Below are positions 1 to 40,424 of a DNA stretch of 40,424 nt, piece after piece (position 1 is the stretch's first letter; the number at the start of each line of letters is the position of its first letter). A model generated the notes under the pieces. That model saw only the letters and a program-made list of their open reading frames with translations, was not told the origin of the DNA and searched no databases. Origin of the DNA: a virus; the IMG/VR virus record IMGVR_UViG_3300048018_000041, positions 1 through 40,424 of that record. One strand, given 5' to 3'. A program made the position numbers and the translations under genes.

Positions 1-2198
1 ATGGTGACCTATCTTATCTAAACCTAGATTGGAAGCCTGTACCTATCATACCTAAATTTGTAGATATAGTAGTTAATGGTATATCTGAAAGAGCTTACGA
101 TATAAAAGCTTTTTCTCAAGATCCATATGGTGTTAGTAAAAGAACTAAGTATATGGAATCAATACTTAGAGATATGCAAACTAAAGAGTTAATACAGTTT
201 GCTAAACAAAACTTTAATGTTGATATGCAAGAAAACCCTACTGAAGAGTTACCAGACTCTAAAGAGGAACTTGACTTACATATGCAATTAAATTATAAAC
301 AAGCTGTTGAAATTGCTGAAGAACAAGCTATAAATACATTGTTAGAGGGCAACAAGTATGAGTTAACTAGAAAAAGATTAAACTATGATCTTACTACAAT
401 AGGTATAGCAGCTGTAAAAAATAGTTATAACACATCTGAAGGTGTTAAAGTTGAGTACTGTGATCCAGCTAATATGATATACTCGTATACTGAATCACCT
501 TATTTTGATGATATATATTACGTAGGTGAAATAAAATCATTACATTTAAATGAGGTTAAAAAACAATTTCCTGATTTAACTAATGAAGATTTAAATAATA
601 TAACTAAACAAGGTGTTCACAACACTGGTTTATTTAATAGAACAGTATCTGAGACAAATAACTTAGATAAAAACACAATACAAGTATTATACTTTAATTA
701 TAAAACATACGCTAATGAAGTGTATAAAGTTAAAGAAACCGCAACTGGTGCCACTAAAATTATTATAAAAGATGATAGTTTTAATCCACCAGGTTTAGAT
801 GAGCAGTTGGAAGCTAGATATGGGAAAATGTCTAGATCTATAGAAGTTCTATATGAAGGAGCATTAGTTTTAGGTACGCAAAGATTATTAAAATGGGAGC
901 TGGCTAAAAATATGATGAGACCTAAAAGTGATTATACTAAGGTTAAAATGAACTACAACATTGTAGCTCCAAGAATGTATAAAGGTAGAATTGAATCATT
1001 AGTCAGTAGAATAACTGGTTTTGCAGACATGATACAATTAACTCATTTAAAGCTACAACAAGTTATGTCAAGAATAGTACCAGACGGTATATATTTAGAT
1101 GCTGATGGTTTAGCTGAAATTGATTTAGGTAATGGAACAAATTATAATCCACAAGAAGCATTAAACATGTTCTTTCAAACAGGTTCTATATTAGGTAGAT
1201 CATTTACGTCTGAAGGTGATATGAACCCTGGTAAAGTACCTATACAAGAAATAAATAGTGGTTCTGGTGGTTCTAAAATGCAAACATTAATACAAACTTA
1301 TAATTATTACTTACAGATGATACGTGATGCAACTGGTCTTAATGAGGCTAGAGATGCTAGTACACCTGATAGTAATGCTTTGGTTGGTATACAAAAGCTT
1401 GCTGCTGCAAATTCAAATACAGCAACAAGACACATATTACAAGCTGGTTTATTCTTAACATCTGAAACAGCTGATTCATTATCACTTAGAATATCTGACA
1501 TTTTAGAGTATTCACCAACAAGAGATGCTTTTATACAAGCTATAGGTTCTCACAACGTTGCTGTTCTATCTGAAATGCAAGAGTTACATCTTTATGATTT
1601 TGGAATATTTTTAGAGTTAGCACCTGATGAAGAGGAAAAACAACTTCTTGAAAACAACATACAAGTTGCTATTGCACAAAAAATGATTGATCTTGATGAC
1701 GCTATAGATCTTAGAAATATTAAAAATATAAAACTTGCAAACCAGCTACTTAAAATACGTAGAAAGAAAAAACAAGAAAGAGATCAGCAGATGCAAGAAA
1801 GAAATATTCAAGCACAAGCACAGGCTAATGCTCAAGCTCAACAAGCTGCATCTCAAGCTGAAGTACAAAAGCAACAAGCTCTTATACAGATACAAACAGC
1901 ATTAGAACAAACTAAAGCTCAGTTAGAACTACAAAAACTTCAACAAGAAGTTGCTAGTAAAAAAGAGTTAATGCAGTTAGAATTTCAATTAAACATGCAA
2001 TTAAAACAATTAGAGAATCAAACTGTTAATGATAAAGAAAAATACAAAGAAGACAGAAAAGATGAAAGAACTAAAATTCAAGCATCTCAACAGTCTGAAT
2101 TAATAGATCAAAGGAATAACGCTAAGCCACCTAAGAACTTTGAATCTACAGCAAATGATACTATGGGTGGTATAGATTTAGGTTTATTCAATGCCTAA
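1..2198 (+). CDS. Portal protein, 5' end outside the window
   Basis: The dodecameric portal forms the DNA channel at one capsid vertex. The frame is open from base 3 with no stop before the first in-window ATG at 153, and the translated upstream part looks protein-like (LDWKPVPIIPKFVD), so the true start lies to the left. The region around residues 400-430 counted from the ATG at 153 (DATGLNEARDASTPDS followed by ALVGIQKLAAANSNTATR) is typical of portals of short-tailed Bacteroidota and crAss-like phages, by recall. The last ~150 residues are rich in Gln, Ala, Lys and Glu and should form a long coiled coil, as in the C-terminal barrel or crown of many podovirus portals. It is followed by an acidic scaffold-like gene and the capsid gene, the classical order. 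The portal call is strong; the exact lineage is inferred. Confidence 0.88.
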   Translation, partial: GDLSYLNLDWKPVPIIPKFVDIVVNGISERAYDIKAFSQDPYGVSKRTKYMESILRDMQTKELIQFAKQNFNVDMQENPTEELPDSKEELDLHMQLNYKQAVEIAEEQAINTLLEGNKYELTRKRLNYDLTTIGIAAVKNSYNTSEGVKVEYCDPANMIYSYTESPYFDDIYYVGEIKSLHLNEVKKQFPDLTNEDLNNITKQGVHNTGLFNRTVSETNNLDKNTIQVLYFNYKTYANEVYKVKETATGATKIIIKDDSFNPPGLDEQLEARYGKMSRSIEVLYEGALVLGTQRLLKWELAKNMMRPKSDYTKVKMNYNIVAPRMYKGRIESLVSRITGFADMIQLTHLKLQQVMSRIVPDGIYLDADGLAEIDLGNGTNYNPQEALNMFFQTGSILGRSFTSEGDMNPGKVPIQEINSGSGGSKMQTLIQTYNYYLQMIRDATGLNEARDASTPDSNALVGIQKLAAANSNTATRHILQAGLFLTSETADSLSLRISDILEYSPTRDAFIQAIGSHNVAVLSEMQELHLYDFGIFLELAPDEEEKQLLENNIQVAIAQKMIDLDDAIDLRNIKNIKLANQLLKIRRKKKQERDQQMQERNIQAQAQANAQAQQAASQAEVQKQQALIQIQTALEQTKAQLELQKLQQEVASKKELMQLEFQLNMQLKQLENQTVNDKEKYKEDRKDERTKIQASQQSELIDQRNNAKPPKNFESTANDTMGGIDLGLFNA

Positions 2199-2212
2199 AA
2201 ATTGTTTAATTT

Positions 2213-2226
2213 TATAATATTATATT
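2213..2226 (+). promoter_or_regulatory. AT-only leader TATAATATTATATT before the scaffold gene
   Basis: Fourteen A/T bases abut the ATG at 2227. Similar alternating TATATTATA-type strings precede the genes at 4929 and 15190, and one lies on the other strand before 29458. It may be a -10-like promoter element, a translation-enhancing leader, or both. No clear -35 partner is visible, so the role is inferred. Confidence 0.3.
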
Positions 2227-3411
2227 ATGTCAGAAGAACTAGAAGAAGTTGTAGATGAATCTACAGTTGACCAACAGGCTGAGGAAGTCGTTGATCAAGA
2301 AAAACCCGTTGAAGAGCAACCCAAAAATGAAGTTGATGAAGACGGTACTATTAAGTTGGATTTAAGTAATTTAAATAAAATACCGAATCCATCTGAAACT
2401 ACAGAAGAGCCTGTTGAACAAGAGGCTGAAGAAGTAGTAGAAGAAGTTGTTGAAGAAATTGTTGAAGAAAAACAAGAAGAACAACCTGTATTAGAAGAAG
2501 TAAAAGAAGAAGAAGTACAAGAACAAACAGAGCAATTAGCAGAAGAAGTAGAAGAAGCTGTGGCTGAAGCTGAAGAGTCTGGAATTGATTTACCTGAAAA
2601 TATACAGAAAGCTGTAGATTTTATGAATGAAACAGGTGGTAATTTAGAAGATTATGTGAGACTTAATCAAGACTTCAGTAGTTTTGACGATGATCAACTG
2701 TTAAAAGAGTACTATAAACAAACTAAACCTCATTTATCAAATGATGAAATTAATTTCATGATAGAAGATAGTTTTAGTTTTGATGAAGATGAAGATACAG
2801 AAAGAGATATTAAAAGAAAAAAATTAGCGCTTAAAGAGCAAGTTGCCAGTGCTAAAAGCCACCTAGACGGGCAAAAGTCTAAATATTACGAAGAGATCAA
2901 AGCAGGAAACAGGTTAGCGCCTGAGCAAAAGAAAGCTGTAGATTTTTTCAACCGTTACAATAAGGAATCTGAGGAAAATAATAAGGTATTAAACTCTCAG
3001 AAATCTATATTTAATAAAAAGACTGAACAAGTCTTTTCTAACGAATTCAAAGGTTTTGAATACAAAGTTGGAGAAAAAAAATATAGATTTAATGTAAAGG
3101 ACGCAAAAAGTGTAAAGAATACCCAAAGCGACATCAATAATTTTGTTAAGAAGTTTCTTAATGATAAAAATGAAATGAATGATGCTAAAGGTTACCACAA
3201 GTCGTTATTTACAGCTATGAATCCAGACATGGTAGCAAACCATTTTTATGAACAAGGAAAAGCAGATGCTATAAAAGATAGCATGTCTAGATCCAAGAAC
3301 ATAAGTATGGAACCTAGAAAAGGTCATGAAAATGTTATCAAAAGTGGTTTCAGTGTGAGATCAGTGCCAAGTGAAAGTTCTAACGATTTTAAGATTAAAA
3401 TTAGAAAATAA
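2227..3411 (+). CDS. Probable capsid scaffolding protein, strongly acidic
   Basis: This 394-residue protein lies between portal and major capsid protein, the usual place for a scaffold. Roughly residues 1-125 are extremely rich in Glu, Val and Gln (runs such as EEVVEEVVEEIVEEK), so this half is highly negative and probably disordered or coiled. The C-terminal half is Lys-rich and looks helical, which suits the capsid-binding helix-turn-helix end of scaffolds. No catalytic motif is visible, so a self-cleaving protease scaffold is unlikely. There is no Shine-Dalgarno; the ATG follows an AT-only leader. The function rests on position and composition, since scaffolds are poorly conserved in sequence. 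Confidence 0.65.
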   Translation: MSEELEEVVDESTVDQQAEEVVDQEKPVEEQPKNEVDEDGTIKLDLSNLNKIPNPSETTEEPVEQEAEEVVEEVVEEIVEEKQEEQPVLEEVKEEEVQEQTEQLAEEVEEAVAEAEESGIDLPENIQKAVDFMNETGGNLEDYVRLNQDFSSFDDDQLLKEYYKQTKPHLSNDEINFMIEDSFSFDEDEDTERDIKRKKLALKEQVASAKSHLDGQKSKYYEEIKAGNRLAPEQKKAVDFFNRYNKESEENNKVLNSQKSIFNKKTEQVFSNEFKGFEYKVGEKKYRFNVKDAKSVKNTQSDINNFVKKFLNDKNEMNDAKGYHKSLFTAMNPDMVANHFYEQGKADAIKDSMSRSKNISMEPRKGHENVIKSGFSVRSVPSESSNDFKIKIRK

Positions 3412-3430
3412 CAATTAAAAATTTAAAAAA

Positions 3431-4846
3431 ATGGCAATAGCAAGTTCAGGTGCCGCTCTAGCGCACCTTACTCCAAGACCCGTAAAAGATCTATTTGGAG
3501 ACAATTATTTAAGCATTACCGGGAATGACTTTAACTTTACAAAACAATTCTTACCAGAAGTATATGAAAAAGAAGTAGAAAGATACGGAAACCGTACTAT
3601 CTCTGGATTTTTGAAAATGGTAGGAGCTGAAATGCCTATGGCTTCTGACGAAGTTGTATGGTCTGAACAAGGTAGAATTCACGTAGCATACGACGATGTT
3701 GTTGGTACTGATGTTTCTGCTAACTTACTAACTTTTAGTGCTGCTCACTTAATTAACATCGGTGATACTATCATCGTTAGTAAAGGTGGTGTAACATTAA
3801 AATGTTATGTATCTGCTGTTCCTTCTTCAACTACAATTACTGCACAACCTTACACAGCTGCTGATATTTCAGGTATTGGTGCTGACGCTGTTTCAGGTGT
3901 AAAAGTATTTGTATATGGTTCTGAATACAAAAAAGGATCTTCTGGAGCTGGTAACACTAAAGATGCTAACTTCACATCTTTTAGCAATAAGCCAATTATT
4001 CTAAGAGACAAGTACAGTGTAAATGGTTCTGATACTGCTCAAATTGGGTGGGTTGAAGTAACTACTGAATCTGGAACTGGAGGTTACCTTTGGTATTTAA
4101 AATCAGAGCACGAAGCAAGATTAAGATTTGAAGATCAATTAGAAATGTCTATGATTGAAGCAGAGAAAAAAGCAGGATCATCTGCTATTTCAGCTTCAGG
4201 AATTTCTGGATCTGAAGGTTTATTTGCTGCAATTAACTCTAGAGGTTTAGTATTTAACAATGCTGACTTTGGAGGTTCTGAAGCTACAGACGGTCTAGCT
4301 GACTTTGATTTAATTCTACAAGAATTAGACAAGCAAGGATCAATTGAGGAAAACATGTTATTTTTAGATAGAGGAACTTCTCTAGCTATCGACAATATGT
4401 TAGCTGCTCAAAACTCTTACGGTTCAGGTGGTACATCTTACGGTGTTTTTAGTAACAGCGAAGATATGGCATTAAATTTAGGATTTTCTGGTTTCAGAAG
4501 AGGTTCTTATGACTTCTACAAAACTGACTGGAAATACTTAAATGACTCAACTACAAGAGGACTAGTTGGTGATATTGAAGGTGTATTTGTTCCTGCTGGA
4601 ACTTCTACAGTTTACGATCAGCAATTAGGTAAAAATATCTCAAGACCATTCTTACACGTTAGATACAGAGCTTCTGAAGCTGACGATAGAAGAATGAAAT
4701 CTTGGATTACTGGTTCTGTTGGTGGAAACTATACAAGCGACGAGGATGCAATGAACGTACATTTCTTATCTGAGAGATGTTTATGTGTTCAAGCTGCAAA
4801 CAACTTCGTATTGTTGAAATCTTCTGATGGAGTTATCGGTGACTAA
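3431..4846 (+). CDS. Major capsid protein (HK97-fold expected)
   Basis: A 471-residue protein directly after the scaffold-like gene and followed by a strong terminator. The N-terminal part (LPEVYEKEVERYGNRTISGFLKM), the central RLRFEDQLEMSMIEAEKKA segment and the C-terminal part ending FVLLKSSDGVIGD resemble capsid proteins of podoviruses of marine Bacteroidota, by recall. Residues about 95-145 form a Val/Thr-rich beta segment that may be an inserted domain. Codon choice differs from the neighbours: AAC outnumbers AAT for Asn, and TTC and TAC are frequent, as expected of the most highly expressed virion gene. The ATG at 3431 follows an A-rich leader with no Shine-Dalgarno. Cryo-EM or mass spectrometry of virions would settle it. 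Confidence 0.85.
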   Translation: MAIASSGAALAHLTPRPVKDLFGDNYLSITGNDFNFTKQFLPEVYEKEVERYGNRTISGFLKMVGAEMPMASDEVVWSEQGRIHVAYDDVVGTDVSANLLTFSAAHLINIGDTIIVSKGGVTLKCYVSAVPSSTTITAQPYTAADISGIGADAVSGVKVFVYGSEYKKGSSGAGNTKDANFTSFSNKPIILRDKYSVNGSDTAQIGWVEVTTESGTGGYLWYLKSEHEARLRFEDQLEMSMIEAEKKAGSSAISASGISGSEGLFAAINSRGLVFNNADFGGSEATDGLADFDLILQELDKQGSIEENMLFLDRGTSLAIDNMLAAQNSYGSGGTSYGVFSNSEDMALNLGFSGFRRGSYDFYKTDWKYLNDSTTRGLVGDIEGVFVPAGTSTVYDQQLGKNISRPFLHVRYRASEADDRRMKSWITGSVGGNYTSDEDAMNVHFLSERCLCVQAANNFVLLKSSDGVIGD

Positions 4847-4865
4847 TTATTACCAATAGTAAACT

Positions 4866-4906
4866 TTACCCTCGTTGTTTTGACGGGGGTAACTTTTACT
4901 TTTATT
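4866..4906 (+). terminator. Factor-independent terminator after the capsid gene
   Basis: The stem TTACCCTCG (4866-4874) pairs with CGGGGGTAA (4884-4892) over nine pairs including one G-T, around a nine-base loop. A T-rich tail follows at once (TTTTACTTTTATT). It lies 20 bases after the capsid stop and should limit read-through, so that capsid mRNA exceeds downstream messages. Confidence 0.85.
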
Positions 4907-4910
4907 AACA

Positions 4911-4928
4911 TTTATATTATATTATATC
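4911..4928 (+). promoter_or_regulatory. AT-only leader TTTATATTATATTATATC, candidate promoter
   Basis: It sits between the capsid terminator and the ATG at 4929, in the longest non-coding gap of the + block (82 bases). A gene placed right after a terminator needs its own promoter or depends on read-through, so this string is a candidate -10 region or leader. The resemblance to 2213-2226 supports a shared element, but the role is inferred. Confidence 0.35.
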
Positions 4929-5681
4929 ATGAAAAAAGAGAAATCAGCAAAAAGCTGGGAAATAAAAGATAGACTTTATATATTAAAGTCAGGAGTTCAA
5001 CCATTAGTTTTTACACTACCATCTAAACACACGAGAAGAAAGTCGTTACTATGGTTTGATGAAAACAGTGGCGTTCAACAAGAGATTAGATACGCAACAA
5101 ACCAATCATCACCTCTAGTTGGAGAACAAAAAGGATCGGTTACTTTAGGTCACATCATATTTAGAGATGGAACTTTAAACGTGCCAAAACAAAAACAAAA
5201 TTTACAAAAATTGCTTTCTTTATATCACCCTGCAAAGGATGTTATTTATAAAGAGCATGATGAAGTAGAAGATGCAAAAGACGATCTTGAATATATGAAT
5301 TTAGAGATCGACGCATTAGTTGCTGCAAAAAATGTTGAAATTGATTTAGCTGAAGCTATATTAAGAGTAGAGATTGGTTCTAGGGTTAATAATATGACTT
5401 CTAAGGAAGTTAAAAGAGATTTATTAGTATTTGCTAAAAGAAATCCTGCTTTATTCTTAGATCTACTACAGGACGATAGCGTAGAACTTAGAAACTTTGG
5501 TATAAAAGCTGTAGAAGCTGGAATACTAAAACTATCACCAGACCAAAGAAATTTTACTTGGGCTAGTAACGGTAGAAAAGTTTTAACAGTTCCATTTGAT
5601 GAGCATCCATATTCTGCGTTAGCTTCATTCTTTAAAACTGACGAAGGTATAGAAATATACAAAAACATCGAAAAGCGATAA
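4929..5681 (+). CDS. Conserved phage head-region protein of unknown role
   Basis: The product has 250 residues. The N-terminal ~90 residues look like a small beta domain (RLYILKSGVQPLVFTLPSKH, then a GEQKGSVTLGHIIFRDG stretch). The middle, about residues 105-165, is helical and acidic, and the rest is mixed. No catalytic motif or membrane segment is apparent. It is bracketed by terminators at 4866-4906 and 5696-5720, so it forms a one-gene unit between capsid and adaptor genes. I recall similar proteins next to capsid genes in marine Bacteroidota phages, but no function. A head-decoration or head-completion role is the likeliest inference from position. Mass spectrometry of particles would test it. 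Confidence 0.6.
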   Translation: MKKEKSAKSWEIKDRLYILKSGVQPLVFTLPSKHTRRKSLLWFDENSGVQQEIRYATNQSSPLVGEQKGSVTLGHIIFRDGTLNVPKQKQNLQKLLSLYHPAKDVIYKEHDEVEDAKDDLEYMNLEIDALVAAKNVEIDLAEAILRVEIGSRVNNMTSKEVKRDLLVFAKRNPALFLDLLQDDSVELRNFGIKAVEAGILKLSPDQRNFTWASNGRKVLTVPFDEHPYSALASFFKTDEGIEIYKNIEKR

Positions 5682-5695
5682 TAACAATTGTAGGT

Positions 5696-5720
5696 AAGGC
5701 CTGCTTTTGTGGGCCTTTTC
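5696..5720 (+). terminator. Factor-independent terminator
   Basis: AAGGCC (5696-5701) pairs with GGCCTT (5712-5717), extended by a T-G pair, with a loop of about eight bases (GCTTTTGT) and a short T run (5716-5719). It lies 14 bases after the stop of the 250-residue gene. The T tract is short, so termination may be partial. Confidence 0.75.
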
Positions 5721-5738
5721 CTATAATAAAAAAATAAC

Positions 5739-6440
5739 ATGAGCGTAAATATAGATACAGTTTATCAAAGAGTATTAAACATTGCTAATAAAGAGCAAAG
5801 AGGATACATAACACCTCAAGAGTTTAATCTGTTCGCTAACCAAGCGCAGATGGACATCTTTGAGCAATATTTTTATGATCTAAATCAATTTAGTAGAATA
5901 CCTGGTAATGACTCTACTTATTCAGATATGACAGATCTTTTACAAGAAAAGATAGATGTGTTTGAAAAGTTTAGGCAAACTGTAACAATGAGTTCTGGAG
6001 GTGTGGGTACTTTACCTACTTACTACAGAATGGGTGAATTATACTATCTTAACTCAGGAAATTACGTTGAAGTAGAAAAACTACAACAAAACGAATTACA
6101 CCACTATATAAATTCACCACTAACAACCCCATCACTTTCTTTACCTATTTATGTAAATACATCATCATCTGCTATACAAGTTTACCCTATCACTATAACT
6201 TCCGGAGTTACGTGTAACTATATATCTAGACCCGCTACTGTAAAGTGGGCATATACTGTAGTTTTTGAACAAGCTATGTATAATGCAAATAATAGTGTTA
6301 ATTTTGAATTACATGATTCAGAAGAAACAGAATTAGTTATGAAGATACTTTCTTTAGCAGGAGTAATGCTTAAAGATCCTAGTATGTATCAAATAGCTAG
6401 TACAGAAGATCAAAAATCACTACAACAAGAAAAACAATAA
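5739..6440 (+). CDS. Probable head-to-tail adaptor (neck) protein
   Basis: This 233-residue protein starts MSVNIDTVYQRVLNIANKEQ and continues with GYITPQEFNLFANQAQMDIF, a helical N-terminal pattern I associate with adaptor or ring proteins after the capsid gene in Bacteroidota podoviruses. The middle is a beta domain (about residues 80-165). No enzymatic motif is visible. By order it matches T7 gene 11 (tail tube A), which binds the portal. It starts 18 bases after a terminator, with an A-rich leader, and is followed three bases later by another ring-like gene. The assignment is from gene order and partial recall. Confidence 0.6.
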   Translation: MSVNIDTVYQRVLNIANKEQRGYITPQEFNLFANQAQMDIFEQYFYDLNQFSRIPGNDSTYSDMTDLLQEKIDVFEKFRQTVTMSSGGVGTLPTYYRMGELYYLNSGNYVEVEKLQQNELHHYINSPLTTPSLSLPIYVNTSSSAIQVYPITITSGVTCNYISRPATVKWAYTVVFEQAMYNANNSVNFELHDSEETELVMKILSLAGVMLKDPSMYQIASTEDQKSLQQEKQ

Positions 6441-6443
6441 TAA

Positions 6444-7322
6444 ATGGGATTATTTCAAGGAACACAACAAAACTACTACACTACTGCTTCTAGTTTCGGA
6501 AATTATCAAACTATAAGCCTTAAGGATATAATTAACAACTTTGAAATAGCTTATGTTGGTGAAGGTAAAATTATACCTAAACAAAAAAGAAGTAATATAG
6601 TATTTTTTGCAAAAAGAGCTTTACAAGAGTTAAGCTACGATACTTTGAGGTCAGAAAAGTCTCAAGAAATTGAAATAAGCCCTAACTTAATTATGGCTTT
6701 ACCTCATGACTATGTTAATTATGTTAAAATTACTTGGAAAGATACTTCTGGTGTTGAAAGAATCATATATCAAGCTGATAAAACTAGTAATCCACTTTCT
6801 ATACTACAAGATGGTTCTTATAACTACTTATTTGATAGTAGCAATAACTTATCAACGTCAACTGATTCAGACACTTGGTCAGACTTTAAAGCGTCATCTA
6901 ACGCAACAAGCGATACTAGTGTCGATGATAGTGGTTTTGATACATCTACATCTAACGGTGGTAGATTTGGTTTAGAACCTTCAAAAGCACAGTCAAATGG
7001 AGTTTTTTATATAGACCCTTTAAAAAGTAGAATACATTTTAGCGCTGACATAAATGGTAAAACAGTAACTTTAAAATACATATCTGATAGTTTAGCTACA
7101 GACGATGAAATGAAAGTACACAAGTTTGTTGAAGAAGCTATATATAAATTTATAGCCCACTCAATACTAGCTTCATCTTCAGGTGTTCAAGAATATATAG
7201 TAGCTAGATTTAAAAAAGAAAAGTTCGCCGCTGTAAGAAATGCAAAATTAAGATTATCAAATTTAAAAATTGAAGATTTAACTCAAGTTATGAGAGGTAA
7301 ATCTAAACAAATAAAACACTAG
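6444..7322 (+). CDS. Probable second neck/ring structural protein
   Basis: The product has 292 residues. A recognisable helical part (SLKDIINNFEIAYVGEGKII, then ARRALQEL-like FAKRALQELSYDTLR) is followed by a beta region with a Ser/Thr/Asp-rich loop (about residues 130-170), and the C-terminus is Lys-rich. This helical-beta pattern is typical of proteins between adaptor and nozzle genes in crAss-like and related short-tailed phages. It lies three bases after the previous stop and four before the next start, so the three are co-translated and probably assemble together. No enzyme motif is seen. It could be the tail-hub ring rather than a neck ring. Confidence 0.55.
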   Translation: MGLFQGTQQNYYTTASSFGNYQTISLKDIINNFEIAYVGEGKIIPKQKRSNIVFFAKRALQELSYDTLRSEKSQEIEISPNLIMALPHDYVNYVKITWKDTSGVERIIYQADKTSNPLSILQDGSYNYLFDSSNNLSTSTDSDTWSDFKASSNATSDTSVDDSGFDTSTSNGGRFGLEPSKAQSNGVFYIDPLKSRIHFSADINGKTVTLKYISDSLATDDEMKVHKFVEEAIYKFIAHSILASSSGVQEYIVARFKKEKFAAVRNAKLRLSNLKIEDLTQVMRGKSKQIKH

Positions 7323-7325
7323 CAC

Positions 7326-10300
7326 ATGCCAGAATTAAAGCACCATTTTCGTCTAGGTAAAATGAATAAAGACCTTGACGAAAGATTAGTTAACAATGGC
7401 GAATACAGAGATGCATTAAATATAGAAATATCCAGCTCTGAAGGTTCAGATGTAGGTTCAGTACAAAATATATTAGGTAATACAATTGAAAAAGTAAATA
7501 CTTATAATTCTGATACTAAAGCTTCCACGTACTGGGGCAGTTCATTTGGTTTGTCTAACGCTACTTGTATTGGCGTTGTTAGAGACACTGAAAATGAAAA
7601 AATATATTGGTTTGTAACATCTGATACAGTAGACTGTATTATAGAGTTTAACCAAACAACTAAAGAAATCTCACCTATACTTGTAGACACTCAAGATATA
7701 TTAAACTTTTCTAGCGATAATCTTATAACGGGTATAAACATATTAGAAGGTTTATTGTTTTGGACTGACAACGTTCATGAACCTAAAAAAATAAACATAT
7801 CTAAGTTTAAAACAGCTACAAATAATACTTTCACACATACGCAAATAAATGGTTCTAATTTTATAGAAGATCATATTACATTGATAAAAAAATCTCCTAT
7901 AGAAGCACCAACTTTAAATATGTCATTGTCTAAAAGAAGTGGCATAATAGAATCATCTACTAGTTATAACTTTACTAGAAATCAAGAGCCAATGTTAACT
8001 ACAGAACCGGCTTTTAATTTAACTTTTAACCCAGCGCCTAACTTTTTAGTTGGAGATACTATTATACTTAGTTCTAGCGAAGACGATGCTAATTTTAAAG
8101 ATGAAATAGAAGTTAGAATAAAAATAGCCTCTATAGTTTCTAACACTGTTTTCTCAGTAACGTTACAATCTGTCTCTGATTTAGTTCCAACTAGTGTAAT
8201 AGTGTATAAGGCTAATTTAGAACAAGAAGAACCTTTGTTTGAATTTAAATTCCCTAGGTTTGCTTATAGGTATAAATATGAAGACGGCGAATACTCTTGT
8301 TATTCACCTTTTTCTGAAATAGCATTTTTACCAGATGAGTTTGATTATAATCCTAAAAAAGGTTATAATTTAGGAATGACTAACAACATAAGAAGCTTAA
8401 CTATATTAGGTTTTAAACCTTCTAACATGCCTTATGGCGTTAAAGAAATAGATCTTTTATATAAAGAATCAAACTCTAATAACATATATACTGTAAAAAC
8501 TTTTAATGAAAATGATTCTGAGTGGGATAACAATAGTTTTAACATAGAGTCAGAAATAATATATGCTACATTACCAGGTAATCAAATACTTAGACCTTGG
8601 GACAATATACCTATAAAGGCTAAAGCTCAAGAAATGATAGGGAATAGGCTTATTTTTGGTAATTATACACAAAACTACGACTTAATAGATTACAATAATA
8701 AAATTGTAAAACCTAAGTTTGATGTTACTATTGAGCAACCAACGAATAAAACCGTAGTTGTTAAATCTCCGTCTAAATCTATAAAGTCATTAAGAACATA
8801 CCAGCTAGGTATTATTTATAAAGATAAATATGGTAGAGAAACACCTGTATTAACTGATGACTCTGGGTCTAAGAAAATTGGTAAAAAATCTGCTGACAAT
8901 TACAATAATATAAAAGTAAAGTTAACAAACCCTACGTATCCTTCTTGGGCCACTCATTTTAAATACTTTATAAAAGAACCTTCTAATGAGTATTATAATT
9001 TAGCAATGGATAGATGGTATAATGCAGAAGATGATAATGTTTGGTTGAGTTTTCCATCAAGTGAAAGAAACAAGATACAAGAGGATAGGTTTATTATACT
9101 AAAAAAGAAACATGATTCCGATGTGTTTGTTCAAGATGAAGCTAAATACAAAGTTATAGCTATATCCAATGAAGCTCCTGAGTTTTTAAAGGAAACTAAA
9201 AAAAGTAAAGGTATAATGGAAACCAACTTTTTAACGTCAGGTTTTCCACAAAAAGAAGGTACTTTTGTTGATATTGGCGCTACTGAGTTTGAAGAAGAAA
9301 CTTTTGGTGTAGGAGAAGGTAATAATCCAGAAATAATATCAATTTCAGATCTTTATATAAAATTTAAAGCCGGTAACAATACTTCTAAATACTACGAAGT
9401 TGTAAGCTTTTCAAAAATATCTAATCCAGATAGATACAGAATAACTATAGATAAAACTTTTAAAGAAGATGTTAGTTTTGCTGGTAGTTTTTCTTCACCT
9501 GTATCTGGTTTAAGTATAGAAATTGCACAACAAGTTATAGAAAACAAACCAGAGTTTACAGGAAGATTTTTTGTTAAAGTCTATAAAGATCAAGTTTTAC
9601 AAGATAATATATTAAGCAAAACTGATCAACAAACTAGTTATGGTATAGTTTCTAAAGAAAAAATATTTTTAATAAAGAATAAAGGTGCTAGTAAAAGCTT
9701 TTGGAGAGACAAAAGTAAAACTGGATCATACAGTATTAGCCTTAGTAGAATTCAAAAACACGTAAAGGCTGGTTGGTTTATTGACAGTAACAACAACTAT
9801 TATAATAGTGGTCATGGTGGTGGAAGTTTAGACCCTGCAAAGAGAAGAGACGGTAAATTGTTAGGCGCTACAAACTCTGGATATGGCATAAAAGCTGGTA
9901 AAAAAACAATATCAATTTCATATCATTGGTTTGGTGGTAAAGATAGAAACGCTTGGCCTAGTGTATGGCAAAACTTCCCTAGTGATGAAGAAGATCAACA
10001 GTTTATTGATTTTGTAAAATCATTAGAAAATGATGGCATGAAGTTTAGGCTAACAGATGATCCAACAAGCACTGTTTATGAGGTCAAAAAACATTTAAGA
10101 ACACATATATTTGCGTATGACCAAGCTAGGGTTAAAAGAGGTAAGTTTGCTAGCATGAGAGTTATAAGATGGACTTTAGCTATAGATAAGCCTATAAAGT
10201 GGTCACCAGAAACAAATGTAAATGATATAGAAAATAAAGATAATGGTACTGGTTTCGAGTTTTTAACACCTTATAATGATGATGCAGAATTTACAACTGA

Positions 10301-11588
10301 CAACCCCGCTATATGGGAAACAGAACCACTAGAAGATATAGGTTTAGATCTATACTATGAGGCTAGTAATGCGTATCCTATAAATCAACATGGTAATGCA
10401 CATACATTAGATTGGTCTAACTGTTACTCATTTGGAAATGGCGTTGAATCAAATAGAATAAGAGATGATTTTAATGCTGTTCAAATAGATAAAGGACCTA
10501 AGGTTTCTACTATATTAGCTGAGCAATATAAGCAAGAGGTAAAAAAGACAGGTTTAATATTTTCAGGTATATTTAATTCTACGTCGGGAATAAACAGAAC
10601 TAATCAATTTTTAATAGCAGAGCCTATAACTAAGGATCTAAATCCATATTATGGAGGTATACAAAAATTATACTCTAGAACTAGAGATGGAGACTTAATA
10701 ACACTGTGTGAAGACAAAAGTTTAAAAATACTAGCAGATAAAGATGCTCTTTACAATGCTGATGGCAATGCTAATCTTACTTCAGTCAATAGAGTTCTTG
10801 GTCAAGCTGTTCCTTATGTAGGAGAATTTGGAATAAGTAAAAATCCTGAATCATTCGTACAATTTGGTTTTCGATCTTATTGGGTTGATAAAAACAGAGG
10901 TGTTGTTTTAAGGCTTTCTAACGATGGTTTAGAAGAAATATCTAATAAAGGTATGTCAGACTTCTTTAGTGACAACCTAAAACAAGCTACCACTGTTATA
11001 GGTAGTTATGATAACGATAAAGGTGCTTACCATATAACTCTTAATAATAAAACAGTTTGTTACAAAGAATCAGTTAGAGGTTGGACAACTAGATCATCAT
11101 TTTTACAGGAAAATGGTGTGAGTTTAAACAATAGCTTTTACACGTTTAAAGATGGTAATATTTGGCTTCACTACAGTAATGCTCTTAGAAACAACTTTTA
11201 TGGTGTTCAATATAATTCATCTGTAAAACTATTAATAAATGATGCTCCTAGTAGTATAAAATCTTTTACAGCATTAAACTACGAAGGTTCTCAAGCTGTA
11301 AAATATACTTATGATATAGATCCAAGTGACGGAGAAGCAGATTCACAAGTTAAAACAAAAAATGGTTGGTTTGTTAATAGTATAACTACAGATCAACAAA
11401 CGGGTTCTATAAAAGAATTTGTAGATAAAGAAGGTAAATGGTTTAACTATATAAAAGGAGATACTACTACTTTACAAAACTTAGACACAAAAGAATTTTC
11501 TGTTCAAGGTGTAGGTAATCCTTCTGTTGTAGGATCTATAGTACCACAATATGTAATAACAGTTTCAGACACTGGAGATCAAGATTAA
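7326..11588 (+). CDS. Large tail nozzle/tubular protein (T7 gp12-like role)
   Basis: This is a 1420-residue protein. Its N-terminus (GKMNKDLDERLVNNGEYRDA, then LNIEISSSEGSDVGSVQNILGN) is the signature of long beta-rich tail proteins in Bacteroidota short-tailed phages, where they form the distal tube or 'muzzle'. It is rich in Asn, Thr, Ser and aromatic residues. A later region (about residues 1100-1240) has propeller-like GGIQKLYSRTRDGDLITLCE and FGFRSYWVDKNRGVVLRLS stretches. No signal peptide or catalytic motif is visible. It follows the two ring genes and precedes fibre-like genes, matching T7 gene 12. The virion role is well supported; the exact place in the tail is inferred. Confidence 0.72.
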   Translation: MPELKHHFRLGKMNKDLDERLVNNGEYRDALNIEISSSEGSDVGSVQNILGNTIEKVNTYNSDTKASTYWGSSFGLSNATCIGVVRDTENEKIYWFVTSDTVDCIIEFNQTTKEISPILVDTQDILNFSSDNLITGINILEGLLFWTDNVHEPKKINISKFKTATNNTFTHTQINGSNFIEDHITLIKKSPIEAPTLNMSLSKRSGIIESSTSYNFTRNQEPMLTTEPAFNLTFNPAPNFLVGDTIILSSSEDDANFKDEIEVRIKIASIVSNTVFSVTLQSVSDLVPTSVIVYKANLEQEEPLFEFKFPRFAYRYKYEDGEYSCYSPFSEIAFLPDEFDYNPKKGYNLGMTNNIRSLTILGFKPSNMPYGVKEIDLLYKESNSNNIYTVKTFNENDSEWDNNSFNIESEIIYATLPGNQILRPWDNIPIKAKAQEMIGNRLIFGNYTQNYDLIDYNNKIVKPKFDVTIEQPTNKTVVVKSPSKSIKSLRTYQLGIIYKDKYGRETPVLTDDSGSKKIGKKSADNYNNIKVKLTNPTYPSWATHFKYFIKEPSNEYYNLAMDRWYNAEDDNVWLSFPSSERNKIQEDRFIILKKKHDSDVFVQDEAKYKVIAISNEAPEFLKETKKSKGIMETNFLTSGFPQKEGTFVDIGATEFEEETFGVGEGNNPEIISISDLYIKFKAGNNTSKYYEVVSFSKISNPDRYRITIDKTFKEDVSFAGSFSSPVSGLSIEIAQQVIENKPEFTGRFFVKVYKDQVLQDNILSKTDQQTSYGIVSKEKIFLIKNKGASKSFWRDKSKTGSYSISLSRIQKHVKAGWFIDSNNNYYNSGHGGGSLDPAKRRDGKLLGATNSGYGIKAGKKTISISYHWFGGKDRNAWPSVWQNFPSDEEDQQFIDFVKSLENDGMKFRLTDDPTSTVYEVKKHLRTHIFAYDQARVKRGKFASMRVIRWTLAIDKPIKWSPETNVNDIENKDNGTGFEFLTPYNDDAEFTTDNPAIWETEPLEDIGLDLYYEASNAYPINQHGNAHTLDWSNCYSFGNGVESNRIRDDFNAVQIDKGPKVSTILAEQYKQEVKKTGLIFSGIFNSTSGINRTNQFLIAEPITKDLNPYYGGIQKLYSRTRDGDLITLCEDKSLKILADKDALYNADGNANLTSVNRVLGQAVPYVGEFGISKNPESFVQFGFRSYWVDKNRGVVLRLSNDGLEEISNKGMSDFFSDNLKQATTVIGSYDNDKGAYHITLNNKTVCYKESVRGWTTRSSFLQENGVSLNNSFYTFKDGNIWLHYSNALRNNFYGVQYNSSVKLLINDAPSSIKSFTALNYEGSQAVKYTYDIDPSDGEADSQVKTKNGWFVNSITTDQQTGSIKEFVDKEGKWFNYIKGDTTTLQNLDTKEFSVQGVGNPSVVGSIVPQYVITVSDTGDQD

Positions 11589-11597
11589 ATTTTAAAA

Positions 11598-12731
11598 ATG
11601 AAATTAAAATATAAAAACGTTCCGAATAATTTTGGAAAAAATACAACAAGGAGTTCACCTCTTAAACAAACATCTAACAGTGATCCTAAGAATATGTTTC
11701 AGAAGTTTTTAGGTAAATATGATGTTAATGATGACGGTACTACGTCTGGAGAAGAATTAAAATTTGCCGCTAAAGAAGGTATAAAAAGTTTATGGTCTAG
11801 TGCTAAGCCAGCTATTGATGAGATGGCTGATACCGGTGGAGGAGCTGGAATAAACGTACCCGACGGTAAAGCTTCAATTCCCGAATATGCAATGCTTGCT
11901 GCAGGTTTTATTATGCCAGGTGGTGGTTCAAAAAACGTCACTAAAGGACTTATTTCAAAAGCAAAGAGTTTTTTTAATAAAGGTGTTGTAAACAAAACTG
12001 CAGTAAATAAAAATGTTGTTAACAATGCTAGTAATAAGGTTCAAAAGTTTAAAATGAATAATCAGCAATTAGAAGAATCTTTTACAATGCACGGTGCAGA
12101 GTCACAAATGGTTAAAAATGCTAAAACAGGTAAAATTCAAGAAGCAGGAGCATTTAACTACTGGTATAAACCCGTAAAAAATTCAAAAGGAGAGGCTGTA
12201 ATTAAGAGAAACGGAAAACCGTTCACTCAACAAGACGCTGCTAGGCAAAATCTATTTGGTGCAGCTGATGATATAAATAATGCAGAAAAAGGAGCAATGG
12301 AGTTTACATACAAAGGTACGGAATCCAAAAGGGATGTAATGCAAGTGAGTGTTATTAGAAATGGTCAAAAGAAAAACATATCTATGATACGTTCAACTAG
12401 TGGCGGAGACAAAACACTAGACTGGGTTGATCCAGCCACTGGTATAAAACACAAAGTTGGGTCAAGGGGTATCAACTATCCAGCTATGGACAAATCACAA
12501 GTTATATCAAACGGTGAAAAAACTGGCGCCTCTCATTGGTATAAAGATAATGGTTGGGAAACTGGATATGGTATTAAAGATTTTGATAAATTAGGTAAAG
12601 GAAAGTTTGTACCAAAAAGAAATGCTAAAGGTAATTTTGAGTATACAAAGAATGGAGCACTTGATGGAACTTGGACCGGTGGACAGGTTGGTGACGAGTT
12701 AATAAAACAAACCGTAGAAATAATAGATTAA
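11598..12731 (+). CDS. Virion-associated protein with an EF-hand motif
   Basis: A 377-residue protein with a basic N-terminus containing SSPLKQ, then a canonical EF-hand loop at residues 42-53 (DVNDDGTTSGEE: Asp42, Asn44, Asp46, Gly47, Thr48, Ser50, Glu53) flanked by short helices (MFQKFLGKY, LKFAAKEGIKSLW). A small hydrophobic Gly-rich stretch follows (residues ~95-110, AMLAAGFIMPGGG). The C-terminal ~200 residues are rich in Lys, Gly, Asn, Trp and Tyr and are not recognised. Position between nozzle and fibre genes suggests a tail or adhesion component that may bind Ca2+, common in seawater. Function beyond the calcium loop is unknown. Confidence 0.55.
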   Translation: MKLKYKNVPNNFGKNTTRSSPLKQTSNSDPKNMFQKFLGKYDVNDDGTTSGEELKFAAKEGIKSLWSSAKPAIDEMADTGGGAGINVPDGKASIPEYAMLAAGFIMPGGGSKNVTKGLISKAKSFFNKGVVNKTAVNKNVVNNASNKVQKFKMNNQQLEESFTMHGAESQMVKNAKTGKIQEAGAFNYWYKPVKNSKGEAVIKRNGKPFTQQDAARQNLFGAADDINNAEKGAMEFTYKGTESKRDVMQVSVIRNGQKKNISMIRSTSGGDKTLDWVDPATGIKHKVGSRGINYPAMDKSQVISNGEKTGASHWYKDNGWETGYGIKDFDKLGKGKFVPKRNAKGNFEYTKNGALDGTWTGGQVGDELIKQTVEIID

Positions 12732-12741
12732 TAGAATATAA

Positions 12742-14820
12742 ATGGCAAATAACTACACAGTATCATCACTTGAAACACCTACAGGAATAATAGAGACGCC
12801 GGGAGATAACGTTAGTAATTCAACGCCTACGTATATATTAACCTTAACGCCTGATGCAGGTTATTCTATAACTCACAGTAATTTTTCAGCTGGTTCACTA
12901 CCCAGTGAAATCAACAGTGTTACGTTTGCACAAAACGGTGAGCTTGTTGTTGCAACTGTAAACTTTGCTACAAACTTTGTAATGCCAGCTAATAACGTAA
13001 ACTTACAGATAGATATAGATGGTTCTGCTCAGTTAAAAAACTATACAATATCTGGTGTATATAGTACCACAGAATCAAACACAACAACTAGTAGTGTTAG
13101 TAACGTTGCTTACAGTAATAACGGAAACTATACAACTTCAGAATTAATGTTTACTAAAACTTTTGTAGCTAGCTCTACTTCAGGAACTGGTTTTAGTGGG
13201 TATTATTTTGAAACAGAACCATACATAAATTTTAGTAGCATGCCTTTATTTGGAGAAGCTAGTAGGTATAGCATAACCACATCTAAAGTTTATAATTCTG
13301 AAAATCAATTAACATCTAAAACGTTTAATGTAAACTACACATACCCATCGTCAAATCACTCTGGTGACTCTATATCTTTCGTAGCAAATGCAGTAAAAAT
13401 ATACAACGAGCCTTTAGAAATAAAAAGCTACGAAATTGTAACTAGTAATTTAAGTAAGTTTGGAGAAAGTAGATCATTAAGAATATATGGAACTCCTGGT
13501 TCAAAATATGACTTAACAATAACAAAAACAGGTGGAGACACTTATGATTTTACAAGTAACTCATTTACATCATCTACATCGTATGAAGATGGCAAGACTA
13601 TTCCTAGCTTAGGCTATTATGAATATGATATATTATTTCCTGGTGGAACAGCTGCTGACGATTCAATAACACAGGATACAACATACACTATAGTTATAGC
13701 CGCAGGGGATGTTAGTACAACTTTAAATTTACAAAGTCCATTGCAATCCACTTTTGACATCAAACAATTATTAGATAAATCTGTTACAATAAGTGTTGCA
13801 CCAATTTCAGGGTATACTATATCATCTTTTGCGCCTATATCTGGACCGGTTGGTGAGACTGATCCGGTTGTTGCTTTTGATAATATTTTTACTATTAGCA
13901 ATAGTACCGCTATAACTATACTTTCACAACCTTTAATTTCTAACTTTGTTTCAACACCTTCTGATGTTGGAAACACTGACGTTGCTTTTTCAGATTTAAC
14001 CTTAACTCAAGGCGCTACAAACACAGTTAATCTAACTATACCACAAAGCTTTATATATGAGTTTGGTGAAAGCAATGTTGCATATCAAATGGATCTATCT
14101 AGTTTTATAAGTGTAGCTGCAAACACTCAACCAGTTGCAACTGCTCAAACTAGATCAGCTATTAGCGCTGTAGGAAAAAGCTTAGCGCTTGCTGGTACAG
14201 ACGCTGAAAACTCTCCGCTTACTTTTGCAATAGCTAGTAACCCAACAAATGGTACATTAAGTAACTTTAATTCAAACAACGGTTTTGTAGTGTATACATC
14301 TAACTCTGGTTACACAGGATCTGATTCGTTTACGTTTACCGTTAACGATGGTGCTTTAACAAGTGCAGCAGCTACAGTAACCTTAAACGTAGCGGCTCAA
14401 GCTCTAGCTCCAACAGCTACAGACATATTCTCTTGGAGAGAAGGTAATTCTGGATCATACACAACTCTATTAAGTTGGACAGGTGATGTGAGCTACACTA
14501 ACTTAACTGCTGGTAGTACTAATATAACACTTTCAGTAACTGATTGGTCACTCGATAATATTCACACTGGTTATCCAAACTATATAAATGGTTTTGAAGA
14601 TTTTGATGTAGATTATCAATTTAAAGATTCAAACGGAACAGTATTACGTGACAGTTATTTACAGATAAATCAAAGTACATCAAGTGTTGACGGCTTTGGC
14701 GCAACATTAAACTTTAGCAACGCAAGTATACTTATACCTGGAACTTACAACGGTGGTAATGGGTTAATAGCAGGCGCTAGCTACACTTTAGAAATTAAAC
14801 TATCATATAACAATAACTAA
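12742..14820 (+). CDS. Tail fibre/adhesin-like beta protein with an Ig-like domain
   Basis: This 692-residue protein is almost entirely Ser, Thr, Asn and Gly-rich beta sequence. The N-terminus (TPTGIIETPGDNVSNSTPTY and a TLTPDAGYSIT repeat-like part) suggests tandem small beta domains. Residues about 464-550 match the bacterial Ig/cadherin-like pattern (Big_9 type): ALAGTDAENSPLTFAI, NPTNGTLSNF, then YTGSDSFTFTVNDGAL. There is no signal peptide, transmembrane segment or enzymatic motif. In phages such domains decorate tail fibres or capsids and bind surface glycans weakly. It lies between the nozzle and internal virion genes, so a receptor-binding or decoration role is the best inference. Confidence 0.6.
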   Translation: MANNYTVSSLETPTGIIETPGDNVSNSTPTYILTLTPDAGYSITHSNFSAGSLPSEINSVTFAQNGELVVATVNFATNFVMPANNVNLQIDIDGSAQLKNYTISGVYSTTESNTTTSSVSNVAYSNNGNYTTSELMFTKTFVASSTSGTGFSGYYFETEPYINFSSMPLFGEASRYSITTSKVYNSENQLTSKTFNVNYTYPSSNHSGDSISFVANAVKIYNEPLEIKSYEIVTSNLSKFGESRSLRIYGTPGSKYDLTITKTGGDTYDFTSNSFTSSTSYEDGKTIPSLGYYEYDILFPGGTAADDSITQDTTYTIVIAAGDVSTTLNLQSPLQSTFDIKQLLDKSVTISVAPISGYTISSFAPISGPVGETDPVVAFDNIFTISNSTAITILSQPLISNFVSTPSDVGNTDVAFSDLTLTQGATNTVNLTIPQSFIYEFGESNVAYQMDLSSFISVAANTQPVATAQTRSAISAVGKSLALAGTDAENSPLTFAIASNPTNGTLSNFNSNNGFVVYTSNSGYTGSDSFTFTVNDGALTSAAATVTLNVAAQALAPTATDIFSWREGNSGSYTTLLSWTGDVSYTNLTAGSTNITLSVTDWSLDNIHTGYPNYINGFEDFDVDYQFKDSNGTVLRDSYLQINQSTSSVDGFGATLNFSNASILIPGTYNGGNGLIAGASYTLEIKLSYNNN

Positions 14821-14822
14821 CT

Positions 14823-15146
14823 ATGCCTTCATTAACACTAACATTTGCTAATAAAATAAACGACTCACTACAGGTTGGAGATACTTTGTATTATACAAAC
14901 AATAGTACTGATGTTATTGAAATGGGTGTAGTTACATCACCATTGTCAACAACACAGATACAACTAACAGTTGCTGCTACTTTAGTTTTACCTACGACCA
15001 ATAGTTTTATACTGTTTAGTAAAGACAATAAAGCAAATTTATCTAGCCTAGTAGGTTATTATGCCGAAGTAGAATTTACTAATGACTCTACGTCTGCTGC
15101 AGAACTATTTACTGTAAGTGCAGAGATAGTTGAAAGTAGTAAATAA
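14823..15146 (+). CDS. Small beta-rich virion protein
   Basis: A 107-residue protein, three bases downstream of the fibre-like gene. It reads as all-beta (LQVGDTLYYTNN, then TQIQLTVAATLVLP) and ends with FSKDNKANLSSLVGYYAEVE and FTNDSTSAAELFTVSAEI. I recall this terminal pattern in small tail proteins of marine phages. It is probably a structural subunit or fibre accessory. There is no signal peptide and no membrane segment. The precise role is unknown. Confidence 0.5.
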   Translation: MPSLTLTFANKINDSLQVGDTLYYTNNSTDVIEMGVVTSPLSTTQIQLTVAATLVLPTTNSFILFSKDNKANLSSLVGYYAEVEFTNDSTSAAELFTVSAEIVESSK

Positions 15147-15160
15147 CACAAAAAAAGTGT

Positions 15161-15177
15161 AATAATATAATATATAA
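15161..15177 (+). promoter_or_regulatory. AT-only string AATAATATAATATATAA before the internal virion genes
   Basis: It lies in the 43-base gap before the ATG at 15190 and resembles the strings at 2213 and 4911. It could be a promoter for the internal virion protein operon. The gap also contains ACAC-AAAAAAA-GTGT, too weak to call a terminator. Confidence 0.3.
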
Positions 15178-15189
15178 ACAATTAACAAT

Positions 15190-15813
15190 ATGGATCCAAT
15201 ATCAAGTGCTGTAGGCGCTTTAGGAAGTATCGCTGGTGGAATGATCGGTAGTGGCAAGAGAAAAAGAGAACAAAGACAAGCTCAGCAAGAATTTAGTAGA
15301 AACAAAGCTAGATATGAGGGTTTAGATACCTCTAACCAATATACTAACTTAGAAAACACGTATGAAGACCTTACGGTTAACACTCAAGCTGCTGATTTTG
15401 CAGCTCAAAAACAACAACAAGTTTTAGCAAATACGATGAGTGGTATGCAAGGTGCTGCCGGTGGTGGTGGTATAGCAGCTATGGCACAAGCAATGGCTGG
15501 TCAACAATCAGCTAACATGCAAGCAGCGTCCGCTGATATAGCTAGACAAGAATCTAGCAATCAAGCTGCACAAGCTCAAATGGCTGGTAATTTACAAATG
15601 GCTGAAAGAATGGGTGCTGAAAAATCTAGAGCTGCTGAATTAGATAAAACTGAAACAATGTTAGGTATGTCGCAAGCTAGATTAGGTGCTGCTAATGCAG
15701 CTAGAGATGCGGCTACTAATAGTATAATAGGTGGTGTAACTGGATTAGCGTCACAAGGGTTAAACTCAATGGATGCGGCTGGTGACTTAACAAGCTTGTT
15801 ATCACCTAAATAA
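15190..15813 (+). CDS. Internal virion protein, T7 gp14-like
   Basis: This 207-residue protein has a Gly/Ala/Ile-rich hydrophobic N-terminus (residues 4-22, ISSAVGALGSIAGGMIGSG) that could insert in a membrane. It is followed by Gln/Ala-rich amphipathic helix (QQQVLANTMSGMQGAAG and many AxxA repeats) and another small hydrophobic Gly-rich stretch near residues 180-195. Small proteins of this kind lie just before the large ejection proteins in podoviruses, as gp14 does before gp15 and gp16 in T7, and form the outer-membrane end of the ejection channel. That role is inferred from composition and order; sequence similarity to T7 gp14 is not claimed. Confidence 0.6.
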   Translation: MDPISSAVGALGSIAGGMIGSGKRKREQRQAQQEFSRNKARYEGLDTSNQYTNLENTYEDLTVNTQAADFAAQKQQQVLANTMSGMQGAAGGGGIAAMAQAMAGQQSANMQAASADIARQESSNQAAQAQMAGNLQMAERMGAEKSRAAELDKTETMLGMSQARLGAANAARDAATNSIIGGVTGLASQGLNSMDAAGDLTSLLSPK

Positions 15814-15819
15814 TAAATT

Positions 15820-17163
15820 ATGGGAAATCAATCATTAATAAAAGGAGCCGCTGTTGCCGCTCCAAAATTCAACGACATAGGAGCTGTTGTAAATAAAGCA
15901 GCATCAGCTATTGGTGATTATTATCAAGCTCGAGCTGCTGAAAAAAGACAAGAAGAAAGAGTTCAAAAAGCTAAAGTAGAAACGTATTTAAATGCTATGC
16001 CTTCTGGCATAGAGCTTAGTAAAATACCACCCGCTCAACAAGAAGGCGTTGCCGCTTGGAGTAAACAAATGAAATTTGAGTATGCTGAAGCTGCTAAAAT
16101 ACTGCCTAGTTTAGACCCTGGGTCTGATCAGTATATGGAGGCTATGAATAAAATGACTAGTGTTAAACAAGCTTTCTCTAATTTAAACAATAATTTAGAA
16201 ACATTTAAAGCTAATAAAACTGAGTATTTAAAAAGTAGCTCTTCTGGATCTTTGTCAAAAGGAAATAATTCTAAACAAGGTAATATATTAGCTAACATTT
16301 ATACCGACGGAAGTGATATGATATTTGATGCAAATGGAAATATGGCTTTTCAATCAGGAGATCAAGTTTTAAATTTAAACGATGTGCCTGATTACTTTAA
16401 TAAAGATTTTAAAAGCGCAGATACTCTTATAAATATAAATTCAGACATATATAACGCTGGTCAAAAATTAGATCCTACTATGAATAACATGTATAGACAG
16501 AAAATTCTAAACATGATTAGACAAGGTGGTAGAGAAACTACACTATCACTAGCTACAGATGATTTAATACAAGAAGGTGGTTTAGGTATTGTAGATGAAG
16601 ATTTATTATACAACCCAGAAAGACAAGAAGAGCTAGAGCAAACAGTTGTAAACAACTATATGGATATATTAAATAGTTCCGCTAACTCTGGTTACAATAA
16701 GAAACAAGCAGCTATTAAAAAATCTCAAGGATCAAGTAGTTCTAATGGTTATAAATATGGTCAAGCTACTAGAGATGATTTACAGATATACTCTAAACCT
16801 GCTCAAGAAACTTATGGTAACTTAAAATCTAAATTAAATGAAATTGATTCAAGCGGAATGAATGATCCAATAGAATTAAAAGTAACTGAGATAAATAAAA
16901 TAATGAAAAATAGTAATTCTAACTTTGAACCACTAGTGTTACAAGATGGGGTTATATATGTTTCGGATGACGAAGGCAACGGAACACCGATAGATCTATC
17001 TACTGATGAAAGCATTATAGATTTTGTAGTAAGCAATATTGGTAAAGGAATTGGAGATGATGCTAAAATGGTTTTAAGACAACAATTAAAAGGTTTAAAA
17101 ACATCTAGTTCTACATCAAAACCTATTAATTTAACTGAAGAAGAACAAGCAGCATTGTTTTAA
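15820..17163 (+). CDS. Internal virion protein, T7 gp15-like position
   Basis: A 447-residue soluble protein with a helical, basic N-terminal half (about residues 30-160, Gln/Lys/Glu-rich: YYQARAAEKRQEERVQKAKV) and a Ser-rich low-complexity link near residues 145-155. The C-terminal half is mixed and acidic. It has no signal peptide and no recognisable enzymatic motif. It starts seven bases after the gp14-like gene and ends eight bases before the giant gene, so the three form one unit, as T7 14-15-16 do. By position it is a middle ejection-channel protein. Only the position supports this. Confidence 0.55.
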   Translation: MGNQSLIKGAAVAAPKFNDIGAVVNKAASAIGDYYQARAAEKRQEERVQKAKVETYLNAMPSGIELSKIPPAQQEGVAAWSKQMKFEYAEAAKILPSLDPGSDQYMEAMNKMTSVKQAFSNLNNNLETFKANKTEYLKSSSSGSLSKGNNSKQGNILANIYTDGSDMIFDANGNMAFQSGDQVLNLNDVPDYFNKDFKSADTLININSDIYNAGQKLDPTMNNMYRQKILNMIRQGGRETTLSLATDDLIQEGGLGIVDEDLLYNPERQEELEQTVVNNYMDILNSSANSGYNKKQAAIKKSQGSSSSNGYKYGQATRDDLQIYSKPAQETYGNLKSKLNEIDSSGMNDPIELKVTEINKIMKNSNSNFEPLVLQDGVIYVSDDEGNGTPIDLSTDESIIDFVVSNIGKGIGDDAKMVLRQQLKGLKTSSSTSKPINLTEEEQAALF

Positions 17164-17171
17164 TTAATTTT

Positions 17172-20100
17172 ATGGGAGAATTTGAACAGCTTATAAGAGA
17201 TCTTTACGGTAAATATTCACCAGAAACAAATGTAGATGAAAAAATACAAAAGTTTAGTCAAGCAGGCTTGTCTCCACAAGAGTTTTTAGATGGTTTTTAT
17301 AAAAAATATGACCCAACAAGAGGAACTGATGATAGGAAAAACAATATAATAAAAACTTATTTTGCTAAACAATTAAAAGAAGCTGAAGACAAAGAACTAA
17401 AATCAAAAGGTCAATATAGAGAAGAGGATTTAACAACTAACGAATTAAATAAGTTACAAGCTGTTGATATGACAAAAGGTTTTTTTGCCACTACTCTTCA
17501 AATGGCTGATAATTTAATTATAGAATCAGGAGTTGCTGTTAAAAACACGTTAGGTAGATTTGCTAAGCAAGTTGATATTCTTATGGAAACTGGTGAGCTT
17601 AGAAGATTGACTGGCGATGAAAAAAAAGAAGCTCATTTAATGGCTGATATAGCTGTTTCTAGCGCTCCAATTGGTCCATCTGGTTTAGTTTCTAGAAAGT
17701 TTCAAGATAGCAGCCAGGAATTTATAGATGAATTAGGTTTAGATAAAGTTGTTTATAACCAAACTCTATCAGAAAGTATAAAAGATTCAGAAAGCGAAAC
17801 CGTAAGTGATAAATTTGATAATTTTAGAAGATTAGGCGGTAGAGCGGTTGCTTCTGGAGTTGAATCACTACCTTACACTATAGCTTCTATGAGTGGTTAC
17901 GGTATAGCAGCACTCACCGTCGGAGCTGCTTCTTCAAAATTAAATGAAGAAATGGAAAGAAATCCTGACATAAACTCAGAGATATTATTTTTAAATGCTG
18001 TTGGTCATGGTGGTATAGAAATGGCTGATGCTTTAGCAACAAGATACCTATTAGGAGGCGCTAGCAAGATAGTAGGTAAAGGTGGTGGAGAAAAAGCTGT
18101 AAAAAGCTTTTTTGAAGGTGGTGCTAGAAGATTTCTTGGTTACTCAGGAGCGGTTGTTGGTGAAGGTTTAACAGAAATGTCACAAGCTGTAGCTAATGAT
18201 TTGTGGGATGGTTTTACCCTAGGTATGATGGGTGATGATAAAACACAACTTGAAAAAATGGATTTTGATTCAAACTACTGGAGAAAAAAACAATGGGAGG
18301 TTTATGATGAAGGTATAATAGGTTCTTTAACTGGTGGTGGTTTTACTGTTTATAACGCGGCTAGAGATAGTGATGCTAAAAGATATGAAAGAATGGTAAG
18401 CATGTTAACACCTTTAAGTGTTAAACAAGCTCACAATGAAAACATTAAAAAACTTACTGAATTAAAAAAGAAACTAGATAACACAACTGATCCTAATTCT
18501 AGAAAAATAATTAAAGACGGAATGAAGGTTTTGAAAAACAAAATAACAAAATCATCTTCACAATCTCGACAAGTTGTAGAAAATTTAAATGAATCTCAAC
18601 TAAAAGAATACGCTAAAAATGTTGATAAACGAAATAGAAACTTAAATAAAATAGATAATAAAACAACACCTGAAGCTAAAGCTATAATAGAAGAGCAAAA
18701 TAAAGAGCTTAGTGACATTAACGAAAAAATGTTTAACGAAGTTAAAGAAGCTAATTTTGGTGAAAATGTAAGGTTTGCTAAAACAGAAGGTGCAAAGCTA
18801 GGACTAAATGTTAACGTAGCTAATAGTAAAAAATCTTTTGATGACAAAGTAAAAGCTTTAACAGGGCAGAATATAAAAAATGAAAGTGGTATTGAAGGTG
18901 TTTTTATTGGTGGAGGTCAAATACTTATAAATAAAGAAACAGCACTAAAACAAGGAGCAATATCAGTAGGTAGCCATGAAGTTTTACACCCTGTATTAAA
19001 TGCTTTGGTTGGTAATGAAGCTAAGCAAAAGAAAATAGTTCAAGAGTTTAAAAAAGAATTAACCTCTAAGCAAAGAAAATACATGGATAAAGCCATGAAA
19101 GGTAAAACAGCTTCAGAACAAAATACAGAATACTTAACCGTATTTTCAGACGGTTTAAGATTAAAGAAAATGGATTACTCTTTGACTAATGCTGAAAGCT
19201 TTATGAAGTTAGGTAAAGGTATATTAAACGCTTTTAAAGATGTAGGTTTTACAAATGCATCGTTTAAAGATGGTAAAGGCGTTTATGAATTCATGAAAGA
19301 ATACAACAAAAGTATTGGTCAAGGAGGCTTAACAGATGCCGCTAGTAAAGCTATAAAAGATGCTGAAGCCAATTCTAAAGTAAAAATAAAAGATGTTAAA
19401 GCTGTAGGTGACATGCAAAAGTCTCAAGTATACCAGACTGTTGAAGGTATGAAAGAGTCTTTATTGGATCCTAAGACTAAAAAAGACACAGCTTTTATGA
19501 TAGCTAATGAGCTTTTGAATGAAGCAGATAGAAGATTAAAGATAAATGCAGATGAACTTACTAGAGAGGATATTGTAAGGAATTTTGCTTTTGACCCAGA
19601 CAACCCTAGAGGTTTACAAGCTTTGTTGAAAAATTATTCACAAGAAAAGAATAATAGTATAATGGGTTATTTAAACTCTAAGGTTCAAGGTGGTAGAAGT
19701 TTATTTGACCTTAGATTACAAGAGTTTTATGAAAAAGACCCAAAATATAATAACATATTACAATCTCTTTCTGATGAAGCTGTTCAAAAAAAGGCTCAGA
19801 AAAAATTAAACGAAGAAAGTAATAAAAATCAAGGTCCAGCGGCTAGAGCATTAACAGATTTTAATGACCTAATGATTAATGATGAAAACTTTATAACATC
19901 AGATATATACAAGTCTATAAAAGGTAAAATAATAAACAACATAACATTACTGTTATCTAAAGGTAATTTAGATGTTAACAGTATGGTTGATATTATAAAC
20001 AAAGAAATTTCTAATGTTATTAAAAAAGCTCAAGGTAAAATATCTAGAGTAGATGGCAAAGTTGTAATATCTGAAGAATACGATAACTTTGTAAGAGATG

Positions 20101-23100
20101 GTTACGAAGGTGGTATAAAATCTTTACCTATTAGAGTTATAAAAGATAGTTATTTAAACAAATTATTTCCTAGTAAAAAACTAGGCAAGGTTGACATGCA
20201 GAATAGGAAAGCTGATAACCCTAATCTTAGAAAAAACAGTAACTACAGAATAGATAAATTAGAAATTAAACCACCCACATTAGGTAAATGGATTAAATAT
20301 TTTACAGAAGGTGGTTATACAACTTTATTAGCAAAGCAAAAAAAGTATGGAACTGAAATAGCTAAAGCTGTATCGTTAAAAGCAACTAGAGAGTCACTAC
20401 AAGATGCTGATGTTATTAAAGATATAGTAGATAAAAGTTCTTTAAGAAATGAAGAAATAACTACTGATATAGTAAAAGGTGTATTACAAACTCTAGAAAC
20501 AACGTTAGATACTAAAGCTTCTGAAGCCGCTATGTTTGATAACATACAGTTTTCTAGAGAAATAATAGAAGATGTTTTAAACAGTAAAGATCCAGACGCT
20601 AGTCTATCAAACGTAGAAGATCCTGTTCTTAGACAGTGGATTTTTGAAACATTTATACAACCAGGTATTACCAGTGAAAATATTGCTTTTATCGGTGAGG
20701 CTTTTAATTTAATAAAAGATAAAACTTTTTCAAGAATAGGTAATATAAGAAGAAAAATAGCTGGTAAAACAATTGTTAATGATGAGGTTTTAAAAACAAT
20801 GGAGCTTGGTTTAGATAAATACGTTAAAGGAATACCTGCTCAATTAATTAAAGTTATTGGTATAGATTTTGCAGGATTACATTATAGAGGTATAAATTGG
20901 AATGCTAAAAAAAGAGACGCTTATATATCTAAGCTAAAAGAGTTTGAAGAAACTGGTGACGCTAAAAAACTATATGATAAAATAAATATAGAGCATTTAA
21001 ACAAACAGGTTCAGGGAGAAAAACAATATAAAGAAATTGTTTTAAAAGCTATGGCTGAACCAAATCTTGAAAAAGCTTTACAAATAATTAAAGATGCTAG
21101 AACTGAAATAAAACTAACTAATGATGCAAATATAGCTTTGTTAAATTATCTTACGTTTAAAGCTCAAGAACTTAACTTAGATCCTGGTTACTTTTTTGAA
21201 GTTAGCCAAATGCAGACAAACATACAGAATGGTACAAGAGCTTACAGCCAATTAGGACATATATATATAACTAAAGGAAAACAAATAGCTACAAATAAAA
21301 ACGGTAATATATTAGCTAAACCTAAGAATAAAGCAGGGTTAAAAGGATATTATGAAGCATGGTCTAAAACTTCGTTATGGGATCAGGCTCTTGAAATAGC
21401 TAAACAAGAAAAAGCAAAAGATATTAAAAAAAGAGCAGTACAGTTATTAACTCCAAAAAATGAACATTTAGGCGCTAGTGCTTTAAGCAACGCAAAAGCG
21501 GCTGGTGGCGTTATATCTAAAAATTTAACCTTACAAAACATAGATAATGTTTGGTCTGATCATATTACACTTTGGGCCCCGTTAATGATTGCTGATATGA
21601 TGGATAAAGCTGGTGGTAAAGTTAATAGATCTGGAGAAAGAAGAATAATGCTTTTACCTTCTGAAATTAGAAAAGATATAATAAATACGATAGAAGGTAA
21701 GCCTAGTCAAGATGTTATAATACAAAAAGAATACGAAGCAATTCAATTTAGCAAATCTAACTCTGACCAATTTAATGAAATACTAGAACAAACAAAAGGT
21801 GTTGATTCTGTTAAAAGATTTTCAGATGCTGCAGCTAAATCAAGAGGTGCTAAAAAAGGTTTATACGACTGGTTCATACCACCTTCTGCTGAAGATTTTT
21901 CTGGTTTACTTTATAAATTTTTAGGCAAAGGTAAAATAGGTGATAAACAAATGAAGTTTTTTAAAGAAAAACTAATGAACCCTTTTGCTTCCGCTATGGC
22001 TGAAATAGATAGAAGAAAACAACAAATGTCTAATGAATATTTAGCACTACAAAAGAAAATGTCAGGTGTTAAAAAAATTCTAGGAGAAAACACTGGATAT
22101 AATGAATTTACATATGACAGTGCTGTAAGAGTTTATTTATGGGACAAAGCTGGTTTTGAGATACCTGGTTTATCTAAAAGAGATCAGACAGAGTTAGTTA
22201 AAAAAATAAAAGAAAATGCTGATTTAAAATTATATGCTGATAGCTTAAGTGCAATTAGTAAACTTAAAGATGGCTGGGTTAAACCAAGTGAAAGTTGGTT
22301 AGGTGGTAATATACCTACAGATATTAGCGATATAAATCAAAAGGTAAATAGAAAAGAAGTTTTAGCTGAATGGGTTAAAAACAAAAACGAAATATTTAGT
22401 AAAGAAAACTTAAATAAAATTGAAGCTATATATGGTACAGATTTTAGAGAGTCTTTAGAAGAAATACTAGGTAGAATGGAAAGAGGTTCTAACAGACCTA
22501 TAGGTTCTAGTCAAAATAAACTTACAACTAAGTTTATGAATTGGGTTAACAACTCAGTAGGTGCTATTATGTTTTTTAACGCTAGGTCTGCAATACTACA
22601 AACTATATCTGCAGCTAACTTTATAAACTTTAAAGATAATAATATATTTGCTGCCGCTGGAGCTTTTGCAAATCAAAAACAGTTTTGGTCAGACTTCACT
22701 ATGTTGTTTAATAGTGATTTCTTAAAACAAAGAAGATCTGGATTAAAAACAGATATAAATGAAGCTGAAATATCTAACGCTGTAGGTACTGCTCCTAACA
22801 AAGCAACTGCTGCGTTTAAATATATGCTTAAAAAAGGTTTTTTACCTACACAAATAGCTGATAGTTTTGCTATAGCTATGGGTGGTGCTAGCTTTATAAG
22901 AAATAGAATAAACTCTTTAGTTAAAAGTGGTATGACTAAAAAAGAGGCTATGGATCAAGCTATGTTAGATTTTAGAGAAATATCTGAAGAAGCACAGCAA
23001 TCAAGTAGACCTGACAGAATTAGTTCACAACAAGCTGGACCACTCGGTCGTGTTATATTAGCTTTTGCAAACACACCTATGCAGTATGCAAGGATGCAGA

Positions 23101-23801
23101 AGAAAGCAATACTTGATTTAAAAAATGGTAGAGGCGATTGGAAAACAAACATGAGTAAAATACTTTACTATGGTGTTGTTCAAAACTTTATATTTAATGC
23201 TTTACAACAAGCATTGTTTGCTATGGCATTTGATGATGACGAAGAAAGATTAGATGAAAAACAATTAGGTATAATGAATGGTATGGCTGATTCATTACTT
23301 AGAGGTACTGGTGTGGCTGGTGCAGGTGTAGCTACTGTTAAAAATATGGTTATGGAACTAATAAGACAAAACCAAAAAGATAGACCTGATTATGTAAACG
23401 TTGCTTTAAAGTCAACAAGTATATCACCACCTATATCTTCTAAGCTTAGTAAATTAATATCTGCTGCTAGAACATTTCAGTGGAATGGTAAAGAAATAAG
23501 AGAAGAAGGTTTAAGTTTAGATAACCCTGCTAATTTAGCTGTTGGTAAAACTGTATCTGCTTTTACAAACATACCTTTAGATAGATTAATTCAAAAAGTA
23601 GATAATTTAAAAACTGCTACAGAGGAAGAAACTGCAGCTTGGCAAAGTATAGCTTTAACTTTAGGTTGGGATCAATGGAGTTTAGGTTTAAATCCATATC
23701 AAAAGAAAAATAAAAATAAAACTAAATTGAAAAAAGGACAGGTGAAACTTAGAAATAAATCTGTCAAATTAAATAAAGGAAAAGTTAAACTAAGAAAATG
23801 A
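17172..23801 (+). CDS. Giant internal virion (ejection) protein with a zincin motif
   Basis: A 2209-residue protein, about 1.7 times T7 gp16, in the gp16 position. Residues 600-610 contain SHEVLHPVL with an HExxH zinc-peptidase signature (His602, Glu603, His606), preceded by GGGQILINKETALKQ, a pattern seen in zincin domains of phage 'polyvalent' proteins. Hydrophobic helices lie near residues 220-260 and 1995-2030. The C-terminal ~250 residues (RVILAFANTPMQYARMQKKA and FRE-type EEAQQSSRPDRISSQQAG) are the conserved end of such proteins, by recall. It ends in a Lys/Arg heptad repeat. No lytic transglycosylase motif was found. Its last four bases, ATGA, overlap the endolysin start. It may be ejected into the cell and may cleave protein; activity is inferred. 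Confidence 0.7.
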   Translation: MGEFEQLIRDLYGKYSPETNVDEKIQKFSQAGLSPQEFLDGFYKKYDPTRGTDDRKNNIIKTYFAKQLKEAEDKELKSKGQYREEDLTTNELNKLQAVDMTKGFFATTLQMADNLIIESGVAVKNTLGRFAKQVDILMETGELRRLTGDEKKEAHLMADIAVSSAPIGPSGLVSRKFQDSSQEFIDELGLDKVVYNQTLSESIKDSESETVSDKFDNFRRLGGRAVASGVESLPYTIASMSGYGIAALTVGAASSKLNEEMERNPDINSEILFLNAVGHGGIEMADALATRYLLGGASKIVGKGGGEKAVKSFFEGGARRFLGYSGAVVGEGLTEMSQAVANDLWDGFTLGMMGDDKTQLEKMDFDSNYWRKKQWEVYDEGIIGSLTGGGFTVYNAARDSDAKRYERMVSMLTPLSVKQAHNENIKKLTELKKKLDNTTDPNSRKIIKDGMKVLKNKITKSSSQSRQVVENLNESQLKEYAKNVDKRNRNLNKIDNKTTPEAKAIIEEQNKELSDINEKMFNEVKEANFGENVRFAKTEGAKLGLNVNVANSKKSFDDKVKALTGQNIKNESGIEGVFIGGGQILINKETALKQGAISVGSHEVLHPVLNALVGNEAKQKKIVQEFKKELTSKQRKYMDKAMKGKTASEQNTEYLTVFSDGLRLKKMDYSLTNAESFMKLGKGILNAFKDVGFTNASFKDGKGVYEFMKEYNKSIGQGGLTDAASKAIKDAEANSKVKIKDVKAVGDMQKSQVYQTVEGMKESLLDPKTKKDTAFMIANELLNEADRRLKINADELTREDIVRNFAFDPDNPRGLQALLKNYSQEKNNSIMGYLNSKVQGGRSLFDLRLQEFYEKDPKYNNILQSLSDEAVQKKAQKKLNEESNKNQGPAARALTDFNDLMINDENFITSDIYKSIKGKIINNITLLLSKGNLDVNSMVDIINKEISNVIKKAQGKISRVDGKVVISEEYDNFVRDGYEGGIKSLPIRVIKDSYLNKLFPSKKLGKVDMQNRKADNPNLRKNSNYRIDKLEIKPPTLGKWIKYFTEGGYTTLLAKQKKYGTEIAKAVSLKATRESLQDADVIKDIVDKSSLRNEEITTDIVKGVLQTLETTLDTKASEAAMFDNIQFSREIIEDVLNSKDPDASLSNVEDPVLRQWIFETFIQPGITSENIAFIGEAFNLIKDKTFSRIGNIRRKIAGKTIVNDEVLKTMELGLDKYVKGIPAQLIKVIGIDFAGLHYRGINWNAKKRDAYISKLKEFEETGDAKKLYDKINIEHLNKQVQGEKQYKEIVLKAMAEPNLEKALQIIKDARTEIKLTNDANIALLNYLTFKAQELNLDPGYFFEVSQMQTNIQNGTRAYSQLGHIYITKGKQIATNKNGNILAKPKNKAGLKGYYEAWSKTSLWDQALEIAKQEKAKDIKKRAVQLLTPKNEHLGASALSNAKAAGGVISKNLTLQNIDNVWSDHITLWAPLMIADMMDKAGGKVNRSGERRIMLLPSEIRKDIINTIEGKPSQDVIIQKEYEAIQFSKSNSDQFNEILEQTKGVDSVKRFSDAAAKSRGAKKGLYDWFIPPSAEDFSGLLYKFLGKGKIGDKQMKFFKEKLMNPFASAMAEIDRRKQQMSNEYLALQKKMSGVKKILGENTGYNEFTYDSAVRVYLWDKAGFEIPGLSKRDQTELVKKIKENADLKLYADSLSAISKLKDGWVKPSESWLGGNIPTDISDINQKVNRKEVLAEWVKNKNEIFSKENLNKIEAIYGTDFRESLEEILGRMERGSNRPIGSSQNKLTTKFMNWVNNSVGAIMFFNARSAILQTISAANFINFKDNNIFAAAGAFANQKQFWSDFTMLFNSDFLKQRRSGLKTDINEAEISNAVGTAPNKATAAFKYMLKKGFLPTQIADSFAIAMGGASFIRNRINSLVKSGMTKKEAMDQAMLDFREISEEAQQSSRPDRISSQQAGPLGRVILAFANTPMQYARMQKKAILDLKNGRGDWKTNMSKILYYGVVQNFIFNALQQALFAMAFDDDEERLDEKQLGIMNGMADSLLRGTGVAGAGVATVKNMVMELIRQNQKDRPDYVNVALKSTSISPPISSKLSKLISAARTFQWNGKEIREEGLSLDNPANLAVGKTVSAFTNIPLDRLIQKVDNLKTATEEETAAWQSIALTLGWDQWSLGLNPYQKKNKNKTKLKKGQVKLRNKSVKLNKGKVKLRK

Positions 23802-24256
23802 TAAGCAAACATATAAGTAGCAAAGAAGGAGTGTATAGCAATACAGCTATAAGGCGAGGTATAGATAACACACCAGGTGAATATGAATTACAAAACATGG
23901 AGTTACTTGCTAAAAATGTATTTGAGCCTCTTAGAGAGTACGTAGGTAAGCCTATAAAGATTAATTCGTTCTATAGATCAGCTGAATTAAATTCCGCTAT
24001 CGGTGGAAGTTCTAAGTCACAACACTGTCAGGGTAGAGCAATTGATATAGACGATACTTATGGTCACATGTCAAATGCGGATATGTATTATTGGTTAAAA
24101 GATAACGTTGACTTTGACCAGATGATATGGGAGTTTGGCACAGAAGAGAATCCAAACTGGGTGCATATAAGTTACATAGATGGTGATTCAAACAGAAAGA
24201 GATGTTTACAAGCATATAAAGATGAAAATAACAAAACAAAATATAAATTAATATGA
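23798..24256 (+). CDS. Endolysin, peptidase M15 (D-Ala-D-Ala type) family
   Basis: A 152-residue Zn peptidase of the M15/VanY-like fold that cleaves peptidoglycan peptide stems. Zinc ligands are readable in order: His76 and Asp83 in SQHCQGRAIDID and His123 in NWVHISY, with Arg60 in the FYRSAELN motif. There is no signal peptide, so release needs a holin or membrane damage, or the enzyme acts from the virion. It starts within the ATGA overlap with the giant virion gene (coupled translation) and itself overlaps the next gene by four bases. M15 lysins are common in phages of Gram-negative hosts. The family call is strong; lysis versus virion entry role is uncertain. Confidence 0.82.
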   Translation: MISKHISSKEGVYSNTAIRRGIDNTPGEYELQNMELLAKNVFEPLREYVGKPIKINSFYRSAELNSAIGGSSKSQHCQGRAIDIDDTYGHMSNADMYYWLKDNVDFDQMIWEFGTEENPNWVHISYIDGDSNRKRCLQAYKDENNKTKYKLI

Positions 24257-24453
24257 ACTGGTTAGTAAGACAAAAACAAACAAGAAGTTCTAGTTGTGAC
24301 TGTACAGATAATTGTAACTGTAAAAAAACACCTGCTAAAATGGGTTCACCTTTAAAATGCTGGAAAACACACGAAAGAAAACCTGGTACAGTAAAAGGAG
24401 CTAAAGGTAGTTGTCAACACAAAGACCCTTCTAAAAGACCTGAAAACAAATAG
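24253..24453 (+). CDS. Small Cys-rich protein
   Basis: A 66-residue basic protein. Cys residues cluster early (CDCTDNCNCKK, about residues 15-25) with two later (CWK, SCQHK). The spacing CxCxxxCxC suggests metal binding. The motif KMGSPLKCWKTH recalls SPLK-type signals in other proteins of these phages. It overlaps the endolysin stop by ATGA and is followed one base later by another small basic gene. Function is unknown. Confidence 0.5.
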   Translation: MNWLVRQKQTRSSSCDCTDNCNCKKTPAKMGSPLKCWKTHERKPGTVKGAKGSCQHKDPSKRPENK

Positions 24454-24454
24454 T

Positions 24455-24838
24455 ATGGCTATAGGTAAAGGATGTGGACCGCGTGGGCTAGGCTCACCAT
24501 TCCAAAAAAGAACTAAAGAAGAAAGACAACAGTCTAGAGCTGAACGTAAAGAATTTAGACAAGAACGTAGAGCTGAAAGAAAAGAAAAAAAAGAAATAAG
24601 AAAAACTACAAAGGGTAAAGGTAGAAACTTTAGAAGCACAGAAGAAGGTGCGGGTATGACTGCAAAAGGTGTTAGTGAATACAAAAGAAAAAACCCTGGT
24701 AGCAAATTACAAACAGCTGTTACTGGTGATGTAAAACCTGGTAGCAAAGCTGCTGGTAGAAGAAAATCATTTTGTGCAAGATCAAAAGGTTGGACTGGTG
24801 AAAGAGGTAAAGCAGCTAGAAGAAGATGGAAATGTTAA
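24455..24838 (+). CDS. Small basic conserved phage protein, possible DNA-binding
   Basis: This 127-residue protein is rich in Lys and Arg. Residues 20-55 are an alternating charged helix (QSRAERKEFRQERRAERKEK). The C-terminal ~65 residues carry GMTAKGVSEYKRKNPGSKLQ, then SKAAGRRKSFCARSKGWTG and KAARRRWKC. I recall this C-terminal pattern as a family spread widely among marine phages, without a known function. Two Cys sit near the C-terminus. Strong charge suggests nucleic acid binding or packaging. It overlaps the next gene by 13 bases. Confidence 0.5.
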   Translation: MAIGKGCGPRGLGSPFQKRTKEERQQSRAERKEFRQERRAERKEKKEIRKTTKGKGRNFRSTEEGAGMTAKGVSEYKRKNPGSKLQTAVTGDVKPGSKAAGRRKSFCARSKGWTGERGKAARRRWKC

Positions 24839-25497
24839 GGGCTTGTTTTTTAATAATAATTCTAGCAGTAACTAGTTGCGGAATACAAAAAACACAACCA
24901 CCTCCATTGTCAGGCCCGTGGTTAGATGTTCCTTCTACTATTAAAATAGATACTTTATCTTATACAAGATTAAATTGGAAATTAAGAACTGATTTTACTT
25001 TTAGGTGGAACTATGCTAAGTATGCGTCTAATCAACCGTTCTCGTTTTATTCGTCTGCATCGTTTGCTAGATTTTGGAATCCGTTTAATTCTTTTGACAT
25101 GTATTGGAATAGACATAATTTCTGGTATGACTGGGCTTTTGGTTACCCTTATTTTAACCACCATTACTCAATACCAAGATATTATATGTATGAACAACCT
25201 CGTAATGTAGCTATGATAAGAGGAAGAAGAGGAATTATTAAAAAAGTAAGAGAAGATAAAATTAATATAATAGCCAATAGATTAAGAAACGAAGTAAAGA
25301 TAAATAACAACAATAGTAGACCAGATAGGTCATGGAATAACAAAAACAAATTTGTTCCAAGAGAAAATCCTAATAATAATTTTAACCGTAAAATCACACC
25401 AAGAGAAAACCCTAATATAAATATACAAAACACGAGACCAAGTAGATCTATAGTTAATTCAACTAAAGTTTCTATGAGGTTAAAAACAAAAAACTAA
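24826..25497 (+). CDS. Phage lipoprotein
   Basis: A 223-residue protein with a lipoprotein signal: a hydrophobic core ending in LAVTSC|GIQ, with lipobox VTSC and Cys18 when counted from the upstream ATG. A second ATG two codons in (24832) gives MLRACFLIII and is equally good. The mature part begins with Pro, then a Trp/Tyr/Phe-rich stretch (FRWNYAKY, FWNPFNSFDMYWNRHNF) and ends in an Asn/Arg-rich tail with repeated PRENPN units (residues ~175-200). It would be anchored to a membrane and face the periplasm. Next to an endolysin, a lipoprotein may be an outer-membrane spanin or a superinfection-exclusion protein. The length is unusual for a spanin. Function is unproven. Confidence 0.6.
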   Translation: MEMLRACFLIIILAVTSCGIQKTQPPPLSGPWLDVPSTIKIDTLSYTRLNWKLRTDFTFRWNYAKYASNQPFSFYSSASFARFWNPFNSFDMYWNRHNFWYDWAFGYPYFNHHYSIPRYYMYEQPRNVAMIRGRRGIIKKVREDKINIIANRLRNEVKINNNNSRPDRSWNNKNKFVPRENPNNNFNRKITPRENPNINIQNTRPSRSIVNSTKVSMRLKTKN

Positions 25498-25779
25498 ATG
25501 GCTCAAAAAATTTCAGAGAACACAGAAGTACAATTAGATTTAAAAACAATTGGAATGTTAGTTGCAGGCGCAGTGAGTTTAGCGGCCATGTATTTTACTT
25601 TGCAAAAAGATATTGATCTTGCAAAAGAACTACCTAAACCAGAGGTAAGCAGAACAGAATATGATTTAAAAGATGAGCTGGTTAGAACTACTATTATGGA
25701 TATTGACGAAAAAGTTCAAGATAATAGCGAGAAACTAGATAAAATTGACGATAAACTGTTCACAATTATAAACAAATAA
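25498..25779 (+). CDS. Single-pass membrane protein with coiled coil, holin- or spanin-like
   Basis: A 93-residue protein with a short hydrophilic N-terminus, one membrane segment (about residues 17-35, IGMLVAGAVSLAAMYFTLQ) and an acidic coiled coil (about residues 60-93, IDEKVQDNSEKLDKIDD). This N-in, C-periplasmic plan fits an inner-membrane spanin or a small holin. It directly follows the lipoprotein gene with no spacing between stop and start. Lysis role is inferred from topology and place; no family match is certain. Confidence 0.5.
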   Translation: MAQKISENTEVQLDLKTIGMLVAGAVSLAAMYFTLQKDIDLAKELPKPEVSRTEYDLKDELVRTTIMDIDEKVQDNSEKLDKIDDKLFTIINK

Positions 25780-25780
25780 A

Positions 25781-26095
25781 ATGAAAAAGATTTTAATAAT
25801 ATTAAGTTTACTTTTTACAACCATAGGATATTCACAATACGAAGTACTGCACATCAATTCTTCTTGGAACTCAAGACACAACCTTGATCTTGCAGGTCTT
25901 AAATATGCTAAGGTAAAATATTTAATACTAGAAGAACAAACACCTTCATTTAGACAACAAATAAAATCTGTTCCAACTATTCTAGTTTTATACAATGGTA
26001 AACCTAAAGGGCAATGGAGCGGTGGTATAGCTTTGAAATTAAATATAACAAAAGAAGATATAGAAAATCATATCGAAAGATTAAAGGCACAATAA
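25781..26095 (+). CDS. Secreted thioredoxin-fold protein lacking the active-site cysteines
   Basis: This 104-residue protein has a signal peptide (residues 1-18, MKKILIILSLLFTTIGYS). The rest matches a thioredoxin half-fold: cis-Pro loop SVPTILVLYNGKP (Pro65) and a C-terminal helix. Where thioredoxin has WCxxC, this has WNSRH (residues 29-33), with no Cys anywhere. So oxidoreductase activity is lost, and a binding or scaffold role in the periplasm is more likely. It is the last gene of the + block, two bases after the membrane protein, and ends at the bidirectional terminator. I recall Cys-less or Cys-poor relatives in marine phages. Confidence is good for fold and secretion, low for function. 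Confidence 0.6.
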   Translation: MKKILIILSLLFTTIGYSQYEVLHINSSWNSRHNLDLAGLKYAKVKYLILEEQTPSFRQQIKSVPTILVLYNGKPKGQWSGGIALKLNITKEDIENHIERLKAQ

Positions 26096-26097
26096 AA

Positions 26098-26126
26098 AAA
26101 GGGAAGTCGTAAGACCTCCCTTTGAT
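26098..26126. terminator. Bidirectional terminator between the two gene blocks
   Basis: The stem AAAGGGAAGTC (26098-26108) pairs with GACCTCCCTTT (26113-26123) with one A-C mismatch and a GTAA loop. An A run lies on the left (26094-26100), which is a U run for - strand transcripts, and a T run on the right (26121-26123). It separates + genes ending at 26095 from the nrdA stop at 26145 on the - strand. Confidence 0.8.
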
Positions 26127-26144
26127 TATTATAACAAACTTTAG

Positions 26145-27869
26145 TTATCCGTCACAACTAAGACAGCTCTCATCCATTGCTTGTTCAGCAATATCTCCAC
26201 GTAACACTGACTCAGTCCGAGTATAGTATAAGGTTTTAATACCTTTTTTCCAAGCTTCAAAATGTACTTTATTAATCCACTTAGGTGTGGCAACACTAGG
26301 AAAAGCTAAATTTAAACTTACGCTTTGATCTATATACTGTTGTCTTATACCCGCTTGATTAATTAGTTCTAACTGATTAACTTCTTTAAATGTTTTAAAC
26401 ACATCTTTAGCTGGTATATCATTATAAGGACCAACCATAACTTTATTAAGTTCTTTTAATCCTTGTACTGATCCTCCGTCTTTTAAGATTTTAGACCAAA
26501 CAGTTTCATTATTGATTTTAAGCTTGCGAAGGAGCTTAACCAGTGTGGGATTTTTACGAATGAAAGTACCTTTAGCACTTTGCTCAGTAAATACATTAGC
26601 AGCCCAAGGCTCAATGCCAGGAGATACATTACCACTAAGCTTACTGTTACTAACGGTAGGAGCAATAGCCCTAAGATGAGTATTCCGCATGCCAGTACCG
26701 ACACACCACAGAGGTTCCCCAAACTCTTCAGCAAGGGCCATAGAGGCTCGTTCAGATTCAATTTTAATTTGTGAAAATATTTTTCTAGTTTCATATTGTG
26801 CTAATAGTCCTTCAAATGGTAGGCCCTTTTCTTGTAAGTACGTGTGCCAACCTAAAACGCCTAATCCTAAAGCTCTACCTTTTTCAGCAGATCTTACAGA
26901 ATTATGAAATCCAACTTTACCTTTGGATCTTTGTATAAACTCTTCTAATACACCATCTAAAAACCATATAGAGTCATGTATTAAATTAGTTCCTTTCCAT
27001 TCATCATATCTAGCTAAGTTTAAACTAGATAGACAACAAACAAAGCTATGTGATTCATCTGTATGTAATGTAATTTCACTACATATGTTAGTCATATGAA
27101 CTTTTAAACCATGCTTTTTGTAAGCTGTTGGGTTATTTTTGTTTGTATTTCCCTTAAATAATATATAAGGTTCTCCAGTTGCTTTACGCTTTTGTAATAG
27201 CTTTCCCCACTTTTTTCTAGCATCAACATCTCCTGCTTCAACTCTTCGCATGAACTTGTCGCCGACCACAGCGCACTGGTGGAGGTTGAGTGATTGACGA
27301 TTAACGTCTCCTTTAGGTTCTCTAATTTCAAGCCATTCCTCAAAGTCGGGATGCTCAATATTGAGGTTAACTGATGCAGCTCCTCTTCTGACAGACCCTT
27401 GATTAGTGGCCAATATTGTTGAATCGTATACCTTACAAAAAGGCACAACTCCGTCACTTGTTCCATTTCCTTTAATTTTTGCACTAGCGGGTCTGATTTG
27501 ATTTATTCCAATACCTACTCCACCGCCGTGCTTTGCGAGTAGCATCATCTCTAGGTTTTTACTACCTATATCGTATATACTGTCAGCAACATCTATACCA
27601 AAACAACTGATCGGTAAACCTCTGTCTGTACCCGTGTTAGATAACACAGGGGATGCAAGACACAGCCAACCTGACCAAATGTATTCAAAAAATTTATCTG
27701 CCATTTCAGGACGTTCTAAACGTCTTGCAACTGTTTTACAAACCCTGTTGTAAGCATCTCTAGGTGTTTCTCCTTTTAATAAGTATCCACCACCAATAGT
27801 TTTTTTATAAACATCAGTTTCACCCCAAGCAGGGTAATCTTTTCCTTTTATCCAATCATTATTCCACAT
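26145..27869 (-). CDS. nrdA: Ribonucleotide reductase, class I large (alpha) subunit
   Basis: A 574-residue NrdA, short against the roughly 760 residues of E. coli, because the N-terminal ATP-cone is absent. Catalytic features are readable: Cys89 in LPISCFG, the radical-site segment NICSEI (Asn261, Cys263, Glu265), Cys278/279 in VCCLSSLN, the radical-relay Tyr548-Tyr549 in LYYTRT and C-terminal Cys569/Cys572 in CLSCDG for reduction. It reduces NDPs to dNDPs with the beta subunit encoded upstream. Without the cone, overall ATP/dATP activity control is probably lost, common in phage RNRs. It overlaps the preceding small gene by 11 bases and ends at the bidirectional terminator. The assignment is secure. 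Confidence 0.97.
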   Translation of the reverse strand: MWNNDWIKGKDYPAWGETDVYKKTIGGGYLLKGETPRDAYNRVCKTVARRLERPEMADKFFEYIWSGWLCLASPVLSNTGTDRGLPISCFGIDVADSIYDIGSKNLEMMLLAKHGGGVGIGINQIRPASAKIKGNGTSDGVVPFCKVYDSTILATNQGSVRRGAASVNLNIEHPDFEEWLEIREPKGDVNRQSLNLHQCAVVGDKFMRRVEAGDVDARKKWGKLLQKRKATGEPYILFKGNTNKNNPTAYKKHGLKVHMTNICSEITLHTDESHSFVCCLSSLNLARYDEWKGTNLIHDSIWFLDGVLEEFIQRSKGKVGFHNSVRSAEKGRALGLGVLGWHTYLQEKGLPFEGLLAQYETRKIFSQIKIESERASMALAEEFGEPLWCVGTGMRNTHLRAIAPTVSNSKLSGNVSPGIEPWAANVFTEQSAKGTFIRKNPTLVKLLRKLKINNETVWSKILKDGGSVQGLKELNKVMVGPYNDIPAKDVFKTFKEVNQLELINQAGIRQQYIDQSVSLNLAFPSVATPKWINKVHFEAWKKGIKTLYYTRTESVLRGDIAEQAMDESCLSCDG

Positions 27870-28077
27870 CTTTTTCTATTGTTTTTCTGGATTCTACGTC
27901 TTTTAACTCTTCAACTAATTTGTTCCAGGTCTCTTCTCCTATATGTAACTGAAAAGCTGTTAAAGTTCCTTTAGCTAATGTTTCCAAAGCTTGTAGGTTT
28001 TTTAAAGCTCTAGTTAAAGCTGAGCCAAGTATTTCAACTTGACCTTGTAATTCTTTTATGTTTTTTTGTACTCCCAT
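27859..28077 (-). CDS. Small coiled-coil protein in the RNR operon
   Basis: A 72-residue protein that is helical throughout, with heptad-like patterning (QGQVEILGSALTRALKNLQ and NKLVEELKDVESRK). There is no signal, membrane segment or Cys. It lies one base after the 83-residue gene and overlaps nrdA by 11 bases. It might bridge or regulate RNR subunits, but this is only position-based. Function is unknown. Confidence 0.55.
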   Translation of the reverse strand: MGVQKNIKELQGQVEILGSALTRALKNLQALETLAKGTLTAFQLHIGEETWNKLVEELKDVESRKTIEKDVE

Positions 28078-28078
28078 A

Positions 28079-28330
28079 TTATGTTATTAAATGTTTAACC
28101 CAAGCTATAAGCCCGTTTATATTTAAAGCAACTAAGTTCCATTGCTTACGATATGCTGTTTGTACACAGACACAAATAAAACCAGCTATATATAAAGCCG
28201 GTTCTATTGTCCATTGTGCTGCTACTAGAAAACCAGCTCCCATATATCCAATACGGGTAGCCATTCTTTCACTAGGTTTTAGTTTTCTTTTTCTTTCTAT
28301 TAAAAACCTTAGCAGTTTGTATTTTACCAT
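28079..28330 (-). CDS. Small membrane protein in the RNR operon
   Basis: This 83-residue protein has a basic N-terminus (FLIERKRKLKPSER) followed by hydrophobic stretches (about residues 28-60, GYMGAGFLVAAQWTIEPAL and YIAGFICVCVQTA) that could span the membrane twice. It overlaps nrdB by seven bases. It may be an inner-membrane protein unrelated to RNR. Function is unknown. Confidence 0.5.
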   Translation of the reverse strand: MVKYKLLRFLIERKRKLKPSERMATRIGYMGAGFLVAAQWTIEPALYIAGFICVCVQTAYRKQWNLVALNINGLIAWVKHLIT

Positions 28331-29301
28331 ACGTCTTCAAAATCTTCGCCTTCATTTGCTTTACTATAGTCAGTCGGCCTAATAGCAAAGAAATCAGTGT
28401 GAGTGTGACCCCCGGTAAGATGATCAAACCAAGCCATTTTGTCAATTGACTTTTGGTCATATTCAAATTTAAATTTTCCTTCTGCTTTGTAACCCAATTC
28501 TTTAATTTTATCACCTGTTCGTTTTTTAATAAAATGTTGAAGGTCATATTTTGTTATACCTTCAATATCACCCATTTCAAATAACTTAGATATATAAGTC
28601 ATTTCAGCATTATGCATTGTTAAAGCTGCATTGTATACATGCTCTTTACATTCTTCTTTTAGTCCTGGTATTTGAGAACACATGTGTCTAAATAATTGAC
28701 AGCCCATTTTAGAATGTAATGATTCATCTCTTACAGACCATTTCATTTGCTGACCAATACCTTTTAGTAAGTTACGCATTTGAAAGCTGTATAGCACAGC
28801 GAAAGCTGAGTAAAGACTAACACCCTCTGCAAACGCAGAAAATGTAGCTAATGATTTGCCTATTCCTACAGGATCATTACCTTCATAAGCTACAAGATTA
28901 TCAAATCTAGCAGCCGTAGCAGGTTCATGTAAAAAAGCTTCATAATCTTCAAGACCTAAAGTCTCATTTAAATAGCTATATGCTACAGCATGTATAGTTT
29001 CTTGTGAACCGAACATCATTGCCATTTGTTGTATTTCATGTTTAGGAAACCAACCAACAACTTTTTGTGTCCAGTAATCTGACACAGCACATTCAGTTTG
29101 TGCAAAACCTAGTAAGATATTACCTACTAAGTTTTTCTCTTTATCGTTTAACTTCTCATTCCAGTCTTTTAAATCACCTGACATAGGTATTTCAGTATGT
29201 AACCAAAATGCTTGTGCTTGTTTTAACCAACCTTCTGTGTAATATTCTGGGTATTCAAAAGGCTTATAAGGTATTCTTTCTGTAAATAGTGGTACGTTCA
29301 T
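28324..29301 (-). CDS. nrdB: Ribonucleotide reductase, class I small (beta) subunit, with Glu at the first metal position
   Basis: A 325-residue NrdB that makes the radical for NrdA. Metal ligands are readable with canonical spacing: Glu70 (in FAQTECA), Glu101 and His104 (ETIH), Glu159 (FAEGV), Glu193 and His196 (RDESLH). Intervals 70-101 and 159-193 equal those of E. coli 84-115 and 204-238. Tyr108 occupies the radical position (His104 plus four). In E. coli and mouse the first ligand is Asp; Glu here resembles class Ic-type enzymes, yet the radical Tyr is kept. It starts one base after the 51-residue gene. The enzyme call is secure; the metal type is open. Confidence 0.97.
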   Translation of the reverse strand: MNVPLFTERIPYKPFEYPEYYTEGWLKQAQAFWLHTEIPMSGDLKDWNEKLNDKEKNLVGNILLGFAQTECAVSDYWTQKVVGWFPKHEIQQMAMMFGSQETIHAVAYSYLNETLGLEDYEAFLHEPATAARFDNLVAYEGNDPVGIGKSLATFSAFAEGVSLYSAFAVLYSFQMRNLLKGIGQQMKWSVRDESLHSKMGCQLFRHMCSQIPGLKEECKEHVYNAALTMHNAEMTYISKLFEMGDIEGITKYDLQHFIKKRTGDKIKELGYKAEGKFKFEYDQKSIDKMAWFDHLTGGHTHTDFFAIRPTDYSKANEGEDFEDVW

Positions 29302-29302
29302 A

Positions 29303-29458
29303 TTATTCTTCGTAGTATAAGGTTAAACATATGTCAAATATTCCTAAATATAAAACATGATCTACTTGAAACTCACCGTCTTCATAAGTTCTTATTCCAA
29401 AGAGTATTCCTGGAAACATTCCAGTCGACAACTCCCAAGCTGTTGATTTATTAGCCAT
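29303..29458 (-). CDS. Short conserved phage protein upstream of nrdB
   Basis: A 51-residue protein (MANKSTAWELSTGMFPGI..., ending ICLTLYYEE). I recall the WELSTGxxPGILFGxRTYE pattern in small phage proteins, often near RNR genes, without known function. The start overlaps the end of the next upstream gene by eight bases (ATGGCTAA), and the stop lies one base before the nrdB ATG. Compact spacing and the recognised pattern support it as real. Confidence 0.7.
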   Translation of the reverse strand: MANKSTAWELSTGMFPGILFGIRTYEDGEFQVDHVLYLGIFDICLTLYYEE

Positions 29459-29624
29459 AACATTTTATATTATATTGTTCGTGTATCATTATAAGATCTT
29501 TCCATTTTAAATAGCCTCTTTTATTTACAGACCATTTAATGTACGTGTCTATTTTACGTTCTTTATATTTCGTTCGAGCTAAATGCTTTCCGGAAATTTT
29601 ATTAGTTCTATTACCTGATCGCAT
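29451..29624 (-). CDS. Very small basic protein overlapping endonuclease I
   Basis: A 57-residue ORF that overlaps the 3' end of the endonuclease I gene by 46 bases and the 51-residue gene by eight. It fills a stretch (29459-29578) that would otherwise be an unexplained gap. The product is basic and ends ...YNIKCYG. The central part (YKERKIDTYIKWSVNKRGYL) looks folded, and the ATG at 29624 is the first in frame. Function is unknown. A start farther upstream is excluded by no ATG within the few upstream codons examined. Confidence 0.45.
   Translation of the reverse strand: MRSGNRTNKISGKHLARTKYKERKIDTYIKWSVNKRGYLKWKDLIMIHEQYNIKCYG
29464..29477 (-). promoter_or_regulatory. AT-rich string CAATATAATATAAA upstream of the nrdB gene group
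   Basis: Read on the - strand, this nearly AT-only string lies six bases before the ATG at 29458 and resembles those at 2213, 4911 and 15161. It lies inside the end of the 57-residue gene. It could be an internal promoter or leader; the role is inferred. Confidence 0.25.
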
Positions 29625-30034
29625 TCTTTTTGATTTTGTGGTTTATATAAAGTATATCCTGGAAACTGTTTAGTCATCAAATGTTTAAACAACTTCCATC
29701 GTATAGGAAAAGATTCGTTTGGTCTACCTTTAGTTTCTATTATAAAATCTTCACCAATAAAATCCGGTGTATATTTAATTGGCAATATTCTTTTACAGCC
29801 TCTGTTTTTAAATACACCTTTACTGTTAGCTTGTCTCTCATATACTTTGTTTTCAAAATGAAAACCATTAATTAATACAAATGTTTCTCCTTCATATTTA
29901 GCTCTTATGCTGGCTTTTTTTAAAGCTTTATACATATATAGTTCTAAACCTGAAGCAAATTTAATCCCGTCATAATTAACTTTCTTAGATACAACGGGAC
30001 CTTTTTTACGTCTTCTTTTATAGAGTTTTTTCAT
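29579..30034 (-). CDS. Endonuclease I, PD-(D/E)XK Holliday-junction resolvase (T7 gp3-like)
   Basis: A 151-residue nuclease that matches T7 gene 3 endonuclease I in motif order: SGLE (Glu31), YTPDF (Asp91), IIETKGR (Glu100, Lys102), then an Arg-x-x-x-x-x-Lys-like segment (PIRWKLFKHL). T7 gp3 has Glu20, Asp55, Glu65, Lys67. It resolves branched DNA made during replication and recombination and can help degrade host DNA. The N-terminus is extra basic (KKLYKRRRKKGP). It overlaps the upstream MazG-like gene by 17 bases and the next small gene by 46. The assignment is strong from residues and spacing. Confidence 0.85.
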   Translation of the reverse strand: MKKLYKRRRKKGPVVSKKVNYDGIKFASGLELYMYKALKKASIRAKYEGETFVLINGFHFENKVYERQANSKGVFKNRGCKRILPIKYTPDFIGEDFIIETKGRPNESFPIRWKLFKHLMTKQFPGYTLYKPQNQKECDQVIELIKFPESI

Positions 30035-30347
30035 TGTGTACTTCTATGTCGCCAAGAGGATCATAATCATAATGCTCTCCTGTATTACCATTTTGAGCTA
30101 TTATGTTTATTCTTTTAAGCATAGATTCTTCTATCTCATCTTGCAAACATCTTTTTGCAGCTTCGATATACAGTAATGCATCCATTAATTCTTCTTGAAC
30201 ATCAATTAAAAATCTATTAAGATCTTTTTCTTGACCTTCAATTTCTTGCATCATTGTAGCTCCATACTTTTTTTGGCCTATTAAACTTCGTTGGTCCATT
30301 TTAGCTAATACAGCTTGGACTATTTTATCTTTAGTTTTAATTTTCAT
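30018..30347 (-). CDS. MazG-like / all-alpha NTP pyrophosphatase-family protein
   Basis: A 109-residue helical protein with a core RSLIGQKKYG, then DLNRFLIDVQEELMDALLYI. The EELMDA acidic helix and the preceding KYG recall phage proteins annotated as MazG-like or dATP/dGTP-diphosphohydrolase N-terminal type. Such enzymes remove (d)NTPs. It overlaps the GIY-YIG/MazG fusion upstream by 11 bases and the endonuclease downstream by 17. Substrate cannot be read from sequence. Confidence 0.55.
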   Translation of the reverse strand: MKIKTKDKIVQAVLAKMDQRSLIGQKKYGATMMQEIEGQEKDLNRFLIDVQEELMDALLYIEAAKRCLQDEIEESMLKRINIIAQNGNTGEHYDYDPLGDIEVHNEKTL

Positions 30348-31107
30348 CTTTTACAAATGTTCCGTTAATCATTTTACCTGTTCTTTTGTTTATAACATCA
30401 TAAGCCGTTTGTATACACGACTCTATATAAACACCTCGTTGATGCGCTAAATTTGTTAACACGACAACCATATCACCAATAGCATCTATAACCTCTGGTT
30501 GATCGTCTTTAAGTAGAGCTTTAGCTAATTCACCAGCCTCTTCTTGTAACTTTACATATTGAACCATAGGATTACCTTTTTCATATAAACCTCTATCATA
30601 AGCCCATGTTCTAATTTTATCAAACATTACTTGACTTTTATTATAGTCTGGTATTTCCATTATTGTGTCGGTTTTAAAATACTCTGCAAAAGCTTTATTA
30701 TATATATAAGATCTATTATCATTATACATAGAAACTTTAGCGTTATCCATTATCCATTGTATTGTTTGCATATCTATATAGAACTTCCCATGAGATGTTT
30801 CCCATTTTAGATTCATATTGTCCATAAGATGTCCTTTAAGTTTATTCAAAGGAACTGCAAATGTTGAAGTTTGTTCTGTTACGTTTATTTTCATTTTCTT
30901 AAAAAGGTTTTTATATTTTTTTCTATCTACCTTGTAGCCATAAGACTTTTGAAGTTCTATCTCTTTGTCCGATATATAATCTATATCGTCCGACTGATCA
31001 AGAACTTCATACTCGCTTGGTTTATAACCCTGAATTAACGTAACTCTTGTATTAAGATCACGTGTAACTCCGATTTTTTTACCTGGTATGTGGTATAAAT
31101 AATACAT
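30337..31107 (-). CDS. GIY-YIG-like domain fused to MazG-type pyrophosphohydrolase
   Basis: A 256-residue two-domain protein. Residues 1-70 look like a short GIY-YIG nuclease domain: YYLYHI in the GIY position, KKIGVTRDLNTRV in the YIG-x-Arg position, and an acidic helix (DKEIELQKSYGY) holding the likely catalytic Glu. A middle part (about 75-150, PLNKLKGHLMDN and SYIYNKAFAEYF) is unassigned. Residues about 165-230 are MazG-like: KLQEEAGELAKALL, then EVIDAIGDMVVVL, with the EExxE...ExxD metal pattern. It starts in a TAATG overlap with the TS-like gene and overlaps the second MazG-like gene. Nucleotide-pool cleansing linked to DNA cleavage is inferred. Confidence 0.72.
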   Translation of the reverse strand: MYYLYHIPGKKIGVTRDLNTRVTLIQGYKPSEYEVLDQSDDIDYISDKEIELQKSYGYKVDRKKYKNLFKKMKINVTEQTSTFAVPLNKLKGHLMDNMNLKWETSHGKFYIDMQTIQWIMDNAKVSMYNDNRSYIYNKAFAEYFKTDTIMEIPDYNKSQVMFDKIRTWAYDRGLYEKGNPMVQYVKLQEEAGELAKALLKDDQPEVIDAIGDMVVVLTNLAHQRGVYIESCIQTAYDVINKRTGKMINGTFVKDEN

Positions 31108-31745
31108 TATTTTGTTATTTTATCGTTATACAAATGTAAGTTATGTGCAAAATGGTAATAAGTACCTATTTCATATCCTGTCCTCTCTGAGACTAATTCC
31201 TGTAGCTTTGAAAAACAATACTGATCATTACAGAAACCATACCAGAGGTCATTAGAACGCATCACAACACACATATTAAGCTTATTATCAACAACTGTAA
31301 ACTGAACCGCATAAGTACATGGCGTATCTTTTCTATATGTTTCCCATTCTTTAGCGTCATAAATACTAATTGCTGCATGTCTTGTGTCAGGATTATCCTT
31401 TAGCTTTGCACAGACATAATCTAATTGGTTATTTCTTTGCCACTGCCAACCATAGTTGGATCTTACATTACCTTCAGTGTCCATCATTTTATACCAAATT
31501 GGCGCTTTCTTAGCAATATCTTCCGCGTTAGGATTTCCTGACAGGTACCAATTCCACTCTCTTTCAGCGTATGTAGGATTCCACGCACGATGCTCAGCGA
31601 GTATAGTATTCTCCATTGGGTTTTCGATATAGAACCCGACATTAAATAAAGCTCTAGTGTTATCAAATATAACACCGTCCCACATAATTTTAGGAAAGAA
31701 ATAATTAAAAGCATCGCTTGCTGTTTTAAACTTTGTTTTTATCAT
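31107..31745 (-). CDS. Thymidylate-synthase-family enzyme with dCMP-type specificity residue
   Basis: A 212-residue TS fold protein from the ATG at 31745; a longer frame to 31826 would overlap the upstream gene by about 100 bases. Catalytic Cys143 lies in DTPCTY, and Glu63 matches E. coli Glu58. From Cys143 the spacing to Arg163, His204 and Tyr206 equals E. coli Cys146, Arg166, His207, Tyr209, so position 177 is Asp174 (RSNDLWYGFCND). TS has Asn there; T4 dCMP hydroxymethylase has Asp, and Asn-to-Asp TS mutants act on dCMP. The protein stops six residues after the Tyr, so ~50 C-terminal residues of TS are missing. It may methylate or hydroxymethylate dCMP; ordinary TS is the alternative. Confidence 0.78.
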   Translation of the reverse strand: MIKTKFKTASDAFNYFFPKIMWDGVIFDNTRALFNVGFYIENPMENTILAEHRAWNPTYAEREWNWYLSGNPNAEDIAKKAPIWYKMMDTEGNVRSNYGWQWQRNNQLDYVCAKLKDNPDTRHAAISIYDAKEWETYRKDTPCTYAVQFTVVDNKLNMCVVMRSNDLWYGFCNDQYCFSKLQELVSERTGYEIGTYYHFAHNLHLYNDKITK

Positions 31746-31983
31746 AATAAAATCTATATAATTCAAATATTTTTTCGTTAATCTGTTTACCATTGTATTT
31801 AAATGGTGATCGCTTTTTAGCTCCATTAACCTCTACATCAATCCACCAATAGTAATTATCTCTTTCACTACTATAAGCCCACGGGGTTATTTTAATCCCA
31901 TTGTTTATACACCATCTATATGCTTGTGTATTTTCATCGGTCCATTCAGGTCCTGGTATTGTTACTTTTTTATATCTAGCCAT
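31726..31983 (-). CDS. Small protein between primase-helicase and TS-like gene
   Basis: An 85-residue protein. I take the ATG at 31983, in a TAATG overlap with the helicase stop, rather than the TTG nine bases upstream. The sequence is rich in Tyr, Trp and Lys (TPWAYSSERDNYYWWIDVEV) and looks beta-alpha with no membrane segment. It overlaps the TS-like start by 20 bases. Function is unknown. Confidence 0.55.
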   Translation of the reverse strand: MARYKKVTIPGPEWTDENTQAYRWCINNGIKITPWAYSSERDNYYWWIDVEVNGAKKRSPFKYNGKQINEKIFELYRFYYDKNKV

Positions 31984-33701
31984 TAATCCCAAGGCATTTG
32001 TTCATCACTAGCCATAGTTGCTAACTCATGAGGTATAAAACAACCGGATCGTGGTTCCCATTTAAAATGAGCTTCAGCTCCGTTTTCACCTAAGTTTTGA
32101 AACTTTACTTTAAGTATTTTTGCTTTAACTGTTTTAGCCTCATAATCTCTGTGGACCAATATACCATGGTAACTTGCATCATACCATTCACCACCGCCTT
32201 TAATGTTGTACATTGTTGGCTCTTCAATCTTGCCGTTACTGTCTTTATACATTTTAGTTGGATGCGCTACAATAAATACTAAAACATCATATTTTTTTGC
32301 AAACATTTCAATCTTAGTTAGATATTCCATCGTGTAACGGTTTACATCTTCAGTCTTACAATCAACGTCTCTGATCTTATTAAAAGGATCTATAACAAGA
32401 CATTTAATACCCTTACGTTTAACCAGCTCAGCACCTTTACGTAATACAGACTCTAACGTATATCTTTCCATGTCAATATGAAAAAAGTTATCATTACAAT
32501 GATCTGCAATCTGATTCCATTTGTCTGTATGTATATCCTCTCGTTTAGGCATATCCTGCCATATCTTACGCATAAGCTTATGAGCATGTAAATATGTAGG
32601 AGCATTTTCAGGACTAGCAAAAGCTGTTTTCCATTGATATTTGTTGTTGTAGCCTACAACCATCTGATCAACGAAGTCAGACTTTCCGCTAGATGGTATG
32701 CCAGTAACAGTGATAAACTGCCCAGTATAAGTACTAAAAATATCATCAAAATTAGGTAAACCAATTTGATACCCACGTTTGAAGCCATTTTTAACAAAGT
32801 CTGTAATTTCATCTTCTATATCTTTAAAAGTTTTAACGTTTTCTAATGGCACAGGTCTTGCACCTTCAATACGTTTTAATAACTTTTCTTTACCATATTT
32901 AATTAGATACTCATTAGCATCTTTACAGTCTTCAAATGTAGTTAAAAAACAAACTTCAGCACCAAGACGTCTAATAAGCTCTTGTTGTAAAGCTTGACCT
33001 GGTTCATCATTATCTACTGCTAGTATTACTTTTTCTTTATCTTCAAAATAATCTATACAGTTATCTAAATAGTCTAAGTTATTAGAATTTAGAGTTGCAC
33101 CATTAGGAACTGATATTGCATTTTTAATTCCGGCTTCATGCAATGCTAATACATCCATTTCACCTTCAGTTATTATACATGTATCATAACCTACAATGCT
33201 ATTTATATTGTAAAATACTTTTTCAGCTCCTTTGTATAATTTAAAGTTTTTACGGCCATCTCTGTATTTAACATTGATTAGCTGATCACCCATTATATAG
33301 TTAAACTGAATAGTATTCTCGGACTTGCCGGTCTGCGGCATATATTCAGAACCCTCACTGACTTTTAAATCAGCAAGAGTTTCCTGAGATATACCTCTTG
33401 TTTTAAACCATTCCTCTACTTTAGTACCTGGCGCGTGTATAGCAACAGCGGTTGGCCTAACATAGACCTTCTCACTAGCTCCTTTACGCTGATAAGTGTG
33501 TAATTGAAATGATGAATCACAATGATGACAAGTACCCAGACCACGCTCCCAATCATAACTAGCACATTTAAGCTTTTGATTTTTCGGTTGCCTATCAGAC
33601 GAACAAAGGGGACAAGTCCCCTGAGTTTTACCCACATCTAAATTATGTTGGTTGAACTGGTCGATTAAAAATCCATTAATCTCCGTACTGTTTACTTGCA
33701 T
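31983..33701 (-). CDS. Fused primase-helicase (T7 gp4-like)
   Basis: A 572-residue protein with the T7 gp4 layout. An N-terminal zinc finger (Cys30, Cys33, Cys58, Cys61; CPLC ... CHHC) reads primer sites. A TOPRIM primase domain has Glu179 in ITEGEMD and Asp230/Asp232 in AVDNDEPG. A RecA-type helicase domain has Walker A GIPSSGKS (334-341) and Walker B CLVIDPFN (near residue 420). It unwinds the fork and makes RNA primers for the phage polymerase, which is not in the window. The gene follows the 28-residue zinc protein by 17 bases and ends in a TAATG overlap with the next gene. Confidence is high. Confidence 0.95.
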   Translation of the reverse strand: MQVNSTEINGFLIDQFNQHNLDVGKTQGTCPLCSSDRQPKNQKLKCASYDWERGLGTCHHCDSSFQLHTYQRKGASEKVYVRPTAVAIHAPGTKVEEWFKTRGISQETLADLKVSEGSEYMPQTGKSENTIQFNYIMGDQLINVKYRDGRKNFKLYKGAEKVFYNINSIVGYDTCIITEGEMDVLALHEAGIKNAISVPNGATLNSNNLDYLDNCIDYFEDKEKVILAVDNDEPGQALQQELIRRLGAEVCFLTTFEDCKDANEYLIKYGKEKLLKRIEGARPVPLENVKTFKDIEDEITDFVKNGFKRGYQIGLPNFDDIFSTYTGQFITVTGIPSSGKSDFVDQMVVGYNNKYQWKTAFASPENAPTYLHAHKLMRKIWQDMPKREDIHTDKWNQIADHCNDNFFHIDMERYTLESVLRKGAELVKRKGIKCLVIDPFNKIRDVDCKTEDVNRYTMEYLTKIEMFAKKYDVLVFIVAHPTKMYKDSNGKIEEPTMYNIKGGGEWYDASYHGILVHRDYEAKTVKAKILKVKFQNLGENGAEAHFKWEPRSGCFIPHELATMASDEQMPWD

Positions 33702-33718
33702 TTATTATTATTTATTTA

Positions 33719-33805
33719 TTAATCACCGTCTCTACAATCAGGACATATGTCACAAAACTCATATTCGTTCTGTGACATACCTTGTCCACACATTTCACAT
33801 TTCAT
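33719..33805 (-). CDS. 28-residue zinc-finger-like protein
   Basis: A tiny ORF begins in a TAATG overlap with the SSB-like stop and reads MKCEMCGQGMSQNEYE then FCDICPDCRDGD. Five Cys (3, 6, 18, 21, 24) make CxxC ... CxxCxxC, a minimal zinc ribbon. The exact overlap start, dense Cys pattern and lack of any other ORF there support a real gene. Function is unknown; a helper for helicase or SSB is possible by position. Confidence 0.55.
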   Translation of the reverse strand: MKCEMCGQGMSQNEYEFCDICPDCRDGD

Positions 33806-34119
33806 TAAAACGGAAGATCATCTTCCAAAACATTTTGATGCTGCGGTACTGGTGGTGCCGCTTGCTGTTGTGGATTGTCGAACTTTTTAACTTCTCCGTT
33901 GGTCCATACTAATTTTACATTACCTAAATATGTTTTGGCTTGTTTCGCTTCGCGTTCTTCTTTGCTCTGCGATACAATGACCGGACCTTGATTACCGAAT
34001 TGATCAAGCTCATCATTAAGAGTAATACTGATAGGTAAATACTTACCTTTCTTACCAATAATGATCTTGTCTTTAGGTATTTCATTTAGGTTAATGCTTG
34101 CTGCTAATATTAATGCCAT
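33805..34119 (-). CDS. Single-stranded DNA-binding-like protein
   Basis: A 104-residue protein with a beta-rich N-terminal part (residues ~5-75, DKIIIGKKGKYLPISITLN), a Gln/Pro-rich linker (about 85-96) and an acidic tip LEDDLPF that copies the C-terminal partner-binding tail of SSB (DDDIPF). This suggests a short OB-fold protein that coats ssDNA and recruits replication proteins. It starts in a TAATG overlap with the upstream gene and lies between recombination genes and primase-helicase. The tip is strong evidence; the OB fold is inferred. Confidence 0.7.
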   Translation of the reverse strand: MALILAASINLNEIPKDKIIIGKKGKYLPISITLNDELDQFGNQGPVIVSQSKEEREAKQAKTYLGNVKLVWTNGEVKKFDNPQQQAAPPVPQHQNVLEDDLPF

Positions 34120-34322
34120 TATATTGCTGTTTCAAATAGGTTATTAAACATCTGACGTAAATCGCTAGGGTTTACACCAGTTCTTCTTCTGAAGTTATCT
34201 GCTTTTTTAGTGTAAGGATGTAGACCATCTTTAGAACTACTGTTTGCATAAAATTCAGTTACAGGAAAATTCATTCCAGTGATTGCACATTGTTTTGCTG
34301 TTACTTTTTTTCTTCTTGCCAT
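34119..34322 (-). CDS. Small protein resembling a degenerate zinc ribbon
   Basis: A 67-residue basic protein: KQCAITGMNFPVTEFY, then SSSKDGLHPYTKKADNFRRR. It resembles the common phage zinc-ribbon pattern CxxCxxxxPxxEFYxxxxxxDGLxxxCKxC. Only the first Cys remains; the other three positions are Thr, Thr and Ala. The scaffold and the DGL motif are kept. It lies between the exonuclease and SSB-like genes. Function is unknown. Confidence 0.5.
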   Translation of the reverse strand: MARRKKVTAKQCAITGMNFPVTEFYANSSSKDGLHPYTKKADNFRRRTGVNPSDLRQMFNNLFETAI

Positions 34323-34333
34323 AATAATGGGGT

Positions 34334-35062
34334 TTAAAGGGTTTTACTAATAAAATATTGTTTCGGATCGAAACTGTCTGTCTTATAAAACAGATCGTAA
34401 GCCTCAACGGCTCTTTTAACCTTGTCCTGCCCTGATTCATAGAATTTAGGGGAACAGTCGTATATACCTATTTGATGAGTCTTTTTGTCTATAACAATAA
34501 ACATAAACTCGTAACCAAATAGACTACTATAAATATAAGCCTGACTGTCATAATTGTATTTAGATGCTGAATATCTAAACTTCTGAAGATCTGCTGTCGT
34601 CTTTAAATCGATGATCAGCTTTTCATCATGGTTTACAATATCAGCTTTTCCTTTCCACATTTGACCTTCAAGCTCTATAATACCAGGTTGTTCATATTCA
34701 ACATTGCCTGTTATTAAACTTTTACACACGTCATTACTCATGATTTTTTCTCTCATTAATTCTATAGAGTCAACCTCGTGTTGTAATAGACATAACTCTC
34801 CTCCAGCTATGTCTTTATAAGCTTTTGTATTTCTAGTAGACGATTTCACAACTTTATATTTATCAAGCTTGTTAGGCTCTAATATAGCTGTGTGAAAATA
34901 ACCACCGACTAAAAATGCAGCCGATGGCGGTGACTGTTGTCCAAGTGCTAAAGGGTTGTTTAATAAAGCTGATATATCAGAATTACTAAGGTATTGTTTA
35001 CCAAAGTCTCCGTAGTAGTGTTCATCAATTTTAAGCTTATCTAACACCTCTTGTTTAGTCAT
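34334..35062 (-). CDS. PD-(D/E)XK exonuclease, RecE/Cas4-like
   Basis: A 242-residue nuclease. Motifs in order: GGYFHTAIL (His57), Glu124, GKADIV (Asp141), LIIDLKTT (Asp152, Lys154) and QAYIY. These match PD-(D/E)XK exonucleases of the RecE/DUF3799 type, which resect dsDNA 5' ends. It lies one base after the ERF gene, so the two form a resection-plus-annealing pair for recombination and concatemer processing. It is followed 11 bases later by the 67-residue gene. Confidence 0.85.
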   Translation of the reverse strand: MTKQEVLDKLKIDEHYYGDFGKQYLSNSDISALLNNPLALGQQSPPSAAFLVGGYFHTAILEPNKLDKYKVVKSSTRNTKAYKDIAGGELCLLQHEVDSIELMREKIMSNDVCKSLITGNVEYEQPGIIELEGQMWKGKADIVNHDEKLIIDLKTTADLQKFRYSASKYNYDSQAYIYSSLFGYEFMFIVIDKKTHQIGIYDCSPKFYESGQDKVKRAVEAYDLFYKTDSFDPKQYFISKTL

Positions 35063-35063
35063 A

Positions 35064-35570
35064 CTATAATGTTATTTGTTTTTCAATTTCAGGAGTTACA
35101 TTATATTTCTTTTTGATAGCATCAAGTTTACCACCGGCTTGTACAAAGTCTTTAGCTTTTTGTATAGCTGCTTTATTCATCGGCAAGCCATTAGTAGCAT
35201 CTGCATCTTGTGTGTCATCAATTAGGAATAAATTTCCTAGTGCGTATTTCTTCCCATAACTTGAAGCAGTACCAAACTGTTGAGGAACTTGCATACCTTT
35301 TTGATTTAAGTCTACACCGACTATAGCTTCTGCGTGTATAGCATTTTCGCCATCACTAACTTCTGCTGTAGATTCGATTATAGGAATAGGTGTTTCTGCA
35401 ATTAGTTTCTCTCTAATCGTTACTGTCACTCCTAACTCTAATAAGTAGGGTTTTGTTGCTTCAAGAATGTCTTCGGCTGAGCGGAAGTAATATTTGCCGA
35501 ATGAATTAAATCTACTTTTCTTCGATTTAAATTTTGTCTGGATTGTAGCCAGCTTTTGGTTTAGGGTCAT
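35064..35570 (-). CDS. ERF-family single-strand annealing protein
   Basis: This 168-residue protein has an ERF pattern: FGKYYFRSAEDILEATKPYL at residues ~24-43 and QFGTASSYGKKYALGNLFLI plus DDTQDAD near residues 100-125. ERF proteins anneal complementary single strands in phage recombination. It is the first gene after the only sizeable gap in the - block (53 bases), so a promoter may lie there, and it pairs with the exonuclease one base downstream. Length is shorter than P22 Erf (204), with a reduced C-terminal part. Confidence 0.88.
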   Translation of the reverse strand: MTLNQKLATIQTKFKSKKSRFNSFGKYYFRSAEDILEATKPYLLELGVTVTIREKLIAETPIPIIESTAEVSDGENAIHAEAIVGVDLNQKGMQVPQQFGTASSYGKKYALGNLFLIDDTQDADATNGLPMNKAAIQKAKDFVQAGGKLDAIKKKYNVTPEIEKQITL

Positions 35571-35623
35571 AGTTATATAATTACATGTTTTAAATTAAAC
35601 TTAAATTGTTTTTGTAGTGTAAA
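35571..35623 (-). promoter_or_regulatory. Leader before the ERF gene, with inverted repeat
   Basis: The only gap of more than 50 bases in the - block. An inverted repeat TGTAGT-GTAA-ACTACA (35613-35628) overlaps the sigma-factor stop. It is not followed by a T run on either strand, so it is not a normal terminator. The rest is AT-rich (TTTAAATTAAACTTAAATTG). It could hold a promoter or operator for the recombination genes. Inferred from position. Confidence 0.3.
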
Positions 35624-36391
35624 CTACAGGTAATCAATCACTTGCGAGTGATCTACATTGTTAATTAGTTTAGAAATTGCATCACGTTTTATCTGTGATA
35701 TACGCACGTGAGCAGTGTTAACATTTATACCTAATATGCTAGCTATTTCATTAGCCGAATGTTTTTCACAGTCTAATCCATAGCTTAATCTAACTACTTC
35801 AAACTGTTTTTCATCAAGCCAAGTTCTCATTAAACTTAATAAATAAGCATTTAATAGGTTGATGTTATAAGGTTCGGTTTTGTCTATAACTTGATAAGCT
35901 TTATTATCTTCTTCATCATTAATCTTTTCGTCTATACTAGAGAAAACAGAATTAAAAAACATTGCTACCATTTTCTCATCTTTAGGATTTTTTCTTATCT
36001 CATTTAGCTTGTGTTCAGGTATACGTATATCTCCTCTATTAGTATCTACAGCTCTTCTAATGGCTCCTTTAATTCGTTTAGATAGAAACGATTTTAATGT
36101 TTTTTCTTGGTCATCAGATTGGCTTAATAAATCTCTGTCTATTTTACCTACAGCAGCCCATAATGCTAAATTACCTTCTTGTATTAAATCGTTTATACTC
36201 ATGACTCCTGAAGCCTGTTGAGATGTTGATTGTTTATGTGCTAGATTAAATACTAATAGCAAAAACTTTTTAGCCATTTGATCGTTGTCTAAAACAGTAT
36301 AATCACCATTAACAATCTCAGGTAAATCATCTAGTATTTTTTCAACCTCTTTTTTATATCTTACATAATTAGGTACGTTATATTTTTTCAT
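35624..36391 (-). CDS. Sigma-70-family RNA polymerase sigma factor
   Basis: A 255-residue protein. Region 2-like sequence is seen at about residues 65-120 (INDLIQEGNLALWAAVGKID, then LSKRIKGAIRRAV), followed by a region 3-like GDIRIPEHKLNEIRK. Region 4 spans about residues 190-245 (LDEKQFEVVRLSYGLD then NEIASILGINVNTAHVRISQ) with its helix-turn-helix. It should redirect host RNA polymerase to phage promoters, likely for the middle or late genes. It overlaps the preceding HTH gene by 14 bases. Family call is strong. Promoters it reads are unknown; the AT-only strings listed here are candidates. Confidence 0.88.
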   Translation of the reverse strand: MKKYNVPNYVRYKKEVEKILDDLPEIVNGDYTVLDNDQMAKKFLLLVFNLAHKQSTSQQASGVMSINDLIQEGNLALWAAVGKIDRDLLSQSDDQEKTLKSFLSKRIKGAIRRAVDTNRGDIRIPEHKLNEIRKNPKDEKMVAMFFNSVFSSIDEKINDEEDNKAYQVIDKTEPYNINLLNAYLLSLMRTWLDEKQFEVVRLSYGLDCEKHSANEIASILGINVNTAHVRISQIKRDAISKLINNVDHSQVIDYL

Positions 36392-37019
36392 TTTCTTGAT
36401 TTAAAAGTTCTTTTTCTTTTTTAAGTTGATAGCCCATATTTCTATGTATAGTTCTAGCAGAACAATTTAACAGGTCTGCAAGTCTGTTTATAGTTATTTT
36501 TTTGCCAAGATCATTTATATCTAACATGCATTGATAAATATCATCTTCATGTATTTTACTTGACCTACCTATTAACTCACCTACTATTTTAAGTTTTTGA
36601 GTTAAAGTTAAACCACAATTTTGTTTAAATATAATTTTTCTAGATTTATTAACTGGAGGTTCTTCAAGATCTAACATGCTAACATCATATACCATTCTTT
36701 CAAGTAATTTTTCAGGTATTTCAAAAGCTATAAAACCATATTTAAAATCAGCTATAACTTTAGATAATTCTAAAAATTTATCTTGATCTAATTGTGGGTT
36801 TAAATACCACAAAACTAATAAATGCCATTTTAATGATTTATAAGTAGTTATTTTAGCTTTGCTTCTAAACAAATGATAACATTCGTAAGTTCCTTCTTTG
36901 TAATAATCATAAAGAGGTGTGGACAGTGTAGGCTTGTCACTTATAGGGTCTCGCCTGTACACTATCCGCCTCTTGTTAAGGTAGTAAAGGTATCTTGGTA
37001 TGTTGATGTACTGTGACAT
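36378..37019 (-). CDS. HTH protein, possible regulator or replication factor
   Basis: A 213-residue protein. Residues 1-120 are aromatic-rich and unassigned (YLYYLNKRRIVYRRDP). The C-terminal part has ITINRLADLLNCSARTIHRN, a clear helix-turn-helix, followed by a basic coiled helix. It starts in a TAATG overlap with the 41-residue gene and overlaps the sigma-factor gene by 14 bases, so the two DNA-binding proteins are co-translated. It may regulate early genes or start replication. Function is not established. Confidence 0.6.
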   Translation of the reverse strand: MSQYINIPRYLYYLNKRRIVYRRDPISDKPTLSTPLYDYYKEGTYECYHLFRSKAKITTYKSLKWHLLVLWYLNPQLDQDKFLELSKVIADFKYGFIAFEIPEKLLERMVYDVSMLDLEEPPVNKSRKIIFKQNCGLTLTQKLKIVGELIGRSSKIHEDDIYQCMLDINDLGKKITINRLADLLNCSARTIHRNMGYQLKKEKELLNQENEKI

Positions 37020-37144
37020 TAGCCTCTTACTCCTTTATTCTTATACCTTGTGTCACGTTTAGGCTTTTGAAAAGCTTTAACTTTATCTGTAATATTGAAA
37101 ACATTAGTTTTCATTAAGTGTTTTATTTGTTTAATTTGACTCAT
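37019..37144 (-). CDS. Very small basic protein
   Basis: A 41-residue ORF (MSQIKQIKHLMKTNVFNITD...; ends YKNKGVRG) that fills the gap between its neighbours. It overlaps the 115-residue gene by 14 bases and meets the HTH gene in TAATG. It is Lys/Arg-rich, with no Cys and no membrane segment. Its exact fit in the chain supports translation. Function is unknown. Confidence 0.45.
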   Translation of the reverse strand: MSQIKQIKHLMKTNVFNITDKVKAFQKPKRDTRYKNKGVRG

Positions 37145-37478
37145 ATAATTCTATTTTTACATTATTCCATTTGCCTCCCTTCATTGTCGTGTCGACCAGG
37201 AAATCTATTCTATTAGTCCATCTTTTATTCATTCTATCCCTAATAACCCAAAGGCCATTCATATCACCAGCATTACTTACTAAAATGGTAGAGTTCATGA
37301 CGAAACCTTTAGATTCTAGATCTCTAGATACGGCTACAATTCTGTGTATAGCAGGATTTGCCATATTAATTTTAAAATTTGTAGCTGTCCTATCAGGTGT
37401 GCTGTCTGTTTGTGACGGTGTTGCATGATATATCGTAGCGGTCACAGTCAAAAGGGTACTCAGTATAAGGTTTTTCAT
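37131..37478 (-). CDS. Secreted protein, candidate 3D/RlpA-like double-psi barrel
   Basis: A 115-residue protein with a signal peptide-like N-terminus (MKNLILSTLLTVTATIYHATP). The mature part ends with a segment (VIRDRMNKRWTNRIDFLVD, then GGKWNNVKIEL) that fits the 3D/RlpA/MltA-type fold, where Asp in R-I-D-F is catalytic. Such domains act on peptidoglycan. The first 86 bases overlap the 178-residue gene out of frame; Met39 (37364) is an alternative start without overlap or signal. Function is an inference from pattern. Confidence 0.5.
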   Translation of the reverse strand: MKNLILSTLLTVTATIYHATPSQTDSTPDRTATNFKINMANPAIHRIVAVSRDLESKGFVMNSTILVSNAGDMNGLWVIRDRMNKRWTNRIDFLVDTTMKGGKWNNVKIELYESN

Positions 37479-37929
37479 TTTTGTTAATTATAGTTTTTTT
37501 ATCATTAATATAATAATTCCAATAAGCTTTAACGGAATTACCTTCAACTTTATATTCATCAGGCATACACTGTGGCGGTTGTGTAAAACCGGTATGTAAT
37601 ATACCACCTGGATATTTAGCTAAAGGTTTTTTACACTTAGTAATAGTTAAATGTGTTTTATTATAACGCTTAGTATACTCATCGCCAAGTGCGACCATGT
37701 AATGGTATAGCCAATAATAATTTTGACCAGACTGTCTAGCCCATATGGTAGACGGATGATTTACATGTGCTTTTTTATAAGGTATATCCTCGCATTCATC
37801 TTCAAGGTTATACATGCGATGAGCAGTACACAGCATTTGAGCTGCTTCGAGTATCATCTTAACTTTATGTTTGTCATAATGATAAGCGGCAGCTTTATAA
37901 GGATCAGGGTGTAAGTAAAATATATTCAT
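37393..37929 (-). CDS. Conserved phage protein of unknown function
   Basis: A 178-residue protein opening MNIFYLHPDPYKAAAYHYDK, then HKVKMILEAAQMLCTAH. I recall this opening and the following HPSTIWARQSGQNYYWLYHY pattern as a family in many marine phages of various types, without an agreed function. It has conserved His/Asp/Lys (YDKHKVKM) and HP-x-x-x-WAR that could be catalytic. It starts in an ATGA overlap with the 33-residue gene, and its C-terminal 28 codons overlap the secreted-protein gene. Confidence 0.65.
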   Translation of the reverse strand: MNIFYLHPDPYKAAAYHYDKHKVKMILEAAQMLCTAHRMYNLEDECEDIPYKKAHVNHPSTIWARQSGQNYYWLYHYMVALGDEYTKRYNKTHLTITKCKKPLAKYPGGILHTGFTQPPQCMPDEYKVEGNSVKAYWNYYINDKKTIINKNEKPYTEYPFDCDRYDISCNTVTNRQHT

Positions 37930-38027
37930 AGTTTATTTACTCTGTTATAATGTTGATCAAGTAGCATATTGGCAACTTCTATGCTGATCATGTTATCGTT
38001 GTACAATTGCCATACTAGCTTACTCAT
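37926..38027 (-). CDS. 33-residue protein between ligase and the next gene
   Basis: A small ORF (MSKLVWQLYNDNMISIEVAN...) overlaps the ligase stop by eight bases and the next start by ATGA. It fills the space exactly. The product is helical. Function is unknown; conservation in relatives would decide. Confidence 0.4.
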   Translation of the reverse strand: MSKLVWQLYNDNMISIEVANMLLDQHYNRVNKL

Positions 38028-38874
38028 AGTTACGAATAGTTTTAAACAATGGGTGTCTGTAACTACCGTACTGAGTACGTTCGAAATAAGTAAACGTAGC
38101 TCGTTTGCCTATGTAGTCATGAATATTGTTAAGTATATTGGCTAGATCTTTGTAGTTGTAGCCTTTACCTGGAGGACAACCAAACTCTATACCATCATCA
38201 TCTTGCATTAAGAACTTGCCAAGAGTACCTTCACGTTTGCCTTTGCCAGTTTCATAACCTACAATTGTAGCCTCGGTGTCGTTAAAGTCTTTAAACTTTT
38301 GTAAGTTGTAAGATCGTTTTTGCTGATAAGGTTTATCTAGACGTAGTATAGAGCCTTCATAACCGTTATTTAGATTATACTGATGTCTTAATTGTGCAGA
38401 GTCTTTAGAATTAACTAGAGTAGTTTCTACATATTTAATACAGTAGTTGTACATATCAGAACAAGCTAGCTGATCAGACCTGTAACTGTAAGGCTTATCC
38501 ATGACTGTTTCTATATAGTCATAGCAGTGAAACTGTATCAGTCTTTCAGCTTCAGCTTTATCAGCATCAGTTGGTTTTTGTTTTCTAACCAATGATATAA
38601 TCTTTTCGAAGTCATCTTTAAGATCATGGTTGTATAATTCACCGTCGAGCACAACATCTACATTAGCATAGTCAAAGAAAAATTTGTTTAACGATAGTTT
38701 AATGTGTTCAAGATTGTGAAATTCTTTACCTGTACGTGAAAAACATCTAATGTTTTCTTTGTCGTCGACATATATAACACACCTTACGCCATCAAGCTTA
38801 GGTTGAATGTATACTTTCTCGGACCAGTTAACAGGTTTTTTGTCTACTTTGTATGCGAGCATTGGTTTAATCAT
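38020..38874 (-). CDS. ATP-dependent DNA ligase
   Basis: A 284-residue ligase. Motif I is PKLDGVR with the adenylated Lys26. Motif III-like LDGELYN and motif IV-like YEGSILRL follow, then motif V LQKFK, and an OB-like C-terminal domain (GYETGKGKREGTLGKFLM). Size and order match small T7-type ligases. It seals nicks in lagging strands and recombination products. It starts in an ATGA overlap with the 89-residue gene. Confidence 0.93.
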   Translation of the reverse strand: MIKPMLAYKVDKKPVNWSEKVYIQPKLDGVRCVIYVDDKENIRCFSRTGKEFHNLEHIKLSLNKFFFDYANVDVVLDGELYNHDLKDDFEKIISLVRKQKPTDADKAEAERLIQFHCYDYIETVMDKPYSYRSDQLACSDMYNYCIKYVETTLVNSKDSAQLRHQYNLNNGYEGSILRLDKPYQQKRSYNLQKFKDFNDTEATIVGYETGKGKREGTLGKFLMQDDDGIEFGCPPGKGYNYKDLANILNNIHDYIGKRATFTYFERTQYGSYRHPLFKTIRNYE

Positions 38875-39140
38875 AATTTATCTATTTTATTTTGTAATTG
38901 GGTTATTTTTCTTTGTGTTATTGCAGCTTTTCTATATTCTTCATCATCTACATATTTGTTTTGTAGTAAACATAGTCTACCTAGTTCATCTTGTAATATT
39001 TCTTTATCAGTTAATGATTCAGCTGTTAAATCTTCATCAACATATTTAATACCATATGTAGCTGTGTCAGGATTTATAAACTCATTATATAAATCTAGCT
39101 TTATTCTATCTAATAGTCTCTCGTATTCTTGTTCTGTCAT
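38871..39140 (-). CDS. Small acidic helical protein
   Basis: An 89-residue protein, helical and charged. Its C-terminal helix pair (ELGRLCLLQNKYVDDEEYRK then AAITQRKITQLQNKI) resembles a UVR-type helical hairpin, but this is weak. It overlaps the ligase start by ATGA and the 62-residue gene by TAATG. Function is unknown. Confidence 0.5.
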   Translation of the reverse strand: MTEQEYERLLDRIKLDLYNEFINPDTATYGIKYVDEDLTAESLTDKEILQDELGRLCLLQNKYVDDEEYRKAAITQRKITQLQNKIDKL

Positions 39141-39328
39141 TAATAAGGTAGTTTTTTAGGATTAGCTAAGAAGTATTTTATATCAGATAGTTGTTCTTCT
39201 AATGTTTCAATACGTACTAACATTTGTTTTAATGTGTATTTTTCACCGTCCATATGTGACTTAACACCACCTGTAAGGTTACCTATATCCACAATCATAT
39301 CTTGTTTAAACATATTATTATTATCCAT
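39140..39328 (-). CDS. Small coiled-coil protein
   Basis: A 62-residue protein ending in a heptad-type helix (YTLKQMLVRIETLEEQLSDI). It has no Cys or membrane segment. It overlaps the 168-residue gene by eight bases and the next by TAATG. Function is unknown. Confidence 0.5.
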   Translation of the reverse strand: MDNNNMFKQDMIVDIGNLTGGVKSHMDGEKYTLKQMLVRIETLEEQLSDIKYFLANPKKLPY

Positions 39329-39827
39329 TGTATTTCGTATTAAGTTTGTAATTATCTTCCGCGTGATTATCTACTAAAAACTTTTCAGTCCAATTAGTAT
39401 AGCCCATGTTTCTTTGCTTATATCTATCTATAAGTTTATCAGGCGTGCCAACAAACTCACATACGTTATTGTACTGATTATAAGCACTTAACCATACATC
39501 AGGTTTACCTGTCCATATGATCCACGTGTATTCATGATCTACAGCGTCAACATTAGGATATAAATATTGACTATTGTAGTGAAAGTCATGTACTAAATAT
39601 GATGCTATTCTTGAGCCATCACCAAAGTTAGTAAAACCTCTGTATTCTTGCATGTGTTTAATCCAGTTTGCAAGTTCTATACCTCTCCACTCAGGATAAC
39701 CGTCATGATGTAGATACATGTGAACATTAGATTTGTCACTTACTAGCTGAGGCTTTAAAGCAAAACCAGCTTCGTGATCTTCTGCGTATGATCTATCGAC
39801 GACCATTGTCATATTTCTAGTACTCAT
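39321..39827 (-). CDS. Conserved phage protein of unknown function
   Basis: A 168-residue soluble protein with many Tyr, His, Asp and Trp. Recognisable stretches: HMYLHHDGYPEWRGIELANW, DGSRIASYLVHDFHY and EYTWIIWTGKPDVWL. I recall similar proteins in marine phages without a function. The HHDGYPEW motif may be a metal or substrate site. It starts in an ATGA overlap with the small membrane protein. Function is unknown. Confidence 0.6.
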   Translation of the reverse strand: MSTRNMTMVVDRSYAEDHEAGFALKPQLVSDKSNVHMYLHHDGYPEWRGIELANWIKHMQEYRGFTNFGDGSRIASYLVHDFHYNSQYLYPNVDAVDHEYTWIIWTGKPDVWLSAYNQYNNVCEFVGTPDKLIDRYKQRNMGYTNWTEKFLVDNHAEDNYKLNTKYNG

Positions 39828-39985
39828 ACTAATTCTTCACCTATGCTGATTATTTCAGCGATTATTAATATTGCCACACCTAAAGGCAACGATGACATTA
39901 GGATGCTAAAGCCCATGACTCTAATCATTGACTTAGCTAAGCTAACTTTAAAATGAGGTGTAAATTTATTTTTAAATCTATTCAT
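39824..39985 (-). CDS. Small membrane protein
   Basis: A 53-residue ORF with a basic start (MNRFKNKFTPHFK) and about 25 hydrophobic residues (GFSILMSSLPLGVAILIIAE), enough for one membrane span. It overlaps the next gene by ATGA and lies ten bases after the stop of the 85-residue gene. Early-expressed membrane peptides are common in phages; function is unknown. Confidence 0.5.
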   Translation of the reverse strand: MNRFKNKFTPHFKVSLAKSMIRVMGFSILMSSLPLGVAILIIAEIISIGEELV

Positions 39986-39995
39986 ATTATTTATT

Positions 39996-40253
39996 TTAAT
40001 CTAGTAAAACCATATAAGCTTTACTGTTATGTGTTCTAAACCAGTCTAAAGCTTTATGATGTAGCTTTATATGTTTATCAGATGCATTTCCTAAAGCTTC
40101 AAACATATAGTTTAAACCCATTATAAGGTCATACATACTTAATTCTAAGTTGTTTAGCTCGAATGTCTCGCCTGAAAAAGGATTTGTTACTGTGTCTCCT
40201 GTCTCGTATACTGTACCGTCGAACCATTTAGGTAATTGCGTTTTGTTTTTCAT
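39996..40253 (-). CDS. Conserved small phage protein
   Basis: An 85-residue protein. LPKWFDGTVYETGDTVTNPF, then GETFELNNLELSMYDLIMG and FRTHNSKAYMVLLD form a pattern I recall from many marine phage genomes, including cyanophages and pelagiphages, without assigned function. It overlaps the partial gene at the window edge by 26 bases. No motif indicates an enzyme. Confidence 0.6.
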   Translation of the reverse strand: MKNKTQLPKWFDGTVYETGDTVTNPFSGETFELNNLELSMYDLIMGLNYMFEALGNASDKHIKLHHKALDWFRTHNSKAYMVLLD

Positions 40254-40424
40254 AATCTAAGTAATCTATTCTTTCGTGATCTATTTCTATTAATTTTGCT
40301 ATGTAATCCCACACTTCACGCTGTTGTTTCGTGTGTCTCAATACACCTTCTAGTTGGTCTATTGTTATAAAAGGCGTATTATCATCTTTTATTTCTTGCT
40401 TTAGCCTGCTAATGTCAGTGTCTA
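40228..40424 (-). CDS. Partial ORF, 5' end outside the window
   Basis: The last 65 codons (reading ISRLKQEIKDDNTPFITID, later LDYEKQNAIT) of a gene whose start lies beyond the right edge. The frame is open to the edge, with no stop. The product is helical and charged. Function is unknown. Confidence 0.45.
   Translation of the reverse strand, partial: DTDISRLKQEIKDDNTPFITIDQLEGVLRHTKQQREVWDYIAKLIEIDHERIDYLDYEKQNAIT

Follow-up and report, generated by a model that had tools for sequence, protein, structure and literature searches.

A short thymidylate synthase-family protein of an uncultured virus with the signatures of a dCMP 5-hydroxymethylase and a MazG-type partner

The window analyzed here, the whole 40,424-nucleotide stretch of IMG/VR virus record IMGVR_UViG_3300048018_000041 (positions 1 to 40,424), carries a thymidylate synthase (TS)-family gene that, judging from its residues and predicted fold, very probably encodes a folate-dependent dCMP 5-hydroxymethylase acting like T4 gp42. 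Given these hydroxymethylase signatures and an adjoining NTP-pyrophosphatase-like gene, the virion DNA probably contains 5-hydroxymethylcytosine (5hmC). The T4-style disguise of cytosine would in this way be extended to a large and widespread group of viruses, most of them uncultured, whose hosts are probably Bacteroidota.

Diagnostic residues and the short C terminus

The open reading frame is complete and runs from ATG to TAA over 212 codons plus the stop; its product is a PF00303 member by profile match. The gene and its key codons are as follows.

31107..31745, minus strand: dCMP 5-hydroxymethylase-like gene, TS family, 212 aa (P0001); PF00303 2e-25, T4 gp42 best PDB match 3e-20, AlphaFold model
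31326..31328, minus strand: Asp140 codon, three before Cys, at the water-activating position of hydroxymethylases (T4 Asp145); 71/71 in the family, role from PMC6400193
31317..31319, minus strand: Cys143 codon, catalytic nucleophile; 71/71 in the family
31224..31226, minus strand: Asp174 codon, cytosine selector (E. coli TS Asn177, T4 gp42 Asp179); alignments, 71/71 in the family (a count somewhat enriched for Asp, see below)

Among solved structures, T4 dCMP hydroxymethylase was the best sequence match (37% identity over 171 aa), followed by MilA (1e-18) and then by lower-scoring thymidylate synthases. The AlphaFold model (pLDDT 92.6, pTM 0.90) was closest in fold to MilA (TM 0.91), with TM values of 0.84 to 0.88 for 9iqc/9iqu and 0.78 for T4 gp42. 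The original prediction had assigned Cys143, Arg163, Asp166, His204, and Tyr206 the spacing of E. coli TS residues 146, 166, 169, 207, and 209, without gaps; the constant offset of three was found, and MAFFT alignments with E. coli ThyA were ungapped from Cys143 to Tyr206. Asp174, not an Asn, occupied the column of E. coli Asn177, again as proposed. The same column holds Asp179 in T4 gp42, which bears out the claim made for that enzyme, and Asn in SPO1 gp29. The suggestion that dCMP is the substrate is strongly supported by Asp174 together with the match to the T4 structure.

Only 6 residues follow Tyr206, compared with 55 after the matching Tyr of E. coli TS and 28 in T4 gp42, so the protein does stop about 50 residues early (49 fewer than E. 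coli TS). The tail is absent as described. Its absence is a hallmark and no oddity, for T4 gp42 has lost the TS tail too.

The product had been left open as 5-methyl- or 5-hydroxymethyl-dCMP. The evidence favors the hydroxymethyl form and disfavors 5-methyl, since the published determinants of hydroxymethylation are all present. These are Asp179, which serves cytosine selection; Asp145, the acidic residue at −3 of Cys that marks hydroxymethylases; Ser94 and Tyr96 in a Ser/Thr-x-Tyr motif; Glu60, which activates folate; and the lack of both Trp83 and the tail (Park et al. 2019; PMC6400193). The window protein has Ser96-x-Tyr98 (both residues invariant in the family), Asp140, and the folate residue Glu63 (each of the latter two in 71/71 sequences), and Met87 lies at the position of the closing Trp83 of TS. 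Trp84, Arg122, and Ser164 also match published determinants, Arg122 and Ser164 being invariant in 71 family sequences. Two points count against the assignment. The second phosphate Arg is His, Lys, or Gln across the family (His123 in the window protein). In addition, the T4 enzyme grips the folate glutamate with Arg177 instead of the TS tail, but the window protein has Cys172 at that position and has lost the short C-terminal segment of the T4 enzyme as well; folate binding must therefore differ in detail.

Family-wide conservation and rival activities

At least 515 contigs encoding relatives of the enzyme were identified in an IMG/VR scan, and at least 557 in a further listing. Cys143, Arg163, Asp166, Asp174, His204, and Tyr206 were kept in 71/71 nonredundant sequences (relatives of ≥61% identity), although the invariance of Asp174 may be slightly inflated because the conserved-peptide patterns of the locus finder contain the Asp174 motif. 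Asp was also present in aligned relatives from a pattern-free tblastn search (Bacteroides, Enterococcus, and Agathobaculum phages). In nearly all family sequences the stop lies 4 to 9 residues after Tyr206, the following gene usually begins at the stop codon or a few bases from it, and pairwise dN/dS between close relatives was ∼0.05 to 0.19. The short C terminus is a family trait under purifying selection; being common to the family, the early stop is not a sequencing error, and a frameshift or truncated contig as its origin was excluded by the family-wide stop and the usually abutting next gene. Long branches met in a deep tree built with TS-family references, which gave no exact place relative to T4 gp42.

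The virus probably infects Bacteroidota hosts. Its capsid protein is closest to those of phages of Flavobacteriia (Cellulophaga, Flavobacterium, and Maribacter), and relatives of the enzyme occur in metagenome-assembled genomes of Flavobacteriaceae, Sphingobacteriaceae, and Saprospiraceae; others are in genomes labeled Aliivibrio, Halieaceae, and Verrucomicrobiales, which may be misbinned. Four cultured or named relatives by capsid (Cellulophaga phi38:1, Flavobacterium elemoE, Maribacter Panino, and ctfjg026) carried no PF00303 gene, and a literature search on 5hmC in Flavobacterium phages returned nothing relevant.

Other activities of the TS fold were weighed against the same residues. A dCMP 5-methylase, which the enzyme of phage XP-12 is, would reduce the methylene with hydride from tetrahydrofolate to yield 5-methyl-dCMP, as N229D/N177D TS mutants do. 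A lone Asn-to-Asp change turns TS into a dCMP methylase (cited in PMC8670742), but the closing tail and Trp83, which go with hydride transfer in TS, are both absent, and the acidic residue that precedes Cys by three positions is a mark of hydroxymethylases (PMC6400193), leaving methylation a slim chance. Slimmer again is a dCMP 5-hydroxylase (5-hydroxy-dCMP synthase) resembling RB69ORF048c/AfhB, a flavin enzyme with the TS fold that feeds arabinosylation. The TS-fold dCMP hydroxylase of RB69 and phage HY126 (9iqc/9iqu) represents a recent class, and activity of the Mosigvirus enzyme has been reported (PMC13390438). Such enzymes are likewise dCMP specific through Asp, end early, carry an acidic residue at −3, and resemble the model in fold; however, identity is only 27% over 158 aa, and in RB69/AfhB Trp84 is replaced by Val and Ser96 by Thr. 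Glu63 and Tyr206 are both Phe there, and Asp166 is Asn, but the window family retains every folate-type residue, which disfavors an FAD-type hydroxylase.

Membership in PF00303 and the annotation of many relatives as "thymidylate synthase" would suit an enzyme acting on dUMP, either an ordinary TS or a dUMP hydroxymethylase of the SPO1 type. This is highly improbable, as ThyA would be expected to show Asn177, Trp83, and a C-terminal tail, in place of which Asp174, Met87, and no tail were found; the SPO1-type enzyme would likewise carry Asn at the selector, as gp29 does, where all 71 family sequences, sampled with the slight bias toward Asp noted above, have Asp. It is scarcely credible that the substrate is the ribonucleotide CMP, even though the CMP hydroxymethylase MilA is the closest fold match. 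The CMP preference of MilA stems from Ala176 and Lys133 (Zhao et al. 2016; PMC5175136), and the corresponding residues here are the invariant Ser164 and Arg122, so that dCMP is predicted; the gene also lies among phage replication genes, together with ribonucleotide reductase. Diagnostic residues were the ground for rejecting TS, flavin dCMP hydroxylase, and the hydroxymethylases that act on dUMP or CMP.

The MazG-type neighbor and the proposed pathway

The neighboring genes and domains are as follows.

31983..33701, minus strand: Toprim primase-DnaB-like helicase, first large upstream gene; profile matches, gene order
31726..31983, minus strand: small upstream ORF, 85 aa; order conserved in five relatives
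30337..31107, minus strand: fusion of GIY-YIG-like domain and MazG-type NTP pyrophosphatase, 256 aa; PF01503 2.8e-6, PF03819 1.3e-4
30934..31107, minus strand: N-terminal GIY-YIG-like domain (aa 1 to 58) with invariant Tyr5, Lys11, Gly13, Arg21, and Glu49; weak Pfam matches, conservation
30379..30609, minus strand: MazG/PRA-PH domain (aa 167 to 243) with invariant Glu189, Glu190, Glu193, Asp208, and Asp212; profile matches, conservation, fold
28324..29301, minus strand: ribonucleotide reductase small subunit, same block, dNTP supply
26145..27869, minus strand: ribonucleotide reductase large subunit, same block, dNTP supply

The early block runs in the order primase-helicase, small ORF, hydroxymethylase, GIY-YIG-MazG fusion, small ORF, DUF1064 resolvase, and ribonucleotide reductase, and five relatives share the succession of primase-helicase, hydroxymethylase, MazG, and resolvase. 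The start codon of the fusion gene overlaps the hydroxymethylase stop (TAATG). A MazG gene was found downstream of the hydroxymethylase in 79 of 80 loci, the single miss being cut off by a contig end; it mostly lies within ∼10 bases of the stop or overlaps it slightly, with distances of 0.1 to 1.3 kb in some loci. Usually it is fused to the GIY-YIG-like domain, but in six loci it stands alone, the N-terminal domain being absent, which identifies MazG as the constant partner. Elsewhere in the window, a pyrimidine dimer glycosylase-like gene (PF03013/phrog_624; 37393-37929, minus strand) lies near an ATP-dependent DNA ligase gene (38020-38874).

In a PDB fold search, the MazG part resembled MazG, DCTPP1, and the MazG-like enzyme of phage S-2L, with whole-model E values of 0.01 or weaker. 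The same PDB search did not identify the GIY-YIG part, whose assignment draws on its invariant residues and on weak Pfam matches of the GIY-YIG clan (T5orf172 and MUG113 in 14 and 13 of 57 relatives, respectively; best, 4e-4; window copy, E = 0.11). In the window and the 57 relatives, Lys occupies the position of the second Tyr, and Arg and Glu are invariant; T4 endonuclease II and Hpy188I also have Lys in place of the second GIY-YIG Tyr. The domain is possibly a nuclease against plain-cytosine DNA. By analogy, the MazG-type protein likely acts as a dCTPase, and a dCTPase paired with a dCMP hydroxymethylase would mirror T4 gp56/gp42.

In the proposed mechanism of 5-hydroxymethylation, Cys143 would attack dCMP at C6, with Asp174 holding the cytosine and protonating N3. 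Methylene-tetrahydrofolate, activated via Glu63, would donate the carbon to C5, and water activated by Asp140 would add to the methylene in the open, tail-less active site, yielding 5-hydroxymethyl-dCMP. The MazG-type protein encoded downstream would probably hydrolyze dCTP to dCMP, both feeding the enzyme and clearing plain dCTP. The 5hm-dCMP could be phosphorylated by a host kinase or another kinase, and it would probably be the host polymerase that incorporates the 5hm nucleotide into the phage DNA.

Across 24 family records (23 of 61 to 96 kb plus the 40-kb window), no recognizable DNA polymerase A, B, or III and no carbamoyltransferase were identified, and a second PF00303 gene was found in only one. 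The T4-type dNMP kinase (PF21448) was absent from these 24 records, which represents a gap in the pathway, and the same search recovered those of T4 and RB69. ThyX was absent from 25 records, and no glycosyltransferase was found among the scanned proteins of relatives, in which many ORFs are unannotated. Host enzymes or unrecognized genes would therefore complete the pathway. Records without a recognizable polymerase (e.g., L089 to L092, 68.6 kb) do carry primase-helicase and ribonucleotide reductase genes, and L090 has a GroEL-like chaperonin gene (3811-5361), as in related Flavobacteriia phages. We tentatively suggest, as a possibility open to considerable doubt, a compact two-gene cytosine-replacement module, made up of the hydroxymethylase and the GIY-YIG-MazG fusion, in which MazG destroys dCTP, the GIY-YIG domain cuts unmodified-cytosine DNA, and the host replicase, there being no phage polymerase, copies the genome with 5hm-dCTP.

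Since MazG is a constant companion and no phage polymerase is recognizable, few genes would be needed to test the pathway. The predicted base in the DNA of these viruses would have consequences for restriction, for CRISPR, and for sequencing. Such very short TS-fold hydroxymethylases are also suited to studying folate binding in a tail-less enzyme.

Comparison with known systems

With T4 gp42 (1b49 and 6a9a), the window protein shares the Cys, Asp179, Asp145, Ser94-x-Tyr96, Glu60, and Ile81/Trp82 positions, the lack of a tail, and a phage replication setting. It differs in its 37% core identity, a C terminus 22 residues shorter, and the replacement of Arg177 by Cys172 and of Val85 by Met87. 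Unlike in the T4 system, the partner in the window family is a MazG-type protein, and neither a T4-type dNMP kinase nor a polymerase was found. MilA (5jnh) has the TS fold, the Asp selector, and the hydroxymethyl chemistry predicted here, but differs in Ala176/Lys133, in an extra C-terminal helical domain, and in working in antibiotic biosynthesis. RB69ORF048c/AfhB (9iqc and 9iqu) shares the fold, the dCMP-selecting Asp, and the short C terminus, yet lacks the folate Glu, Asp, and Tyr and is flavin dependent according to its PDB title.

The nearest named cultured relative is the "deoxycytidylate 5-hydroxymethyltransferase" of Bacteroides phage BF486P2 (22603-23283), with 48% identity and the same diagnostic residues; its genome differs in also encoding a DNA polymerase A and a carbamoyltransferase and in having a second, divergent gene of the TS family. 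This second gene (7156-7914), annotated as a dCMP hydroxymethylase, has Leu for the folate Glu, adjoins carbamoyltransferase and AAA_28 kinase-like genes, and may do something else. In Agathobaculum phage AB434P2, a tail-less Asp-type enzyme (3838-4497) ends 5 residues past Tyr and is annotated as a deoxyuridylate hydroxymethyltransferase despite its Asp selector.

In the MetaGPA study of environmental phage DNA, TS proteins with Asp177 were shown by experiment to be enriched on modified-cytosine contigs and co-occurred with PF01503 (2021; PMC8670742). The window carries the same combination, PF01503 being a domain of the neighboring gene, and the likeness drawn here is one of residue and domain. 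Because Asp177 TS proteins and PF01503 had already been tied to modified cytosine in this way, the protein described here is not a new kind of enzyme but one of a known type, with a notably short C terminus and a distinctive partner.
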